This document shows, in pieces, positions 1 to 64,000 of a DNA stretch of 64,000 nt. The notes under the pieces were generated by a model. The model saw only the letters and a list, made by a program, of their open reading frames with translations. It was not told where the DNA came from and did no database searches. The position numbers and the translations under genes were made by a program. The stretch's first letter is position 1. Every line of letters starts with the position of its first letter. The stretch comes from Planctomycetaceae bacterium (GTDB lineage: Bacteria > Planctomycetota > Planctomycetia > Planctomycetales > Planctomycetaceae), in the NCBI GenBank assembly GCA_019636285.1, contig JAHBXV010000013.1, positions 62,001 to 126,000 on the forward strand, read 5' to 3'.

Positions 1-327
1 GGACCGTCGGCACGTGACGAACAGCCATCCCGGAACGCGATTCCACGACTGCCGCTTCTTCTCGGCCGCGTCTTCCCCTTTCGAGGCTGCGACAAGTTTT
101 GCATTCAGATCAACCAAGCGGGCCTTGGTCTCGGGCCCCAGCCAGCGAACTCGCCAGGGTTCCGTCTTGTGATGATTGGGGGCCCAGCGGAACTGATCGA
201 GCGCCCAGAGCACGAGATCATCCGGCGGACACTCTGGACGAAACGCCCCGATGGTGCGCCGGTCCTGAAACAGTCGTTCGACCTGTTGAACATCGAAACC
301 CGTGTCGAATGGCGTACTTGCGGACAT
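1..327 (-). CDS. nitroreductase family protein (partial, runs off left edge)
   Basis: Reading the minus strand from the ATG at 327 gives 109 codons open to the window edge. The N-terminal part carries a run RRTIGAFRP followed about 20 residues later by FRWAPNHHKTEPWRV. This is the typical N-terminal signature of FMN-dependent nitroreductases (basic FMN-phosphate contacts, then the W/S-A-P-N-x-x-x-x-P-W motif). Such enzymes reduce nitro or quinone compounds with NAD(P)H in the cytoplasm. No strong Shine-Dalgarno is visible before the ATG. The catalytic C-terminal half lies outside the window, so the subfamily cannot be judged. It reads in the same direction as the cyclotransferase gene upstream (147 bases away) but need not be co-transcribed. 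Confidence 0.8.
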   Translation of the reverse strand, partial: MSASTPFDTGFDVQQVERLFQDRRTIGAFRPECPPDDLVLWALDQFRWAPNHHKTEPWRVRWLGPETKARLVDLNAKLVAASKGEDAAEKKRQSWNRVPGWLFVTCRRS

Positions 328-473
328 GGAAGTGGCAGTTTCCGTTGGGATGAATCTGATTGATTCTTTCACGGACGAAGGCGCTAGCGAACGGCCGCGA
401 GTTTGTGGGCACACGGCTGGATTCGCTCATTGCGAAGCTGTGGAGTAGGCCCGCGTGACCACCGCATGGTTCG

Positions 474-1271
474 TCAGGGAAGTTTGACCTCGAACAACGT
501 CGGCCAGTTCTTTCCCGTGACAAACAGCCGTTTTGCCTGCGGATCCCAGGCAATCCCGTTCAGCACATGTTCCCGGTTACGCCGCAAGCGGGGATAGAGC
601 TGTCCGGCGTCCAGCCAGCCCAGGACCCGGCCATCGCTCGGATCGATGCGGACGATGCGGTCGTTGTACCAGATGTTCGCGAGAATCTCGCCGTTGACGT
701 ATTCCAGTTCGTTCAGCTTCTCGACGTTCCCCCGCAAGCCATGCACGGTGATCCGGCGGACGGTTTCAAACGTCTTGGGATCGATAAATCGCAGCGTCGC
801 CGATCCGTCACTTTGAATGAGGTGAGTGCCGTCCGAGGTCAGCCCCCAGCCCTCGCCGCTGTAGCGATAGTGTCCAAGCGGTTGGAACTCGCGAGCGTCG
901 TAGACAAGAGCTACCCGTTCCTTCCAAGTCAGCTGATAAATGCGGCCATCATGGATGGCGATCCCTTCACCGAAGAGTTCCTTGTCAAGCGGCCGCGATC
1001 GCAGAACTTTCCCGGTTGCCAGTTCGACTTCCCGCAACTCCGAAGTTCCATACTGCCCGGTCCCTTCAATCAACCGTCCTTCATAAAAGGCCAGCCCTTG
1101 TGTAAAGGCTTCCCTGTCGTGTGGGAACTGGCCGATCGCTTCCAGAACCACAACCGGCTCGGTGGGTCGACGCAGAAACGGAGCGGCGGCCAGCCAGCCG
1201 ACGGAAATCGCTCCGACCGCGATGATGAGGGCGACGAGCGGCAACAGGCGTCGACGCAAAGACAAAGCCAT
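474..1271 (-). CDS. glutaminyl-peptide cyclotransferase (glutamine cyclotransferase family), membrane anchored
   Basis: Product of 265 residues with an N-terminal basic stretch and one hydrophobic segment (about residues 8-30), then a bacterial/plant-type glutamine cyclotransferase beta-propeller. Diagnostic stretches are HDREAFTQGL near the start of the domain, EGTGQYGTSEL, GEGIA, LTWKERVAL, SDGSATL, LNELEY and the C-terminal LNGIAWD and FVTGKNWP. The family converts N-terminal glutamine to pyroglutamate on the outer side of the membrane. An ATG 14 codons further upstream exists, but the ATG at 1271 is preceded by AGGAAGG with 8-base spacing, so it is preferred. A 70-bp repeat copy ends just upstream, between this gene and the SGNH hydrolase gene. 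Confidence 0.88.
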   Translation of the reverse strand: MALSLRRRLLPLVALIIAVGAISVGWLAAAPFLRRPTEPVVVLEAIGQFPHDREAFTQGLAFYEGRLIEGTGQYGTSELREVELATGKVLRSRPLDKELFGEGIAIHDGRIYQLTWKERVALVYDAREFQPLGHYRYSGEGWGLTSDGTHLIQSDGSATLRFIDPKTFETVRRITVHGLRGNVEKLNELEYVNGEILANIWYNDRIVRIDPSDGRVLGWLDAGQLYPRLRRNREHVLNGIAWDPQAKRLFVTGKNWPTLFEVKLP

Positions 1272-1306
1272 GTGAACAGCCTTCCTGGCTCCAAACAGAT
1301 GAGCCT

Positions 1307-1382
1307 CCGTCAAAACCCGGTTGGCGGCCCGGAAACCTCTACAAACTCAGGAGTATCTTGGACGTCCAGAGGGTTTTGACGG
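1307..1382. repeat. 70-76 bp interspersed inverted repeat, copy 1
   Basis: Arms CCGTCAAAACCC (1307-1318) and GGGTTTTGACGG (1371-1382) are perfect 12-base complements around a loop of about 52 bases. The inner sequence next to the arms (GGTTGGCGGC on the left, CGTCCAGA on the right) is shared with the copies at 50838 and 54156. It sits 36 bases upstream of the cyclotransferase start and 91 bases downstream of the SGNH hydrolase stop. It may act as a terminator or processing hairpin, or may be a small mobile element; the sequence alone does not decide. Confidence 0.85.
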
Positions 1383-1473
1383 TACGACAGATGTCAAACT
1401 GCGGCAATCATTGCTACGTTCCAGAGCTTGGGGGTCGATCCGAACGAGCCCGGGAATAAGCGGCAAATCTCGT

Positions 1474-2640
1474 TTACTGTGCCAGCTCGTCGGGACCGCG
1501 TCCAGACGCGTTTGGCGTTTGCCACAAATCGGCCAGCAACCCGTTTTTCAAGGCATCCGCCGCGATCGCATGCGCTCGCGCATTCGGGTGCGCGTCGAAC
1601 CGGTTGACCACCAGTCCCTCGTCGCGATGTGGCAGCAGGGCGTCGGTCAAGTCCTGAAAGGGGATCCCTCGTTCGGCGCTAAACTTCGCAACCACCGATC
1701 TCGCGTCGTCAAAAGTGGTGTCTTCACCAAGCTGCTGCAGAAATGGGAACAGAACGACGCGCAGCTCGATCTGGTGCTTTTCGCACAAAGACTGGAGTTT
1801 CTGTAGGTCCGCCGCCATTCGCTGCCAGGGTTCGCCCTGATAGTAATCCGCCAGAAATCCGTAGTAGTCGCGGGCCTCGGGAATCGAAGCAATGCTCGCG
1901 CGGTAGTACAGCATGTTCGGAAAGTAGGTCGACCGCAGGAGAGCCGTTCGCGGTTCCAGGCCGGCCAGTTGCTCGTACATTTTCATGTGGTTGGAATGGT
2001 AGGCCTCGATGTCGTTCAGACAGAGAACATAGACCAGAACGTCGACGCGAATGCCATCGGCGATCAAACGCTCGAGGACCGCCGTGCTCCACCGCAGATC
2101 TTTCCCCGGTTCCGCGAGATTGCTGACGACAAAGGCGTCGGGACGATCTCGTTCGAGCGCTTCACGAATGCGATTGGAGAATCGGGCACCGACGTCGGCA
2201 ACGCCATGCCCGAAGGTAAAACTGTCGCCCAGAAAACAGACGTGCCGCCGGTCTTTCGGGACCGGAGTGGGAAACGGCCGGTCGTCGCGGTAGGTCATCC
2301 CTTCGCCGTTGGAGAAGGCCAGAACACGCTCATACGGAGCAATGTGTCGGGCTTCCCAGGCTCGCGAAACGTTGGTCACGTTGAAGGCGTCGGTCCCGTC
2401 GAAAACGAGCGCGAAATAAAGTTCGATGGCAGTCAATAGCGCCGCGAACAACCACGCCGAGAACAGCACCTTCAGCAGAACCAGGCGTCGGGCGTTCCGC
2501 CGCCAATGGACCAGTCGGTTCAGCCACGCAGCCGCCAGCACGGCCAACAACAGCAGCCAGGCCGCCATGCCAACCAAGTAGGAGTCCGGAAGGGCAAAGA
2601 GCCAGGCCAGGTAGCCGGGCGACTCGGAAGACGGCGTCAT
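1474..2640 (-). CDS. membrane-anchored SGNH/GDSL hydrolase
   Basis: Product of 388 residues. Two hydrophobic segments (about residues 21-41 and 54-78) precede an SGNH domain. Block I is FLGDSFTFGHG, with Ser140 as the nucleophile. The block III region contains VLCLNDIE, and the C-terminal block V is FDAHPNARAH with the Asp-x-x-His pair. SGNH enzymes hydrolyse esters or transfer acyl groups on lipids, sugars or cell-wall polymers; the membrane anchor suggests an envelope substrate. The start ATG at 2640 is the first in frame. It is divergent from the DUF885 gene, with 134 bases between them. The substrate cannot be inferred. Confidence 0.85.
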   Translation of the reverse strand: MTPSSESPGYLAWLFALPDSYLVGMAAWLLLLAVLAAAWLNRLVHWRRNARRLVLLKVLFSAWLFAALLTAIELYFALVFDGTDAFNVTNVSRAWEARHIAPYERVLAFSNGEGMTYRDDRPFPTPVPKDRRHVCFLGDSFTFGHGVADVGARFSNRIREALERDRPDAFVVSNLAEPGKDLRWSTAVLERLIADGIRVDVLVYVLCLNDIEAYHSNHMKMYEQLAGLEPRTALLRSTYFPNMLYYRASIASIPEARDYYGFLADYYQGEPWQRMAADLQKLQSLCEKHQIELRVVLFPFLQQLGEDTTFDDARSVVAKFSAERGIPFQDLTDALLPHRDEGLVVNRFDAHPNARAHAIAADALKNGLLADLWQTPNASGRGPDELAQ

Positions 2641-2774
2641 GACGGATACGATCGTGCGATGGCTGAAATGAACAGGCGGATTCCTGCGCCGGAAACTTCA
2701 AAAATTGTAGCAGCCCGGCGGGACCGGTTCCGCGCAGGAACATCGATTCCCGATCGCAGCCGTAGAGAGTGCTC

Positions 2775-4607
2775 ATGATGAATCTGTCGTCTTTCGTCCG
2801 GCCGAACAATCCCGTGACTTCGCGAGCCGGAACGTCCCGGCTCGCGCTGCTGTGTTGCGTTTGGGCCTGCTTGTCTGCCCCCGGGATGGCGGCGGATGAC
2901 ACTGCATCGTCCGACGCAGCACGGCGCCTGGATGAACTGCTGGCCCGGGACTGGGAATGGACGCTGCGCGAATACCCGACGTTCGCATCGGCCATCGGCG
3001 ATCCTCGCTATCACGACCGCTGGCCGGATGTCAGCTTCGAGACGATTTCCCAACGACACGAGAATCGACTGGCGACGCTGCGCGAACTCGATTCAATCGA
3101 AACTGGCGAGCTCTCCGGAGCCGATCGACTCGATGCGAGACTCTTTCGCCATCAACTGGAATCGGAGATCGAAGAATATCCGTTTGAGTGGCACCTGGTT
3201 CCGCTCACGATGCGCGATGGCATTCAGGACGAAAGCTCTCTGGCCGATTCGCTGGAGTTTGCCAGCGAGGCCGACTACCGCAACTGGCTTGCCCGCCTGG
3301 AACGATTTCCGCGCTACCTGAAGCAGACCCGTGACCTGATGAAAGCGGGCCTCGCCAAGAGACTCGTTCAGCCGCGCATCATCATGGACCGGGTGACGGG
3401 ACAGATTGCCAGGCAGATCGTCGACGACCCGACGGAAAGTCTGTTCTACAAGCCGTTCAAGAATTTTCCCCCAACCGTCTCACGTCCGGTCCAGGACGAA
3501 TTGAGGGCCGCGGCGCAACGCATCATTGCCGAGGAAATCGTGCCGGGCTTTCGCGAGTTTCTCGCGTTCTTCAAGGACGAGTATCTGCCGGGTTGCCAGG
3601 CCGAAATCGGCGCGTGGCGGCTGCCGCGAGGGCGGGAACTCTACGCGCTGCGTGCCCGGCAGCACACGACGACGTCCCTCACGCCCCGGGAGATTCATGA
3701 GATTGGTCTGAAGGAAGTCGCCCGCATTCGCGGCGAAATGGAACGTATTCGCGAGGAAGTCGGCTTCTCGGGTGATCTGACGGCCTTCTTCGAACATCTG
3801 CGAACGGCTCCCCAGTTCCGCCACGACATCGAGAAAGACCTGTTCACCGCCTACCTGGCGTTCTGCAAACGGGTCGATCCGCTGCTGCCGCGATTATTCG
3901 AAGTCCTTCCAAGAATTCCCTACGGTGTCGAGGCGATTCCCGCCCACATGGCCCCTGACACGACGACCGCTTACTACCGACCGCCGTCAGAAGACGGTCG
4001 ACGGCCGGGGACGTACTTCGTCAACCTGTATCGGCCCGAGTCGCGACCCACGTACGAAATCGCAGCCCTGTCGCTGCATGAAGCCGTTCCCGGACATCAC
4101 TTGCAGATCGCGCTGGCGACCGAGATGGAAAACGTCCGGCACTTTCGGCGGCACGCCCACTTCACGGCCTTCGTGGAAGGCTGGGCCCTCTACGCGGAAA
4201 GTCTGGGGGACGAACTGGTCCTGTACGACACGCCGTACGATCGCTTTGGTCGACTGACCTACGAGATGTGGCGAGCCGTCCGGCTGGTGGTCGACACGGG
4301 CATGCACGAACTCGAATGGTCGCGCGAGCAGGCGATCGACTATTTCCGAGCGAATGCTCCGAAGTCGGAACTGGACATCGTCAACGAGATCGATCGCTAC
4401 ATCGGCTGGCCCGGGCAGGCGTTGGCGTACAAGATCGGTGAACTGAAGCTTCGGGAATTGCGCCAACTGGCTGAGCAATCGCTGGGCGACAAGTTCGATG
4501 TGCGTGCCTTCCACAAAGCCGTGCTCGAACAGGGAGCCATTCCGCTCGACGCCTTGGAAGAGCACATCCGGGAGTGGATTGCCCGTGAACAGAAACGGGA
4601 ACGGTAG
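2775..4607 (+). CDS. secreted DUF885 family metallopeptidase
   Basis: About 610 residues. A signal peptide of roughly 37 residues (hydrophobic LALLCCVWACLSA, cleavage likely after GMA) is followed by a full-length DUF885 domain. The zinc-peptidase motif HEAVPGHH begins at 4077 (residue 435) and is followed by FVEGWALYAESL, the typical second metal-ligand/GWALY block of this family. DUF885 proteins are uncharacterised relatives of the gluzincin peptidases, usually exported. A GTG at 2769 and a second ATG at 2778 are alternative starts; the ATG at 2775 has GAGAG 5-7 bases upstream. The length matches the family, and no residue of the HExxxGHH motif is missing. Confidence 0.88.
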   Translation: MMNLSSFVRPNNPVTSRAGTSRLALLCCVWACLSAPGMAADDTASSDAARRLDELLARDWEWTLREYPTFASAIGDPRYHDRWPDVSFETISQRHENRLATLRELDSIETGELSGADRLDARLFRHQLESEIEEYPFEWHLVPLTMRDGIQDESSLADSLEFASEADYRNWLARLERFPRYLKQTRDLMKAGLAKRLVQPRIIMDRVTGQIARQIVDDPTESLFYKPFKNFPPTVSRPVQDELRAAAQRIIAEEIVPGFREFLAFFKDEYLPGCQAEIGAWRLPRGRELYALRARQHTTTSLTPREIHEIGLKEVARIRGEMERIREEVGFSGDLTAFFEHLRTAPQFRHDIEKDLFTAYLAFCKRVDPLLPRLFEVLPRIPYGVEAIPAHMAPDTTTAYYRPPSEDGRRPGTYFVNLYRPESRPTYEIAALSLHEAVPGHHLQIALATEMENVRHFRRHAHFTAFVEGWALYAESLGDELVLYDTPYDRFGRLTYEMWRAVRLVVDTGMHELEWSREQAIDYFRANAPKSELDIVNEIDRYIGWPGQALAYKIGELKLRELRQLAEQSLGDKFDVRAFHKAVLEQGAIPLDALEEHIREWIAREQKRER

Positions 4608-4802
4608 TCCAAAGCCCGCTTTCGCGAAGCGCGGCCAGGCACTGTCCGGAATTTCTTTCGCGGCAGCATCGCGTTAGCCTGTCTTAGAGAAGGCTTTACG
4701 GCCTCGTGTCCGTTGCTTTCGATGATGAATTGCCAGAGTCGCTGACTGTTGGGTACGGCGATCGCACAACAACTTTGGCAGGCCCTGCGGTTGAATCTTC
4801 AC

Positions 4803-5930
4803 ATGACGGCTCCTCGCGACACGACGACAGACGACCGAAATCCGTTCTCGCGGCGCGATTTTCTGCGCGTCGGGGGAGTAGGGGTTGTTGGGATGGCGTT
4901 GCCCGATCAGACCCATTTCCTAAACGGTGGCCCGCTCTCGGAACGGCAAGCGATTCTCGTCGTCCTCGCCGGGGGAGCCAGCCAGTTCGAGACATTCGAT
5001 CCCAAGCCCGAGGCATCCGCGCGAATTCGCGGGATCTCACGGGCCATCGCGACTTCGATCCCCGGCATGCAGTTCAGCGAGAATTTGCCGCGGCTGGCCG
5101 AGCGGGCGCATCAATTGGCGGTCGTCCGCACGCTGCATCACGATGCAGCGGCAATCCACCGGACCGGTTGGCAGATTCTGGAACGGGGCGGCCTCGCGCG
5201 AAGCGGCTACGAAACCCCGCGGTGGTCGGCCCGCGTGGCGAGTTCGCGCGCGCCGCGAGAAGGGCGCGTCCCGTTTTCAGTCCTTTTGCCGGGACTGGGG
5301 CTAACACCCGTCGGCATTCCGTCCGACGAGACATCAGCCGATCGATCCCTGCGGACCGTGACGCTGGAGACGGCGGCCAGCCTCGGCGAGGGTCTGCATC
5401 CTTTCGCGGCTCAAATGCGTCTGGCCGGTCAACAGTTGGAGGCGGGCTGCCGTTGCGTGACGGTCTATCTGGGAGCCGGAGGATCATCGCTGGCGTGGGA
5501 CGCCCACGGCGATCCGCGTGTCGGTCCTACCACCGTCCACGACTATCGGGACGACTTGTGCCCGGCTTTCGATGCGGCGATGGCCGGTTTTCTGGATGGA
5601 TTGCAGGAGCGAGGCCGGCTCGACACGACGCTGGTGGTGGTCGCCACGGAAATGGGTCGAGCCCCCTACTTGAACGACCGGGGCGGCCGCGATCACTGGA
5701 CCGAAAACTGGTCTGGGTTTCTCGCGGGAGCCGGAATTTCCGGTGGATCGATCATTGGCCGCACGGCCGCGAACGGGGGCGGAATTCTGGACACGCCAGT
5801 CCCTCTTCAAAACCTTTCGAACACCCTGCTCCAGTGGATGGGGGCCGATCTCGAAACCGGTGATGTCGCGAATGGCCATCAAACGGAACCACCGCTCATC
5901 GCGGCACCGCTTCTGGCCGCCTGGGGGTAG
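4803..5930 (+). CDS. DUF1501 domain protein with twin-arginine-like leader (short form)
   Basis: Product of 375 residues. The N-terminus carries SRRDFLRVGG followed by a hydrophobic stretch, a Tat-type signal. The body has DUF1501 landmarks: VLAGGASQFETFDPKP near the start, VVATEMGRAP in the middle and GGRDHWTENW. DUF1501 belongs to the alkaline-phosphatase/sulfatase fold; its reaction is unknown. In planctomycetes it is often beside DUF1549/DUF1553 cytochrome-like proteins, but none is present here. The ATG at 4803 is chosen because it places the RR motif at a normal distance; the longer frame would start at a TTG. It is about 100 residues shorter than the two other DUF1501 proteins of the window and lacks part of the central region. 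Confidence 0.85.
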   Translation: MTAPRDTTTDDRNPFSRRDFLRVGGVGVVGMALPDQTHFLNGGPLSERQAILVVLAGGASQFETFDPKPEASARIRGISRAIATSIPGMQFSENLPRLAERAHQLAVVRTLHHDAAAIHRTGWQILERGGLARSGYETPRWSARVASSRAPREGRVPFSVLLPGLGLTPVGIPSDETSADRSLRTVTLETAASLGEGLHPFAAQMRLAGQQLEAGCRCVTVYLGAGGSSLAWDAHGDPRVGPTTVHDYRDDLCPAFDAAMAGFLDGLQERGRLDTTLVVVATEMGRAPYLNDRGGRDHWTENWSGFLAGAGISGGSIIGRTAANGGGILDTPVPLQNLSNTLLQWMGADLETGDVANGHQTEPPLIAAPLLAAWG

Positions 5931-6161
5931 GTTCTGCTTGCGTGGAAAATTCACTGAAACCCCGACCGAACCATGCGGGTAGCGTCGGCGGGGCCCGAGC
6001 ATCGCGCACGGGTCCAAATTGAGTAAAAACCCGGAAATCAGTCGCTTCGATTGTCGATAGCCGCTCAACCGCACAAGATATCGCGGCGGCTTTCCGGAAG
6101 GTGGTCTTCTTCACAAGAGCCGACTGTAGTGGCTTACGACCCAGAAAGGACTCAGAGATCC

Positions 6162-7880
6162 ATGGCCGGCAGAGGATTGATTCATCGGGGGCTCGTGCTT
6201 GCGGCAAGCCTGTGTACCCTGAGCCTGACGACCGCCGCCTTCGCGGACGACGAAGATCGCATTGGAGCGGATCTTCTTCCTCCGCAGACGCTGCTGTACT
6301 TCAGCATTCCCGACGTGACCGCGCTCCAGTCGTCGCTCGGTGAATCGCTGGCCGGACAATTGCTAGCCGACGAAGCCGTTCAGCCCATTCGCGAAGAGAT
6401 CGAGCAAAAGCTCGGCGAATTGTCCGAAAAGCTCAGCGATGAAATTGGCCTGACCCTGTCCGACCTGGGAGCTCTGTTTTCCGGCGAGATCACGTTCGCG
6501 GTGGTTGAGAAGCCAACCCGCAAGCTCGCCCTGCTTCTGCTGATCGATTGCGGCGACAACGAAGCGACGGTCGAGACGCTGCTGGAGAAGCTGGACGGAG
6601 CGGCAATCGACGCGGGATGCGCCAAGAACGACATCGAAGTTTCCGGCATTACCGTGACCATGTTCGACCTGCCCGTCGAAGACGAAGTTCCCTTCAAAAA
6701 GATGGGATACTTCGCGGCCGATGGCTACGTGGTCTTCGGTTCCGAACAGGCGGCCCTGGAAAGCGTTATCGAACGTTGGGAAACGTCGAACGCCGGGACT
6801 CTGGCCGATGACAAGGTCTACTCCTACATCTCCCAGGCCTGCCGGTTCGACGACGAGACCAATCCCGTGTTGGAATGGTACGTCAACCCGATCGGGCTGA
6901 CGAAGTCGGCGATTCAGATGGCACAAGGCCAGATTCCCCAGGCGGGAATCGCCCTGGGGATCATTCCGGTCCTGGGGCTTGACAAGTTCCGTGCGATGGG
7001 TGGGGCCTATTCCATTGGGGCGGGCGACTTCGACGCTTACACGGCAAGCCTGTTGTATGTCGACCAGCCGACGTCCGGCGTTCTGAACCTGTTCCAGTTT
7101 CCTGCCGACATTCAGACACCGCCCGAATGGGTTCCTGCGGACATCAGCATGTACGCCGCGATGAACTGGGACATCAAGGGAGCGTTCGAGACGGTCCGGG
7201 GACTGCTCGCGATGTTCAACCTCAGCGCGCAGTTCGATCAGGCCCTGGAAGCCCTGAAAGAAGGGGATTTCCCGATCGACGTCGAGGCCGACATCATCGC
7301 CAACCTGAACGGGCATTTTCACGTCTTCCAGCCCGACGCGGAGACCGACAGCGAGAACCCGGTTCCCCTGATGGTGGTCGCCGTTGGTGTGCAGAACGAG
7401 GAAAACGTCGCAAAGCTGCTCGCGAAGGCGGCAGCGATGGAGGGCTTTGAAGGGAAGCAGCGCGAATTTGGCGGCCAGACGATTTATGAGATGAGCAACG
7501 CCAGTTCGGGCCAGACAGTGGGATTGGCAGTCACGCGCGGGCATCTCATCATGACCAGCCAGATCGAGTTGCTGGAACGGGTCATCCGCACGACCGATGG
7601 CGAAGGTTCGCTCGCGAACGACCCAACCTTCAAGGCACTGGCCGAGTTCTTCCCCGAGAAGACCTCGATGGTTTCCTTCCAGAGAACGGCGTCTTCTCAG
7701 ACACGGCAGGCGTGGGAAATGATGCTGGAACAACTCCCCGAAGAGTTCCCGATCGACCTCAGCAAACTGCCCGATTACGAGGTTCTTGAAAAGTACATGC
7801 GTCCGCAGGCGAGCTACTGCGCGCCGGACGAGCACGGAGCGAAGTTCGTCGGCTATACGCTGACGGAGACCGTCGAGTAG
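6162..7880 (+). CDS. secreted protein of unknown function, DUF3352-like
   Basis: Product of 572 residues with a clear signal peptide (LVLAASLCTLSLTTAAFA, cleavage before DDEDR). The mature part starts with a segment on being able to read out as LLPPQTLLYFSIPDV, followed by helical stretches rich in Glu/Lys and repeated alternating hydrophobic strands. This resembles the large DUF3352-like or planctomycete-only secreted proteins in which a YFSI/Y(L/I)A-D-x-D opening recurs, but I do not recognise a characterised family. The ATG at 6162 has AGAAAGGA about 11 bases upstream and directly precedes the signal peptide. A strong intrinsic terminator follows 40 bases after the stop, so it is probably monocistronic. 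Confidence 0.7.
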   Translation: MAGRGLIHRGLVLAASLCTLSLTTAAFADDEDRIGADLLPPQTLLYFSIPDVTALQSSLGESLAGQLLADEAVQPIREEIEQKLGELSEKLSDEIGLTLSDLGALFSGEITFAVVEKPTRKLALLLLIDCGDNEATVETLLEKLDGAAIDAGCAKNDIEVSGITVTMFDLPVEDEVPFKKMGYFAADGYVVFGSEQAALESVIERWETSNAGTLADDKVYSYISQACRFDDETNPVLEWYVNPIGLTKSAIQMAQGQIPQAGIALGIIPVLGLDKFRAMGGAYSIGAGDFDAYTASLLYVDQPTSGVLNLFQFPADIQTPPEWVPADISMYAAMNWDIKGAFETVRGLLAMFNLSAQFDQALEALKEGDFPIDVEADIIANLNGHFHVFQPDAETDSENPVPLMVVAVGVQNEENVAKLLAKAAAMEGFEGKQREFGGQTIYEMSNASSGQTVGLAVTRGHLIMTSQIELLERVIRTTDGEGSLANDPTFKALAEFFPEKTSMVSFQRTASSQTRQAWEMMLEQLPEEFPIDLSKLPDYEVLEKYMRPQASYCAPDEHGAKFVGYTLTETVE

Positions 7881-7919
7881 GACCGCGGCACGACCCGCGG
7901 AACTCACTGAAAATGCGAA

Positions 7920-7962
7920 AGGGGATGCCGGACTGATTCCAGCCCGGCGTCCCCTGTTTTTT
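7920..7962 (+). terminator. intrinsic terminator after the secreted protein gene
   Basis: A 12-base stem, AGGGGATGCCGG (7920-7931) with CCGGCGTCCCCT (7944-7955), contains one T-G wobble. It is closed by a 12-base loop and followed by G and six T residues. It lies 40 bases after the stop codon at 7880. Confidence 0.9.
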
Positions 7963-8041
7963 AGCAATCGCAGCAAATCGTCGCACCGCCAGGCACGGGG
8001 CCGAATCCGAGACGGATCTGTTGCGTGCCGCCACGGCCCGA

Positions 8042-9454
8042 TCAAGCCGGTAACAATTCTTCGATGGGCGCGCCATCGGGAAGAATGGGCATCGGTCGAC
8101 CGCGATGATCGGGATAGGCATGTTCCCAGTCGATTCCCAGGTGCCGATAGACGGTGGCCCACAAATCGTTCGGGGTCAGCGGACGATCCTGCGGGTGCTC
8201 GCCCTTGGAGTTGGTGGAGCCGATCACCTGTCCGGTTGCCATACCTCCGCCGAACGTGATGAGTGACATGGCCTGCGGCCAATGGTCGCGGCCCGGCTGC
8301 ATGACTCCCGTCTGGCTCCCGACGACATTGGTGATGCGCGGTGTGCGTCCGAACTCACCCGTCACCACGACGAAGACGCGACGGTCGAGCCCGCGATCGT
8401 AAATGTCCTCAATGAGGGCGGTCACCGCCTGATCGTAGATCGGCAGGCGCGCTTTCAGGTCGTCAAACATGTGGCAGTTGACGGCGTGCGAGTCCCAGTT
8501 GTACGTCCCCTGCTTGAGCCAAGAGATCCCCGACTGGTACGGGTTCTCAAGGATGACCGTGCAGAAGGTACATCCGGCCTCGACAAGTCGCCGCGCGAGG
8601 AGCAGCCGCTGTCCCCAGGCGTGCCTTCCATAACGGTCGCGGAGTTCGGGGGATTCCTGGTTAATGTCGAAGGCCACCTTCGCCCGGTCGCTGGTCAGAA
8701 GCCCCAGCGCGCGTTCGTGGAACTGATCCATCGACTGCATCAGCCCGGACTGGTCGGCCTGACGCCGGAAACGATCAAACTGAGCCAGAAGCGATGCCCG
8801 ATCGTCCAATCGGCCCGAAACCTGTGCGATGGGGGCGATATTGGGAACCTCAAATTTGGAGTCCGAGGGGTCGCCCGAAAGCATGAACGGCGCGTAAGAA
8901 GGCCCCAGGTAGGCAGCCCCCTGGCTGAACACATCGATCTGGGCACGGCCGGGTTCGTTGATGGAAATGTAGTTCGGAACGTCGACCTGGCGTGTTTCAA
9001 ACCACTTGGCGGCGATCGAACCGGTCGCAGGGGCGTCGTTCACGAACCCAACGGGGGACTTCGGATCTCGGCCCGTCATGAAGCGCTTGTGGCCGCCGCC
9101 ATGGTCGGCGAACTGGTGCGCGATCGAGCGCACGACGTTGTATTTCTTGGCCAGCTCCGCATGGCGGGGCATCAGTTCGCAGACATCGAATCCCGGCACC
9201 GTCGTCGAGATCGGCTGCATGATGCCGCGATAGTCGGACGGGGCATCCGGCTTGAGATCATACATCTCCATGTGAGGCGGCCCGCCGGGCAGCCACACGA
9301 AGATGAACGCCGGCAGTTCCTGGCCGGTGACACCGGCGTTCGCCCGTGCGCGCAATAAATCGGCGAGCGTCAGCCCGCCCAGCCCCATCGCCCCGACGCG
9401 GAGAAACTCCCGCCGGGTGACAGGTCCAACACAATTGGCCCGATGCGCGCTCAT
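8042..9454 (-). CDS. DUF1501 domain protein with twin-arginine-like leader
   Basis: Product of 470 residues. The leader is TRREFLRVGAMGLGGLTLADLL. The domain shows FVWLPGGPPHMEMYDLKPDAP, the DUF1501 opening block; the regions around HQFADHGGGHKRFMTGR, VEAGCTFCTV and NWDSHAVNC; then VVVTGEFGRTPRI and GRDHWPQAMS. The C-terminal DLWATVYRHLGID is characteristic of the full-length planctomycete members. The ATG at 9454 is preceded by AGGGAGAG about 4 bases upstream, so the 15-codon longer frame is rejected. Function unknown; the fold is alkaline-phosphatase-like. It faces the preceding gene convergently across the terminator. Confidence 0.9.
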   Translation of the reverse strand: MSAHRANCVGPVTRREFLRVGAMGLGGLTLADLLRARANAGVTGQELPAFIFVWLPGGPPHMEMYDLKPDAPSDYRGIMQPISTTVPGFDVCELMPRHAELAKKYNVVRSIAHQFADHGGGHKRFMTGRDPKSPVGFVNDAPATGSIAAKWFETRQVDVPNYISINEPGRAQIDVFSQGAAYLGPSYAPFMLSGDPSDSKFEVPNIAPIAQVSGRLDDRASLLAQFDRFRRQADQSGLMQSMDQFHERALGLLTSDRAKVAFDINQESPELRDRYGRHAWGQRLLLARRLVEAGCTFCTVILENPYQSGISWLKQGTYNWDSHAVNCHMFDDLKARLPIYDQAVTALIEDIYDRGLDRRVFVVVTGEFGRTPRITNVVGSQTGVMQPGRDHWPQAMSLITFGGGMATGQVIGSTNSKGEHPQDRPLTPNDLWATVYRHLGIDWEHAYPDHRGRPMPILPDGAPIEELLPA

Positions 9455-9728
9455 CAGACTCTCCCTGCGCCCCAATAGTCGATTGGGGCGCGGTTTCAAA
9501 AAGGCCCGCGGTCGCCAGAGGAGCTGTGAGCCCCTCCAAGTTTCTGCAACCCTTCTGGAATTATCGACTTGAACGCGGCGTCATGTCAACGAAACTTGAT
9601 GCGTTGAACGCATGAATCGTCCGCTGAGTAGCAGCGAACTGTCGAATCCAGTAGACGTGTCGCGCGCGGAAATAAACGACGTACCCCCCGCCCGATCCGC
9701 CTTTGCCGCAACCTTCTGAAGCATCGCT

Positions 9729-9947
9729 ATGGACGAAACCAACACCTCCGAACTGGCACGCCTGCAGGAAACCATCAGTTTCCAGGAGCGGGCGATCGAA
9801 CAGTTTCACGAGCAATTAATTGCCCTACAGGCCGATTTCCGCGCGCTGACGCGCCGGTGTGAACGGTTGGAACGACTCTGGGAAGATGCCAATACCGGCG
9901 AACCGGAAATCCGTGATCCCCGCGCCGAGCGACCACCGCATTATTAA
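9729..9947 (+). CDS. slyX: SlyX family protein
   Basis: Product of 72 residues, almost entirely one amphipathic helix. It opens with LARLQETISFQERAIEQFHEQL, written here as the SlyX pattern of a single coiled coil, and ends with PPHY, the conserved C-terminal signature of SlyX. The family is widespread in proteobacteria and also found in planctomycetes; its biochemical role is unknown. The stop at 9947 lies 10 bases from the convergent stop of the 1056-residue membrane protein gene. The start is the only ATG that retains the heptads. Confidence 0.82.
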   Translation: MDETNTSELARLQETISFQERAIEQFHEQLIALQADFRALTRRCERLERLWEDANTGEPEIRDPRAERPPHY

Positions 9948-9957
9948 GGTTCGACAG

Positions 9958-12900
9958 CTACGGAGCTTCCGGTTTAGAGTTGGCTGGCTCGGCAAACTCA
10001 ATGGGCGGCCAATCGGTATTCGGCTCGGGATCGGGAAGTTCGTCCGTCAGGCAGTAGAGATAAAACCTCGCGAGAATCCGGGCCGGGCCCGCCGGGCTGC
10101 GATCCAGCGTGCGGTTCCACGACTCGATCGACGCCTCGCGGCTCCCCTGCTCCAGTTGGCACAGGGCAAGCTCGGCGTCCACTCCGGCCGACGAGGGAAG
10201 ATACTGTTCGACGGTTTCCTGCCAGATTGCTGTCAGCGGCAGGGGGCGCGGAATCTGTGATAATTCAAAAGGCGGCGCGGCGGTCAACGGATCGGTCAGC
10301 AACAGGCTCTCCAGCCGTTTGAGGTCGCCGCCACGCACATCCTGCTGCCAGCGATTGATTGCCTCGGGCAGATTTCCCACGAGCGACGACGACAGGGCAA
10401 ACAACCCTGGTCCCCCCGGAAGTTGTGCGAAATCGGGTGCCCGCGACAAGGGTTCCAGGATCTGGTGGGCCTCGAAGACGTCCCCCGTTTCCAGAAGCGC
10501 GGTCGCCAGGAGAAACTGCGCGACAGGCGTTGTCGCGAGCAGCACGGGATCTTCACGAAGCAGTCGAATCGCCAGAAGCTGGCAGCCCCCGGCACGCGAC
10601 TGCGCCGCCGCTGCCAACACGCCATCGGCCTGTTGTTTGGCGGACTCGCGGAGCTTGCCCACGTTGGTTTCCAGTTCGGCGACGTGCGCCTCCAGATCAT
10701 TGGCGATTTCGCGCAGTTCGAGCACTCGTTCCGCCTGCTCTTCGGAGCTATTGCCGTTCTTCGCCAACTCGTCGAGCGTGATTCGCAGGGCCATCAGAGC
10801 CAGGTCGACCCGCATCTGCTGTCGGCAGGCTTCGAAGAGTTCATAGGCCACGGAGGCATCGTTCGGCGCGAGAACCAAGGCCTGACGCAGCGCTCCCAGG
10901 ATCTGGAGATCGTGGCGGCCGCTGATCGGCTGCATTCCTTCTCCACGGACCAGCGCGGCCTCGAAGTCCCGCAATTGGCGATGCCCGGTTGCCAGCAGGC
11001 GATACGCCTCGATCGACTGCGGATTCCGGTCGAGCGTTTCCGAAGCGGACCGGATCGCCGACAGGGACATGGCGGCTCGCGATCGGACCGACATTGGAAC
11101 ATTCGCCGAGGCAAGAATCACCGCATGCTGCGCGGCATTGGTCTTTGACGACCGATCGGGGCGCGGCAGGTAGAACCACTTCTGATAGAAGGTTGGCGGC
11201 ACGGGAGCGATGCGAGCTTCCGTCGGCAGGGGCTCGTTGCGATCGAAGACAGCGCGCGTCAGGTCGCCCGCCGCCGCCGCGAGAAAGGCATTGAGTTCGG
11301 CATTTCCCGTATCGCTGCGACAAAAGGCCGCCGTGGAACCATTGAGGGCCACCATCTGCCAGCCGGGCATCTGTAATAGCGACAACATCGTGGCGTAGTC
11401 GGGAGCGCGTTCCAGGCCGGCCAGTCGCGGCAGAACGGTGGTAAACTCGTGATGATCGAGCCGCTCGCGAGCTTCGAAATTGATCGGCGAGCCCGCCTGT
11501 TCGGGGCGAAACGCGGCGCGAATCGTCTGAAAATCGTCGATGATCGCGCGGCCGGCGGGGCTGGTGAACGCGAGAACGCGGCTGTCAACGGTCGACTGTC
11601 CCCCCGCCCAGATGAGCAGGTCCCCCTGGCTGGGGTGCGTATGGAAGGGCCGACGATCCGGAATCTGTTCGATGACCTGCTGATAGTCGGCCATTTGACC
11701 GGTGAGCGACTGGCTGAAGCCCAGTCCGGGTCGACGACCGGCGGGACCATTCAAAATGCCGCTGGTCATCGTCCAGGCAAGCAGGAAGAACGACAGGACC
11801 GTCGCGGCTCGGCCGCTGCGGGAGAAAAGAATTTCCCGCCAGTCGACACGGTACTGCTGCCCGAAGCGACGGACATACCATTCCTGGGCATTGATCGAGG
11901 CGACGGCCACGCAGACAAGCGCGAGAACGGCCATGTCTTCGTAAGCGGCGATTCCGAAGCCGATCCCGAGAGCCGCCACGAGGCCCCAGTTCCAGCGAAT
12001 GGACGATCGATTGAGAGACAGACACGCGAGCATCAGCACAACAAGGAGAACCGTGGCGAGCAGGGGAATCCCGGGAGACTCCCAGAGCATCCGCGCGAAC
12101 GACGGCAGGGCGCGCTGGAACTCGATATCGGACGGTGAATAGATGGCCCGCGCCGCGGGCAGAACGGTCGTGTAGCGTCCGGCAAACAACAGGTAGGACT
12201 GTGCCGGGAACGGGTGAATCAGCCCCGCGATCGCCGCCACGCCGGCCGATTGCCAAAGCCAGCGCCTGGCGTCTCGGGAACTGTTGCGGCGGAGTTGCTC
12301 GCCCAGGGCAAAGGCCAACAGCAGCAACACCCCGAACGGCGCGCGAGAGTCGCACTGCGTCCAGATCAGTTGAATCGCGCCCGCCGCCGGAACCAGCCAT
12401 CTCCCGGGCGAAAGATGGAAGCGAACCAGGCACCACAGCATGGCCGACACGCCGACAAGCGTGACCAGATGCGTTCCCCAGGTGAACTGGTCCTGAGCGG
12501 CCAGAATGGCCAGCACGGCACAAATCGCGGTCCACCAGGTTCGGACATGCGGCAGAGCGGCATGAACGAGGAGCCCGAAGGCCAATCCCACCAGCAGCCC
12601 CTGGGCCAGCGTGAGGCCGATCCCGCCTCCGATCCCGTAAATGCCAGCCGTGACCAGGTCGAACAGCCAGGGAAGATGGACCCAGGTACGTTGCTCCGGC
12701 GCGCCGGCGAAGGGGTCGGCTCCGGACGGCAGAATTCCGTGCGACGCCAGGTGTTGTCCGGCGCGAATGTGCGTCAGAACGGTTGTCTGGTCGATCTGCG
12801 AGACGCCGAGCAGGAGCGCCAGACCAATCACCACCCAGCGAAGGACAAAGTCTCCGCGAATCGCTTCGTCTTCCAGCAGTTCGGGAGTCAACGGCTCCCA

Positions 12901-13128
12901 GTCTGGCAGGTCGTCGTCGACCTGTTCGTCGAACTCGGAGGGGACGGTCGTCTCGTCGGGGCCGGGAGTCGCCGTATTTTCCGCAGCGGCGCGGGGTGAA
13001 TCGTTCGGCTCGCCCGTGGAAGCGGACTCGGGCTGCGATGGGTTCGACGCGGAATCGTCTTCAGGGGGTTCGGGGGCAGTCACGGGCGATTCCGTCAGAT
13101 TCGGACAAGTCTCGGGACGATCCAGCAT
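9958..13128 (-). CDS. large polytopic membrane protein with C-terminal TPR-like helical region
   Basis: Product of 1056 residues in three parts. Residues 1-90 are acidic and low complexity, rich in Pro/Ser/Glu. Residues 95-460 hold about eleven hydrophobic segments and include HIRAGQHLASHGILPSGADPF and WVHLPWLFDL. The rest is soluble helical sequence with TPR-like pairs (AYRLLATGHRQLRDFEAAL, QFLLATALLETGDVFEAHQIL). The first transmembrane block matches the order and motifs of the 574-residue protein at 49046-50770 (HLKTGQLI..GDVPRTDW, IDLHWGFQLLAALLYGLGG), so the two are paralogues in a GT-C-like membrane family. I cannot name a substrate. The 5-prime end carries a 23-bp tandem duplication (separate entry). 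It converges on slyX. Confidence 0.75.
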   Translation of the reverse strand: MLDRPETCPNLTESPVTAPEPPEDDSASNPSQPESASTGEPNDSPRAAAENTATPGPDETTVPSEFDEQVDDDLPDWEPLTPELLEDEAIRGDFVLRWVVIGLALLLGVSQIDQTTVLTHIRAGQHLASHGILPSGADPFAGAPEQRTWVHLPWLFDLVTAGIYGIGGGIGLTLAQGLLVGLAFGLLVHAALPHVRTWWTAICAVLAILAAQDQFTWGTHLVTLVGVSAMLWCLVRFHLSPGRWLVPAAGAIQLIWTQCDSRAPFGVLLLLAFALGEQLRRNSSRDARRWLWQSAGVAAIAGLIHPFPAQSYLLFAGRYTTVLPAARAIYSPSDIEFQRALPSFARMLWESPGIPLLATVLLVVLMLACLSLNRSSIRWNWGLVAALGIGFGIAAYEDMAVLALVCVAVASINAQEWYVRRFGQQYRVDWREILFSRSGRAATVLSFFLLAWTMTSGILNGPAGRRPGLGFSQSLTGQMADYQQVIEQIPDRRPFHTHPSQGDLLIWAGGQSTVDSRVLAFTSPAGRAIIDDFQTIRAAFRPEQAGSPINFEARERLDHHEFTTVLPRLAGLERAPDYATMLSLLQMPGWQMVALNGSTAAFCRSDTGNAELNAFLAAAAGDLTRAVFDRNEPLPTEARIAPVPPTFYQKWFYLPRPDRSSKTNAAQHAVILASANVPMSVRSRAAMSLSAIRSASETLDRNPQSIEAYRLLATGHRQLRDFEAALVRGEGMQPISGRHDLQILGALRQALVLAPNDASVAYELFEACRQQMRVDLALMALRITLDELAKNGNSSEEQAERVLELREIANDLEAHVAELETNVGKLRESAKQQADGVLAAAAQSRAGGCQLLAIRLLREDPVLLATTPVAQFLLATALLETGDVFEAHQILEPLSRAPDFAQLPGGPGLFALSSSLVGNLPEAINRWQQDVRGGDLKRLESLLLTDPLTAAPPFELSQIPRPLPLTAIWQETVEQYLPSSAGVDAELALCQLEQGSREASIESWNRTLDRSPAGPARILARFYLYCLTDELPDPEPNTDWPPIEFAEPANSKPEAP

Positions 13129-13160
13129 ACGAAGGGATGTGGATCCAGCATACGAAGGGA
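13119..13160. repeat. 23-bp tandem duplication over the start codon of the membrane protein gene
   Basis: GATCCAGCATACGAAGGGA occurs at 13119-13137 and again at 13142-13160, a period of 23 bases. On the minus strand each copy contains ATG preceded by the same CCCTTCGT. The inner ATG (13128) opens the 1056-residue frame. The outer ATG (13151) is out of frame and opens an 18-codon frame that ends at a TGA inside the main gene. Confidence 0.9.
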
Positions 13161-13264
13161 CGACGACACGTTCATGCCAAATACGCCGGAAGCGGCACGA
13201 TCGTGGGAATCGCGAGTGCGGGGAGGGGAAGAGTCAATCGTGCCGCTGATACCGGCGGCCTTCC

Positions 13265-14206
13265 CTAGGATCCAGCCGCCTGCAACTTGCGAAGTTCCTT
13301 CGGCAGCGGGAACGAGACGTGCTCTTCGCGGGTGACAACTTCCTCGACCTCCGCGCCATGCTCGGACTTCAGGTGGTCAATCACGTCCTGCACCACAACC
13401 TCCGGAGCGCTCGCCCCGGCGGTAATCAGAACGGTTTCGACTCCCGTGAACCACTCGGGCCGCAATTCCGACGCGCCGTCGATCAGATAGGCAGGGCGAT
13501 TCCCCTCCGCGCCTAACTCCTGAAGCCGACGACTGTTCGAGCTGTTCTGGCTTCCGAGCACAAGAACGAGGTCCGCCTGGGCCGCGAGTTGTTTGACGGC
13601 ATGCTGGCGATTCGTGGTGGCGTAGCAGATGTCTTCCTTGGGAGGACTTTCAATCTGCGGGAACCGCTCGCGGAGGGCGGTGATGACGCGCGCCGCCTCC
13701 TCGACGCTGAGGGTGGTTTGCGTCAAATAGGCAACTTTCGACTCGTCGGGAAATGTCAGGCCGGCCACTTCTTCCGGAGTTTCCACGAGTGTAATGCTCT
13801 CCGGAGCTTCCCCCATGGTACCAATGACTTCGTCGTGCCCTTCGTGGCCGATCAGGATGATGTGGTAGCCCGCTCGGGCGTACTTAATGGCCTCCAGGTG
13901 AACCTTCGTCACGAGGGGGCAAGTCGCGTCGATGGTCTGGAGCTTGCGGCGGCGTGCGGCTTCCCGAATGGCGGGGGAAACGCCGTGCGCGCTGTATAGC
14001 AGGATGGCCCCTTCCGGCGCTTCCTCGATTTCGTCGATAAAGCGAACCCCCTGACGCGAGAAGCGGTCCACCACGTACTTGTTATGCACGATCTCGTGGT
14101 AGACGTAGATTTCCGGACCAAACATTCGAATGGCTTCGTCCAGGCATTCGATCGCCATGTTCACGCCCGCGCAGAAGCCGCGCGGATTGGCCAATAAAAT
14201 TCGCAT
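13265..14206 (-). CDS. ispH: 4-hydroxy-3-methylbut-2-enyl diphosphate reductase
   Basis: Product of 313 residues. IspH is the last enzyme of the MEP isoprenoid pathway; it reduces HMBPP to IPP and DMAPP using a [4Fe-4S] cluster. The three cluster cysteines are visible: Cys12 in PRGFCAGVN, Cys96 in DATCPLVTKVH and Cys194 in EDICYATTNRQ. The family motifs HEIVHNKYVV (substrate His), GHEGHDEVIGTMG and SQNSSNSRRL are intact. The frame extends upstream without homology, so the ATG at 14206 (start of MRILLANPRGFCAG) is chosen; AAAGGA lies about 10 bases before it. It is divergent from serA across 383 bases. Confidence 0.96.
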   Translation of the reverse strand: MRILLANPRGFCAGVNMAIECLDEAIRMFGPEIYVYHEIVHNKYVVDRFSRQGVRFIDEIEEAPEGAILLYSAHGVSPAIREAARRRKLQTIDATCPLVTKVHLEAIKYARAGYHIILIGHEGHDEVIGTMGEAPESITLVETPEEVAGLTFPDESKVAYLTQTTLSVEEAARVITALRERFPQIESPPKEDICYATTNRQHAVKQLAAQADLVLVLGSQNSSNSRRLQELGAEGNRPAYLIDGASELRPEWFTGVETVLITAGASAPEVVVQDVIDHLKSEHGAEVEEVVTREEHVSFPLPKELRKLQAAGS

Positions 14207-14589
14207 CCTGCACGATCCTTTCGTGAACCAACCTGCTGTGCCGACTTTTGAAATTGTAGCGACGCAAGTCTCTCGACAGTACCGCCAATACGCATCGGCA
14301 ACTGTCGACATGTTGGCCGAAACGGGCTGGCACTTGGCGCGGCAGTTCGCGGACGTATCCTGTTGTGTTCGCCTCGTGGTCCCGATGCGCGGTCGGCAGA
14401 ATTGCCGCCAGCGGTCGGGAATCGCGGCGAGGTCTCGTTCCGTTGGGCGTCGAGAAGTCGACTCCCCTTGGATTTCGAGCCGGAATTCCAAGTGGCCCGG
14501 GCCACGGTCGTCCGTCTCGATTGGAACCCCGCACGAGTACGGGGCCGGATTCACCAAAGTTGCGACCTTCCGCAGAAAGCCGAATTGCA
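14207..14589. other. intergenic region between divergent ispH and serA
   Basis: 383 bases without a supported gene. It must hold both promoters. On the ispH side a TACAAT hexamer is present near 14257-14262 without a convincing -35. On the serA side a short hairpin with CCCCG/CGGGG arms lies near 14526-14543 and GGCCCGGGCC lies near 14496. No riboswitch or RNA gene was recognised. Confidence 0.5.
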
Positions 14590-16221
14590 ATGTACCGCGT
14601 GTTGATTACCGACAGTCTCTCGAAGGCCGGCCTGGAAATTCTGAAGAATACTCCCGGAATCGAAGTCGACGAGCGGAAAGGACTCACCCCGGAGCAAGTT
14701 CGCGAGGCGCTGAAGGAAGCCGACGGAATCATCATTCGCAGCGGCACCCGGCTGACGCCCGAGTTGCTGAAAGATCAGCCCCGGCTGAAGGCGATCGTCC
14801 GGGCCGGTGTCGGGGTCGACAATATCGATCTGCCGGCGGCGACCCGTGAAGGGATCGTCGTGATGAATACTCCGGCCGGGAATACGATTTCCACGGCCGA
14901 ACACACGTTCGCGATGCTGCTGGCCATGGCGCGCAACATCGCCCCCGCCGCGGCCTCGATGAAGCAGAACAAGTGGGACCGGAAGAGCTTCACCGGCACG
15001 CAACTCGCCGGAAAAACGCTCGGCGTCGTCGGCCTGGGGCGCATCGGCCTGTCGGTCGCCCGACGGGCTTTGGCGTTTGAAATGAAAGTTGTCGGTTATG
15101 ACCCGTTCATGTCGCCCGAAAAGGCGGCGGAAATGGGGATTGAGTTCTGCTCCAACATCGATGACTTGATTCCACGGGTCGATTTCCTGACGGTCCACAC
15201 TCCCGTCACCCCGGAAACCATGAATCTGCTGAACGCCGCCCGGCTGGCAAAAATGAAGAAGGGGGCACGGATCGTTAACTGCGCCCGCGGCGGGATCGTG
15301 GACGAACATGCCCTGGCCGATGCGATTGAATCGGGACACATCGCCGGCGCGGCCTTTGACGTGTTCGTCGAAGAGCCGCCCAAGGACTTCCGGCTCATCA
15401 ACGTGCCGCAGGTGACGGCCACCCCGCACCTGGGAGCCTCGACCGACGAAGCCCAGGAACTGGTGGCTTTGGAAGCTGCCGAAATTATGGCGGGCTACCT
15501 GACCCGCAACGAAGTGCGGCACGCCGTCAACATGCTGCCGGTTTCCGGAGCGGAAATGGCCGACAACGCCATTTACCTCGATCTCGGCCTGCGGCTGGGC
15601 ATCCTGCTGGCCCAGCTCACCAAAGGCCAGGCGGTTAAGAGTGCGAAGCTGCAATTCCGGGGCGAAGCCGCCTCGAAGAAGACTAAGCTCATCAGCGCCA
15701 GCTTCGCGGCGGGACTCCTGCAGGGAGCCGTGCACGACGTCAACGTCGTGAACGCCGAAATGCTGGCCAAGGAACGCGGCATCGAGATGACCGAGTCGCT
15801 TTCGAGCGAAATGGGAGACTTCTCGTCACTGGTCTCGGCGACCGTTGTGACCGACCAGGGTGACGTGACCGCGGCAGGGACAGTGTTCGGCAAGCAGTTC
15901 CTGCGGCTGGTTCGCCTGGACAAGTTTCAGCTCGAAGCGTTTCTCGATGGGCTGCTGCTGCTCTACCGGCACGTCGATCGTCCCGGCGTCATCGGCTTCA
16001 TCGGCACGCTGTGCGGAACGCATAACGTCAACATTGCTCACATGGCGCTGGGCCGCGAAAAGCAGGAAGCGGGCGGCGACGCGCTGGCCGTGCTGAATCT
16101 CGACAACGAACCCTCCGAGGCGGTTCTGGCGGAAATCGCGAAGAACGATGCCGTCACGGGAGTGCAGCTCATCAAGCTGCCCAAGGCGGGCGAACCGCTG
16201 CCGTGGCAGATCTGCCAGTAG
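14590..16221 (+). CDS. serA: D-3-phosphoglycerate dehydrogenase (long form with ASB and ACT domains)
   Basis: Product of 543 residues. It oxidises 3-phosphoglycerate to 3-phosphohydroxypyruvate with NAD, the first step of serine synthesis. The N-terminal substrate domain is followed by the Rossmann motif LGVVGLGRIGLSVA (about residues 141-154), then NCARGGIVDE (catalytic Arg), and TPHLGASTDEAQ (catalytic His). After residue 320 come the allosteric-substrate-binding domain and a C-terminal ACT domain (VDRPGVIGFIGTLCGTHNVNIAHMALGR, a serine-sensing type, in two pieces here). The upstream open frame adds 75 residues without homology; the ATG at 14590 starts MYRVLITDSLS, the family start. Length is normal for the long form. 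Confidence 0.96.
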   Translation: MYRVLITDSLSKAGLEILKNTPGIEVDERKGLTPEQVREALKEADGIIIRSGTRLTPELLKDQPRLKAIVRAGVGVDNIDLPAATREGIVVMNTPAGNTISTAEHTFAMLLAMARNIAPAAASMKQNKWDRKSFTGTQLAGKTLGVVGLGRIGLSVARRALAFEMKVVGYDPFMSPEKAAEMGIEFCSNIDDLIPRVDFLTVHTPVTPETMNLLNAARLAKMKKGARIVNCARGGIVDEHALADAIESGHIAGAAFDVFVEEPPKDFRLINVPQVTATPHLGASTDEAQELVALEAAEIMAGYLTRNEVRHAVNMLPVSGAEMADNAIYLDLGLRLGILLAQLTKGQAVKSAKLQFRGEAASKKTKLISASFAAGLLQGAVHDVNVVNAEMLAKERGIEMTESLSSEMGDFSSLVSATVVTDQGDVTAAGTVFGKQFLRLVRLDKFQLEAFLDGLLLLYRHVDRPGVIGFIGTLCGTHNVNIAHMALGREKQEAGGDALAVLNLDNEPSEAVLAEIAKNDAVTGVQLIKLPKAGEPLPWQICQ

Positions 16222-16242
16222 GTATCGAGAGTCCCGTGTCGA

Positions 16243-16287
16243 GAGTCGAGAGTGAAGACGGACGAATTCAGCCGTCTTCCTCGACTC
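16243..16287. terminator. hairpin between convergent serA and sigma factor genes
   Basis: Inner stem GAAGACGG (16254-16261) with CCGTCTTC (16272-16279), extended by GAGTCGA (16243-16249) with TCGACTC (16281-16287). No T run follows on either strand, so it would be a factor-dependent or weak terminator. It lies 22 bases after the serA stop. Confidence 0.45.
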
Positions 16288-16314
16288 GTGTCTCCAGACA
16301 CTCGACGAGAATCC

Positions 16315-16947
16315 CTAGCCGACCAGTCGCTGCCAGTCGACGTGGCGCAGGTTCGCGGCTTCGGCGGCGACCTTGAGCTTTTGCACCGCGAACTGTTTGT
16401 GGTTGGCGACCGCCTGTTCACTGATGTCCAGCAATCGGGCAACCTCGCGATTGGGCAGGCCGCGCACGAACACGAGTTCCAGGCAGCTTAGACGCTCAAA
16501 CTCGCCGCGACTGAACCACGACTGCACGAGTTGCCGCAAACAGTCCCCCAGCACGCGTTCGACGGTTCGGTGAGTCTCACGACCTCGCGCGATGCTGCTG
16601 GCCCGTCGGGCCGGGCCAACGGGGTCGTGGCCGGGGCTGCTCCCCTCGGCAACTCCCAAACCGAGCAATATGGGGCGACGTCCCTGGCGGCGCAACACGT
16701 CGGTCAGTTTGTGCGAGGCGATCGAAAACAGGAACGCTTCGATCGGCGTCGACTCATCGTAGTTGGGCAGGGCGGTCAGAAATCCCAGGAAGACATCCTG
16801 CACCAGATCTTCCGCCAGTCCGCGATCACCCAGACGGCGTTCGGCGTACGCCAGCAATCGTCCCTGATAGCGGCCGATGAGCGCTTCCCACGCGGCGGCG
16901 TCGCCTTGGCGGATCGCGGGCAGCAGGGTGGCGGGGTCGACGGGCAT
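16315..16947 (-). CDS. ECF-type RNA polymerase sigma factor
   Basis: Product of 210 residues. Region 2 is visible as WEALIGRYQGRLLAYAERRL followed by LAEDLVQDVFLGFLTAL and FLFSIASHKLTDVLRRQ; a linker of about 40 residues is rich in Gly/Pro/Arg. Region 4 contains the helix-turn-helix LPNREVARLLDISEQAVANHKQ. Planctomycete ECF factors of this type are commonly paired with Ser/Thr kinases rather than with classical anti-sigma factors. A kinase gene lies two genes upstream on the same strand (16947 to 17008 is 60 bases, 17778 to 17840 is 61), so the three may be one transcription unit. No anti-sigma gene is adjacent. Confidence 0.85.
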   Translation of the reverse strand: MPVDPATLLPAIRQGDAAAWEALIGRYQGRLLAYAERRLGDRGLAEDLVQDVFLGFLTALPNYDESTPIEAFLFSIASHKLTDVLRRQGRRPILLGLGVAEGSSPGHDPVGPARRASSIARGRETHRTVERVLGDCLRQLVQSWFSRGEFERLSCLELVFVRGLPNREVARLLDISEQAVANHKQFAVQKLKVAAEAANLRHVDWQRLVG

Positions 16948-17007
16948 GAGAAAATGGGTTCGCTGCGCTCGGAACGACGGAAGCCAGCGCTCCCCGATGG
17001 GTCGCGG

Positions 17008-17778
17008 CTAGGGCTTTGTTGTCGGAAGAAACGAAGTCAATGTCCAGACCGCGCCGCCGAGCGCTGCCAGAATTGCCAGGCCAATCGAAACGACGGTCTG
17101 TCGCTGCCCGCGCACCTGATCGAGAAGAACCGGTTCCAGATGGCCACGCGTTTCCGGCGAAAACGTCAGCTCCCACCACAACCGGTACATCGGGGCGTAA
17201 AAGCTCCCAAAATCGCGGTCGACCTTTTCGACATAGGTCCGGGTCACCAGCGGTCCGAGTTGCTCGCGATTTGGAGCTGCGATGTCGCCGTATGGGACTG
17301 CGTACGGAGAGTGACTTGCCCAATCCTGCAGCGCCTCGTTTCCGGCAATCGCGGTCAGCTCGCGCTCGGCCTCCGCGGTCGTGGCGTATTGGCGGCTGGA
17401 GATCACCACGGTGCGTGTGCCGTCCGTTTCGGTTTCGCCATTCTGCAGCCACTTGGGGTGATCGGCTGGCGATGACGTACGATCTTCCGTCGCCGCAAGG
17501 ACCACGGCGTGATCGACATTTCGCGGTCTCTTTGACCCCAATTCAACGACCTCCACATCCGGCGACTCGTATCGCGGCGCCTCGACCAGAACCTGGCCGC
17601 GTGCGGTCCAGAAAAAAGTTCCGAAAGTCAGCAGCGGCAGACCAATGAGGGCACCAACGACGCCTGCCGCCGACTTCACCCGTGGGCCGGAACCGATCGC
17701 CCAGACGAGCGCCGCGATCACCACGACAAGCAGGATCACACCCAGCAGGACAAGTGGAATTCCCAAACCGATAGCCAT
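17008..17778 (-). CDS. membrane protein of unknown function
   Basis: Product of 256 residues. Three hydrophobic segments are seen: about residues 2-26, 38-58 and a C-terminal one near residues 228-250. The loop of roughly 170 residues between the second and third carries SRQYATTAEAERELTAIAG and a C-terminal half with TYVEKVDRDFGSFYAPMYRLWWEL. No known domain recognised. The ATG at 17778 begins MAIGLGIPLV directly at the first membrane segment; a longer frame adds seven residues. It lies between the kinase and the ECF sigma gene on the same strand and may belong to their signalling unit. Confidence 0.65.
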   Translation of the reverse strand: MAIGLGIPLVLLGVILLVVVIAALVWAIGSGPRVKSAAGVVGALIGLPLLTFGTFFWTARGQVLVEAPRYESPDVEVVELGSKRPRNVDHAVVLAATEDRTSSPADHPKWLQNGETETDGTRTVVISSRQYATTAEAERELTAIAGNEALQDWASHSPYAVPYGDIAAPNREQLGPLVTRTYVEKVDRDFGSFYAPMYRLWWELTFSPETRGHLEPVLLDQVRGQRQTVVSIGLAILAALGGAVWTLTSFLPTTKP

Positions 17779-17839
17779 TGAAGTCACCCTACACTTCAAG
17801 CCGACACAGAACGAATGTCCCTGTAATCAACCAGTCCCG

Positions 17840-19696
17840 TCAGACTTTATCAGAAGTACTTCCCAGACGCGGACTGCACAGTTGCGAAGAAGCAGTGATG
17901 GTCGCGGCACACAACAGGGCCAGCCCGGTCGGATATGCGACGAACAAAGTCACGAACCACGCCGCGCACAGCGAGGCGATCACCGATCCCGGCTGAAACA
18001 CCTGATAGCGCCGCGACGATAAGACTTCCGGCCAGTTGCGCAGGGCAAAGAACAACGCGAAGAAGACGCACGAACCGATCAGCGTTGGCAGTTCCCCCTG
18101 AATCAGAGAATGAATCCCCAGAGACTCGAGAGCCGACGGAGACCATGCCAGCCCCAGCCGGCTTCCATCAAGGACCAGAAACTGCTGCAATCCATACACC
18201 CCCGCCCCCGTGAGTCCGCCAATCATCAGCGACAGACTCCGTGACCAGTTCTCGAGCTTCGGGACGGCGATCCGGGTCAGTTGCAGGGCAAGGGTTCCCA
18301 GTACGGTCGCCCCCACAATCAAGGTGGCGAGTTCACCGTGGCCAAAGGGCGCGTTGGGGTCCAACAGTTTCACGCCGAGGACTCCCGCCAACGCCACCAG
18401 GCAGGAAACCGGTGTGACGAGCCCCAGCGACATTCCCGCCGTCCGCCAGTTTCGCCCCGTTGCAACCACGGGTTGCGTCCAGGACGAGGGGTTCCACCAG
18501 GCGCAGGGCGGTTCGGCGGGCGGTGTTTGCCACTGTCGGAACAACCGGGTTCCGATGACACCCGCGACGGCCAGACCCGTCACGGTCATAAGTCCCCAGG
18601 TGGGTTGCCTCGTGAAGAGGAACAGCCACGCGGCGACCAAAATGAACGCCCAGCCCCAGCCAAAGCGAGATCCATGCGACGAGTGTGGTTTGCGGTAGAC
18701 CGGCTTGGGGGGCTTCACGGGCTTGGCCGGCCTCTTCGGCCTTTCAGCCCGAGAGTCCTCGAACTGGACCGACACCAGGGGGCGATTGCGAAAATTGATC
18801 TCGACCAATTTGCGCGAACGCTTGCGAGTCGGCTGCTCGGTAAAGGCATCATCCGGGATGGCCTCCGGTCCTTCGACCTGCAGAAACTCACGTTCCAGGA
18901 CGAGAAGGTTCGGAGTCCGCTTCGCGGGATCCTTGGCGAGCGCGTGCGCCAGAGCCGGCCGATAGGCAGCGGGAATCGGCGACAGGTCCGGCGGCGCGCT
19001 CAGGTGTTTCATCAGGATTTCAGCGGTCGTCTCCCCCTCGAAGGGAAGTCGACCCGTCAGCATTTCGTACAGCATGACGCCCGTGCTGTAGACGTCGAGT
19101 TCCGGTCCATAGCGGCCGTTGGCGACTTCGGGAGCCATGTAGTAAACGGTTCCCACGCTCTCGGTGTGCTGACCCCGTCGATCCGACCCCATCTGCTTCG
19201 ACAGGCCCACATCGCCGACTTTCACCGTGCCATTTTCACGGTAGATGTTGCCGGGTTTCAGGTCGCGATGGACGATTCCGTTCTGGTGCAGATGCGACAC
19301 GCCGGACACGATTCCCCGCAGCCACGCGCGAACTTCGTCGATCGGCATTCCCCTGGGGAACGCCCGCAGCACGTCTTCGAGCGAACCGCCCCGCACGTAC
19401 TCCATGATGACCCAGCGGTCGCCGTCGCCGTCGGTCCGGACGTCGAAAATCGACACCAGATTCGGGTGTTTCAGGTTCAGGCACTGCGACACGCCGCGCA
19501 GTTCGACATCGAGATACTGTTGCAGCAGCTTGAGCGCGACCTCCTTGCCCGCGTCACTGACGGCGTAATAAACCTCGCCGAATCCGCCGCGGTGGATCGG
19601 TCGGCGAATCGTATAGCCCGTGATGGGGCTGTCGCCGGCGGCGAAAGCGAACTTGGCGGCTCGGGAGTCGGAAGTGGGCATTGTTGTGGTTGCCAT
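17840..19696 (-). CDS. Hanks-type Ser/Thr protein kinase with C-terminal membrane region
   Basis: Product of 618 residues. Residues 28-280 form a kinase domain: glycine loop HRGGFGEVYYAV (35-46), ATP lysine Lys56 in EVALKLL, catalytic loop HRDLKPGN (143-150), activation segment start GDVGLSKQ (161-168), and TVYYMAPEV. The usual DFG is DVG here; the metal-binding Asp is kept, so activity is likely. Residues 290-345 are a basic linker with Pro/Lys repeats. Five or more hydrophobic segments follow to the C-terminus. Such kinases phosphorylate proteins at the inner membrane face. Same strand and close spacing to the membrane protein and ECF sigma factor genes suggest a common signalling unit. Confidence 0.88.
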   Translation of the reverse strand: MATTTMPTSDSRAAKFAFAAGDSPITGYTIRRPIHRGGFGEVYYAVSDAGKEVALKLLQQYLDVELRGVSQCLNLKHPNLVSIFDVRTDGDGDRWVIMEYVRGGSLEDVLRAFPRGMPIDEVRAWLRGIVSGVSHLHQNGIVHRDLKPGNIYRENGTVKVGDVGLSKQMGSDRRGQHTESVGTVYYMAPEVANGRYGPELDVYSTGVMLYEMLTGRLPFEGETTAEILMKHLSAPPDLSPIPAAYRPALAHALAKDPAKRTPNLLVLEREFLQVEGPEAIPDDAFTEQPTRKRSRKLVEINFRNRPLVSVQFEDSRAERPKRPAKPVKPPKPVYRKPHSSHGSRFGWGWAFILVAAWLFLFTRQPTWGLMTVTGLAVAGVIGTRLFRQWQTPPAEPPCAWWNPSSWTQPVVATGRNWRTAGMSLGLVTPVSCLVALAGVLGVKLLDPNAPFGHGELATLIVGATVLGTLALQLTRIAVPKLENWSRSLSLMIGGLTGAGVYGLQQFLVLDGSRLGLAWSPSALESLGIHSLIQGELPTLIGSCVFFALFFALRNWPEVLSSRRYQVFQPGSVIASLCAAWFVTLFVAYPTGLALLCAATITASSQLCSPRLGSTSDKV

Positions 19697-19773
19697 CTGC
19701 GGGTGACCTGTTAACTGTCGCCCGGAACGAGAAAGGAGAGTGACGACCTCAATCTCGGGCTAATCGTAGTTCT

Positions 19774-20352
19774 TCAAGGAATGTTGGCCGGGGCCAGGGC
19801 GTCGGCCGCATCTATCTGCTGATCCGACTTTCGTGCGACTCCGAAAAAATCACACAGATCAGCATCGTTTCGGGCGAATGCCAGAAGCGATTCACGATCA
19901 ATGGTCCCAGTCGGTATCCCGGAATAGATCTGACGGCATTCGACTCCGTTCTGAGTGTGGCGAACCATGATCAGGTTGCCGTTTTCCGGGCTGAATGTCT
20001 GCCCCGCGAGGGTGAGCGTCAGCTTTCCACCGGCAGGCCAGGAACCGTTGATCTCTAGAACACTTCCTCGCGATTCCAGGCGGCAATGCATGGTTGATCC
20101 CTGACCATTTCCGCTGCTGCTGGAACGAATGCTGTTGCCCAGGTCCGTCCAGATGATGAGATCCTTGTTGATTCTCAGGACACCGGCCTCCTCGAAACCG
20201 GTATCTGTGTTCGTCGAGCCCGACCAACTCGAGGAACTCACCGCAAGCCCGGGATTGCCCGGCATTGCCGCGGTTCGTGCGACGCAACCGATTGACCCAG
20301 TCAAGGCCAGGGCGACAACTAGCGGAACGCGAAGACCAGGGAGTTGGATCAT
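19774..20352 (-). CDS. putative lipoprotein of unknown function
   Basis: Product of 192 residues. The N-terminus MIQLPGLRVPLVVALALTGSIGC is a lipoprotein-type leader ending in a lipobox-like SIGC at Cys23. The mature part is rich in Ser/Gly and beta-strand-like, with two motifs VLRINKDLIIWTD and GTIDRESLLAFARNDADL. No known family recognised. Upstream is a short gap containing a hairpin that ends the coiled-coil protein gene, so it probably has its own promoter. Confidence 0.6.
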   Translation of the reverse strand: MIQLPGLRVPLVVALALTGSIGCVARTAAMPGNPGLAVSSSSWSGSTNTDTGFEEAGVLRINKDLIIWTDLGNSIRSSSSGNGQGSTMHCRLESRGSVLEINGSWPAGGKLTLTLAGQTFSPENGNLIMVRHTQNGVECRQIYSGIPTGTIDRESLLAFARNDADLCDFFGVARKSDQQIDAADALAPANIP

Positions 20353-20460
20353 TCGAATCGACCTGATAAGGCAGTGACCGTTTCGGGACGTCCGTCGAGT
20401 CTAGCCGATTCACAATGACTGATGGCCGGGAATCCGCCACGGCTCAGCGAGTTGTCGCTC

Positions 20461-20492
20461 CCAAAGGCCGTCGGCTCCGCCGACGGCTTGGG
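20461..20492. terminator. terminator-like hairpin after the coiled-coil protein gene
   Basis: GCCGTCGGC (20467-20475) pairs perfectly with GCCGACGGC (20479-20487) around TCC. There is no T run on the minus strand, so this is a hairpin of uncertain efficiency. It lies 32 bases after the stop at 20519 of the minus-strand gene. Confidence 0.45.
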
Positions 20493-20518
20493 GGTGGACA
20501 CTCCGACCGCATCGATCG

Positions 20519-21331
20519 TTAACGGGCCTCGGCGACTTCGTTCGCGTCAGCCGGCTCATCGCCGAAATAGGCGTCGATCCGGTCCCCGATGTCATCCGGA
20601 ACGGCGGGCGTAATCGACTCGACTTCAATCAGTCCGTTGAATTTGCCTTCCGCATCGAGAATGCGTTCCTTAACGTCGATCTGCTTGTTCAGTTCGGAGA
20701 TCAGCTTGCGGGCGTGGCTGAGGTTCGAATCGTCAATCGACAGCTTGCTGACCGTTTCAGCCGCGCGAAGCGTCTGCAAGCGGGCCTGGAGCTGCTCAAG
20801 CTGAACTTCCAGATCCTTCTTGGCCTGGAGCATCCCTTCGAGCTTGTCCTGGTTGGCGGCCAGGGTCGCTTCCCGGGCCTTCAGGATCTTGCGATCGGCC
20901 GTCAGGATTTCTTCAGCCGCCTTGAACCGCTCGAAGCGGGTCGCGAGGTCGCGCTTGATTTCGTCGCTGCCGTATTTCTTCCCGGCGACCATGTGAATGG
21001 TCTTGCCCGATCCGAGTTCGCTTCGCAAGGCGAACATCGTCTCCTTCTGGCGGGCCATTTCGCCTGTCTTGCGATCGACATCCGCGGTCAAGTGCTCAAT
21101 ATCAACCTGCTGCTCGGCCACAACGTGCATGCATTGGCGGATGTCCGGAACCAGCCGTTCCACCATGTTGCGGGCGCGGGTGATCTCGAATTCCAGCGGG
21201 ACTTCCGCCTTCACCGCCTGCCGCACCGAATTCGCTCCCGTCCGCGCATAGCTGACCACGTCCCGTCCGAACACGAACGCACCCACCGCAGCGAGACCAA
21301 CGGCCCCCAGAACCAGCTTCTTGAACAACAT
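20519..21331 (-). CDS. membrane-anchored coiled-coil protein
   Basis: Product of 270 residues. One N-terminal hydrophobic segment (about residues 4-22) is followed by VVSYARTGANSVRQAVKAEVPLEFEI and then two long coiled coils (about residues 48-110 and 125-230). The latter contains charged heptads such as LEGMLQAKKDLEVQLEQLQARL. The C-terminal 35 residues are acidic. This architecture is common in planctomycetes, where it is annotated as hypothetical; the protein probably spans the periplasm as a rod. The start ATG at 21331 lies just before the hydrophobic segment, with GGAAAG upstream. Confidence 0.75.
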   Translation of the reverse strand: MLFKKLVLGAVGLAAVGAFVFGRDVVSYARTGANSVRQAVKAEVPLEFEITRARNMVERLVPDIRQCMHVVAEQQVDIEHLTADVDRKTGEMARQKETMFALRSELGSGKTIHMVAGKKYGSDEIKRDLATRFERFKAAEEILTADRKILKAREATLAANQDKLEGMLQAKKDLEVQLEQLQARLQTLRAAETVSKLSIDDSNLSHARKLISELNKQIDVKERILDAEGKFNGLIEVESITPAVPDDIGDRIDAYFGDEPADANEVAEAR

Positions 21332-21589
21332 CGTCTTTCCTTCCAGTCAGGTGTCCCCTCGCGAATCGGCTTTCCGGCAACACGCCGACCGATTCGCTCC
21401 GAACAGTTCTTCGCTGGAGGCGGGAAAATCTTGGATGGAAAATGGAGAAAACAAGAAGAACCACTCAAGTGATTCCCACCTAAGAGGTTGCGGAGAAGCA
21501 CAATTAACAGCTAGACGGCTGTCGACTCTCCCGCCGGTCGCTAGACTCACATCAACCGAATCCCATTCCTCCGCACCGGGGAGTCTTTC

Positions 21590-22450
21590 ATGACATACCG
21601 TTTCTGCCGACGGGCCTGCCTGGCCGTCGTCGTCTCACTGTTTGGCCTCAGCGGCGGAATTGTCCTGGCGCAGTCAGCGACCGGTGACGATGAGCTCCGG
21701 ACCGACATTCTCTACCGAACTGAGAACGGCCTCGACGACTACGCGCGATCCCGCTGCCGGTTGGACGTCTATACGCCGAAGGGTGGGCGAGATCTTCCCA
21801 CCGTGGTCTGGTTTCACGGCGGCGGTCTGACTGGCGGCAACAAGTCGATTCCACCGCGGCTGAAGAACCAGGGGATCGTGGTCGTCACCGTCAACTATCG
21901 CTTGAGCCCGCACGTGAAGTCGCCCACTTACGTGGACGACGCGGCTGCCGCCATCGCATGGACACTGGACCATATTGGCGAGTATGGCGGATCACCGAAG
22001 CGGGTCTTCGCGAGCGGTCATTCGGCCGGGGGCTACTTAATCAGCATGGTCGGGCTCGACAAGCGCTGGCTCGCCAAATACGGACACGATCCTGATGAAC
22101 TGATGGGTCTCATTCCCTTCAGCGGCCAAGTCGCCACGCATTTCACGATTCGGGCCGAACGCGGCCTGGAACCCACGCAATTGACGATCGACGACATGGC
22201 TCCGCTGGGGCATCTGCGCAAAGACGCCCCGCCCATGCTTCTGATCCTGGGCGACCGGGAATTGGAGATATTCGGCCGCTACGAAGAGAACGCGTACTTT
22301 TGGCGGATGATGAAGGTCGCGGGTCACCCCGATGTGACGCTGCTCGAAATGCAGGGCTACAACCACGGCGCCATGGCGGACCCGGCATTCCCGCTATTGG
22401 TGAAGTTCATCAAGGAACGATCGACGGCGCTCTCCAAGACCACCCCATAG
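21590..22450 (+). CDS. secreted alpha/beta-hydrolase (esterase/lipase type)
   Basis: Product of 286 residues with a signal peptide (about residues 1-28, ending VLAQS). The hydrolase core shows VVWFHGGG (oxyanion HGGG at 76-79), NYRLSPH, GHSAGG with nucleophile Ser145, LGDREL for the acid Asp and GYNHGAM for the His. This order is that of the hormone-sensitive-lipase/BD-FAE group, which hydrolyses small esters, including carbohydrate acetyl esters. The ATG has GGGGAG 7 bases upstream. Its stop codon is part of the hairpin at 22449. It converges on pgk. Confidence 0.85.
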   Translation: MTYRFCRRACLAVVVSLFGLSGGIVLAQSATGDDELRTDILYRTENGLDDYARSRCRLDVYTPKGGRDLPTVVWFHGGGLTGGNKSIPPRLKNQGIVVVTVNYRLSPHVKSPTYVDDAAAAIAWTLDHIGEYGGSPKRVFASGHSAGGYLISMVGLDKRWLAKYGHDPDELMGLIPFSGQVATHFTIRAERGLEPTQLTIDDMAPLGHLRKDAPPMLLILGDRELEIFGRYEENAYFWRMMKVAGHPDVTLLEMQGYNHGAMADPAFPLLVKFIKERSTALSKTTP

Positions 22451-22472
22451 CCCCCGCGAGCCGCGGGGGGCT
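22449..22472. terminator. GC-rich hairpin between convergent esterase and pgk genes
   Basis: AGCCCCCGCG and CGCGGGGGGCT form a stem with one bulged G around a three-base loop. It overlaps the TAG stop of the esterase gene and lies 20 bases from the pgk stop, so it may end transcripts from both sides. There is no T run. Confidence 0.45.
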
Positions 22473-22492
22473 GGCCGATCGACGCATGGACG

Positions 22493-23686
22493 TTACTTGT
22501 CGTCCAGCAATTCCACCGCGACGAACTTCTTCCCTTCGAGCATCTCCAGGCTCGCGCCGCCGCCGGTGCTGACGTGCGTCACCTTGTCGGCGAGGCCGAA
22601 CTCCTGGATGGCCGCGGCGCTGTCGCCACCGCCAATGATGCTGACGGCCGAGCTGGCGACGATCGCGTTGGCGACGGCCCGCGTACCGGCATCAAACGGG
22701 GGCATTTCAAAGACGCCCATGGGACCATTCCAGACGACCGTCTTCGCCCCCTTCACGATCTCGGAGTACTTTGCCTGTGTTTCGGGGCCGATGTCCAGAC
22801 CTTCGAAGTTGTCCGGAATCTGACCCGCCTTCACGACCACCTTGTTGCAGTTGGGGCTGAAGTCGTCGCCGCAATGCGTATCGAGCGGCAATTCGAGCTT
22901 GCCGGTTCCAGAAGCCATCAGTTCCTTCGCCAACTCGACCTTATCGGGCTCGACGCGGCTCTTGCCGGTCTTGCCCCCCTGAGCGAGCGCGAACGTGTAG
23001 GCCATGGCCCCGCCGATGAGCACCTTGTCGCAGATGGCCAACAGGTTCTGAATGACGTTGATCTTATCCGAAACCTTGGCGCCGCCGACGATCGCGACGA
23101 ACGGTCGCTGCGGACTGGCGATGGCCTCGGACAGAAACTTGATTTCCTTCTCGACAAGGAACCCGCAGACCTTGGGCTTGCCGTTCATGGCATTCGGAAC
23201 GGCGACCATGCTTCCCTCGGTCCGGTGACAGGTACCGAAGGCGTCGTTGCAGTAGATATCGCCAAAGCCCGCGAGAACGGCGGCGTACTCGGCGTCGCCC
23301 TTCTTCTCACCCTTGTTGAAGCGGACGTTTTCCAGCAGCAGAATTTCGCCGTTCTTGACGGCGGCGGCCTTGGCCTGGGCGTCGGGGCCGACCGTGTCGC
23401 TGGCGAAATGGACGGTCACGCCCAGCAGTTTCGCGAGCCGATCGGCGACGGGCTTCAGGCTGTACTTGGCATCGGCAGCCGGATCTTTTCCTTCCGGCCG
23501 GCCGAGATGGCTCATCAGAATGACGCGGCCGCCCCGATCGAGAACCGACTTGATGGACGGCAGCGCCTCGGTAATCCGGCGGTCGTCGGTGATCTGCAAC
23601 TGATCGTCGAGCGGAACATTGAAGTCGCACCGCATGAGGACGGCCTTACCCGTGACATCCACATCGGCGATCGATTTCTTGGCCAT
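22493..23686 (-). CDS. pgk: phosphoglycerate kinase
   Basis: Product of 397 residues, the normal bacterial length. It transfers phosphate from 1,3-bisphosphoglycerate to ADP in glycolysis and the reverse in gluconeogenesis. Diagnostic blocks: [13 protein letters not shown] (substrate-binding Arg), [34 protein letters not shown], and the nucleotide-binding C-terminal [11 protein letters not shown] and [10 protein letters not shown]. The ATG at 23686 opens [11 protein letters not shown]; a longer frame of 11 codons has no homology. AGGAAAG is 12 bases upstream. A sigma-70-type promoter is visible at 23738-23766. It is monocistronic, as its downstream neighbour is convergent. Confidence 0.97.
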
Positions 23687-23737
23687 GGTCGTGAAAACTT
23701 TCCTGGAGAAACAAGACATCCCATCCTGAACGGCGTC

Positions 23738-23766
23738 ATCGTAGGCCGCAGGCGGGCAATCGCCAA
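23738..23766 (-). promoter_or_regulatory. predicted sigma-70-type promoter of pgk
   Basis: On the minus strand TTGGCG (23766-23761) and TACGAT (23743-23738) are separated by exactly 17 bases. The predicted transcript start is about 45 bases upstream of the pgk ATG. Confidence 0.5.
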
Positions 23767-23818
23767 GCGATGACGCTGCCGGACTTTGTGAAGAAGTGGA
23801 TGTATTTCGGCCGAAATG

Positions 23819-24079
23819 TCAGGCGACCTGCCAAGCCTCCATGTCCTCCGGCTCGATCTGACAGTGTAAGACACTCAGGCCGGCAGCACGGACTGTCTCC
23901 CGTGCGGATCGGATTGCGGCTTCCAGCGACTCCGCCTCGCGGTGGAATCTCACCCGGAGTTGCTCAGAGATCACCGCACACGTCGAATCATCACCACCGG
24001 CAGCCAGCACGGCCCCTGACCACTCGTCGAGATCACGCGGATCATCCGCCAGAAATAGCTCGAATTCATAGGTCTTCAT
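23819..24079 (-). CDS. small conserved protein of unknown role, second gene of a two-gene module
   Basis: Product of 86 residues opening MKTYEFELFLADDP, with a middle VLAAGGDDSTCAVISEQLRVRFHREAESLEAAIRSA. This alternation of an alpha/beta opening, a small loop with DDST and a conserved FHREAxSLxxAI helix is what I recall from small proteins that accompany the short KHIQ/YALERGW-type proteins encoded directly upstream. It is often predicted as an antitoxin-like partner, but I know of no experimental role. AGGAAG lies 6 bases before the ATG, which supports the short start over a 51-codon longer frame. The upstream gene ends 65 bases before it. Confidence 0.65.
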   Translation of the reverse strand: MKTYEFELFLADDPRDLDEWSGAVLAAGGDDSTCAVISEQLRVRFHREAESLEAAIRSARETVRAAGLSVLHCQIEPEDMEAWQVA

Positions 24080-24144
24080 GGTTGCTTCCTGAAGTTCAAG
24101 AATGCCGTTCTTCTGCCCTCGGCCGAGCGAATTAGCGACAGCCG

Positions 24145-24362
24145 CTAGTGTGGGCATTGTTCCACATAGCGAATAAGGTCTTTCGCGTGATCCTGCGAAT
24201 GCTTGGGAGTCGACCAAACGCTCATGAAGCATCCGCCACGTTGGCCGAAATCACACTTGATGACGCAGAACGCGGATGGGCTGTTCGCGCGGTCCAGCCC
24301 CGCTCGTACGCGAATTCCAAGGCGGCCTGGATGTGCTTGTCGGGATGTCGTCCGACTGTCAT
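24145..24362 (-). pseudogene. frameshifted small protein, first gene of the two-gene module
   Basis: The frame starting at the ATG at 24362 (preceded by GGGAGAG) reads MTVGRHPDKHIQAALEFAYERGWTA and then degenerates into serine-rich sequence ending at 24222. In the next frame the sequence from about 24280 continues sensibly: SPSAFCVIKCDFGQRGGCFMSVWSTPK, then HAKDLIRYVEQCPH to a TAG at 24145. Joined by one frame change near 24278-24290, the two pieces give a compact protein of about 72 residues with Cys and His in the pattern I associate with this family (KHIQxALxYAxxxGW ... C ... GGC ... VWSTPxxxxxHAxxIRRxVxxCPH). Either a real one-base indel or a sequencing error. Confidence 0.6.
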
Positions 24363-24563
24363 TGTCGTCTCTCCCGCTCGCTGTTCGCAACACGGGATAT
24401 TGCACCGAAAAGCCGCAAGTCCACCAATGATCCGGCGTCCAACAATTCGGGAGATCAGGACTTTTTTGCGCCAGCGTGAAGAAGACTTTGCCGCGCAATT
24501 CTCCCGACTCGCGGCCATGAATTTCGGGGCGATGAGGACGCAACCAGCCGGGAAACTGCCCGA

Positions 24564-24908
24564 CTACGCGAAGCCGGGGATCAGAGACGGCGCGTTCACC
24601 GGTTCCGGAACAGGGCCGTGCTCAGCAATCAGTCGCTTGATGTGGCGATGGCACGCCATGCAGCCGCCCCCCGCGCCGCAGGCGCGAGTGACTTCGCGAA
24701 CGGTGGAGAGTTCGCAGGCAATGATGGTTTCCCGCACGTCGGCTTCCATGACCCGCAGGCAATGGCAAAGCGGACGAACGCGATTTGTTGGCGCTTCGGG
24801 TTCAATCTGCGAGTGATTCACTTCGGCAGGTACCACGCGAGGAGGGCCAAACCAGCGGCATGCGACTTGAGATTGAATCTCAATCGTCCCTGCATGATAC
24901 CCCGTCAT
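24564..24908 (-). CDS. BFD-like [2Fe-2S] domain protein
   Basis: Product of 114 residues. The C-terminal 70 residues hold a bacterioferritin-associated-ferredoxin-like domain: PLCHCLRVMEADVRETI (Cys48-x-Cys50), REVTRACGAGGGCMACHRHI (Cys77, Cys83, Cys86) and a short helix. BFD-type proteins carry a [2Fe-2S] cluster and pass electrons, for example to mobilise iron from bacterioferritin, or form a domain in larger reductases. The extra Cys and five-residue spacing differ from E. coli Bfd, so the partner is uncertain. No bacterioferritin gene lies nearby. The N-terminal 40 residues have no recognised domain, and no later ATG keeps the first cysteine pair. Confidence 0.75.
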   Translation of the reverse strand: MTGYHAGTIEIQSQVACRWFGPPRVVPAEVNHSQIEPEAPTNRVRPLCHCLRVMEADVRETIIACELSTVREVTRACGAGGGCMACHRHIKRLIAEHGPVPEPVNAPSLIPGFA

Positions 24909-25196
24909 CAGTCAACGTCAATGGGTCCGCCTATGAATTTTCGATTTAGGGACAGTTGAGCGCTGGCAGGAAATTCTCGTCACACGGCCGGCAATTGAGT
25001 GTGGAAAGCGACTGGATCTCCCGTCGCCTATCCGTAGACGGCTGCTCGCAACCTCGGCGCGTGGCGCAGGAGCCAGCCAAGGACATGGGGCCATCGCTCG
25101 TGCGCGACAGCCCCCTCTGTATCTTTTTACTGAACAAGAACTTAAAGCGAGCAAGAAGGGCTGGCGGCACACGAAGATTCGGCTGCGGCAGCTCGG

Positions 25197-25700
25197 CTAG
25201 AAACTGGCGCTGTCGGCAAGCGCGCGTTCGCTTCTGGCACGCTCGGCGAGGCGGAAGTCGACCAAGGGCCCATCGTCGTCAATGCTGGATCGGCGGGTCT
25301 TGAGCGGACTCGCATCGACATCGGATCCCGAGTCGTCCTCGACAAGCAGCACGGGCATTTCGCTGCTCAGCGGTTCGTCATCGACTTCATTCTGAGCTTC
25401 TTCGTCACGCGTCCGCTGCTCAAGCCGGTAACGAACATCGCCAATGGTCAACTCGTCGCCGAGCCGTAACCGGGCTTCCTGGCGAATACGAGAACCATTG
25501 ACGAAGGAGCCATTCGTGCTCCCCAGATCCCTCACGATGATTCGCGAGTTCACCTGGGCCACGATGCAGTGGTGGCGGGACACCTTGCGACTCGAGGTGA
25601 TCGCGACGTCGCAGTCGGCCTGCCGACCAACGAGCAGGATCGTCTTCTCGAGTGGAATTCGCGAAAACTGCGGATCCAGAGGGATCAGAAACACCGCCAT
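25197..25700 (-). CDS. FHA domain protein
   Basis: Product of 167 residues. Residues 5-90 form a forkhead-associated domain with the hallmark blocks ILLVGRQADCDV (Gly-Arg), KVSRHHCIV (Ser-x-x-His) and DLGSTNGSFVNG (Asn-Gly). The rest is an acidic, Ser-rich tail (residues 95-150) ending in a short conserved-looking FRLAERARSERALADSASF. FHA domains bind phosphothreonine, so this could be an adaptor for the Ser/Thr kinases encoded elsewhere in the window. A TATAGT hexamer lies at 25728-25733 on its strand but lacks a convincing -35. Confidence 0.88.
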   Translation of the reverse strand: MAVFLIPLDPQFSRIPLEKTILLVGRQADCDVAITSSRKVSRHHCIVAQVNSRIIVRDLGSTNGSFVNGSRIRQEARLRLGDELTIGDVRYRLEQRTRDEEAQNEVDDEPLSSEMPVLLVEDDSGSDVDASPLKTRRSSIDDDGPLVDFRLAERARSERALADSASF

Positions 25701-26008
25701 CGCTGAGGCTCCTCAAGACTGGGTGCTACTATAGTCAGCCAATCGGATGCCGAACATTCGAGAACTCGGAGAAGTTTCAAAGTTCATACAAACTTCCACG
25801 GTGGCGAGTGGACGGCGTTACCAATCGATAACACCACCCCCATCAAGATAGTGTTGTTTTGGATACTTTTTTTCGGTCCGGGGGGAATAGGCTGGACTTG
25901 CCGGTTTTGACGGCGCGTCGTATTCTGCCCCAGTGAAGCACGACGCTTCACGCGGATGTTGCAGAAAAACACAACGTCTTCCTTTCATTGTCGCTAGGGA
26001 GCTCAAGG
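25701..26008. other. intergenic region between FHA protein and zinc-ribbon protein genes
   Basis: 308 bases, more AT-rich than its neighbours, between divergently transcribed genes. Apart from the candidate promoter at 25898-25926, I see a poly-T stretch near 25865-25873 and no gene or structured RNA. Confidence 0.5.
25898..25926 (+). promoter_or_regulatory. possible promoter of the zinc-ribbon protein gene
   Basis: TTGCCG (25898-25903) and TATTCT (25921-25926) are 17 bases apart on the plus strand. It lies 82 bases upstream of the ATG at 26009. Both hexamers deviate from consensus at one or two bases. Confidence 0.35.
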
Positions 26009-26365
26009 ATGAGCCGATTGCGAGTCATCTGGCCCGATGAGGCCGATTCGACAACCATGACCGTGCCTGACGACGCGATCTTGCCGTTGGCCGATTTTCG
26101 ATCAGATCGATTGTCGGGCGACCGATCACAGGCCCGGGTTCACTACCCCGCTCGCTGGGTTCAGCTCCAACAGCATTGGGGGCCGGTGGAACGGGCTCGC
26201 GTGCTGTTCGCGAATCGCCAGTGTCCCAAATGCCATTATCCGGTCGTCCGGCCGGTTGAGTTGGATGACGCCGCGGTCGGGCGGAGCGGGCTGCCCATTC
26301 CGGGGACGGCCACGCTGATTGGCTTTGAATGCGCGGGGTGCGAGAAGACCTGGCCGGCCGAATAG
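26009..26365 (+). CDS. small zinc-ribbon protein of unknown function
   Basis: Product of 118 residues starting MSRLRVIWPDEADS. The C-terminal half contains CPKCHYPVV (Cys-x2-Cys) and FECAGCEKTWPAE (Cys-x2-Cys), together a four-Cys ribbon that likely binds zinc. The ATG at 26009 has AGGGAG 6 bases upstream; an upstream ATG seven codons earlier is less well placed. No functional family recognised. It overlaps no other gene, and the PQQ propeller gene starts 138 bases after its stop. Confidence 0.7.
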   Translation: MSRLRVIWPDEADSTTMTVPDDAILPLADFRSDRLSGDRSQARVHYPARWVQLQQHWGPVERARVLFANRQCPKCHYPVVRPVELDDAAVGRSGLPIPGTATLIGFECAGCEKTWPAE

Positions 26366-26502
26366 TCAGGCCATGCGATGGTTGCTCCGTTCTGTTTTCC
26401 GATGCGGCCTGCCGACATCCAGACCGTCTGCTATTCTGTGCGCTCGGCCGATGGAAGTTCGGCGAGCGGGCAGGGAGTCGGCGTTCCGGGGAGTTCGCGA
26501 AC

Positions 26503-27744
26503 ATGCTGCGACTGGTTGTTTTCGGCTGTGCCATCAGTCTGGTCCTTGGCTCGTCGGCCCTGGCGAGTGACTGGCCCCAGATTCTTGGACCGACGCGCGA
26601 CGGCTGGGCTCGCGACGAAACCCTGCCCGAACGACTGGACGGCAAAGCCATTCGTCCGCGCTGGGAAATCCCCGTTGGCAGCGGCCTCTCCGGGCCGGTC
26701 ATCGTGGAAGATCGCGTCATTCTGTTTCACCGTCGCGACGATAACATCGTGCTGCAATCGTGGTCGGCGAGTGACGGCCGCTCCCAATGGACGGCCAGCT
26801 CGCCCACCCGCTTCCGGCCGCAAATCGTCCCCGACAATGGACCTCGAGCGACTCCCGCCGTCGCGGGAAATCGCGTCTTCGCCTATGGCCCCGACGGAAC
26901 GCTCCTGGCGTGCGATCTGACCAATGGTGAGGTCTTGTGGAAGGTCGAGACTCACGCCGAGTTTGGCGCGTCCGAGGGATATTTCGGTGCCGGCAGCAGT
27001 CCACTGGCGAACGAGAGTGCCGTGTTCGTCAACGTGGGAGGAAAGCGGCAATCGGCTGGTGTCGTGGCGTTCGCGGCCGCGACAGGCAAAGTGCTGTGGA
27101 AAGCGGTCAGCGACGATGCCAGCTACTCGGCCCCGATGCTGGCGAAAGTCGATGACCGCGAATGCCTGATCGTGGTGACCCGCCTGACCTGTACGGCCCT
27201 CGACCCGACCACGGGGAAGGAATTGTGGAGCACGCCCTTCGGTCAACGGGGCCCCACGGTCAATGCGGCGCTTCCGGTGGGAAATGGCCGACGCTTATTG
27301 TTGACGGCCAGTTATGGCATCGGAGCGGAACTCCTCACGATCTCGGCCACTTCGGTGGATGTGACCTGGAGCGACCAGGTGCTGGCGAGCCAATACACGA
27401 CGCCGTTATGGCAGGACGGGACCGTGTGGGGCATTGACGGTCGACAGGATGGGCCGCCGGCAACGCTCAAGTGTTTCGATGCGGCGACCCGCAAAGTGCA
27501 TTGGGAAGAATCGGGGCTTGAATATGCCACGCTGATCGGTGCCGGGAAGCGGGGGCTGATAGTCCAGTCGAATGGCACGGTCCGGTTGTTTGAGATCACG
27601 ACCGACGGCTATCAGCCACTCGGGGAATTTCGAGCGGCCCGGTCGACTGCCCGGGCATTGCCCGCACTCGCCGACGGCTGTCTCTATTTACGGGACGAGA
27701 CCCACCTGCGCTGTTTCGAGCTGTCTCCGACTGCCGGGAAGTAG
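26503..27744 (+). CDS. secreted PQQ-like beta-propeller protein
   Basis: Product of 413 residues with a signal peptide ending SSALAS, followed by DWPQILGPTRDG, the opening of planctomycete outer-surface PQQ propellers. Repeats of about 45 residues with the pattern VLWKVETHAE, GKVLWKAVSDD and GKELWSTPFG carry the Trp-docking motif of PQQ-like blades. No PQQ-binding catalytic residues are evident, so it is more probably a structural or binding propeller than a dehydrogenase. ATG at 26503 with GGGGAG 10 bases before. It converges on the rhomboid gene (13 bases). Confidence 0.85.
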   Translation: MLRLVVFGCAISLVLGSSALASDWPQILGPTRDGWARDETLPERLDGKAIRPRWEIPVGSGLSGPVIVEDRVILFHRRDDNIVLQSWSASDGRSQWTASSPTRFRPQIVPDNGPRATPAVAGNRVFAYGPDGTLLACDLTNGEVLWKVETHAEFGASEGYFGAGSSPLANESAVFVNVGGKRQSAGVVAFAAATGKVLWKAVSDDASYSAPMLAKVDDRECLIVVTRLTCTALDPTTGKELWSTPFGQRGPTVNAALPVGNGRRLLLTASYGIGAELLTISATSVDVTWSDQVLASQYTTPLWQDGTVWGIDGRQDGPPATLKCFDAATRKVHWEESGLEYATLIGAGKRGLIVQSNGTVRLFEITTDGYQPLGEFRAARSTARALPALADGCLYLRDETHLRCFELSPTAGK

Positions 27745-27757
27745 CCTTGGGCGACCC

Positions 27758-29032
27758 TTACAACGATTCCCCTTCCGCCGCGCTGCCGGGCGCGTCGGGA
27801 TTCACATCCGGGGCCTTCAGGCTGCGTGGGGAGAGCACGTCAACCTGCAGCAGGAGCCCGTATCGATCGGGAATGGGGCCTGCGACTCGTGAGGCCAGAT
27901 CGAAGAGGTCGTGGGGATCGGGGTCCATGCGATTCGCGAGTTCCGCTCGCGCAAGCTGTTCTTCCCACACGTTTGCCTCGTCGCCGAAAACTTCCGCGAG
28001 CAATTGGCGGCACTTGGCCCCGTCTGGTCCTTGCTCAAGCGCTTTCCAATAGATGAGTGCCCGTTTGAGCAGGGCCGTGCTAGACCGATTGGCCTTGAGT
28101 CCCGTGAGGAGTGTTTTCCAGGCACCAAGTCGATCGCCGCGAAACTGGCGGATTTCCGCCGCGATCACCCACGGACCAATCAGCGTCGGGTCGATTTCGC
28201 TGGCGAGAGACAGGCGCTTCAGCCGCTCGTCGAGATTGTCGGACTGCTCGCTGACGTACCACTGATAGTTCGCCAGGTGCGCCGGGTGGATCGCGACGAG
28301 GAACAACGGAACGGCAAACGCGTGGGTGGCGACGAACCCCCACCGCATGGCACGACCCCGAGTTCGCACGCGACCGAGCGACCAGCCATAGACGAGACCC
28401 ACGGCATGCGCCAGGTTGGCGATGGCCGCCCAATTGGCCCATGTCAGGAAGACCATCAGCACCAGGAATCCAAACACGAAGCGAATCGAGTCTGCCGGGA
28501 GTTCCCGTTGCAGGGAGGGATCGTCGCGCCGAATCGCCACGAGGTAGCCAAAGATCGCGCAGAGTCCGCCAGAGATGCCCACGGCGGCCTGCCCGGTGAT
28601 GGCTTCCGCGGCGATTGACACCGGGCCGGCGAACCCGATTAACAGCGGCATGACCCACCAGCTGGACCGACGTTCCACCAGGGGGCCCAATTGGGCCAGC
28701 GCGAGTCCATTGAGGAGCACGTGCCACCACGATCCATGCAGCCAGGCGCTGGCGACGATTCGCCAGCCCGCGCCCGACCACAGATCGAACATGCCGGCGT
28801 AACCCTCCCAGATTTCAGGCTCATTACCGGGCGGATTGACCATCCGCAGCGTCTGGATCGCTCCCCACTCGCGGAGCGCGGCCGACCAAGGCTGATTTTC
28901 GGTAGTGGAAAGCAGCACTCCCATGTGGAGCGCGGCCATGACCGCCAGACTCAGGCAGGTCCACGGGGCTCCGCGAACGTAACGGATCAGTCGCGGAACG
29001 AACGGCTGGCGAACCTCGGCGTGGCTCATCAC
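27758..29032 (-). CDS. rhomboid family intramembrane serine protease with C-terminal helical extension
   Basis: Product of 424 residues. Six or seven hydrophobic segments occupy residues 20-260. Rhomboid signatures are intact: WLHGSWWHVLLNG (His99, His104, Asn108), GISGG with catalytic Ser154, and LAHAVGL with catalytic His209 in the last segment. Rhomboids cleave single-span membrane proteins within the lipid phase. About 160 residues after the membrane part form a helical, TPR-like extension that may bind partners. The start codon overlaps the stop of the upstream Ser/Thr kinase by four bases (29029-29032), so the two are translationally coupled. Confidence 0.88.
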   Translation of the reverse strand: MMSHAEVRQPFVPRLIRYVRGAPWTCLSLAVMAALHMGVLLSTTENQPWSAALREWGAIQTLRMVNPPGNEPEIWEGYAGMFDLWSGAGWRIVASAWLHGSWWHVLLNGLALAQLGPLVERRSSWWVMPLLIGFAGPVSIAAEAITGQAAVGISGGLCAIFGYLVAIRRDDPSLQRELPADSIRFVFGFLVLMVFLTWANWAAIANLAHAVGLVYGWSLGRVRTRGRAMRWGFVATHAFAVPLFLVAIHPAHLANYQWYVSEQSDNLDERLKRLSLASEIDPTLIGPWVIAAEIRQFRGDRLGAWKTLLTGLKANRSSTALLKRALIYWKALEQGPDGAKCRQLLAEVFGDEANVWEEQLARAELANRMDPDPHDLFDLASRVAGPIPDRYGLLLQVDVLSPRSLKAPDVNPDAPGSAAEGESL

Positions 29033-31278
29033 TCGGATCTCTGGCCGTTCGCGTCAAAAACCGCCCCTGCATCAACGACGATCGTGCGTTCGAGGGGTCG
29101 CGGCGTCGCCCGTAGATCCTTCATCGGTTGGCTGCCGGAGCGGTGCGCGGTCGACGCTGTCGGATCGATGCCCTTGACATCTTCGGCCGTGGACTGCCGA
29201 AGATTCTTCCACCACGCGATGGCCTGTTCACGGTTCCAGTCGGAGGCATCCGCGATTCGCTGGAATCGATCTTCAAGTTCGGCCGCCGAAGCGGGTCGAC
29301 GGTCCGGGGACTTTTCCAGACAGGCCATGAGCACCGCTTCCATTTCGGGAGAGACACCACGGCCCAGGCGGACGGAGATCGGTTCGACGGGTTCTTGCAC
29401 ATGCTTCATGCAGACTTCCATCGCCTGCTCGCCGCCGAAGACTGGTGTTCCGGAAAGAAGGTAGTAGGCAACGGCTCCGACCGCATACAGGTCACTAGGG
29501 GGGCCGACTTTCTGCGGGGAGACGACCGCCTCGGGCGACATATACAGCGGTGTCCCCGTGAGACTGTTTTCCCCCGTCAGGCCCACGTCCCCTTGCGACT
29601 CGAAGGCCTTGGCGAGGCCGAAGTCGAGCACCTTCACGAAGTCGGGAATTCCTCCACGGCAGGTCAGCATGATGTTGGCCGGCTTGATATCTCGATGAAC
29701 CAAACCCAAGGTGTGTGCCTCGGCGAGCGATCCACACACCTGCGCGAGAATGTTTGCCACGCGGCCATCCGGTTGAGGACCGTGTTTCTCGATCAGCGTC
29801 TGGAGATCGATCCCCTCAAGGTACTCCATGGCATAGAACCAGGTCTCGTCGCCGGAGTTGCCATAGTCGAAGATCGCGACCGTATTGGGATGCGCGAGCT
29901 GGCTCGACAGCTGCACTTCCCTCTCAAAGCGGCGGATCCCTTCTTCCGTCGCCCGTTTCGGGTCGAGCAGTTTGATCGCGGTCGGGCGGCGCATCAGTGC
30001 GTGCCGTCCCTGGTAAACGACTCCCATTCCCCCTTCACCCAACTTGCGTTCAAGGTGATATTGCCCCAGCTTCCGAATCGCCGCCTGGTTCTCCGCCGAC
30101 TCGCGTTTCGTCTTGGCCAGCATGGCTGTATAGGCGAATAGCCCCGCTGAAACGGCCATCAGCAGCGTGATCATGCCAAAAAACATGCCGCGCACCGTGT
30201 ACAACAAGGTATATGCCTCGGCCTGGTCGACTTCCGTGATGAGGCCCATCTCGATTTCCGGCAGCCAGGTCCAGGCTCCGACCACTGGCACGCCCCGATA
30301 GTCGCGATACCCGAGGACGTTGACTCCCGTGTGGCCCGCGATGGCCTCGGCCGCCGAAAGCGTCAGCGGTTGATCGGCTCGCCGCTGACTCGAGCGAAAA
30401 CCGGTGGTCATGTCGCCGCCGGGATCGCGCGCTTCGAGAGTCAGGATTGCGTCGGTTCCCGGAACATCGGGCAAGAGGCCCAGACGCCGAAGCTCATCGT
30501 CGAAACGGCTGTTCGAAATGAATCGTCCCTTGGCATCGATCGCATAGCTTTCGCCGGACGTTCCGATCCGACCAACCTCCAGTAGCTCCGTGAATTCCAC
30601 GTCCGGGCGCATCCGCAGCGCGAGAACGGCAACGATCTGTCCCGAATCATCCCGCACGCCGCTGCCACAGAACATGACTGGCAGACCAGCCTGGAGTTCG
30701 CCGTTTTGCCCCTTCAACAAGACCCGGCTCTGAACGGGCAATGTCGTCAGCGACTCTCCGGCGAACAGGCGTTTCAGATTCTTTTCAATCGCTGACGGGA
30801 CTGCCACGCCAATCGCTTCCGGTTCGCTCGCCGCGATCACCATATTCGACTTGTCGATCACACGAAAACCGATGTATTCGTGCGCGGTGAGGATCGGCTC
30901 GAGCTGTCGGGCCAATTCCGCGCGCTCGGCCGTCAGATTGTCGTCCGGCTGGGCGTCCACCAGGCGCAGCACGCTGGCCCGAACTTCCGCGTCTCCAGCC
31001 GCGGTCGCGGCGTTGGCGTTCTGTGTCTGCATCCATGTCTGGATGGAGCTTCCGAGAATATTTCTCATCACCACCAGTTGCTCGGCCAGGTAATGGCGCA
31101 ACTGGTGTTCGATCTGAAGCTTTATGAACCAGCCGAGGGCCGCGACCACCAAGGCCGCGATAATCGGTCGCCACCAGATCTGGGATTTCAGGTAACGCCC
31201 CGACTTGTTGACCGTCTTTTCGAAGCGGTCATGCCACATCGACGACCGACCGACATGGCTCGAGATGGGTTTCGTCAT
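29029..31278 (-). CDS. membrane Ser/Thr protein kinase with extracytoplasmic Cache-like sensor
   Basis: Product of 749 residues. A first hydrophobic segment (about 36-54), an extracytoplasmic region of about 280 residues, then a second one near 345-370 (FFGMITLLMAVSAGLFAYTAMLA). The loop has PAS/Cache-like features (FRVIDKSNMVIAASEPEAIG and YAIDAKGRFISNSR). The cytoplasmic kinase domain is canonical: LGEGGMGVVYQG, AIKLLDPKR, VHRDIKPANIML, VLDFGLAKA, GTPLYMSPE. It probably senses a periplasmic signal and phosphorylates proteins in the cytoplasm. Its stop overlaps the rhomboid start by four bases. Confidence 0.9.
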   Translation of the reverse strand: MTKPISSHVGRSSMWHDRFEKTVNKSGRYLKSQIWWRPIIAALVVAALGWFIKLQIEHQLRHYLAEQLVVMRNILGSSIQTWMQTQNANAATAAGDAEVRASVLRLVDAQPDDNLTAERAELARQLEPILTAHEYIGFRVIDKSNMVIAASEPEAIGVAVPSAIEKNLKRLFAGESLTTLPVQSRVLLKGQNGELQAGLPVMFCGSGVRDDSGQIVAVLALRMRPDVEFTELLEVGRIGTSGESYAIDAKGRFISNSRFDDELRRLGLLPDVPGTDAILTLEARDPGGDMTTGFRSSQRRADQPLTLSAAEAIAGHTGVNVLGYRDYRGVPVVGAWTWLPEIEMGLITEVDQAEAYTLLYTVRGMFFGMITLLMAVSAGLFAYTAMLAKTKRESAENQAAIRKLGQYHLERKLGEGGMGVVYQGRHALMRRPTAIKLLDPKRATEEGIRRFEREVQLSSQLAHPNTVAIFDYGNSGDETWFYAMEYLEGIDLQTLIEKHGPQPDGRVANILAQVCGSLAEAHTLGLVHRDIKPANIMLTCRGGIPDFVKVLDFGLAKAFESQGDVGLTGENSLTGTPLYMSPEAVVSPQKVGPPSDLYAVGAVAYYLLSGTPVFGGEQAMEVCMKHVQEPVEPISVRLGRGVSPEMEAVLMACLEKSPDRRPASAAELEDRFQRIADASDWNREQAIAWWKNLRQSTAEDVKGIDPTASTAHRSGSQPMKDLRATPRPLERTIVVDAGAVFDANGQRSE

Positions 31279-31409
31279 TTGGCGGGACTTCGTCCGTGGA
31301 TTCTGAGGGAGGCGTGAGCCGATGACCGGCGGCCCCCATCACGATGTTACGCCGGACACGGAAGCCCCGAAAGTCGACTCGGGAATTCTGATGGGGAAGT
31401 GGTTGGTAG

Positions 31410-32843
31410 TCAGTGGTTCGTGGTTGGTGAAGTGTTGTAACCCGAAGATTCGGTAAGAATTCTCAGGACAAGTCCCGCGGCCAGCAACCGCCCCAGATAG
31501 GAGGCTGCGAAAATCAGCAAATAGACGTTACGGGTCGCGGAGGAATCGCCGACGGCCCGTTCCAGCAGCGTGCTCAGCCACCACCCACCCAGAAGACCGA
31601 AGATGCCCGCGATCGCGCCGGCCACCTGACGGAAGAGGGCGAGGGGAGTCGTGGTGTCGTGCGGGCCAACCAGCGAGAGCAGCAGATTTGGTCCCGCCAC
31701 GTTCACGGCTCCAAACCCACCCCAGCACAAGTACGCGGGAATCAGCCACCACCAGGTTTCGGGAGTGGCGAGCATCCAGAAGGGAAGGGCCTGTGCCGCC
31801 AGAAGACACCCCCAAAACAACGGACGCCGATGAGAAAACCGCGACGGCGCCAGCCCCGCCCAGGCCGTCGTGACCAATTGCGCCAGCAACATCAGATCGA
31901 CCAGCAAGTAATAGGTGGTTAGTTCGATCTTCAGATGACTGAACTGATACTTCAGGAACGCCACCTGCGTGACGCCATTCGCGGCAGCCAGGCACCATGA
32001 ATGGGCCAGAATCGCGCGCAACTGCCACAAATCTGCCGGCGGCTTTGACGGAGAGGGCACGGGTTCGCCGTGCTCGGCGGGATCGCGACGAACCGGGAGG
32101 CGGAGCATCGGAATCATTGATGCCGTCAGCAGGCACCATCCCACGGCAAAGACCACGCCATACGGAAGCCCCACCGCCTCGGGCGGCAACGTGGCCCGCC
32201 AGCGATCTCGAAGGAGCCCGCCAATGACCGGAACAACCATTTGAACCAGTAAAACGGCTGCATTCCGCCCGGCGAAAAAGCGCCCCCAGCGGGCAGGCGG
32301 CGTCAGGTCGGCCAGCCAGGCGTAGTAGCCGACCGCCGCCAGACCCTGCGCGAAATGAACCAGAGCCAGCGACACGAGGAGCCCATAACGTGCCGCGACA
32401 TGCTGGTCGACGGGGGTGAACCAGGCAATCGCGGGAATCGCGAGCAGGGCGACACGGCTGATGGTGCTGAATACCCACCAGAAACGGGCATAACCTCCCA
32501 GTTTGTTGAGGAGTGGCCGGGCGGCAATTCCGGTGATTCCCATGAGTTCGGGGACCGACGAAATGGCTCCCAGCATGAGCCCGGTGGCACCGAGTTCCTG
32601 GGCGAAATAGCCGATGAAGGCTCCGGAGGTGAGCGCGTTTCCGGCCGTCCAGAGCAGGGAGTTCCAGAGGACGGCCTGCCAGATCACTTCGTCCGAAGTC
32701 CGCGCCAAGGGCTCTCCGATCCCAACCCGCCGCCGTGAGACGCGCCGCGGCCAGCTACAGCTCGCGCGTTTGCCGAACTTCCCTCTTGCAATCGGTACGA
32801 TTGTCAGTGACCGCGTGATTCGCAAGTCTTTGCCGGACATCAT
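31410..32843 (-). CDS. MFS-type transporter
   Basis: About 477 residues from the ATG at 32843, with about twelve hydrophobic segments beginning near VIWQAVLWNSLLWTAGN and a central break at PVRRDPAEHGEPVPSPSKPPADLW. The first half contains LGATGLMLGAISSVPELMG and an MFS-like loop LADLTPPARWGRFFAGRN. The substrate cannot be inferred. The frame remains open to an ATG at 32939, and the 60-70 residues before the first membrane segment are basic and unlike an MFS N-terminus. The true start may be 32843, 32840 or downstream, so the 5-prime limit is uncertain. Just upstream, the HTH membrane protein is divergent. Confidence 0.75.
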   Translation of the reverse strand: MMSGKDLRITRSLTIVPIARGKFGKRASCSWPRRVSRRRVGIGEPLARTSDEVIWQAVLWNSLLWTAGNALTSGAFIGYFAQELGATGLMLGAISSVPELMGITGIAARPLLNKLGGYARFWWVFSTISRVALLAIPAIAWFTPVDQHVAARYGLLVSLALVHFAQGLAAVGYYAWLADLTPPARWGRFFAGRNAAVLLVQMVVPVIGGLLRDRWRATLPPEAVGLPYGVVFAVGWCLLTASMIPMLRLPVRRDPAEHGEPVPSPSKPPADLWQLRAILAHSWCLAAANGVTQVAFLKYQFSHLKIELTTYYLLVDLMLLAQLVTTAWAGLAPSRFSHRRPLFWGCLLAAQALPFWMLATPETWWWLIPAYLCWGGFGAVNVAGPNLLLSLVGPHDTTTPLALFRQVAGAIAGIFGLLGGWWLSTLLERAVGDSSATRNVYLLIFAASYLGRLLAAGLVLRILTESSGYNTSPTTNH

Positions 32844-33077
32844 CCTTTGCGCAACGAGGTTCTTGCATCGTGCCACTCGGGACCGGTATGCTGATTGAGT
32901 GCAACGGACTGCAAGAACGTCGTTTGCGGTTCCTGACAATCATGTCGCCGGACGGACGGATTCCCGGCGGGATTTCTCCACGGCGCCGACTGGCGCGTCG
33001 AGTTCCAGGTTCCGAACGACGATGTCTGGAAAAGCCCGAATATCGAACGGGAAGTCCGTCCCGGAGCGCGCGTCAGC

Positions 33078-34367
33078 ATGTCGACCAAGAAATATCTCAG
33101 TCTGGAAGAAGCCGCTGACTTTCTTCGGATGCGGCCGGATGAACTGCTCCGTCTGCGTGAACGCCAGGAAATTCGCGGTTTTAGCGATCGCGGAACCTGG
33201 AAGTTCAAGGGGTCCGACGTCGAAGAATTGCAGCGGCGGCTGCAACCCGACTCAAGTCCGGAAGTTCCGATGCTGACGGACGACGAAAGTGTTCATTCGT
33301 CGTCGCTTTCGAAGTCCAACTCCGACAGCGATGTCCGACTGGTCTTCGACGAAGAACCGCCTGCCGCCAGCGACGATGCCCTGCCACTTGGTCCGATTTC
33401 CGACAGCGACGTTCAATTGCTCGGCGACGACCTCAAGCCTGTCAGCGACAGCGATGTGCGGCTGCTCGACTCGGGCGCGGACGTTCCAGTGGGCCCGGTT
33501 TCCGATAGCGACGTCAAACTGCTCGATTCCAGCGACAGCGATGTCAAACTGGTTCGGCCGGGCAGCGGCTCCCTTATTGATGACGACGATTCCGCGCTGG
33601 GGGGCGACCTCGGTGGATCGTTGTTTGGTGGCGACAGCGATTTGCGTCTTGGCGACGAAAGCGGCGTCAAGCTGACCCCCGGAAGCAGCGGAATTCAGCT
33701 TTCCCGTCCGGCCGATAGCGGAATTCTTCTGGAAGGGGCCAGCAGCCTCAAACTGAAGGACGATGCCCAGTCGAGCAGCATCAAGAAGAAATCGCCCGTC
33801 GGTGACGACAAACTCGGGGCCACCATCCCTCTCATGGAGGTGGGGGGAGACGATGGCGACCGGACCGATCCCGAAGTCCCGATGCTGTTCGACGAGGAAG
33901 AATCCTATGCCCTGGGACCGCTTAGCGACGCGACCCAGGCCGAAAGCAGCGTCGTCCTGTTTGATGATGACGACGAAGACCCCGTTGCCGCCGCGGTGAA
34001 TCGCGAAACCGACAGTTCGCTCTACGATCTCGACGCCAGCGACGACGAGGCCGATGAGCTCGAAGTCGACGACGATATCTTCGGCGACGATGAAGAACTG
34101 GAAGAACTCGACGCGTTCGAAACGGACGACGAGGACTTCAGCGAAGAATTCGCCGCCGGCGGAAGCCAGGAATTCGTGGGCGGCCCGCGACCCACGCTGG
34201 CCGTCGAACCGGAAATGGGAGTCGGTGCGTTTTCGCTGATTGCCGTCTCCTGCCTGGTCCTGATGGTTGGCGCCATTATTGGTGCCGACCTGTTGCGCGT
34301 CGTGGCCGCTTCAGGAAGTGGTGTCGATAGCGGCGGCATCATCGACATGGTTGGCGGCCTCTTTTAA
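33078..34367 (+). CDS. helix-turn-helix protein with acidic SDSDV-repeat region and C-terminal membrane segment
   Basis: Product of 429 residues. Residues 1-58 look like an excisionase/MerR-like winged HTH (YLSLEEAADFLRMRPDELLRLRERQEIRGF, then DRGTWKFKGSDVEELQ). Residues 60-370 are strongly acidic and low complexity; the motif SDSDV(R/K/Q)L recurs at about residues 81, 106, 124, 144 and 151. A later variant is GDSDLRL. A membrane segment follows near 378-402 (FSLIAVSCLVLMVGAIIGADLL), leaving a short Ser/Gly tail. If the topology is right, a DNA-binding domain is tethered to the membrane by a disordered, phosphorylatable linker. GGAG is about 10 bases before the ATG. Confidence 0.75.
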   Translation: MSTKKYLSLEEAADFLRMRPDELLRLRERQEIRGFSDRGTWKFKGSDVEELQRRLQPDSSPEVPMLTDDESVHSSSLSKSNSDSDVRLVFDEEPPAASDDALPLGPISDSDVQLLGDDLKPVSDSDVRLLDSGADVPVGPVSDSDVKLLDSSDSDVKLVRPGSGSLIDDDDSALGGDLGGSLFGGDSDLRLGDESGVKLTPGSSGIQLSRPADSGILLEGASSLKLKDDAQSSSIKKKSPVGDDKLGATIPLMEVGGDDGDRTDPEVPMLFDEEESYALGPLSDATQAESSVVLFDDDDEDPVAAAVNRETDSSLYDLDASDDEADELEVDDDIFGDDEELEELDAFETDDEDFSEEFAAGGSQEFVGGPRPTLAVEPEMGVGAFSLIAVSCLVLMVGAIIGADLLRVVAASGSGVDSGGIIDMVGGLF

Positions 34368-34820
34368 CGCCGCAATCCATTGTTGATTAGTAGTTTGCGC
34401 CATTTTCGCCGCGCTGGTGATACGCAAGCCGCCTTGACAATTGGGGCGTTCTGACCGCTGGTCTCTGGACCGTTTCGGTCGTGAGTCGACTCTCCAAGCG
34501 GCAGTTCTTGCCGAAAACCTCGCGCTCCGCCCGAGTCCCAGCCCGGAAATTTCGGTTCCGCCGGGAATTCCCTCAAGAACGCCTTGAGAGGTCTTGGCAT
34601 CGCCCGCTAAAACCTCGGCGTCGATGGCCGACCGGTTTGGCGCTCGCGGGAACGTGCGCCAGACAGTCCCGGTGGGCCGACTTGTCTTGCGTCCATTCGT
34701 CTCCAGATCCACTTCCGCGAATTGTCAAACGTCCCAAGGTCGCCGCGTCGCGGTGGTGCCTTCCGATCGCGGTCCGCGCATCGGCTGGTTCCATCGAAAC
34801 CGCCGTCCAAGGAGTTGTCG
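34368..34820. other. intergenic region before the OmpA lipoprotein gene
   Basis: 453 bases with no supported gene. TTGACA occurs at 34434-34439, but no good -10 lies 16-18 bases downstream. Open frames here have no coherent composition. No hairpin with a T run follows the preceding gene. The Shine-Dalgarno AAGGAG of the next gene is at 34809-34814. Confidence 0.45.
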
Positions 34821-35657
34821 ATGCTTCGTCGCCGACCCGAATTGAATGGTTCTTTGTCGCTGTCGAGCGGTCGCTGGTCCCTGCTGGCCATCGGATTCGC
34901 CTTGCTGGCCTCGGGCTGCATTTCCGCTCCCAATCGCCAGTTGCAGGGGAGCCTGTTGCGGTCTCAGCAGTTGTACGCCCAGAACCAGGCCCTGTCGCAG
35001 CAGCGCGATCAGTACGCGGCTGAACTGTCGATGGAACGCTCGTCCGCGATGGCGATGAAGCAGCAGCTCGATGTCGCCAACCAGCGACTGAACAACATGC
35101 TGTCGAGCAACGGCCAGCTTGAGCAGCGGATGCAGAGCATGCTGGCCAGCCAGTCGTCACCGCTGTCGGGCAACGCAATCCGCAGCCTGCAAGAACTTCG
35201 CCAACGATTTCCGCATTTTGAATTTGACCCCGCCACGGGCGTGCTGAAGTTTCCGACCGACATTCTGTTCGACTCTGGCAGCGACCGCATTCGTCCCGAA
35301 CCGCTGCGGGCACTCCAGGAATTTGCCCAGATCATGACGGGGTCCGACACACGGAATCTGAAACTGCTCGTCGTCGGCCACACCGATGACCGCCCGATCG
35401 GGAAGCCCAACACGAAGGCGCAGCATGCCACCAACTGGCACCTGTCGACCAACCGTGCGGACGCCGTCGTGCTGGCACTCTCGAAAGCGGGTGTTGCCGA
35501 TGCCCGGCTGGGAGCCGCCGGTTACAGCATGTACCAGCCGCGATCGCCGAACACATCGGAAGACGCCCGTCAGCGGAATCGCCGCGTCGAGATCTTCATT
35601 CTGCCGCCCGATTCACCGCTGGCCGGAAACTGGGATCCGGCCAATATGCTGAAGTAG
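34821..35657 (+). CDS. OmpA-family lipoprotein (peptidoglycan-binding C-terminus)
   Basis: Product of 278 residues. A leader ends in the lipobox LASGC (Cys32), a coiled-coil region of about 90 residues is rich in Gln (LQGSLLRSQQLYAQNQALSQQR), and then comes an OmpA/MotB C-terminal domain. The latter has FPTDILFDSGSDRIRPE, VVGHTDDRPIG, LSTNRADAVVLAL and RQRNRRVEIFI, the residues that bind diaminopimelate-containing peptidoglycan. It likely links the outer membrane or a cell-surface assembly to the wall. AAGGAG is 6 bases before the ATG at 34821; a longer frame with 33 extra codons has no leader. Confidence 0.88.
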   Translation: MLRRRPELNGSLSLSSGRWSLLAIGFALLASGCISAPNRQLQGSLLRSQQLYAQNQALSQQRDQYAAELSMERSSAMAMKQQLDVANQRLNNMLSSNGQLEQRMQSMLASQSSPLSGNAIRSLQELRQRFPHFEFDPATGVLKFPTDILFDSGSDRIRPEPLRALQEFAQIMTGSDTRNLKLLVVGHTDDRPIGKPNTKAQHATNWHLSTNRADAVVLALSKAGVADARLGAAGYSMYQPRSPNTSEDARQRNRRVEIFILPPDSPLAGNWDPANMLK

Positions 35658-35669
35658 GCAGGTCGTCAA

Positions 35670-36032
35670 TCAGCCCGCCATGAGCCGCAGGGCAGGACCA
35701 GGCACCGCTTCGAGTTCCTCGACGACTTCTTCCGAGCCGGAAGTGCGAAGGAAAGCATTGGCCTGGGGCGAGAGCTGGTAACGCAGGCGGCCATCCCGTT
35801 CGCCCACTTCGAACGTCAGGTAGCCATGGGCGATCAGCTTCCCATGGGCCTTTGATAGCGATTCCGAATCGACCCCGTCGAGCAATTCGATTCGATCGAT
35901 CCAGGGACGTTCGCGGGTGACCGCTTCACCCGGCGCGGCAGCGGGAATCGCGGCCAGTCGGCGGGCGTATTCCTCGAGAACCGCCCGGCATGCGGGAAAC
36001 TGTTGCAGCACGTCGTCGAGCCAGTCGTCCAT
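35670..36032 (-). CDS. small protein with winged-helix-like region, unknown function
   Basis: Product of 120 residues, opening MDDWLDDVLQQFPACRAVLEEY, and containing LSKAHGKLIAHGYLTFEVGERDGRLRYQLSPQA (about residues 57-90). The latter reads like a helix-turn-helix followed by a beta-wing, but no family was recognised. It ends 12 bases after the convergent OmpA lipoprotein stop. The ATG at 36032 has GAGG close upstream; the frame continues 29 codons further without supporting features. Confidence 0.55.
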   Translation of the reverse strand: MDDWLDDVLQQFPACRAVLEEYARRLAAIPAAAPGEAVTRERPWIDRIELLDGVDSESLSKAHGKLIAHGYLTFEVGERDGRLRYQLSPQANAFLRTSGSEEVVEELEAVPGPALRLMAG

Positions 36033-36174
36033 GTCCTCGAATATCGGATGGCCATTCGAGTGGCTCGAAGGTGGGGTCTCCCCCCGACAGGATCGTCGTC
36101 TCCGTTGTGGAACGATCAACCGGCGGAATCGTCAGGGCCAGCAGCCTTTCACATTTCGAGGTGGTGAACTCAAT

Positions 36175-36240
36175 CTTGTAACCCGAAGCGTCAGCGAGGG
36201 AGTGGGATGAACATCCCTCGCTGACGCTTCGGGTTACAAG
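36175..36240. repeat. LVTRSVSEG-type palindromic repeat
   Basis: A perfect inverted repeat with 26-base arms: CTTGTAACCCGAAGCGTCAG with GCGAGGG to its right (36175-36200), and the exact complement at 36215-36240. The loop of 14 bases is AGTGGGATGAACAT. The arm reads LVTRSVSEG in one frame, a phrase that recurs as spurious protein tails in planctomycete annotations. It lies 14 bases after the recombinase stop (minus strand) and 140 bases before the small protein start. Confidence 0.9.
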
Positions 36241-36253
36241 AAAACACTTCAGC

Positions 36254-37201
36254 CTAACCGCGCGGATGGCACTGCTCGTGAATGGATTTCAGTCGACTAT
36301 GGTCGACGTGCGTGTAGATCTGCGTCGTGCGGATGCTGGCATGCCCCATGAGTTCCTGCAAGGCGCGGATCTCGGCTCCACCGGCGAGCATGTGGGTCGC
36401 GAAGCTGTGCCGCAGAGTGTGCGGGCTGACGGAACGGCTGACTCCTGCCCGCAAGGCGGAGCGTTTCACGAGCTTCCAGACAAACAGGCGTGAAATGCGG
36501 CGTCCTCGCCCGCTTAGAAAGAGCGGGGCATCGTCCGATGTCGCGCCGAGCTTGGCGCGCTCGTGCTCCAGGTACTCGCGCACCCGCTGGACAGCCACCG
36601 GATTGAGCGAGACGAGCCGTTCTTTGTTCCCTTTCCCTAGGCAACGGCAGAAGCCCTCTTCCAGGCGAACGTCTCGCAGCGTCATCGTGCAGACTTCGGT
36701 GGCCCGGCAGCCGGTTGCGTACAACATGGTAAGAATCGCGCGATCGCGACGCGGAAAGCGATCTTCCCAATCGGGGGCGGCAAGCAGAGCGTCGACTTTT
36801 TCGGGGCTGAGGACTTTGGGCAGTTGCTCCCAAAGCTTTGGTCCGTTGAGGAGATCGACCACGCTCTCGCGGACGACTCCTTCGAGCATCAGGTAGCGGA
36901 AAAACATCTTGATGGAAACAAGATGTCGCCCCTGCGTTGAAACGGCGAGACCCGACTCCCGCAGATCGGCAAGATACTGCGTGAACAACGCCAGCTCGAC
37001 ATCCTGCAAACGGGCAGGGCCGTGCTCCGGGTACCACGCCAGAAACCGTGTGAGATCGCGTCGATACGCAGCCACCGTGTTGGCCGCGAGACCACACTCG
37101 GCCTTGAGATAGTTCAGGAAGCCGCCCAGGGCATCGCTGGGAACGGCCGATTCGGCGCGACGCGGACTGCCGGACGCCACGGGACGTTTGCGGGGAGGCA
37201 T
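36254..37201 (-). CDS. tyrosine recombinase XerC/XerD type
   Basis: Product of 315 residues. N-terminal SAM-like DNA-binding domain (FLNYLKAECGLAANTVAAYRRDL) and C-terminal catalytic domain with the full set of residues: Arg166 in YATGCRATEV, Lys190 in GKGNKER, His261-x-x-Arg264 in SPHTLRHSFATH, His287 in LMGHASI and Tyr296 in TTQIYTHV. This is the housekeeping form that resolves chromosome dimers at dif. Which of XerC or XerD it represents cannot be decided from this window. It lies 121 bases downstream of the ABC exporter gene, on the same strand. Confidence 0.92.
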   Translation of the reverse strand: MPPRKRPVASGSPRRAESAVPSDALGGFLNYLKAECGLAANTVAAYRRDLTRFLAWYPEHGPARLQDVELALFTQYLADLRESGLAVSTQGRHLVSIKMFFRYLMLEGVVRESVVDLLNGPKLWEQLPKVLSPEKVDALLAAPDWEDRFPRRDRAILTMLYATGCRATEVCTMTLRDVRLEEGFCRCLGKGNKERLVSLNPVAVQRVREYLEHERAKLGATSDDAPLFLSGRGRRISRLFVWKLVKRSALRAGVSRSVSPHTLRHSFATHMLAGGAEIRALQELMGHASIRTTQIYTHVDHSRLKSIHEQCHPRG

Positions 37202-37322
37202 CTGGATACCTGGACGTTTCCGCTACGATTTTGCACGACGACCAGCCGGGCGGACGTAGCGGGGTGACCTCCGGTGCGCATCGGCGAGGCGAGATCGCGG
37301 ACTGAAGGCGAAATCGGCCGGG

Positions 37323-39236
37323 CTACACGGAATCTGCCGGCAGATGTTCGTTGGACCCGATCTGACGAATGACCATTTCGCGATAGCGGCTGTCTCGCGC
37401 GAACAGTTCCGCATGCGTCCCGAGTTCGCGAATCCGTCCATCTTCGAGCACGACAATCGTACTGGCGTTGCGAATCGTGCTGAGGCGGTGAGCGATGACG
37501 AAACACGTGCGTTGGGTCATCAATCCGGCGAGCGCTTCCTGAATGAACTGCTCGCTCTCGGTGTCGAGGTTGCTGGTTGCCTCGTCGAGAATCAGGATCT
37601 TCGGCTTGCAGAGAATCGCCCGCGCGATGGCGATCCGTTGTCGCTGACCGCCGCTGAGCTTCACGCCTCGTTCGCCAATCACCGTGTCGAAGCCCTTTTC
37701 GAGCTGGTCGACAAATTCATCGACGCGGGCCAACCGGGCGGCCTCGCGGAGTTCATCCCACGTTGCATCGCGCTGCCCGTAGCGAATGTTGTCGCCGATC
37801 GTGCCATCGAACAGGAAGACATCCTGTTCGACGAGGCCGATCAACTGCCGGTACGACTCGACTTCGAGTTCGCGCAGGTCAATGCCATCGAGCCGCACGA
37901 CGCCCGAGGTCGGATCATAAAACCGCGCGACCAGATTGCAGAGTGTGGTCTTGCCCGCGCCGCTGGGGCCGACCAGGGCGATCGTGGTTCCGGCGGTGAC
38001 CGACAAGTTGATGTCGCTGAGGACCGGGCGGTCGCTGGCCGGGTAGTGGAAAGAGACGTTCTCGAAGTCGATACGCCCACGAACCTGATGGCGATCGACG
38101 GACCGCATGACGTGCCCTTCCGCTTCCATTTCTTTCGGCTCCGCCAGCAGATCAAGCACGCGATCCAGCCCGGCCAGACTGTTTTGCAGGGCCGTCGCGC
38201 TCTCCGCCAGCACCGCGAGAGGTTCCAGCAGCATCAGCAGGTAGACGAGGAACATCACGACGTCCCCCAGCGAGAGTTCGCCGCTGAGCACCTGCTGCCC
38301 CCCGTACCAAAGCATGCCGGCGGAAGCGATCGGGATCAGCAGTTCCCACAGGACTTCGACTCCCCGCGCCCACCACCAGGCCAGAATTTCCAGCCGAATC
38401 ATCAGATTGCTGCCGCGAACGAATCGCGTTCCTTCGGCCCGCTGCTGACCGAAGGCGCGAACGACGCGCATGCCGCCAAAGACTTCGGTGGCCTGTCCAT
38501 CGACGGTCTGTCGGGATTTTCGTACCGCGCGAAACAGCGGGCGAATCCGGCTGATCCAGGCCCGATGACTGAAGAAGACCATCGGAAGCAAGGCGAGCCC
38601 ACCCAGAAGTAAGCGGGCGTCGATGAATGCGAGAATGGCGAGGCTGCCGAGTAGCTGCACGATCGCCCGCCACGGGTTGTACAGCAGCCCGAAGACGAGT
38701 TCGCCCACGCTTCCGGCGTCTTCCCGCAGCAGGCTCGCCGCGCCGCCGGACTTCAGCTCTTGAACGCGATGCAAGGGGAGTCGGGCGGCGTGGTCGAACA
38801 ATTGATGGCGGACGCGAATCTGTAGCCGCTTCACGGTACGCGTCGCGATCCAGCGTCCCCACACGTGAACGACAGTCTTGACCGCCGAAACGGCCACCAT
38901 GATGGCGAGCGCGCCTTGCAGCAGATGTTCGCGGGTGGTGGGCCAGGTCCAGTCCGTGGGCCACCAGGATGGGCGCGAGGCATCGCCCAGGACATTGTCG
39001 ATGATGAACTTGGTCAGGAAGGGGGGAATCAATCCCAGGGACGTCGAGACCGTGACGGTGACCAGCGCGACCGCGATCCACGGGCGTTCGGGCCGAGCCA
39101 GTCGCCAGAACTCACGCACCAGCACGACGACACCACGCGTCTTGTCCTTCGCGGCTGACGCGGCTTCGCGTCGCGGGGACAAGTCTTCGAGGGTCTGCCG
39201 ATACCGAGCGCGACTGGAAAAGATCCGCCGAATCAT
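37323..39236 (-). CDS. ABC exporter, fused membrane and ATPase domains (MsbA/lipid-exporter-like)
   Basis: Product of 637 residues. About 50 basic residues are followed by six membrane segments (residues 55-340), then an ATPase domain with Walker A LVGPSGAGKTTL, Q-loop LIGLVEQDVFLF, signature KLSGGQRQRIAIARA, Walker B ILILDEATSN and the H-loop VIAHRLST. One half-transporter, expected to act as homodimer; likely substrates are lipids, peptides or drugs. The LolD-like ATPase gene lies 60 bases upstream on the same strand and the recombinase gene 121 bases downstream, so they may be one unit. Confidence 0.92.
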   Translation of the reverse strand: MIRRIFSSRARYRQTLEDLSPRREAASAAKDKTRGVVVLVREFWRLARPERPWIAVALVTVTVSTSLGLIPPFLTKFIIDNVLGDASRPSWWPTDWTWPTTREHLLQGALAIMVAVSAVKTVVHVWGRWIATRTVKRLQIRVRHQLFDHAARLPLHRVQELKSGGAASLLREDAGSVGELVFGLLYNPWRAIVQLLGSLAILAFIDARLLLGGLALLPMVFFSHRAWISRIRPLFRAVRKSRQTVDGQATEVFGGMRVVRAFGQQRAEGTRFVRGSNLMIRLEILAWWWARGVEVLWELLIPIASAGMLWYGGQQVLSGELSLGDVVMFLVYLLMLLEPLAVLAESATALQNSLAGLDRVLDLLAEPKEMEAEGHVMRSVDRHQVRGRIDFENVSFHYPASDRPVLSDINLSVTAGTTIALVGPSGAGKTTLCNLVARFYDPTSGVVRLDGIDLRELEVESYRQLIGLVEQDVFLFDGTIGDNIRYGQRDATWDELREAARLARVDEFVDQLEKGFDTVIGERGVKLSGGQRQRIAIARAILCKPKILILDEATSNLDTESEQFIQEALAGLMTQRTCFVIAHRLSTIRNASTIVVLEDGRIRELGTHAELFARDSRYREMVIRQIGSNEHLPADSV

Positions 39237-39296
39237 AGGTTCATGTTCCGACGCATTCGTCGCGTCGATCGGGTTAATGAACGGGCTTGAGCCGGT

Positions 39297-39995
39297 TCAT
39301 GCGGTGCTGGAAGCGAGGTCGCCCACGCGCGACGTTTCGGCGACGCGGCCGTCGCGAATGCGAATGACGTGATCGCCCGGTTCCAGGTACTCCTGTTCAT
39401 GAGTGACGATCACCACGGCCGCCCCGGCGTCGCGGCACAACCGCCTGAGATCGGCGAGGACCGCCCGGCTGTTCTGACTGTCCAACTCTCCGGTGGGTTC
39501 GTCGGCAAGAATCAATCGCGGATTCTTGAACAGCGCCCGCGCGATGGCCACCCGTTGCTGCTCGCCGCCCGAGAGTTGATTCGGTTTGTGGTCCAGCCGT
39601 GCTCCCAGCCCCAGACGCTCCAGCAACCGCGCCGCGACGTCGCGCTGCTGGGCGGTGATGCCCATCGGGAAGAACGGAATCAGGACGTTGTCCACGGCGT
39701 TCAGGTTCGCCAGCAGGTTGAAGTTCTGAAAAATGAAGCCGACGTCTTCCCGGCGATAGCGGTCCCGTTCGCGAGGCGAGAACCGGAAGATGTCGCGGCC
39801 ATCGACGCGAATGGAGCCGCTGGTCGGCGTGTCGAGGGCTCCCAGCAGATAGAGCAGCGAGCTTTTGCCGCTCCCCGACGGGCCCAGAATGAACGTGCAG
39901 GATTCATCGGCAATAGTGCACGAAACGTCGACGAGAGCCGGGACCGTCAATTGGCCGCGACGATACGTTCGAGAAACATGCTCGACTTCGATCAT
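39297..39995 (-). CDS. ABC transporter ATP-binding protein (LolD/MacB type)
   Basis: Product of 232 residues. Walker [14 protein letters not shown]-loop [17 protein letters not shown], signature [15 protein letters not shown], Walker [15 protein letters not shown] and the switch His in [13 protein letters not shown]. The FNLL/NAVDN stretch and GELDS are typical of the LolD/MacB/FtsE-like class. No FtsX-like permease lies next to it; the adjacent exporter already has its own ATPase. It therefore pairs with a permease encoded elsewhere, or this gene is orphaned. Confidence 0.88.
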
Positions 39996-40207
39996 GCCGA
40001 TCCGCCGCTTTCAGCCGTTAGCCCGAATACCGGCATCACCGGAGAGGAATCTGGGAATTCTAGTGTCTGCCACGGCTTCCTATTCGTGTGCCACTGCCTC
40101 TGCCAGTGTGCCCTTTAGCGATTCGCACAATACGCGATGCGTTGTCGGAGCCAGAGGGATGCACCAGTCAGGCGCGTCATGCACGACTCCGTCTCGTTGC
40201 CGCGAAA

Positions 40208-40912
40208 TCATTCCGGCGACAGATACATCAGGCGTCCGCACGATTTGCAGAACAGCAGCTTGCCGGTCTTGAGCTCCAGAATCTGCTGCATAGTCAGGCC
40301 GACATAACAGCTTCCGCAGGCTTTCGACTCGACCGGAGCCAGCGCGTCGGCCCCGAAGGCTTCCACCAGCCGACGATAGGTGTCGATCACGTTGGCAGGC
40401 AGGAACCGCTCGGCGGCGCCCACTTTTTCCTGCAACGCGACCAGTTCCGCATCTAGGCCGGGCAACTCGGCCGCGACCCCCTCGGACGTCTTCTTCAATT
40501 CCTCTTCCGCAGCCGCCACATGTTGTTCGGCATCGCGCGTCGCGGCCTGGGCTTCGTCGACCTGTTCGAGCGTTTCGAGGATTTCGTCCTCGAGGACACT
40601 CTTGGCCATGGTATCGGCTTCGATCTGGCCGCGAAGGATGTCGTACTCGCGGTTGGAGGCGGCCGCGTTGAGCTTGGCCTTCAGATCGGCGATCTTTGCT
40701 TCGTGTGTCTTCAGTTGCAGGTTCTTCTGATCGGCCGAGTGCCGCAACTGCTTGACGCGTTGCCGGGCCGTCTCTAGCTCCTGCTTTCGCTTGGCGACAT
40801 ATGCCTGTTTCGCGGTGATCCGCCGTGGTCCCTGTTCTTTGCGCTCGGTCACCCGCTGCAAGTCCTGGCGCAACTGATGCAAGTGGCTTAGCGCGGCCGT
40901 TGTCTCGCTCAT
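40208..40912 (-). CDS. coiled-coil C4 zinc-ribbon protein (CT398-like family)
   Basis: Product of 234 residues. Residues 1-165 form a long coiled coil (for example TERKEQGPRRITAKQAYVAK and AAASNREYDILRGQIEADT, which matches the family pattern V-x-x-x-R-E-Y-x-x-L). Residues 185-230 form a ribbon with CGSCYVGLTMQQ (Cys-x2-Cys) and LLFCKSCGRLMY (Cys-x2-Cys). Members of this family are thought to bind nucleic acid or help flagellar/secretion substrates; no role is settled for planctomycetes. The start ATG is the first in frame. Confidence 0.85.
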   Translation of the reverse strand: MSETTAALSHLHQLRQDLQRVTERKEQGPRRITAKQAYVAKRKQELETARQRVKQLRHSADQKNLQLKTHEAKIADLKAKLNAAASNREYDILRGQIEADTMAKSVLEDEILETLEQVDEAQAATRDAEQHVAAAEEELKKTSEGVAAELPGLDAELVALQEKVGAAERFLPANVIDTYRRLVEAFGADALAPVESKACGSCYVGLTMQQILELKTGKLLFCKSCGRLMYLSPE

Positions 40913-41038
40913 GGACTCTGCTTATTCCTCGTCAAAGAGCTGCGTGCGCACCCACCGGCCGTCCGGTCGCACGGTCACCCGATCACTGTAGCAGATTTCG
41001 CGAAAAACGTCGTCGCGGCGGCGAATTTTCCAGCCGTG

Positions 41039-41190
41039 CTGCATGTTTCACACGAGGTGTCGGCCCCGGAAAGCGGTCGATTTTGGGGGCTCACCAAGCC
41101 ACAAAGACTCGGAGAATGCCGACGAGGATATCCCATTAAAGCCTTCATTTTTCGTTCTTGTTTTCTCCGTGGCTTTGTGGCTTTGTGAGA
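41039..41190. repeat. inverted-repeat element, unit A
   Basis: About 150 bases. Left arm CTCACCAAGCCACAAAG (41090-41106) pairs with CTTTGTGGCTTTGTGAG (41173-41189) at 16 of 17 positions. The similarity continues inward through CGGAGAA/TTCTCCG. It starts with a block CATGTTTCACACGAGGTGTC and GGCCCCGG that is shared with unit B at 41263. Confidence 0.75.
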
Positions 41191-41262
41191 GTTTCTCTTT
41201 TGTCGGGCATTATCCACCACGGAGAAGCTGAGGGCTCGAAGACTCGACCCCAGCCACCCGTC

Positions 41263-41415
41263 GCCTGTTTCACTTTCGGTGTGTCGGCCCCGGCGAGAGG
41301 TAGATTTCGGGTCTCACCAAGCCACAAAGGCACGGAGAAATCCGGAAGGAAATTCGGAGTGCCGCCGTTAAAACTTGTCCTCGTCCCCTTTGTGTCTTCG
41401 TGACTCCGTGAGAAC
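41263..41415. repeat. inverted-repeat element, unit B
   Basis: A diverged copy of unit A in the same orientation, about 224 bases away. Shared blocks include GTGTCGGCCCCGG (41281-41293) and CTCACCAAGCCACAAAG (41313-41329). Its right arm near 41386-41412 is more degenerate (CTTTGTGTCTTCGTGACTCC). Confidence 0.7.
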
Positions 41416-41526
41416 ACACATCTTCTTTCGAGGCACAAATCGACACACAAAAACGCGAAACGCTTTCAGGACAGTCCCGGGGACGACCTGAAAGCGTTTG
41501 CGTTTCGTTCACGACCAGCGATGCGG

Positions 41527-43176
41527 CTACTTCAGGGCTGCCGCGAGGGTGTCGAGGAAGCCCTTGAGCTGACGGCTGCGCACGGGGTGCTGCAGCTTTC
41601 GCACGGCCTTCGCCTCGATCTGCCGGACACGTTCGCGGGTCACCTTGAAGATGCGGCCGACTTCCTCGAGGGTGTACGTGTAACCGTCACCCAGGCCGTA
41701 TCGCAGCTTGATGATTTCCCGCTCGCGATAGGTGAGCGTCTTGAGGACCGACTCGATCTTCTCCTTCAGCATCTCCTGAGTGGCGGCGTTGACCGGGCTT
41801 TCGGTCGCGTCGTCTTCGATGAAGTCGCCGAAGTAGCTGTCTTCGCTCTCGCCAACCGGGCGATCCAGGCTGATGGGGTGCCGCGAGATTTTCATCACGC
41901 GACGGGTTTCTTCGAGAGAAACGCCGGCGGCTTCCGCCGTTTCCTCCAGCGTCGGCTCGCGGCCCATTTCCTGCAGCAGCTTCTTGCTGACTTTACGGAG
42001 CTTGGACATCGTCTCGATCATGTGGACCGGGATGCGGATGGTCCGCGCCTGGTCCGCGATCGCCCGCGTGATCGCCTGGCGAATCCACCACGTCGCATAC
42101 GTGGAGAACTTATAGCCGCGGCGATACTCGTACTTGTCGACCGCCCGCATCAGGCCCGTGTTCCCTTCCTGGATCAGGTCCAGGAAGCTCAGGCCGCGGT
42201 TGCGATACTTCTTGGCGATCGACACGACCAGCCGCAGGTTCCCACCCGACAGATCGCGCATTGCCTGTTCGTAGGCGGCAAAACGCTCTTCGATTTCGCC
42301 CATCCGCTTGCGTAGCGTATCGGGCGTTTCGAGCGTCATCATCTTGAGGTCGCTCAACTCTTTTTCGAGGTTCGAGCGTTCTTCCTTCGCCGACTTCAGA
42401 TGCTTGAGGCTTTCGATCTGCCGCTTGAGATCGGTCATCCGACGCGAGATCTGCTCCAGCCGCTTCATCACCGGCTGCAAACGCTGAGTTCGCAGGCTCA
42501 GTTCTTCCAGCAGCGTCACCATCTTGCGACGGCGGACATACCGGCGGTGCTGAAGCTCTTTCTTGTCCGCGGCCGAAGTCTCCGCGCCCATTTCCTGTTC
42601 GAAGTCCGCGATACATTGCCGACGCAGCGTTTCCAGCGTCCGCAGGTTGTGCGGCATCCGTCCCAGGATCTGGTTCTTTTCCAGACCTTCGGTGACCGAG
42701 ACCTTGATGGTCCGATCGAACGGCAGTTCGCCGGCGTGGACTTTCGTCAGCACGTCGACCGACAGCTTGAGCGCGTAATCGCACTCCAGCAGGTGCCGAC
42801 GAAAGCGCTTCCGCGTCACTTCGATCTTCTTGGCGAGCGAAATTTCCTGCTCGCGAGTGAGCAAAGGAATCTCGCCCATCTGCGTCAGGTACATCCGCAC
42901 CGGATCGTCGATCCGGCGCGACTTGTCTTCGGCCGCTTCCTTAGCCTTCGGCTTGGCTCGTTGCGAGCGCTTCTTCGTGTCTTCGATAAAGATGCCGACC
43001 TTTTCGTCGGCAACGATCTCGAGTCCCATTTCATCGATCACGGCGAGAAGGTTGTCGAGCTTCTCGGGATCGGGAGCCTCGTCCGGAAGGTACTTGTTGA
43101 CCTGCGAGTAGGTCAAAAATCCTTGTTCCCGGCCCAGGGCGATGAGTTTATCGAGGCTCTCATCAAGTCGATGCAC
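41527..43176 (-). CDS. rpoD: principal RNA polymerase sigma factor
   Basis: Product of 549 residues. A sigma 1.1-like N-terminus of about 70 residues, an acidic-basic linker with [18 protein letters not shown] (region 1.2), and a long nonconserved insert. Region 2 is complete: [36 protein letters not shown] and [13 protein letters not shown]. Region 3, and region 4 with [15 protein letters not shown] and [17 protein letters not shown], complete it. It directs transcription of housekeeping genes. Start GTG at 43176 with AAGGAG 6-7 bases upstream. A TTGACA lies on its strand at 43279-43274, 98 bases upstream of the start, but the -10 is poor (AGACTT). It follows dnaG, as in the classic macromolecular synthesis operon, though rpsU is absent here. 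Confidence 0.95.
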
Positions 43177-43336
43177 CGTCTGCTCCTTCCGCGAGACCGG
43201 ACCTGGCCAGGGATGGCCGTCTGGTCAAGAACCCGAATGATTCCAAAAAAAAGTCTGCCGTCCGTCTACGTCTTGTCAAATTTTCGCTCTCCCCATCCGC
43301 ACGCGGGGAGCTTCGGCGAAATCGTACGATGGATCG

Positions 43337-45319
43337 TCAAGAGGGGGCCGGATGCTGCGATCCCGACTCCGCTCCCGAAGAACCACCTGCCGGGGCTGTC
43401 TTCCGCCCGGCGGGATTGCGATACACGGCGAACTGCGAACGCAGCAGATCGCGCGTCTTGTCGTTCAGCGACTTACCCACTTCCTGACGGGATCGTTCCG
43501 CCAGCAGCGAGTCACGCTCTTGACGCCATTTCAAACGATTCGCGACCGAACGCAGTTGTTCGGCCGCCCGATGGGGGTCTTTGGCGGCATCCTTTGCCGG
43601 CCCGTATCCCTGACCTTCATTCCGCGACTGGTCATCCAGCCAGACGAGAACACCTTTGAGGACTGGGGATTCCACGCTGGCGAGGAGTCGGGAAAAAGTC
43701 GGTTCCTCGCCGTGGTCGGCCAAATCGAAGCAAGAGCACACCAACTCCCGAATTACGGCGTTGCGGAAATGGTCCGGCCCTACGAGGGCTCGGACATCTT
43801 CAATCATACGCGGGGAGGCAAGCACCCCCTTCAACAACTCGCACTCCAGCACATCGTCTCCCCCGCGAGCTTGCTGCAAAGATTCGGCAGCCCGCCGAAG
43901 CTCGTCGTCGGGACCGGCGTCTGATGATCCGGTTGGCGAAGGTTTTCGGCGCTCATGGGCTCGGGCAGCATCCCGACGCAGTTGCTGCAATCGTTTCCGC
44001 AATTCCGATTCCGCGATTGACACTTTTCGCGACAACCCTTCGATGAGGGCAGTTTCGCGGACCGTTGCGGCCATCCCAGGTGCTTCGGCCAGTAAGGCCA
44101 GCATTCCTTCCGCGACGCGCAGTCGACCATCCAGACTCGCCATGTCGTGACGGTCTCGCAGAATCTGCCACCAGAATTCCCAGCCTTCCGGGGCTTCATC
44201 CAGCAATTGCCGCAAATTGTCGGGGCCGCGTGCATGCAGGAATTCGTCGGGATCCAGTTCATCGGGCAGCAGCAGGACGCGCAAATCGACATCCTGCGAA
44301 AGGAACTTGGGCAACGCCCGTTCCGCTGCCCGCTGGCCCGCCTCGTCGCCATCGAACAGCAGAATCACCCGCCGGGCAAACCGCCTTAAAAGCTGGACCT
44401 GGGTTTCGGTGAAGGCCGTTCCCAGCGAACCGACCACGTTCCAGAGGCCGGCCTGATGGCACTTAATACAATCCGTGTAACCTTCGACAACGACCGCCGT
44501 CCCGGATCGGCTGATGGCATCCCGGGCGGAAGGGAGGCCATACAGAGTTTTGCTTTTCTGAAAGACGGGCGTTTCCGCGCTGTTCTTATACTTGGCCGCC
44601 TTCACGACCGTCCCGTCGGAACGGGTCCACGACTCGGAATCCGGCAGGACGCGTCCTCCAAATGCCACGACGCGCTGTCGCTCGTCGCGAATGGGAAACA
44701 TGACGCGGTCACCGAAAAAATCGCCGTAACCGTGCCCATCATCCCGCTTCCGGGCCAGGCTGGCTTCAGCCAATTGCTCCGCCGTGAAGCGGCCGCCCGT
44801 TCGCGACATCAGCCAGGCCTGGTTGGTCTGCCGGGGATGAAAACCCAGCTTACAGCGGCTGATGGTTTCCGCCGAGAAGCCGCGCGACTGCAAATACTTC
44901 CGTGCGGCCTCGGCAATCGGTTCGTTCAACAGAACCTGGTGAAACAAATCCTCGGCCCACGCCATAACTTCGTACAACGTCGTTGTTTTTGACGCCGAGT
45001 AGCGATCGGAGGGCGACCGCCGGGGCATTTCGAGGCCGGCCCGCTTGGCCAAGAGTTCCAGCGCCTCGGGGAACGACAGGCTTTCGGCCTTCATGAGGAA
45101 CGAGAAGCAGTCGCCCCCCTCGTTGCAGGCCCAGCAGCGGTAGGTCTGCCGTTCCGGGGAAACGGTGAACGACGGATTCGTATCGGGATGAAACGGGCAG
45201 AGAGCCTTGAAGGCCCGGCCGCCGCGTTCCGGTTGCAGGGCGACCGATTCGCCGATGAGGGCGACAAGATCGGTTTTTGCCCGAACCAACTCCTTGAAGT
45301 CGTCGTTACCCCCCAGCAT
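43337..45319 (-). CDS. dnaG: DNA primase
   Basis: Product of 660 residues. CHC2 zinc finger: Cys41-x2-His44 in LCPFHPD, and Cys62-x2-Cys65 in RCWACNEGG. The catalytic TOPRIM core has VVVEGYTDCIKCHQ (Glu and Asp ligands) and ILLFDGDEAGQRAAER. An N-terminal RNA polymerase-like part has RDERQRVVAFGGRVL. The C-terminus forms a DnaB-binding helical region. It synthesises RNA primers at the replication fork. The ATG at 45319 is followed directly by the conserved opening. rpoD follows 160 bases downstream on the same strand. Confidence 0.95.
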   Translation of the reverse strand: MLGGNDDFKELVRAKTDLVALIGESVALQPERGGRAFKALCPFHPDTNPSFTVSPERQTYRCWACNEGGDCFSFLMKAESLSFPEALELLAKRAGLEMPRRSPSDRYSASKTTTLYEVMAWAEDLFHQVLLNEPIAEAARKYLQSRGFSAETISRCKLGFHPRQTNQAWLMSRTGGRFTAEQLAEASLARKRDDGHGYGDFFGDRVMFPIRDERQRVVAFGGRVLPDSESWTRSDGTVVKAAKYKNSAETPVFQKSKTLYGLPSARDAISRSGTAVVVEGYTDCIKCHQAGLWNVVGSLGTAFTETQVQLLRRFARRVILLFDGDEAGQRAAERALPKFLSQDVDLRVLLLPDELDPDEFLHARGPDNLRQLLDEAPEGWEFWWQILRDRHDMASLDGRLRVAEGMLALLAEAPGMAATVRETALIEGLSRKVSIAESELRKRLQQLRRDAARAHERRKPSPTGSSDAGPDDELRRAAESLQQARGGDDVLECELLKGVLASPRMIEDVRALVGPDHFRNAVIRELVCSCFDLADHGEEPTFSRLLASVESPVLKGVLVWLDDQSRNEGQGYGPAKDAAKDPHRAAEQLRSVANRLKWRQERDSLLAERSRQEVGKSLNDKTRDLLRSQFAVYRNPAGRKTAPAGGSSGAESGSQHPAPS

Positions 45320-46025
45320 TCACGTCATTCCGAAAGATGCCAGCGAAAAACCCGGGTCGACACGGTCGAGTCGTGGGACTGGCAGGACGATCCAGCGACT
45401 CACAAGGTTCTTCTGCAACCGGTGAAGCGTGACGAGGACAGGAAATCGTTAATCGAGGCAAGCAGCAACGCCCTGCCGGCTGGCAGGGCGCACCGTTTTT
45501 CATTGGGGGTTGACAATCACCGCCTGCACGGGTCGAAGACATCGTCGGGCGAGCGGTGTCGCTGAAGAGAGTTTAACCGCGCCCGGCAATTCGTCAACTC
45601 GCCTCGACTGAAGATTTCCGGCCTCAAGAAGACCACAAATTGTGTCCTATTCAGTGATTTGCACGGATAGACCTGTCATCGTTGCTTTCTGTGATCATTC
45701 CCTATCTTCGCGAGATCTTCGCAAGCTTGCCTCAAGTTCCGGCCGTGTGGCTCCGCAAGAATCCCAGACTGGACACTTGGTTTTCGGGATATTTGTGGAT
45801 GCGTGGCTGTCGCAAGAGATCCCTTGGGGAGCCGGTACTGGACACGATCACCCGCAGGAGCGCCGGCCCGACAAGACGCCAGGGTTCGAGCGCGAATGCC
45901 CTTCGCCTAAAGAGTGACGACACGGCATGCGCGCGTACCACTCGCGCACAGCCACGGCCCAATATCTGCGTTCGGGCAAAGCCCTCGACTGAGTTGGCCT
46001 TACCAACGGGTCAGTGACGGTGACC
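45320..46025. other. 706-base region upstream of dnaG with no supported gene
   Basis: Open frames here are short and show no coherent coding signal in either strand. TTGACA at 45508-45513 is on the plus strand, opposite to the neighbouring genes. It should contain the dnaG promoter. A small unrecognised RNA or a decayed gene is possible. Confidence 0.5.
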
Positions 46026-47729
46026 TCAGGAATTGCCGGCTTCAGCCGCCGGTTCGTCGGCCGCGAGCATCTTCAGCGGCTGGTTTCCGAACTTCTGACC
46101 GCATTTGGGACACTTCGCCTTGGCGATGCCCGTCCCCTTCAGACCGCCGATCTTTTCCTTCTTGCGGGCGTCTTCACTCACGATCAGGCCGCAGCCGGCG
46201 CACTTCCAGCCGACCGTTTCGAGCTTGAATGACGGGTCGGCTTCGTAATACGAAACAGCCAGTAGTTCGCGGACCTCGGCATCGCTGTAGTGGCACTTGT
46301 GCGACTCGTAGGTATCGGTCAGCGGAATTTCCGTTCCATCGCCGAGCCCCTCCAGGCCGAAATGGCTCGCCATCAGATCGCGAAACCGGCGGAACTCGCT
46401 CAACCAGAACGAGACGTACTGCTGCTTGTCATCCCCTTCCGGCAGCTTGGGCAGCCGCACGGCGATGCGATTGCGCCCGAAAATCGGGATCTCGCCGAAG
46501 AGTGACTCCACGTCGGGCGGCGTCGGCTGCGAAAGGACGAATTGCCGCGTGAGTTCCACGGGAATTGACACTCGCGCGGCGCCTGGCGCGCCTTCCGCCC
46601 CGCCGCCAGCGGCGAGATGTTCCTGCACCTGCGTGCGAATCGCCGGCTTCTTCTTGGCATTGGCACCAAACAGACCGGCACCCGCGACGAGCGTGACCAC
46701 TTCGACGCCCGACGGCGAAAAGCCCACATCGACTTCGGAAAAATCTTTGGTCAGCGCATCGGGTTTCAGTCGCAGCTTGGTCGGATCGACCTTATGAAGG
46801 TGGATGTCGGTCATCCAGTCGCATTGCCGGGTGGGAGCCGTCGCCGGGGCGGGCGCCTCACCCCCGACAGATGCCGCGGCGGACTTCTTGGGATCCTTGC
46901 GTGGCACGACGAAAATCGATTTGCAGCGCGGACACGTGCCCGTCTTTCCGCGATGACGTTCCTGCACGAGGACTTTGTGTCCGCGGGGGCAGTAAACCAG
47001 AAAACTCGAGGTCCGCTTGCGCTCGCGCCGGGCTTTGACGAGACTTTCTTCTTCGGACTTCGCGATTTCCAGCAGAACATCGCCGCCGGTCGCTTCCGAA
47101 TGGGCGGGGCCTGTGTGCTTGGTCGGATCTGGTTTTTCCTCGCGTTCCGGTTTCTCGGTGTCCGGAGTTGCTTCGGGCTCAGACGCGGCAGCGGCGACAG
47201 GCGGCGCGACTTCGGCAGGTAGCGCGGGAATTTCCGTCGACGGACTGTCTTCGACCTCGGCGGCCGTTGGCGGAATTGAGAGCCGATAGCCGGACGCTTC
47301 TTCCTCGTCGACCGGATCGCCGGCTCCTTCCTCGTCACCGCGGAAACCGACGTCGTCCCCAAGCTCAAAGTCGTCGTCGCCCATCTCGATCGCCGCGTCA
47401 TCGCGACGGGAGTAGGCCGCGGAGGACTGCTGGTCGTCTGCTCGATCCCGAGCAGCGTCTGAGGATTCATCACCCACCACGCTGACCGAGACGACCGGCA
47501 GCTCGATGAAGTCCTTGCTCTTACCGGCGTGCTGGCCTCGCATCCGCTCAAAAGCGGCAGCGATTTCCTCGCGCAGAAAGACGCCGCAGTTCCAGCATCG
47601 GAGCAGCCCTTCGCGACACTGCTCGCCGCAGCTCGGGCAGTCGACGGATGCGTCGAGACTGCCGTAGGCATCTTCGTTCAACTGGTCGTTATCGGGATTC
47701 GGCATCGCCTGGGAGTCGGTATTCGACAT
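46026..47729 (-). CDS. multi-zinc-ribbon protein of unknown function
   Basis: Product of 567 residues. Three zinc-ribbon-like pairs: near the N-terminus CPSC followed by CWNC; in the middle YCPRGHKVLVQERH and TCPRCKSIFVVP (residues 245-285); near the C-terminus WKCAGCGLIVSED with KCPKCGQKFG. Between these is an acidic, Pro/Glu/Asp-rich disordered section (residues 85-220) and a globular region of about 230 residues that I do not recognise. The ATG at 47729 is preferred over a GTG six bases earlier. Three ribbons with a long linker suggest a scaffold or nucleic-acid-binding role. Confidence 0.65.
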   Translation of the reverse strand: MSNTDSQAMPNPDNDQLNEDAYGSLDASVDCPSCGEQCREGLLRCWNCGVFLREEIAAAFERMRGQHAGKSKDFIELPVVSVSVVGDESSDAARDRADDQQSSAAYSRRDDAAIEMGDDDFELGDDVGFRGDEEGAGDPVDEEEASGYRLSIPPTAAEVEDSPSTEIPALPAEVAPPVAAAASEPEATPDTEKPEREEKPDPTKHTGPAHSEATGGDVLLEIAKSEEESLVKARRERKRTSSFLVYCPRGHKVLVQERHRGKTGTCPRCKSIFVVPRKDPKKSAAASVGGEAPAPATAPTRQCDWMTDIHLHKVDPTKLRLKPDALTKDFSEVDVGFSPSGVEVVTLVAGAGLFGANAKKKPAIRTQVQEHLAAGGGAEGAPGAARVSIPVELTRQFVLSQPTPPDVESLFGEIPIFGRNRIAVRLPKLPEGDDKQQYVSFWLSEFRRFRDLMASHFGLEGLGDGTEIPLTDTYESHKCHYSDAEVRELLAVSYYEADPSFKLETVGWKCAGCGLIVSEDARKKEKIGGLKGTGIAKAKCPKCGQKFGNQPLKMLAADEPAAEAGNS

Positions 47730-47735
47730 GGACAC

Positions 47736-48306
47736 GCTCTGCGGATCGATGTGTTAGTAAACAGGACCAAAACTACGCCAGCCGAACCGAATGTGAAAAA
47801 TGAGAGAAAAGAGACCGCGATCCAGGTTCGAGCCGATGGCGAAGGGTTCAATTTGGCGGAACCGACCGCCCCCTTTGGACGAGTCACGATCAGGCAGACG
47901 TATGCAGATGCGACACGTCTGTACACATGGCCGTTCAGTTCCGGTCACTCGACTCTACCATACGAGCGGGGCGATTCCAGCCCGTCTCCCACCCACAGCC
48001 TGGAAAACCAGCAGGGTAAACGGTCTCCAGCGGCAACTCCGGCCGATGTTCGCGGTTATATCGCGGGGAACCCAGGAAATTCGTGGCTTTGTCGATCGGA
48101 GATTGCCCGTTCCTCTGGACGGAGGCCGCGAACCGGTCCTACAAGGCGACCTCGATGCCGGCCCGTCGTCGGCATGGTTCCGGTTTCGGTGACGAATTCT
48201 CGAGCAACATGCTCGGCCGGTCATCGCCGATCTGCCGGCCCGATTTGAGCCATTACCTCGGGGTCAGCCCGATCACGTTCGATCAGGCACACACAAGGAG
48301 TAGGGA
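47736..48306. other. 571-base intergenic region before the OmpH-like lipoprotein gene
   Basis: Divergent intergenic region. No supported gene. The lipoprotein gene has AAGGAG 7 bases before its ATG. No terminator, known RNA or repeat was recognised. Confidence 0.45.
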
Positions 48307-48948
48307 ATGCGTCGGATTGGTTCATGGATGACTTTGTCGCTGCTCGCGTTGGCCCCGCTGGGTTGTGGATGGCAGGCGCCGGCCGCCACGACGTCGAGCA
48401 CTTCCACGCACGGCGGTCTGGCCGTGATCGACCTCGACGCCGTTGCCAAGTCGGTCGGCCGTGACAGCCAGATGAACCAGGCCCTCAAGATTCGTGAAAA
48501 CGCGCTGAATCAGGGCCTCGCCAAGCTGCAGAATTCGATTCGCGAGCAGATCGATCAGAAGAAAACCGAAATCGGCGAAGAGCCGACCGACGAGCAGCGG
48601 ACCGAACTGGCCAAAATGCAGATCGAACTGGGCAATCGTCTCGCGGCCACGCGCCGGCAGGCCCAGGCGGGCCTGGAACAGTATCGTCAGCAACTGGTGG
48701 CCCAGTTCCGCGTCGAAGTTCGTCCGGTGGCCCAGCAGATTGCCCAGGAGAAGGGCCTCAGCGTGGTCATTCCCCGCAACGAAGGCTTGCTGCTGAGCGT
48801 TGATCCGGGCTGCGACATCACGACGGAAGTCGCGCATGCAATGCAGACGGCTCCGAAGCCCGCCGCCAAGCCGGTCCCGACCGAACCGCAACCGGCCGCT
48901 CCCAAGACGGCCGCCAAGCCGATGCCGGAAGAGTCGGCGACGAAGTAA
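48307..48948 (+). CDS. OmpH/Skp-like lipoprotein
   Basis: Product of 213 residues. Leader ends in a lipobox-like LAPLGC at Cys20. Residues 37-165 have the Skp/OmpH arrangement: a short strand GGLAVIDLDAVAKSVGRD, two long helices (for example GLAKLQNSIREQIDQKKTEI and AGLEQYRQQLVAQFRVEVRPVAQQIAQEKG) and a closing strand SVVIPR. Skp is a periplasmic chaperone for outer-membrane proteins; a lipidated form with a Pro/Ala/Lys-rich tail (residues 180-213) may hold onto the envelope. A strong terminator follows. Confidence 0.8.
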   Translation: MRRIGSWMTLSLLALAPLGCGWQAPAATTSSTSTHGGLAVIDLDAVAKSVGRDSQMNQALKIRENALNQGLAKLQNSIREQIDQKKTEIGEEPTDEQRTELAKMQIELGNRLAATRRQAQAGLEQYRQQLVAQFRVEVRPVAQQIAQEKGLSVVIPRNEGLLLSVDPGCDITTEVAHAMQTAPKPAAKPVPTEPQPAAPKTAAKPMPEESATK

Positions 48949-48981
48949 CTTTCGCTCCGGTACGAATGGTGAATTCAATAT

Positions 48982-49017
48982 GCCCCCCGTTGCGAGCAAC
49001 GGGGGGCTAATTTTTTT
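48982..49017 (+). terminator. intrinsic terminator with GCGAGC loop after the OmpH-like gene
   Basis: GCCCCCCGTT (48982-48991) and AACGGGGGGC (48998-49007) enclose the loop GCGAGC. TAA and seven T residues follow. The same TTGCGAGCAAC core occurs twice more near 62 kb (separate entries). Confidence 0.92.
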
Positions 49018-49045
49018 CGAGGTTCGGGCGTCATTGAAGGACACG

Positions 49046-50770
49046 CTACGGCGGTTGCAGGAGCGGGGTATAGTCGGCTGGACCGAGGTTGAGCGAGTCG
49101 GCTAGAGATTCCGTGATAAACACCGCGGCGGCGGGATCGGCGTGGACGAGTCGCCAGCCTGGTGTCTGGAACATGCCGTTAATTGCCAACCGAGAATTTC
49201 GGCTATCGAGTATGACGACCGGAAGATTTCCGGACTCATCGCGCGCCAGTTGCTCCCAGAGTCGGTCGCCCCGGGCCATCAGTTCCAGGATCGAATCCTG
49301 GAGTTGATAGGTCTTGATCGTGGAGACTTCCAGGCGCGGATCGAGCAGGACTTTGTGCGTCGGGGCATTGTGAAACTCATACGTCGCGGCGAGGCCAATG
49401 TGCGAGAGGATGGCCCGTTCGGGGAATCCGTCCCGGCCGGCGAATTGAACGGCTTCGTGGCCGAACCACCAGGGACGTTCGCCAAACCCGAACAATTTTC
49501 CTTCGCCCGCGAACCGCCCCCAGGCGCCCGTGACGGTGGTACCGATCCACAGGAGCATGACGCCGCACGACAGCGCGTCCAGCCTGATGTGTGTTGATCC
49601 CGCTGTTCGCTGTAAGTCTGGTTCCGGATTTCTTGCAGCGGGTCGAGCGCGCGACCTGGGCGACTTCTGTTCGCGAGTCGCTTCGCTGGTCCAGGCCAGC
49701 CAGACATCGCTCGCATTCGCCGCGGTCACGATGGCGGCCGTGATCGCGAAAATGTTGACGTTTCGCGAGGCTTCCAGTGCCAGATTCCCGAAGGCGATAA
49801 AGACGAGCACCCGAAACGGGCTCCAGCGGCCCGCGACCATCATCACGGCCAGGAAACTGGCAACCCCCATCATCGCGAGCACAAGCTCGGAGTTCAGGTA
49901 CAAATTTCCGAGACCGACTGTCGACAGGAAACGCAGCGGATCCTGAAACTCGCCGATTCGCTGTGAGTAGAACTCCTGGTCGATGGAAAACTTGCGATAG
50001 AGTTCGAGGGGGAACAACGCTCCCGTCACGAAGTAAGGATTGACGAGCGCCGCGAGCGCGCAGCAGGCGCCAGCAGCGAATACCAATCGTGGCCTCAGAT
50101 TTGCGGGAACGGGACGCAGCCCGAATCGACCATCAGCCGCCAGCCGGATCGCGTAGTCGACCGCGAAACACCCGCCGATCACCAGGCCCAGGACGAACAG
50201 GGCATGCAGGTTGATCCAGATGACCTGGATCACCGGCAGACACCAGATCCAGCGCGGCTCGCGCTCCACGCGGAAGGCGATCCAGAACCAGCTCGCGAGG
50301 AACAGCAGCGACATCATCTCCGGCCGTTCGTACGCGCGGCCGGTGATGCAGATGATCGCGGGAATCCACACGACGGCGCGGAGCCAGTTGGAAAGCGGAC
50401 CGGGGACCGCGAACCAACCGATGCCGACGGCCGCTGTATTGATGGCGGCCTTGGCGAGAATGAGCAGATTGGCTCCGCCCAACCCGTAGAGCAGAGCGGC
50501 CAGCAACTGAAACCCCCAGTGAAGATCGATCCACGGACGGTTGGAGTCGGAGTACAGATACCAATCGGTCCGCGGTACGTCTCCGCGCTCCCAGATCAGT
50601 TGACCGGTCTTGAGATGCCACCAGATGTCATGGTCGGACATCGGGAAAATGCAGAGCGCAAAGGTCGCCAACAGCGCTAGCGGCGCGACGAGACGGGAGA
50701 TGATCCCCGCGAGCTGGAACGGTTCCCGAACCGCCACAGCGGGAGGTTCCGGTCGTTCAAGCTCCGTCAT
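49046..50770 (-). CDS. polytopic membrane protein, paralogue of the 1056-residue protein
   Basis: Product of 574 residues with about eleven hydrophobic segments, then a soluble C-terminal part (residues 440-574) ending in DPRLEVSTIKTYQLQDSI and SRNSRLAINGMFQTPGWRLV. The N-terminal block PMSDHDIWWHLKTGQLIWER and RPWIDLHWGFQLLAALLYGL matches the layout of the larger protein at 9958-13128. Both look like GT-C-type or glycan/lipid-handling membrane proteins, but no catalytic motif is certain. ATG at 50770 with GAGGG about 8 bases upstream; a longer frame adds 11 residues. A repeat copy lies just upstream. Confidence 0.75.
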   Translation of the reverse strand: MTELERPEPPAVAVREPFQLAGIISRLVAPLALLATFALCIFPMSDHDIWWHLKTGQLIWERGDVPRTDWYLYSDSNRPWIDLHWGFQLLAALLYGLGGANLLILAKAAINTAAVGIGWFAVPGPLSNWLRAVVWIPAIICITGRAYERPEMMSLLFLASWFWIAFRVEREPRWIWCLPVIQVIWINLHALFVLGLVIGGCFAVDYAIRLAADGRFGLRPVPANLRPRLVFAAGACCALAALVNPYFVTGALFPLELYRKFSIDQEFYSQRIGEFQDPLRFLSTVGLGNLYLNSELVLAMMGVASFLAVMMVAGRWSPFRVLVFIAFGNLALEASRNVNIFAITAAIVTAANASDVWLAWTSEATREQKSPRSRARPAARNPEPDLQRTAGSTHIRLDALSCGVMLLWIGTTVTGAWGRFAGEGKLFGFGERPWWFGHEAVQFAGRDGFPERAILSHIGLAATYEFHNAPTHKVLLDPRLEVSTIKTYQLQDSILELMARGDRLWEQLARDESGNLPVVILDSRNSRLAINGMFQTPGWRLVHADPAAAVFITESLADSLNLGPADYTPLLQPP

Positions 50771-50837
50771 GCCCCAACCCTCGCGGGACGATTCGCACGG
50801 CAAGTGCCATCGATGTGAGTGATTTTGGCTAGAACAC

Positions 50838-50913
50838 GTTTCAAAACCCGGTTGGTGGCTGCAAAACGTCTCAAGATTGGGGACACCCCCCGTCGTCCAG
50901 AGGGTTTTGAAAC
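50838..50913. repeat. 70-76 bp interspersed inverted repeat, copy 2
   Basis: Arms GTTTCAAAACCC (50838-50849) and GGGTTTTGAAAC (50902-50913) are perfect 12-base complements. The outer three base pairs differ from those of copy 1 (GTT/AAC here, CCG/CGG there), yet pairing is kept in both. It lies between the hupE-like stop (50919, 5 bases away) and the next gene start. Confidence 0.85.
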
Positions 50914-50918
50914 CCTCT

Positions 50919-51521
50919 CTAGATGGCCAGCATCAGGCAGAGTCCTGCCGCGGCAATGACACCGCCGGACAACCGCAAGGCCGACGTTCCCATGAGAGAC
51001 CGCTTGCCGATGAGCCCGATCAACACCCCCACGACGTGCAATGCCGCCGTTGCCGTCACGAAGCCCGCCATATAGAGAATCGTGCTGTCGACGGTGGGCA
51101 TTTCCGATCCATGGGCGTGTCCATGAACGAAGCCAAACAACCCAGCCAACACGAGCGGCAGGCCCAGTTGGCCGCGACGATCCCAGGCCATGGCCACGCC
51201 CAGCAGGATTACCGACGCCGCGATTCCGATCTCGATCACCGGGCGCTGCGGCCCCGACAATCCCACAAGGCTGCCGATGACGACGGTTCCCACGAACATG
51301 GTCGGAACCGCCCAGAGCGCGCGTCCGCCAAGTTGCGCGCCGACGATCCCCACGGCAATCATGGCGAGCAGATGATCGAACCCCGCCAGCGGATGCATGA
51401 GGCCCGCCGTCAGGCCATCGCCAGTCGTGGAATGTCCCGGATGAGCCCAGGCGGCCGCGGGAACGGCAATCAGGGCGAGAACCGCCAGAGCGGAACGAGC
51501 GACGGAATGGTGTTTGGTCAC
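50919..51521 (-). CDS. HupE/UreJ family metal transporter
   Basis: Product of 200 residues. A signal peptide ending AWA is followed by HPGHSTTGDGLTAGLMHPLAGFDHLLAMIAVG, the HupE/UreJ opening with its paired His motifs; five or six membrane segments follow, including FGFVHGHAHGSEMP with a further His cluster. Members transport nickel or cobalt across the inner membrane. Start: GTG at 51521, preceded by AAGGAT at 6-base spacing and directly followed by the signal peptide; the longer frame adds 30 residues of no apparent value. No hydrogenase or urease genes are nearby. The repeat copy 2 directly follows the stop. Confidence 0.88.
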   Translation of the reverse strand: MTKHHSVARSALAVLALIAVPAAAWAHPGHSTTGDGLTAGLMHPLAGFDHLLAMIAVGIVGAQLGGRALWAVPTMFVGTVVIGSLVGLSGPQRPVIEIGIAASVILLGVAMAWDRRGQLGLPLVLAGLFGFVHGHAHGSEMPTVDSTILYMAGFVTATAALHVVGVLIGLIGKRSLMGTSALRLSGGVIAAAGLCLMLAI

Positions 51522-51743
51522 TGCGGATCCTTGAAACTCAGAATCGAATGTCGTCGAGCAGCAAACGGCCGTGACGATCGAACGCGGACACGGGGAGCGA
51601 ATTCCGCTCATACAATAACCGGGCCATCTCTTTTACAGATATGACGGGCCGATCGACAATCCAGTTCGATTGGTCGATGATTGACCAAGCGCGTCATTCG
51701 TCGCAAGGCCGGTCCCTTGAAACCTCGCCCGGTCGCGGAGCAT

Positions 51744-52061
51744 TCATGACATTGGGCAACGCCGTACCGATGTTGAGACTGTCGGCTCAAGCGATGTTGT
51801 CCCGCGAGATTGACGGCGAAACCAGCGATAGACCGATTTCATATCGCGGAGCAGGGGCTGGAAATCGAGCTGCTCGTCGCGGCACGACAGGCAGATGGCC
51901 ACGTACGGCCCCGAAGGTTCGGGAAGATCGTACCCGCCAGGGTCGGTGACGAGCACGAAGCGTCCGTCATCGAATTCGTACCGCCAGGCCCGCGAGACAC
52001 CCGGAACGCTCCAGACATAAAAGCCGAGCCTGAAGAATTCCGGACTGGTCGATGGGTGCAT
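51744..52061 (-). CDS. small protein of unknown function
   Basis: Product of 105 residues from the ATG at 52061, with FFRLGFYVWSVPGVSRAWRYEFDDGRFVLVTDPGGYDLPEP, a compact beta-rich section, then a basic tail. No family recognised. Its ending (EPTVSTSVRRCPMS) is not distinctive, so the frame may be shifted near the end. Moderately confident that it is a gene, from amino-acid composition. Confidence 0.5.
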   Translation of the reverse strand: MHPSTSPEFFRLGFYVWSVPGVSRAWRYEFDDGRFVLVTDPGGYDLPEPSGPYVAICLSCRDEQLDFQPLLRDMKSVYRWFRRQSRGTTSLEPTVSTSVRRCPMS

Positions 52062-52240
52062 GCGGGTGAGCCTGTCTGACTGAGCAGTCACCACTCTTGA
52101 CGATCGTCGAGCCTTCCGACTGCGTTTTCACTGACGCGCCAGGCCACGTTACGAAACGGAACTGCCAATGTCCATTTTTCGGTGATTTTCGCTCAAACTT
52201 TACCGGCTACCCCGAAAACTCCAGTCGCCGCGCGGTACGA

Positions 52241-53953
52241 TCAGGCTGGCCCACCGCCTGGCGTTCTAGGCAACTCGTCCAGCTTCCTGACGAACTGAAT
52301 CCCGTACTCTTGCGAGCCGTCCGCCAACGGAACGCTCCGAACGACTTTTCCCAGGATGAAGACCGGCGCCGAACCAGGGTTCTCAAGGATTACGATGACT
52401 TCGGCTGGCAGCGGGGAACCGCTGTCAACAACCCCGATTCCCGTTCGCGAAACGTCTCGGCCGCGGACTGTTCTTGTCCGCCATTCACGTCGATCGTCCG
52501 AGGCATGGATGAGCTTGACGCCGCGGTCGATGGCGACTCGCGGGGCGCGCATCATGATCTTGCCGCCCGATTGATACCGCCCGGCCAGATTCAGGAGCGT
52601 GGCCAGACTCGCGGGAGCGAGATTGGGCAACTGCATCGCCAGGACCAGATCGCCATCGGAAATCGTCAGATTGGGGATGGCCCGGACGATGAACAGGTCG
52701 TTCGTCGTCGCGAGATCGATGACCTCTCCCGGCGTGTTGAGCTCGCTCCGCCGCCACGCCTGAATGACCGGACGCTCAAAGTCCAGCTGGTTTCCGCGCA
52801 GGGTCCGCGCCACGCGACCATCGTTCAGGATGACCGCGGATCCGAGGGGATACAGCGACGTCGTTTCGAGTAGGGCGCAAACGGCCTGCAGATCAAGACG
52901 CCGTTTGACGGCTTCCTCGATGACATGCTCGATGGCCCTGGCGGGAAGAATCCCTTGCCGATGCGGCCGATTGGCCACGAGAGCCGCATAGACGTCGGCG
53001 ACGGCGGCCACTTTTGAGAAAAAATGAATCTGGTCGCCCGAGCGTTGCCGGGGATAGCCGCTGCCGTCGATTCGTTCGTGAATCTGGTAGGCGATGAACG
53101 CCGACCGGCGGGGGATCCGCTTGAGCGACCAGACGAGATCGAACACGCGGACGGGATGCTTCATCAACTCCAGTCGCTGCGCGCTGGTCAGTCGCTCGGT
53201 TTGCGTCCAGATGCCGCGGTCGATTTTCAGCATGCCCGCATCATGAATCAACGTGCCGAGTGCCAGTTCACGAAGTTGGAGCTTGTCGAGCCCCAGGTTG
53301 AATCCGATATTGAGCGCGACCATGCAGCTATGCAGGCTATGGCGGGCCGGGTAGCCCGTTCCCATGGGATTCAGCCCCAGCGCGGCGAACAGATCGGAGT
53401 CTTCGACCAGCCCGTCCAGTGTCTGCTCGGTGATTGCGGAAACCGCGTCGACATCGATCTGCCCCGCCTCCATGGCGCTGGCATGGGTTTGTTCGAGCCG
53501 CGCGATGGAAGACTCGCGCGCTTCGATGAGAGAGTGGCGGAGGTCCATGTCGTACGAGCCATCGGTCGGCTTTCCGCGATCGTCCCGATGTGGTTTCCCC
53601 GAGGCGATGCCCGCGACAAACGTCTCGACAACGCGATCGGCATCGAGTTCAAGTGTGAGTTCGTTTTCTTCTGGCGCTTTCCCCGACTCGCCAGGAGAGG
53701 GGATCGAAACAAGTTGACCTTCCGGGCGTCCGGCCAGGAGCGAACTGATATCCTTCCGGTGCACCAGCAGCCGATCGATGCCTCGCTGGCAGAGATGCTG
53801 ATAAGCGCCGAGCGTGAGCTTCTGACCGGCACCGACCAGCAGTCGCCCGGTCTGGTCATAAATCGGCGACGCAACCGCTGCCCCGATTTGAAGATCGGTG
53901 GTCCGAACGGGAACGAACTCAGCCGCGACAAACGGAGTGTCGTGCGTCGTCAT
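52241..53953 (-). CDS. HD-GYP-like protein with C-terminal PilZ-like domain
   Basis: Product of 570 residues. An N-terminal part of about 170 residues is followed by an HD-GYP-like domain: RHSLHSCMVALNIG, LIHDAGMLKID (codons around 53231-53245) and YQIHERIDGSGYPRQ (around 53050-53080). The last 100 residues resemble a PilZ domain (RREWRTRTVRGRDVSRTGIGV). HD-GYP enzymes cleave cyclic di-GMP. Canonical HDIGK is HDAGM here (Lys lost) and the HHE triad is IHE, so the site may be altered. ATG 53953 starts a sensible N-terminus; the frame stays open for a further 59 codons upstream. Confidence 0.82.
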   Translation of the reverse strand: MTTHDTPFVAAEFVPVRTTDLQIGAAVASPIYDQTGRLLVGAGQKLTLGAYQHLCQRGIDRLLVHRKDISSLLAGRPEGQLVSIPSPGESGKAPEENELTLELDADRVVETFVAGIASGKPHRDDRGKPTDGSYDMDLRHSLIEARESSIARLEQTHASAMEAGQIDVDAVSAITEQTLDGLVEDSDLFAALGLNPMGTGYPARHSLHSCMVALNIGFNLGLDKLQLRELALGTLIHDAGMLKIDRGIWTQTERLTSAQRLELMKHPVRVFDLVWSLKRIPRRSAFIAYQIHERIDGSGYPRQRSGDQIHFFSKVAAVADVYAALVANRPHRQGILPARAIEHVIEEAVKRRLDLQAVCALLETTSLYPLGSAVILNDGRVARTLRGNQLDFERPVIQAWRRSELNTPGEVIDLATTNDLFIVRAIPNLTISDGDLVLAMQLPNLAPASLATLLNLAGRYQSGGKIMMRAPRVAIDRGVKLIHASDDRREWRTRTVRGRDVSRTGIGVVDSGSPLPAEVIVILENPGSAPVFILGKVVRSVPLADGSQEYGIQFVRKLDELPRTPGGGPA

Positions 53954-54653
53954 GAGTTCCGCGCTCCGCGACCACAGGGATTTTTTGGGGGGAGGGTCCG
54001 CCAGGTCCGAGGCGCGTTCAGCGCCTGGCGGGGTGGGGGCTTCAAACAACTTTGTTCTCAGCCGCTGGCTGGTGCGGAAATCGACAACGGGTGACAAAAG
54101 GGAGGTGAGCGCGGCCCTTCGCCACCACAAGTTTTCGCGCCATTCCCAAGAAACTCAGTCAAAACCCGGTTGGCGGCTCGGACATCTCTACAAATTCAGG
54201 ACACTTCGTACGTCCAGAGGGTTTTGACGGTACTACAAGGGAAAGTTGGCCCGTGTCGATATCACTGCACGCTGGCAATCACTAAGTCGTCGATCGGCCA
54301 AGAAATCTTCAGTTCACTAAATCGAAATGGCAGGACTACGGGTTTTGCAGTCAATCACTGCCGGTTTCAGGCGTCAGAAACCGCTCTTCGAGAGGCGATC
54401 GTTCATCCGGAATATCTGTACAAACCAGCGAGGGCGGTTCCCGAGGTTGGTCCTCACAGGACGGGATTCCACGCTGTCGGCTGTTGCTTGAATGATTGCG
54501 AACCAGCGACTTCACGTGACGGCGAATGACCGACACACGTCGCGAGTTTCTCGGCGCAGGTCGCAACACTTCCTTGGTTCTACCGTGGACAAACAACAGC
54601 CGGTGTTTATATGAAAGAGGTTGCTGTTCCGACCGTGCCGAGGAGTTTCGCCG
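53954..54653. other. 700-base intergenic region between HD-GYP and DUF1501 genes
   Basis: Divergent genes. Contains repeat copy 3 (54156-54230). A possible promoter for the DUF1501 gene is TGGACA (54586-54591) and TATATG (54608-54613) with 16-base spacing. No further gene was recognised; the HD-GYP frame remains open to 54130, so part of this region could be coding if that longer start were used. Confidence 0.45.
54156..54230. repeat. 70-76 bp interspersed inverted repeat, copy 3
   Basis: TCAAAACCC (54159-54167) and GGGTTTTGA (54219-54227) form the conserved nine-base arm pair. The outer flank (CAG left, CGG right) does not fully pair. Between the arms it shares GGTTGGCGGCTCGG and CGTCCAGA with copy 1, and its right flank GTAC-x-ACA with copy 1 as well. 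Confidence 0.8.
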
Positions 54654-56000
54654 ATGAATACAGCCAGAGCAGGGTCGCCCTTTTGCGACGGGGTCTCGCG
54701 CCGCACGATGCTCAAAGCGGGTGCGCTGGCGATGGGCGGTCTCTCGCTGCCACAGCTTCTGGCGGTTGAAGAGGCGACCGGCCGGAAGTCGCAGAAATCG
54801 ATCATCATGGTCTTCCTGTCGGGCGGTCCGCCCCATCAGGACATGGTCGACCTGAAGATGGACGCTCCGGTCGAGATTCGTGGCGAGTTCAAGCCGATTC
54901 CCACGAACGTTCCGGGACTCGACATCTGCGAGCATCTGCCCCTACTGGCCCAGCGGATGGATCGTCTTGCGGTTATTCGGACGCTGGTCGGATCGGTGGG
55001 ACGTCACGATGCCTTTCAATGTGTGACCGGTCATGGCCCGCTGAATCAGCCGCCCGGAGGTTGGCCGTCTCTCGGATCGGCCGTTTCTAAGCTTCAAGGG
55101 GCGACGGAATCGGGGATGCTGCCGTTTGTCGGGTTGGCACCTCGCATGAAGAACCGTCCGTGGGGCGATCCCGGACAGTCGGGGTTCGCGGGTCAGGCCC
55201 ATGCACCCTACTGTCCCAATGCGGAGCAGGCACAATTTGGTTTGAACGGCTTGAGCCTTGACCAACTCCATAACCGCAAGGCACTGCTGGACAGCATCGA
55301 TCGCTTGAATCGCCAGGCCGACAAGAGCGGTGCCCTCGAAGGACTCGCGAAGAACTACCAGAACGCGTTTGGCCTGTTGACCTCGAGCAAGCTGCTCGAT
55401 GCGCTCGACCTGGAGCAGGAAGATCCGCGAGTTCGCGATTGGTATGGTCGCGGCGCGCAGGAGAACGCCGGCTATGGCGATGCCGGACCGCTGATGAACG
55501 ACTACCTGCTCGCCGCCCGGCGGCTGGTGGAAGCCGGCGTTCGCGTGGTGACGCTCGCCTACGGCCGGTGGGACTGGCACGGTCGTCCGCACGGCACGAA
55601 CTTCGAGAACGCCCGCGATCATCTGCCAATCTTCGACCAGGGGCTGAGCGCTCTGCTCGACGATTTGCACGCACGCGGCATGGACAAAGACGTGACTGTC
55701 GTCGTCTGGGGCGAATTTGGACGGACGCCCGTCATCAACAAGAACGGCGGACGCGATCACTGGCCGCAGGTGGGTTGCGCGATGCTCGCGGGTGGCGGCT
55801 TGCGGACCGGACAGGTGATTGGAGCGACGAATAAGCTGGGAGAACACCCGGTGGAACGACCGGTCCACTTCCAGGAAGTGTTCGCCACGCTTTATCAGTC
55901 GATCGGCATCGACCCTGCCACGGCGACTCTTCCGGATCAGGGTGGTCGTCCGACCTACCTCGTCGACTCGATGTATTCGCCGTTGCCGGAACTGGTCTGA
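54654..56000 (+). CDS. DUF1501 domain protein with twin-arginine-like leader
   Basis: Product of 448 residues. Leader GVSRRTMLKAGALAMGGLSLPQLL. The domain follows the pattern of the second DUF1501 protein: VFLSGGPPHQDMVDLKMDAPVEI, LAQRMDRLAVIRTLVG, VEAGVRVVTLAYGRWDWHG, VVVWGEFGRTPVI, GGRDHWPQVGC and the C-terminal EVFATLYQSIGIDPATAT. ATG at 54654 has AGGAG 8 bases before it, so the 11-codon longer frame is rejected. A WD40 gene starts 24 bases after the stop, so the pair is probably one transcript. In planctomycetes the pair is often preceded by a DUF1549/DUF1553 gene; none is here. Confidence 0.92.
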   Translation: MNTARAGSPFCDGVSRRTMLKAGALAMGGLSLPQLLAVEEATGRKSQKSIIMVFLSGGPPHQDMVDLKMDAPVEIRGEFKPIPTNVPGLDICEHLPLLAQRMDRLAVIRTLVGSVGRHDAFQCVTGHGPLNQPPGGWPSLGSAVSKLQGATESGMLPFVGLAPRMKNRPWGDPGQSGFAGQAHAPYCPNAEQAQFGLNGLSLDQLHNRKALLDSIDRLNRQADKSGALEGLAKNYQNAFGLLTSSKLLDALDLEQEDPRVRDWYGRGAQENAGYGDAGPLMNDYLLAARRLVEAGVRVVTLAYGRWDWHGRPHGTNFENARDHLPIFDQGLSALLDDLHARGMDKDVTVVVWGEFGRTPVINKNGGRDHWPQVGCAMLAGGGLRTGQVIGATNKLGEHPVERPVHFQEVFATLYQSIGIDPATATLPDQGGRPTYLVDSMYSPLPELV

Positions 56001-56024
56001 GAACGTCTAGACACGGTCAAGAAC

Positions 56025-56912
56025 GTGCGTCTCGAAAAACTTCTCTCGCTGACGCATGGCAACGCCGCTTACTGGTCGGCTTTCTCGGCGGCAGGAGATC
56101 GTCTCGCCACCGCGAGTCTGGACAACACGGTCAAACTCTGGAGTCTGCCGGACGGGGCACACGTCGGTACGCTCAAAGGCCATGGCGACGGCGTGTGCTT
56201 TGTCGGGTATCTGGCCGACGGTCGGATCGCCACGGTCGGGCTGGATCGCACGGCCCGCGTCTGGCCCGCGGAGGGGGGAAGCGCCGAGATTACGTTCACG
56301 GGACATCAGGACTACCTGACGTCGGGAGCCGTCCAGAAATCGGGGATGCTGCTTGCCTCGGCGGGCTTCGACAAGACCGTGAGGCTGTGGGATGCTCAAT
56401 CAGGGCGTTCGCTGGCCGTTCTGACGGGACATACGGCGAATATTCAGTGCGTGGCTCTCAGCGACAGCGGCAAACTGGCAGCATCCGGCGGCGACGACCA
56501 GATTGTCCACCTTTGGAATCTCGAAGCCGGTACGTTGCTCAGGACCATGCCAGGCCATACTCGCGGCATTGAAGGAGTCGCATTTTCGCCAGATGAAACG
56601 AGACTGGCTTCGGCATGTGCCGATGGCTGTCTGAAGCTCTGGAATCTGGGCGGCGAACTCATCGCGAATATTAAGACAGACGCGATCCCGCTGAAGTCAG
56701 TCTGCTTCTCGCCGGATGGCCGCTGGATTGCGGCCGGTGCGGCCGATGGGGCGATTCGTGTGTGGGATTACGCGAGTGAGAAATTGATTGCGACACAGCC
56801 CGCGCACCGTAACACGGTCTACGGGGTCACGTTCAGCCAGGACGGCAAGCTCTTCGCCAGCACCGGCTTCGACCGGACGATTCATGTCTGGCGCGTCATT
56901 GCCGAGGGATGA
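56025..56912 (+). CDS. WD40 repeat protein
   Basis: Product of 295 residues made of about seven WD40 blades. The repeats end in VKLWSLPDG, ARVWPAEGG, VRLWDAQSG, VHLWNLEAG, LKLWNLGG, IRVWDYASE and IHVWRVIAEG. Each is preceded by the GH...V.F pattern. No signal peptide. Start is GTG at 56025; no ATG in the frame precedes the first blade. It probably serves as a binding platform. It follows the DUF1501 gene by 24 bases. Confidence 0.9.
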   Translation: MRLEKLLSLTHGNAAYWSAFSAAGDRLATASLDNTVKLWSLPDGAHVGTLKGHGDGVCFVGYLADGRIATVGLDRTARVWPAEGGSAEITFTGHQDYLTSGAVQKSGMLLASAGFDKTVRLWDAQSGRSLAVLTGHTANIQCVALSDSGKLAASGGDDQIVHLWNLEAGTLLRTMPGHTRGIEGVAFSPDETRLASACADGCLKLWNLGGELIANIKTDAIPLKSVCFSPDGRWIAAGAADGAIRVWDYASEKLIATQPAHRNTVYGVTFSQDGKLFASTGFDRTIHVWRVIAEG

Positions 56913-56919
56913 CGTTCCG

Positions 56920-57726
56920 CTATTTCTTGGTGGCAGCCACGTCCGCACGCTGGAGCATGAACTCCAGGATCGCGCGGGAGTCCTCGTAGTTGGTCGTATG
57001 GCCCGTCTCAGGGCGATGGATCAACAGCGTGTCGGGGTTAAGCTTCGCCAGAACTCCCGCGAGTCGAACGACACTTTCCGGCGGCACCAGCACATCTTTT
57101 CCGCCCGTCGTCATGCCGACCGGCATTGTCAGTTTCTCGGGCCAGTACTCGGCGCTGCGGCGTTTGTATTCCAAGGGAATGTCGCGCTTCGAGCCGCCGA
57201 ATGATTCGGAAATAGCGTCCTGAAACTGCTCGTACTCCAGATGATTGGCCGTGCCATTCATCGACGCGACGCCGTCAATCTTGTCGGGGTGCATGGCGGC
57301 GAAGGTCAGGCTTGAGGAGCCCCCCATCGAGGCACCGCAAATGAACACCCGGCGGACAGCAGGATTCTTCCGACAGGTCTCGATGATCTGCAAAACGTCG
57401 GCTTCGGCCTTCGGACCCATCCAGGAGGTCTTCGCGCGATAGTCGGGCGAGATGTAGAGCATCTTGCGTTCGGCGGCCACGTCGCGACAGGCCCGGCTTT
57501 CATCAAACGTTCCCTTGATGAACTGCCAGCGGTCGGAACCGTGCCCATGGAGAGCGATCAGCACGTCATGCGGCTGGTCCTCCTGAAACCCGGCCGGTTT
57601 CAGCACGACGTATCGCTGTTCCGAACCATCGCACGATGCGACAAAGGCCCGGTCTTCTATTTCCTGTGCGGAGCAGAACAAGGGAAAGAGCAGGACTGCA
57701 AACGCTACGCCGAATCGAATCCGCAT
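56920..57726 (-). CDS. secreted alpha/beta-hydrolase (esterase D or feruloyl-esterase-like)
   Basis: Product of 268 residues with a signal peptide (MRIRFGVAFAVLLFPLFCSA). ALHGHGSDRWQF is the oxyanion region; FICGASMGGSSSL contains the nucleophile Ser133. MTTGGKDVLVP carries the probable acid, and ETGHTTNYEDS the probable His. The arrangement fits prolyl-oligopeptidase-like esterases (PHB-depolymerase/ferulic-esterase type). The substrate is unknown. It converges on the WD40 gene (7 bases). Confidence 0.82.
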   Translation of the reverse strand: MRIRFGVAFAVLLFPLFCSAQEIEDRAFVASCDGSEQRYVVLKPAGFQEDQPHDVLIALHGHGSDRWQFIKGTFDESRACRDVAAERKMLYISPDYRAKTSWMGPKAEADVLQIIETCRKNPAVRRVFICGASMGGSSSLTFAAMHPDKIDGVASMNGTANHLEYEQFQDAISESFGGSKRDIPLEYKRRSAEYWPEKLTMPVGMTTGGKDVLVPPESVVRLAGVLAKLNPDTLLIHRPETGHTTNYEDSRAILEFMLQRADVAATKK

Positions 57727-57834
57727 CGGTTCTCTCTCTGTTCTCGCGATCAGTCTTTAGAGTCCGCGGACAAGTGTCGTCGCAGAGGCGGTCATTTGGC
57801 AATGATCCTCGGACAAGCCACGTTGAACCCGCTT

Positions 57835-58257
57835 TCAGTTCGCGACGACGCTCGCCGGCGCGGGCGGAAAGTTTTCCACATGACTGTCCCCGTTGCGGCC
57901 GAAGTAGATGGCGCGGCGGCCCGTGATCTGAACGAAGTAGCCCACGCAGCCGGCGTTCATGGTCTTGCGAATGAAGTCCGAATACGTGTGCTCGTTCCGC
58001 TGGCTCTGGCGAACGGCGGCTTCAATGGCCGTTGGAGCAAACTCAGCAGCGGTCTCATGCGCGGCATGCGGGGCCGCGACGACCAGCGATTCGCCGCAGG
58101 CGAAATAATAGGTGACCTCCTGGCGGCTGTAGTCGGCGTGGTATCGCTCGACGCCGGCCTTGATGAGGCGACCCACTATCTCGGGGAATGTCAGCTCGCC
58201 GGAGAGCGCCCCCTGCACGCACTGTTCGACGGTTGTGGCCTGCTCCGCGTTCATCAT
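57835..58257 (-). CDS. DUF1398 family protein (YbcV-like)
   Basis: Product of 140 residues. The order GELTFPEIVGRLIKAGVERYHADYSRQEVTYYFACGESL and AIEAAVRQSQRNEHTYSDFIRKTMNAGCVGYFVQITGRRAIYF (given here in pieces) matches the DUF1398 pattern, which is shared with E. coli YbcV. Function unknown. GAGG precedes the ATG pair at 58257 and 58254. Its gene follows the marR gene 27 bases downstream on the same strand, so MarR likely controls it. Confidence 0.8.
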   Translation of the reverse strand: MMNAEQATTVEQCVQGALSGELTFPEIVGRLIKAGVERYHADYSRQEVTYYFACGESLVVAAPHAAHETAAEFAPTAIEAAVRQSQRNEHTYSDFIRKTMNAGCVGYFVQITGRRAIYFGRNGDSHVENFPPAPASVVAN

Positions 58258-58284
58258 TTGTCCTCAAGAAAATGGGATCGGGAT

Positions 58285-58740
58285 TCAATCGACCGGAAGG
58301 TTTTTCCAACCTTGCCGATGCACGATGTCTTGCAGCACGCCAACAAACCGTTTGGCTTCTTCCGGCTGCAAATGGCCGAAGAATTCGCGGTCGTTTTCAT
58401 CCGCCAGCCGAGCCAGCACCGGGACCAGCCGCTTTCCGGCAGGGGTCAAGTCGACGGTCTGATACCGCCGATCGCCCTCGACCGACGAACGCTTAACCAG
58501 TTCCTTGCGGCAAAGCCGCTCGATGAGCTTGGAGATGGCCCCGCGCGTCATGCCGATCGAACTGGCCAATTGACTGGGGTTGGCAGTTCCGGCGCTGTGC
58601 ATCTGTCGCATGAGCACCCACTCGGCGACCGTCACGCCCCTGGCCTCCACCTTGCGGGCAAACGCCTGAGACACGTGATTCGACACGTACCGCAGCCAAT
58701 AACCGAGGTGGTCTTCCAGTTTGCTGAGCGACTTTGACAT
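58285..58740 (-). CDS. MarR family transcriptional regulator
   Basis: Product of 151 residues. The winged helix is complete: ANPSQLASSIGMTRGAISKLIERL, then VKRSSVEGDRRYQTVDLTPAGKRLV (recognition helix and wing with the DxR motif). N- and C-terminal helices for dimerisation flank it. It probably represses its own operon with the DUF1398 gene and is released by a small aromatic ligand. A consensus promoter lies upstream, with a perfect palindrome overlapping its -10 (separate entries). Confidence 0.93.
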   Translation of the reverse strand: MSKSLSKLEDHLGYWLRYVSNHVSQAFARKVEARGVTVAEWVLMRQMHSAGTANPSQLASSIGMTRGAISKLIERLCRKELVKRSSVEGDRRYQTVDLTPAGKRLVPVLARLADENDREFFGHLQPEEAKRFVGVLQDIVHRQGWKNLPVD

Positions 58741-58759
58741 GGCGTCTTGCCTCTTATTG

Positions 58760-58773
58760 GTTTCCTAGGAAAC
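58760..58773. promoter_or_regulatory. probable MarR operator
   Basis: GTTTCCTAGGAAAC is a perfect 14-base palindrome, 20 bases upstream of the marR start. It overlaps the last bases of the -10 hexamer and the expected start of transcription. Confidence 0.75.
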
Positions 58774-58800
58774 TATAGGGACGCTCGGCGAAACTGTCAA
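58772..58800 (-). promoter_or_regulatory. sigma-70 promoter of the marR-DUF1398 operon
   Basis: TTGACA (58800-58795) and TATAGT (58777-58772) lie 17 bases apart on the minus strand: the -35 is exactly consensus and the -10 deviates at one position. The expected transcript begins near 58765, about 25 bases before the ATG. Confidence 0.85.
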
Positions 58801-58826
58801 CGTCTTGCTCAAGGCCGTGATTCGAA

Positions 58827-60041
58827 CTAACGGGCGGCGCTCAAGAATTTTTCGATGGCGTCGAGACCCGCGCGAAGCTGATCCATTCCACAGGCGAACG
58901 ACAGCCGAACGTAACCCGGCGCGCCGAACGCATCGCCCGTGACAAGGGCCACGTGCGCCCGCTCAAGCAGCGTCGTGCAGAAGTCGGACGAGTTGTCGAC
59001 TGATTTCCCACCGGGCAGCGTTTTGCCAAAAAACCCGGCGATGTTGAAGAACCCGTAGAACGCCCCGCCCGGTTCGGCGAAGGTCACTCCGAACTTCTCG
59101 CGGAAGTCTTTCAACCGACCGACCACATAGTTGCGGCGTTCTTCGAAGGCTTTCCGCATCTCTTCGACGCTCTCCTGCGGACCGTTCAGTGCCACGACGG
59201 CCGCATACTGGCTGATGCTGCACGGGTTCGACGTTTCCTGGCTTTGCAGGTTGTCCATCGCCTTGATGACGGCCGCCGGCCCGATCGTCCAGCCAATTCG
59301 CCATCCGGTCATCGCGTAAGCCTTGCTGACGCCGCTGACGGTGATCGTCCGCTCCAGCACATCGGGCCCGAACGACGCCACGCTGCGGAACGCCGCGCCG
59401 CCATAGAGCAGCTTCTCGTAGATCTCGTCCGACAGAATCAGGATGTCCGCTTCCACGCAGGCACGGACCAGCGCTTCGAGCTTATCGAGCGGATAGACGG
59501 CCCCAGTCGGGTTCGAGGGATTGTTGAGCATGATCAGCCGCGTATTCGGCGTCACATGAGCCTTGAGCTCTTCGGGAGACAGGCAGAAGCCGCTCGCTTC
59601 CGACGTCTCGACCAGAACCGGCGTCGCCCCGGTCAGTTCAACCAGCGCGCTGTAGCTGACCCAGTACGGGGTCGGGATGATGACTTCGTCGCCGGGACCA
59701 CAGAGGGCTGCCAGGACATTGTGGATCGAGTGTTTCGCGCCGTTGGAAATAAGAACCTGGTTGGGGGAATACTTGAGGCCGTAATCGCGTTCGTAAGCCG
59801 CGCAGACGGCCTGCTTGAGTTCGGCAATCCCCCCGGACGCCGTGTAATGCGTGTGCCCGGCCTTCATGGCAGCCGTCGCCGCTTCACAAATGTGGGCCGG
59901 AGTCACGAAGTCCGGTTCTCCCACCGTGAAGTCCAAAACGTCGATCCCCTGCGATTTCAGTTCTTTCGCCTTGGCCGCGGCCGCAAGGGTCGCGGAGGGT
60001 TTGAGTGACTGGACCGCTGGAGACAGACGAAAACTGGGCAT
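58827..60041 (-). CDS. aspartate aminotransferase-type class I aminotransferase
   Basis: Product of 404 residues. PLP-binding residues are in place: Asn177 in NNPSNPTG, Asp205 and Tyr208 in LSDEIYEKL, Lys240 in VSGVSKAYAMTGWRIGW, and the substrate-binding Arg in YVRLSFACG. The N-terminal FTVGEPDFVTP is typical of the Ib subgroup (AspAT/prephenate aminotransferase type). It transfers the amino group of aspartate to 2-oxoglutarate or an arogenate-like substrate. ATG at 60041 opens MPSFRLSPAVQSL; a longer frame of 49 codons has no homology. Confidence 0.93.
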   Translation of the reverse strand: MPSFRLSPAVQSLKPSATLAAAAKAKELKSQGIDVLDFTVGEPDFVTPAHICEAATAAMKAGHTHYTASGGIAELKQAVCAAYERDYGLKYSPNQVLISNGAKHSIHNVLAALCGPGDEVIIPTPYWVSYSALVELTGATPVLVETSEASGFCLSPEELKAHVTPNTRLIMLNNPSNPTGAVYPLDKLEALVRACVEADILILSDEIYEKLLYGGAAFRSVASFGPDVLERTITVSGVSKAYAMTGWRIGWTIGPAAVIKAMDNLQSQETSNPCSISQYAAVVALNGPQESVEEMRKAFEERRNYVVGRLKDFREKFGVTFAEPGGAFYGFFNIAGFFGKTLPGGKSVDNSSDFCTTLLERAHVALVTGDAFGAPGYVRLSFACGMDQLRAGLDAIEKFLSAAR

Positions 60042-60367
60042 GGGCGGGAACTTCTGGTCAGGAAACACGTCAAACACGAAACTCGAGTCGGGAACCCGAG
60101 GGTGGCGCACACCGCGACCGCCCCGCCCGACCGGGCGATTGTCCGATTCGACACTCCGTACCGTCAAGGGTTCGCCGCGACGTATCAACGCTGGCTATCG
60201 CGTCGCCGATTTTCTCATTTCTGGTGCAATCAGTTCTCCCGATTGCGCCGTCTATTCAGGTTTTGGCCGCCGAACTATACTGGCCAGATTGGTGTCTATT
60301 CGGGCATATCGCCCATGGCATCGGAATTTGTTGATTTGTATCGCCGGATACGAGGGAGTCGGAGCTG
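60042..60367. other. intergenic region between divergent aminotransferase and sulfite reductase genes
   Basis: 326 bases. On the plus strand a TATACT hexamer at 60276-60281 is a good -10 candidate for cysI, without a clear -35. GGAG stands 5-8 bases before the cysI ATG. No other element recognised; a weak hairpin-forming GC-rich run lies at 60090-60130. Confidence 0.5.
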
Positions 60368-62071
60368 ATGACGGAGGAAGTGAAGCGGAGCAAAGCCGAA
60401 TTCCTGAAAGAAGGTAGCCGCCAGCTCCGGGGACCGATCGCCGAAGACCTGCGCAGTGCCGAACCGAGTTTTTCCGGCGACAGCGAAGGCCTCCTCAAGT
60501 TCCACGGCGTTTACCAGGAAGACGACCGCGACCTGCGAAAGGCCAAGAACCCCGACGGCACGCCCAAGGGGAAGACGTTCATCATGATGGCCCGCACCCG
60601 CATTCCGGGCGGGCGCGTCACGGCCGAGCAGTTTCTGACCCACCTCGACCTCTGCGAGAAATACGCGAACGGCACCCTGCGGATCACGACGCGGCAGGGT
60701 TATCAGTTCCACGGGATCCCGAAGGGGGATCTCAAATCGCTGATTCGCGGCATTAATGACAGCCTGCTGACCACGCTGGGAGCCTGCGGCGACGTCAATC
60801 GCAACGTGATGGCCTGCCCGGCTCCGTACAAGAACAACCCCGTCCGAGACGAAATGGGCAAGCTCGCCCGGGAGACAGCCGAGGCCTTCAAGCCCCGCTC
60901 GACTGCCTACTTCGACATCTGGCTGCGCGACGAAAACGGCGAGGAAACGCTGGCCTCCGAGTTCAAGCCGGTCGAAGAACCGCTCTACGGAACGGTCTAC
61001 CTGCCGCGTAAGTTCAAAATTGCCTTCGCGCTCCCCGAAGACAATTGCGTTGACATCTACGCCAACGATCTGGGGTTTCTGGCGATTGTCGAGAACGACC
61101 GGATCATTGGCTACAACGTGCTGGTCGGCGGCGGCATGGGAACCACCCCCAGCGCGGCGAAGACGTTCCCGGCCGTCGCGAAGCGGATGGCGTTTATCAC
61201 TCCCGACCAGGTCATTCCGGTGGCCGAGGCGATCATCAAGGTCCAGCGGGATAACGGCAATCGCGAAGACCGCAAAGTCGCCCGCATGAAGTACGTGATC
61301 GCCAACTGGGGACTTGAGAAGTTCAAGGCGACGGTCGAAGAGTACTACGGCAAGCCGCTTGCCGAACCGCACCCGGCGGATGTCACCAATGTCGACGATC
61401 ACCTCGGCTGGCACGAGCAGGGGGACGGCAAGCTCTTCCTCGGGATCAACATCGATTGCGGCCGTATTCAGGACGTGGGCGACAAGCGGATCAAGACGGG
61501 CCTTCGGAAGGTCGTCGAGAAGTACCGCATGGAAATCCGCAACACGGCCCAGCAGTCGATGATCCTGTGCGACATCGACCCGGCCGACAAAGCCGACATT
61601 GCCCGGATTCTTGCCGAGCATGGCATTCTGCCGGCCGAAGACCTCTTGCCGATTCGTCGTCTCTCGATGGCCTGCGTGGCGTTTCCGACCTGCGGCCTGT
61701 CGATCACCGACTCCGAACGGGTCTATCCGCAGGTGATGGCGGGCCTGGAAGCCGAGTTGGAACGGCACGGCCTGGCGAACGAACGAATCACCATGCACAT
61801 GACGGGCTGTCCCAACGGCTGCGCCCGGCCCTACACGCCCGATATCGGCATCGTGGGCAAGGCAGTCGGGAAGTACACGATCTTCCTGGGTGGCAACCTG
61901 ACCGGCAGCCGCATCGCCTACAAGTACAAGGACATGGTCCCGCTGGAAGACCTGGCGAAGGAACTGTCCCCGGCGTTCGAAAAGTTCAAAGCCGAACGCG
62001 CGAACGGTGAATCGTTCGGGGACTTCTGCCTGCGCGTCGGTTCTGTCGCCCTGGGAGGGCTGGTGGAGTAA
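60368..62071 (+). CDS. cysI: assimilatory sulfite reductase hemoprotein (beta) subunit
   Basis: Product of 567 residues. Two ferredoxin-like half-domains each precede a siroheme-binding block: RITTRQGYQFHG and NVMACPAP in the first; the cluster motifs CVAFPTC and TGCPNGCARPYT (four Cys that bind the [4Fe-4S]-siroheme couple) in the second. It reduces sulfite to sulfide for cysteine synthesis. Neither a flavoprotein partner (cysJ) nor cysH is adjacent, so ferredoxin or an unlinked reductase may donate electrons. GGAG lies 5-8 bases before the ATG at 60368. It is followed by repeat copy 62088. Confidence 0.93.
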   Translation: MTEEVKRSKAEFLKEGSRQLRGPIAEDLRSAEPSFSGDSEGLLKFHGVYQEDDRDLRKAKNPDGTPKGKTFIMMARTRIPGGRVTAEQFLTHLDLCEKYANGTLRITTRQGYQFHGIPKGDLKSLIRGINDSLLTTLGACGDVNRNVMACPAPYKNNPVRDEMGKLARETAEAFKPRSTAYFDIWLRDENGEETLASEFKPVEEPLYGTVYLPRKFKIAFALPEDNCVDIYANDLGFLAIVENDRIIGYNVLVGGGMGTTPSAAKTFPAVAKRMAFITPDQVIPVAEAIIKVQRDNGNREDRKVARMKYVIANWGLEKFKATVEEYYGKPLAEPHPADVTNVDDHLGWHEQGDGKLFLGINIDCGRIQDVGDKRIKTGLRKVVEKYRMEIRNTAQQSMILCDIDPADKADIARILAEHGILPAEDLLPIRRLSMACVAFPTCGLSITDSERVYPQVMAGLEAELERHGLANERITMHMTGCPNGCARPYTPDIGIVGKAVGKYTIFLGGNLTGSRIAYKYKDMVPLEDLAKELSPAFEKFKAERANGESFGDFCLRVGSVALGGLVE

Positions 62072-62087
62072 AGAAACACTGTCGGAT

Positions 62088-62121
62088 GCCCCCGATTGCG
62101 AGCAACCGGGGGCGAAGTGAG
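62088..62121. repeat. GCGAGC-loop palindromic repeat, left of zeta-like pair
   Basis: GCCCCCGATT, loop GCGAGC, then AACCGGGGGC at 62104-62113, followed by GAAGTGAG. One A/C mismatch in the stem. The same core TTGCGAGCAAC is at 62938 and in the terminator at 48990. It lies 17 bases after the cysI stop. Confidence 0.8.
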
Positions 62122-62147
62122 AACTGGCATATCGGGACGAGACTTCC

Positions 62148-62729
62148 TTGGCAGACTCCCCGCTCCTGCTGATTGTCGGCGGTCCGAATGGTTCGGGGAA
62201 GACGACAGTCGCGAAGCAGTTCTCGGAGAGTCGCGGCATCCCCTACTTGGGCGCCGATGCCATCGCGGAACAACTGAATCCCTCCAATCCAGCGATTGCC
62301 GCGATTACCGCATCGCGTACGTTTTCCCGAACGATCCGTCAGTTGGTCGCGGAACGCCAATCCTTCGTCTGCGAGTCCACACTGTCCGGGCTGACGCTTA
62401 AGAACTTCTTGGGGACCGCGCGAGCGTCCGGATACAAGACTGAAATCGTGTATCTGTTTGTTGAATCCGAGGACATGTGCCTAACTCGCATTGCCGAGCG
62501 AGTTCGCAAAGGGGGGCATGACGTTCCGGAAGCAGACGTACGGCGCCGTTTTTCGCGTTCGCTCCACAACTTCTGGAATGTCTATCGCTATCTCGCGGAC
62601 AGTTGGGTGGTTTGCTACAACGGATTTGGATCGCTCCATGAGGTCGCCGTCGGAACTCATGCGGAACCGACCATTCGCGATCCAAAGTTTTATTCGCGGT
62701 TTCTGAGCCTGATCGGTGAATTGTCATGA
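62148..62729 (+). CDS. zeta-toxin-like P-loop kinase (toxin of a putative TA pair)
   Basis: Product of 193 residues. Walker A IVGGPNGSGKTTVAKQF (residues 9-25), then LGADAIAEQL, CESTLSGLTLKNFL, and the C-terminal RIAERVRKGGHDVPEADVRRRFSRSLHNF, a stretch typical of the Zeta/AAA-ATPase-like family. Zeta toxins phosphorylate UDP-N-acetylglucosamine and block wall synthesis, but several family members have unknown substrates. Start is TTG at 62148; no ATG is suitably placed. The stop overlaps the ATG of the 78-residue partner by four bases, so they are coupled. Confidence 0.8.
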   Translation: MADSPLLLIVGGPNGSGKTTVAKQFSESRGIPYLGADAIAEQLNPSNPAIAAITASRTFSRTIRQLVAERQSFVCESTLSGLTLKNFLGTARASGYKTEIVYLFVESEDMCLTRIAERVRKGGHDVPEADVRRRFSRSLHNFWNVYRYLADSWVVCYNGFGSLHEVAVGTHAEPTIRDPKFYSRFLSLIGELS

Positions 62730-62962
62730 CCCGCCCGCGACTGACGTTGGAGCAACACGAGACCATCGAAGAGTACCTCCGCATCGCGCGGCAGGCTGTC
62801 GCAGACGCTCAGGAAGAAAGTCGGCGTCTGGGCGTTCCGAATGTCTACTCGATCAACGGACGCATCTACTACGAGTTGCCGAACGGTGAGCTTTCGTTGA
62901 ACGACCCTTGGGTGCCGCCGCAAGAGAGGGCCTCCGGTTGCGAGCAACCGGAGGCAAAGTGA
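62726..62962 (+). CDS. small protein, likely antitoxin of the zeta-like pair
   Basis: Product of 78 residues: an N-terminal helix EQHETIEEYLRIARQAVADAQEESRRL, then NVYSINGRIYYELPNGELSLNDP. The last ten codons (from residue 68) lie inside a GCGAGC-loop palindromic repeat, so the original end may have been near NDPWVPP. Overlaps the zeta-like gene stop by four bases. I recognise the frequent pairing with zeta-like genes, but not a characterised family. Confidence 0.7.
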   Translation: MTRPRLTLEQHETIEEYLRIARQAVADAQEESRRLGVPNVYSINGRIYYELPNGELSLNDPWVPPQERASGCEQPEAK

Positions 62963-62963
62963 G
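62930..62963. repeat. GCGAGC-loop palindromic repeat, right of zeta-like pair
   Basis: GCCTCCGGTT, loop GCGAGC, AACCGGAGGC at 62946-62955, followed by AAAGTGAG. The stem is perfect (10 base pairs plus the G-C closure). It has the same orientation as the copy at 62088 and contains the stop codon of the small protein gene. Confidence 0.8.
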
Positions 62964-62964
62964 G

Positions 62965-63435
62965 TTATTGAGAGGGCATGGGAGGCTCGTCCTCTCGTTC
63001 GAGCTCCTCAATGTCCGCCAGGTCTTGCAATCGCCCCGTTGCTCGCTTGCTGGCCTTTAAGTCCTCGATCGAGATGACGTTGATAGCCAGTCCGTCGTCT
63101 TCAATGATCTGCTTTCTGGCGTAGCATTTGGCGAATTCGACTCCTGGGATCGACGTCAGCAAGTCGATTCGATTGGGAGCCACTCCCAACTGAATGACGC
63201 GATCCGGCTTCTGAAAATCGTCCGAAGTGATGGCGAGCGAACCGAAGCCGAAATGTGCCAGCGCGGCGACCAGCTTTTCACCATTCTCGGCGGTCGCATC
63301 GACCCACACATCCACGTCCTTCGTATATCGCGGACGTCCGTGGTACGCGACTGCGTATCCGCCGACGAGCAGATACTGGACGTCACTGGCGTTCAACGAT
63401 TCGAAGAACTCTCTGAAATCCTGGTTCAGCACCAT
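62965..63435 (-). CDS. nucleotidyltransferase-fold protein (MNT/AbiEii-like)
   Basis: Product of 156 residues. YLLVGGYAVAYHGRPRYTKDVDVWV contains the G-G-x-A-V and D-x-D (Asp40, Asp42) signature of MNT-type nucleotidyltransferases; a second part has RIDLLTSIPGVEF and VISIEDLKASKRATGRLQDLADIEELE, also typical. The family transfers a nucleotide, and some members act in toxin-antitoxin systems or phage defence. ATG at 63435 chosen, as an earlier ATG at 63543 adds 36 residues without homology. Its 5-prime part overlaps the 65-residue gene by 53 bases. Its stop lies 2 bases from the zeta-side gene stop (convergent). Confidence 0.82.
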   Translation of the reverse strand: MVLNQDFREFFESLNASDVQYLLVGGYAVAYHGRPRYTKDVDVWVDATAENGEKLVAALAHFGFGSLAITSDDFQKPDRVIQLGVAPNRIDLLTSIPGVEFAKCYARKQIIEDDGLAINVISIEDLKASKRATGRLQDLADIEELEREDEPPMPSQ

Positions 63436-63580
63436 ACCTCCAGAGATGGTATTCGCGACGAATTTCCTCGACGGCCGCGATTCTTGCCGCCGGAGGCTGT
63501 TGCCGCCACCAGGCAACGTCGTTCGCACGGGCGGCTGGTCCATTCTCGAGGATTCGCACCGTCTTCTCGATCATCATCAC
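63383..63580 (-). CDS. small partner protein of the nucleotidyltransferase
   Basis: Product of 65 residues: three methionines, IEKTVRILENGPAARANDVAWW, then ARIAAVEEIRREYHLWRYGAEPGFQRVLRIV. The last part (RxxxxLxxLRxExHxWRYG...RFQRVLRVV) recurs as a short protein directly before nucleotidyltransferase genes in several bacteria. Frame overlaps the downstream gene by 53 bases in a different frame. Likely the second component of the pair. Confidence 0.72.
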   Translation of the reverse strand: MMMIEKTVRILENGPAARANDVAWWRQQPPAARIAAVEEIRREYHLWRYGAEPGFQRVLRIVERQ

Positions 63581-63583
63581 TCC

Positions 63584-64000
63584 TCATTTCAAACGCCATG
63601 ACTCGTCGAAGAAGTCAGCCGCGACGATTTTGCCGGGGTAGCGGCTGTTGGGGGGCGTGGTGATGTCGATGATGGCCCAGTCCGGCAGTTTGGGGACTTG
63701 CCGCGCGTTGTTGAGGTAATCGTACTCGCGGTAGGTGAAACTGCTGTTGAGGACCATGTACCGGTTCGGGTTGAGCGGGTTCGGGTAGACAGCGATCACG
63801 CCATGCTTCGCGGCGTCATAGGTCTTCTCGCCCACGGTCACCTTGTCGGCGGCCCAGCCGATTGGGAGTGACTTCGCGATTTTTCCGATGACCGCATTCG
63901 ATTGCGGATCGCCCCAGAGAATCAGGTTCTTCGAGCGGATGTCGTCATCCGTCAGATCGGTGTCGTTTTTGACGATCGCATCGCCACGCATTTGCTGCCG
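63584..64000 (-). CDS. C-terminal part of a prolyl-oligopeptidase-type secreted protein (partial, runs off right edge)
   Basis: The frame extends beyond an internal ATG at 63991 (codons Q, Q and R run to the edge), so the gene is cut. The 138 visible residues contain DDDIRSKNLILWGDPQSNAVI, GEKTYDAAKHGVIAVYPNPLNPNRY and VLNSSFTYREYDYLNNARQVPKLPDWAIID. I associate these with the C-terminal domain of planctomycete prolyl-oligopeptidase-like proteins. The catalytic part is not visible. It reads toward the nucleotidyltransferase pair, 3 bases from the start of its first gene. Confidence 0.65.
   Translation of the reverse strand, partial: RQQMRGDAIVKNDTDLTDDDIRSKNLILWGDPQSNAVIGKIAKSLPIGWAADKVTVGEKTYDAAKHGVIAVYPNPLNPNRYMVLNSSFTYREYDYLNNARQVPKLPDWAIIDITTPPNSRYPGKIVAADFFDESWRLK

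Follow-up and report, generated by a model that had tools for sequence, protein, structure and literature searches.

A Planctomycetota-wide family of predicted membrane-anchored winged-helix proteins with envelope-gene neighbours

Introduction

What might a protein do that carries a DNA-binding-type helix-turn-helix (HTH) at its N-terminus, continues through a long acidic linker and ends in a single membrane helix, and is such a protein peculiar to one genome? The question is raised by a gene in a 64,000-nucleotide stretch of DNA from a Planctomycetaceae bacterium, referred to here as the window, whose genome comprises 6.37 Mb in 113 contigs. Planctomycetes have lost ftsZ, the DNA of Planctomycetia is highly condensed, and in Planctopirus limnophila, a laboratory strain for which deletion mutants exist, 151 of 748 essential genes, about a fifth, are of unknown function (excerpts of PMC10632474). 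Because ftsZ has been lost, a conserved tether in these bacteria would be of interest. The available excerpts of the main text of the P. limnophila essentiality paper contain no mention of helix-turn-helix, MerR, excisionase or OmpA (PMC10632474), and the protein is not named among the PVC signature proteins in the accessible part of PMC3444138. From its sequences, the gene appears to belong to a phylum-wide, membrane-anchored winged-HTH family with conserved envelope-gene partners, and we found no report of this family or of its function in the open-licence literature.

Results

Architecture of the protein

The gene occupies 33078..34367 on the forward strand, starts with ATG and encodes 429 residues. 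A preliminary description of this DNA had claimed an HTH-type N-terminus, about 300 acidic residues with at least five SDSDV(R/K/Q)L units, and a single C-terminal membrane segment, and all three parts of this order were borne out. Residues 6–54 (33093..33239) match HTH_17 (PF12728) with an E-value of 2.2e-7 and a score of 31.5 bits, the cut-off being 27, and the Pfam scan of the whole protein, at E up to 0.1, returned no other domain. The linker, residues 57–380 (33246..34217), is acidic and Ser-rich; its 324 residues comprise 27% D+E, 6% K+R and 14% S, giving a net charge of −69, and D, S, L and G are abundant in it while Q makes up 1.5%, a composition suggesting that it is probably disordered. 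The one hydrophobic segment in the protein, as judged by hydropathy alone and without TMHMM, is the predicted transmembrane helix at residues 383–401 (34224..34280; hydropathy 2.51 over 19 residues). It is followed by a 28-residue C-terminal tail (residues 402–429, 34281..34364), which is probably periplasmic; the positive-inside rule gave no preference for either topology, with a median charge of −1 on both sides of the helix. A promoter scan returned no candidates (0 found), with nothing exceeding chance.

Distribution and conservation of the family

Using the N-terminal 93 residues as query, at least 172 of 198 Planctomycetia genomes matched at E ≤ 1e-3, mostly with one copy each, a lower bound given that three genomes unmatched by that query (G004, G024 and G048) match the HTH profile. 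With the HTH profile itself, at least 228 of 294 Planctomycetota genomes matched at E ≤ 1e-5. The homologue searches covered two phyla, Planctomycetota and, as a control, that of a Bradyrhizobium, in which 13 of 200 genomes matched, more weakly (best E 1.9e-10). Eight of the 14 frames matched in the control phylum are 67–125 residues long and six are 402–426 residues long, and all 14 lack an acidic arm as well as any hydrophobic segment as strong as the family's.

For the structural comparison, 92 loci were available, and the genomes from which loci were fetched (40 of the class and 20 of the phylum) were chosen for contiguity and spread and not at random; 89 proteins were measured, two truncated members (L019 and L034) and one duplicate having been dropped. 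All 89 complete and distinct members, the window's included, show the full plan, in which the HTH is followed by an acidic linker and then by a membrane helix near the C-terminus; linker D+E is 0.15–0.39 and K+R 0–0.11. Loss of linker composition among orthologues had been posed beforehand as grounds for refuting the description, and in its place we found the acidic linker and membrane helix throughout. HTH_17 was matched by all 54 HTH segments of our alignment (A1). The tail is 23–37 residues long in 69/69 proteins of the class and 5–105 in the 20 from elsewhere. At the membrane end, the alignment reveals a juxtamembrane D/E-L-x-R-like motif spanning the end of the helix and the start of the tail, present in a loose form in 66 of 69 class proteins and, in a stricter version with W/Y at its end, in 53 of 69; Pfam found no family common to two or more of 57 membrane ends. 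Taken at the level of sequence, the protein appears to represent, in this genome, a family of single-pass proteins of the inner membrane that spans Planctomycetota, and is not an oddity of this window.

Linker repeats and a paralogue

There are exactly five copies of SDSDV[RKQ]L in the linker, occupying residues 82–88 (33321-33341), 108–114 (33399-33419), 123–129 (33444-33464), 142–148 (33501-33521) and 152–158 (33531-33551), all on the forward strand and together spanning 33321..33551. When the linker was permuted 20,000 times, no unit arose in 19,994 cases, a single one arose in six, and more than one never did. Degenerate relatives follow these units (SDLRL, SGVKL, SGIQL, DSGILL and SSLKL), and EVPML is present twice in the linker. 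A degenerate DNA pattern for the unit matches five times in the 6.37-Mb genome, the reversed control pattern twice; all five matches (5/5) fall within this gene, and the unit was accordingly rejected as a genome-wide protein motif. A homology search with the linker returned only itself at E up to 10. Of the 69 class proteins, 50 contain one or more exact units and 46 contain two or more; the units are absent from 19/69 class proteins and from 20/20 proteins outside the class.

A survey for paralogues with the same linker had been suggested in the preliminary description. The genome does hold a paralogue with the same plan (G000:C21:111727-113163, L002), a 487-residue frame with an acidic linker, but its repeats differ: in place of SDSDV it has DSG[IL]xL units, of which we counted nine by eye. 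The family's membrane-end profile alone retrieves it (E 6.2e-9), and its HTH is weak, with MerR_1 just above and HTH_17 below the Pfam cut-off. Other recurring linker motifs were seen by eye outside the class, about GSGSGLLDLTRESDDTSLGA; EETDETLLDLGNLS; loci with their own recurring motifs are L173, L183-L185, L187, L170 and L172, L177-L182. Since SDSDV is found in part of the class, DSG[IL]xL in the paralogue and other motifs outside the class, the repeats are, on this comparison, lineage-specific and the SDSDV units are one lineage's version of a linker whose character is conserved.

Fold of the HTH domain

The preliminary description had also said that it would be refuted if the N-terminus did not fold as an HTH; the segment does model as a winged HTH of the MerR/Xis type. 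The AF2 model from the 54 sequences of A1 has a mean pLDDT of 79.6, about 90 over residues 11–50, and its secondary structure runs strand, helix, helix, strand, strand, helix. In a Foldseek search with this model, the RacA–DNA (rank 1) and BldC–DNA complexes came out on top with E of about 0.01–0.05, and VIA-align gave Z-scores of 7.4 for Pukovnik Xis, 7.3 for BldC, 6.2 for RacA and 5.6 for pSK1 Par. CbpM (by Foldseek and VIA-align) and DafA (by Foldseek) are also fold neighbours, both solved in chaperone complexes in which the partners are J-domain or Hsp70–Hsp40 proteins. The Foldseek E-values are only ~1e-2, and Z-scores of 6–7 can reflect common arrangements; the scores indicate a common MerR/Xis-type fold and not what the domain does. 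A PDB sequence search with the single protein gave nothing useful, and the PDB matches of the HTH profile, mainly designed repeat proteins, were discounted.

Residues of the domain point in two directions. In the wing, positions R33, K42 and K44 carry K/R in 83%, 91% and 97% of 88 sequences, respectively. The recognition helix opens with an acidic turn, with D/E at position 21 in 78/88 and at position 22 in 67/88, and position 37 is near-invariantly acidic (86/88), where D37 could cap the wing turn. The net charge of the 88 distinct HTH segments has a median of −1 (−2 with another domain cut) compared to +3 for 13 other HTH_17 matches of the genome, 11 above the Pfam cut-off and two below it (Mann–Whitney p about 6e-6, the family sequences not being independent of one another). 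With two further control HTHs, L118 (above the cut-off, +7) and L122 (below it, +1), the median of 15 stays at +3. Weighing the modelled fold with these residues, we put the odds close to even, with chromosomal DNA only just the likelier target of the HTH.

Envelope genes beside the HTH gene

A conserved envelope-gene neighbourhood, which is new here and was not part of the preliminary description, accompanies the family. In the window, the HTH gene is followed after a 453-bp gap by a gene for an OmpA/Pal-like lipoprotein (34821..35657, forward strand; PF00691, E 6.8e-15), whose start and lipobox, LLASGC, were read by eye. In PF00691 and lipobox it resembles the Pal/OmpA peptidoglycan-binding lipoproteins, while here it adjoins the gene of an HTH membrane protein. 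The OmpA profile found 23 ORFs over the 92 loci, 21 of which come directly after the HTH gene and share its strand; of the other two, that of L188 is directly downstream on the opposite strand and that of L067 about 6.5 kb upstream. The OmpA-adjacent loci include some from outside the class (L170, L171, L174-L176, L181 and L186). By the same profile, a same-strand OmpA gene directly downstream is absent in 71/92 loci; seven loci (L012, L019, L020, L028, L031, L034 and L091) have <1.7 kb of sequence after the HTH gene. In the window's own family, the OmpA-like orthologue is found once in each of 15/15 genomes, and in G008, G013, G033, G045 and G049 it lies 6–9 kb upstream on the same strand.

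The other partner lies upstream. It is a small protein of ~100–150 residues with a secreted-looking N-terminus and a predicted small beta sheet, and is probably secreted; examples from alignment A3 are L103:7374-7760 (reverse strand) and L083:7158-7619 (forward strand). Of 59 Planctomycetia genomes sampled, 29 were found to have it, in a single copy each, and in every one of these 29 it immediately precedes the HTH gene in the same orientation. Outside the class there are five weak matches (E 1e-4 to 1e-6), and these too lie immediately 5′ of the HTH gene. No upstream partner was found in the 15 genomes of the window's own family, the window's genome included. Pfam gave no family for the three members scanned, and comparison of the fold with the PDB gave no convincing match (best E 0.26).

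Discussion

Comparison with known systems

RodZ has an N-terminal HTH, a linker, a single membrane helix and a C-terminus on the outer side; its HTH binds MreB and its linker is basic. The protein described here shares the HTH, linker and single membrane helix, but its domain is HTH_17 and not HTH_25, which gave no Pfam match at E up to 0.1, and its linker is acidic. ToxR and CadC have OmpR/PhoB-type domains and a periplasmic sensor domain. The likeness to these and to other transmembrane transcription regulators (TTRs) lies in the cytoplasmic N-terminal HTH and the membrane helix; unlike ToxR and CadC, the protein has HTH_17 with no Trans_reg_C match in Pfam, and a 28-residue tail in place of a folded periplasmic sensor. 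RacA of Bacillus subtilis and pSK1 Par, which are chromosome or plasmid partition proteins, share the MerR-type winged HTH fold and, to our knowledge, have no membrane helix; the polar anchoring of RacA depends on DivIVA. Both also differ from this protein in their coiled coil and disordered C-terminus (excerpts of PMC11500499). The likeness considered here is one of fold.

The closest in plan is RocS of Streptococcus pneumoniae, a chromosome-segregation protein in which a MerR-type HTH leads through a coiled coil to an amphipathic helix, the latter being largely replaceable by a transmembrane segment (excerpts of PMC11500499). Going by the published description of RocS, the two share an N-terminal MerR-type winged HTH, a middle spacer and a C-terminal membrane anchor. 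The coiled coil of RocS, however, includes DUF536 with three conserved glutamines, whereas here the linker is acidic with no DUF536 match and 1.5% Q; the RocS anchor is an amphipathic helix, whereas here a hydrophobic, transmembrane-like segment is accompanied by envelope-gene partners. Identification of the protein as RocS was rejected, as it has neither DUF536 nor an amphipathic anchor.

Proposed role and its alternatives

The preliminary description proposed a membrane-anchored regulator that reads kinase activity, or else a chromosome tether, and this interpretation is partly supported. From the observed domain order, its conservation and the gene neighbourhood, we infer as the best explanation an envelope-coupled membrane tether, RocS/RacA-like in plan; we hold it tentatively, its chances falling a little short of even. 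The HTH would act as a hand that holds a cytoplasmic target, and the acidic arm as an entropic spacer keeping the HTH off the membrane and perhaps competing with DNA for that domain. At the other end, the membrane helix with its short tail would couple the protein to periplasmic partners, namely the small secreted protein of many lineages and the peptidoglycan-binding OmpA/Pal-like lipoprotein, and it is these envelope-gene partners that make us favour a link between the cytoplasmic target and the wall. The plan kept in 89/89 members, the spread through the phylum, the RacA/pSK1 Par/BldC fold, the basic wing, the envelope neighbours and the conserved membrane end all count for a tether, while the low HTH charge, the acidic start of the recognition helix, the CbpM and DafA folds, the modest Foldseek and Z-scores, a topology that charge does not settle, the 71/92 loci in which OmpA is not adjacent, the 453-bp gap in the window and the upstream partner missing from the window's own family count against it. 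The family is a concrete candidate for chromosome–envelope coordination in Planctomycetota because it is phylum-wide and mostly single-copy, ties a winged HTH to the membrane and has an adjoining lipoprotein gene in several lineages. A fuller version, in which the winged HTH grips the nucleoid and the membrane end and small periplasmic protein couple it to the peptidoglycan-bound OmpA/Pal-like lipoprotein in a phylum-specific trans-envelope linkage, is in our estimate improbable; if true, it would mean that bacteria of a phylum that lost FtsZ have conserved a tether between chromosome and wall.

The points against a tether are in part those that would speak for protein docking. An HTH whose median charge is −1 and whose recognition helix starts with acidic residues, unlike the genome's other HTH_17 matches, with CbpM and DafA from J-domain or Hsp70–Hsp40 complexes among its fold neighbours and a near-invariant acidic position 37 (86/88), may bind a protein and not DNA; the envelope neighbours would suit the resulting cytoplasm-to-envelope scaffold, like RodZ or CbpM with the arm as spacer. 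We regard this as rather unlikely, given that R33, K42 and K44 of the wing are conserved as basic residues, D37 could simply cap the wing turn, and the DNA-bound BldC, RacA and Xis structures match about equally or better. Lower still we place a one-component transmembrane transcription regulator that acts from the membrane or is released by intramembrane proteolysis, the periplasmic partners doing the sensing. TTRs are defined for working purposes as having a predicted DNA-binding domain and a membrane region, and 50,302 have been counted (excerpts of PMC10269533); this protein has both a Pfam DNA-binding domain above its cut-off (HTH_17) and one transmembrane region, the minimum required (a hydrophobic helix, as judged by hydropathy). 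The secreted gene, which adjoins in 29/29 genomes having it, is possibly sensor-like, and a rhomboid protease gene (27758-29032) is nearby in the window. The tail past the membrane is only 23–37 residues in 69/69 class proteins and therefore leaves no sensor domain, and mostly single-copy presence across the phylum would be unusual for a niche regulator; such a regulator seems quite unlikely.

A further idea, which goes back to the preliminary description, is that kinases modify the Ser-Asp-Ser-Asp units and FHA proteins recognise them, so that the protein would report Ser/Thr kinase activity. The FHA protein (25197-25700) and both Ser/Thr kinases (17840-19696 and 29029-31278) that the description listed in the window are real, all three lying on the reverse strand; the second kinase adjoins the rhomboid gene and has in its N-terminal half a weak dCache_1 match, below cut-off. 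With five regular Ser-rich units beside them, and with a kinase site in the wing of RocS at which a phosphomimetic change abolishes DNA binding (excerpts of PMC11500499), a phospho-switch has some appeal. That RocS site, however, sits in the HTH and not in a linker, the exact unit is missing from the 19 class proteins and 20 others noted above and is thus restricted to part of the class, and BLAST clustering of the flanks placed a relative of kinase 29029-31278 near the HTH gene in just 5/72 loci, the window included. A phospho-relay via the neighbouring kinases was rejected on this count, the claim that the protein reads kinase activity found no support, and we judge a phospho-switch to be highly improbable.

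Other genes near the locus

Several further genes recur around the HTH gene. In the window, RpoD (41527-43176) and DnaG (43337-45319) lie 7–9 kb from it, and in seven loci of the phylum from outside the class (L171, L174-L176, L181, L186 and L188) a DnaG-type cluster, Pfam-confirmed in L176 only, lies 1.7–4.4 kb downstream; by eye, most of these seven loci have an RpoD-like cluster beyond the DnaG-type one. The linkage of RpoD/DnaG to the HTH gene is possibly old. A large CcsA/ResB-like protein is encoded downstream in 13 class loci (L074-L078, L080, L083, L095, L096, L099, L101, L103 and L104), with domains Pfam-confirmed for L083 only, and 10 of these 13 loci also carry a probable lipoprotein or secreted protein of 238–558 residues.
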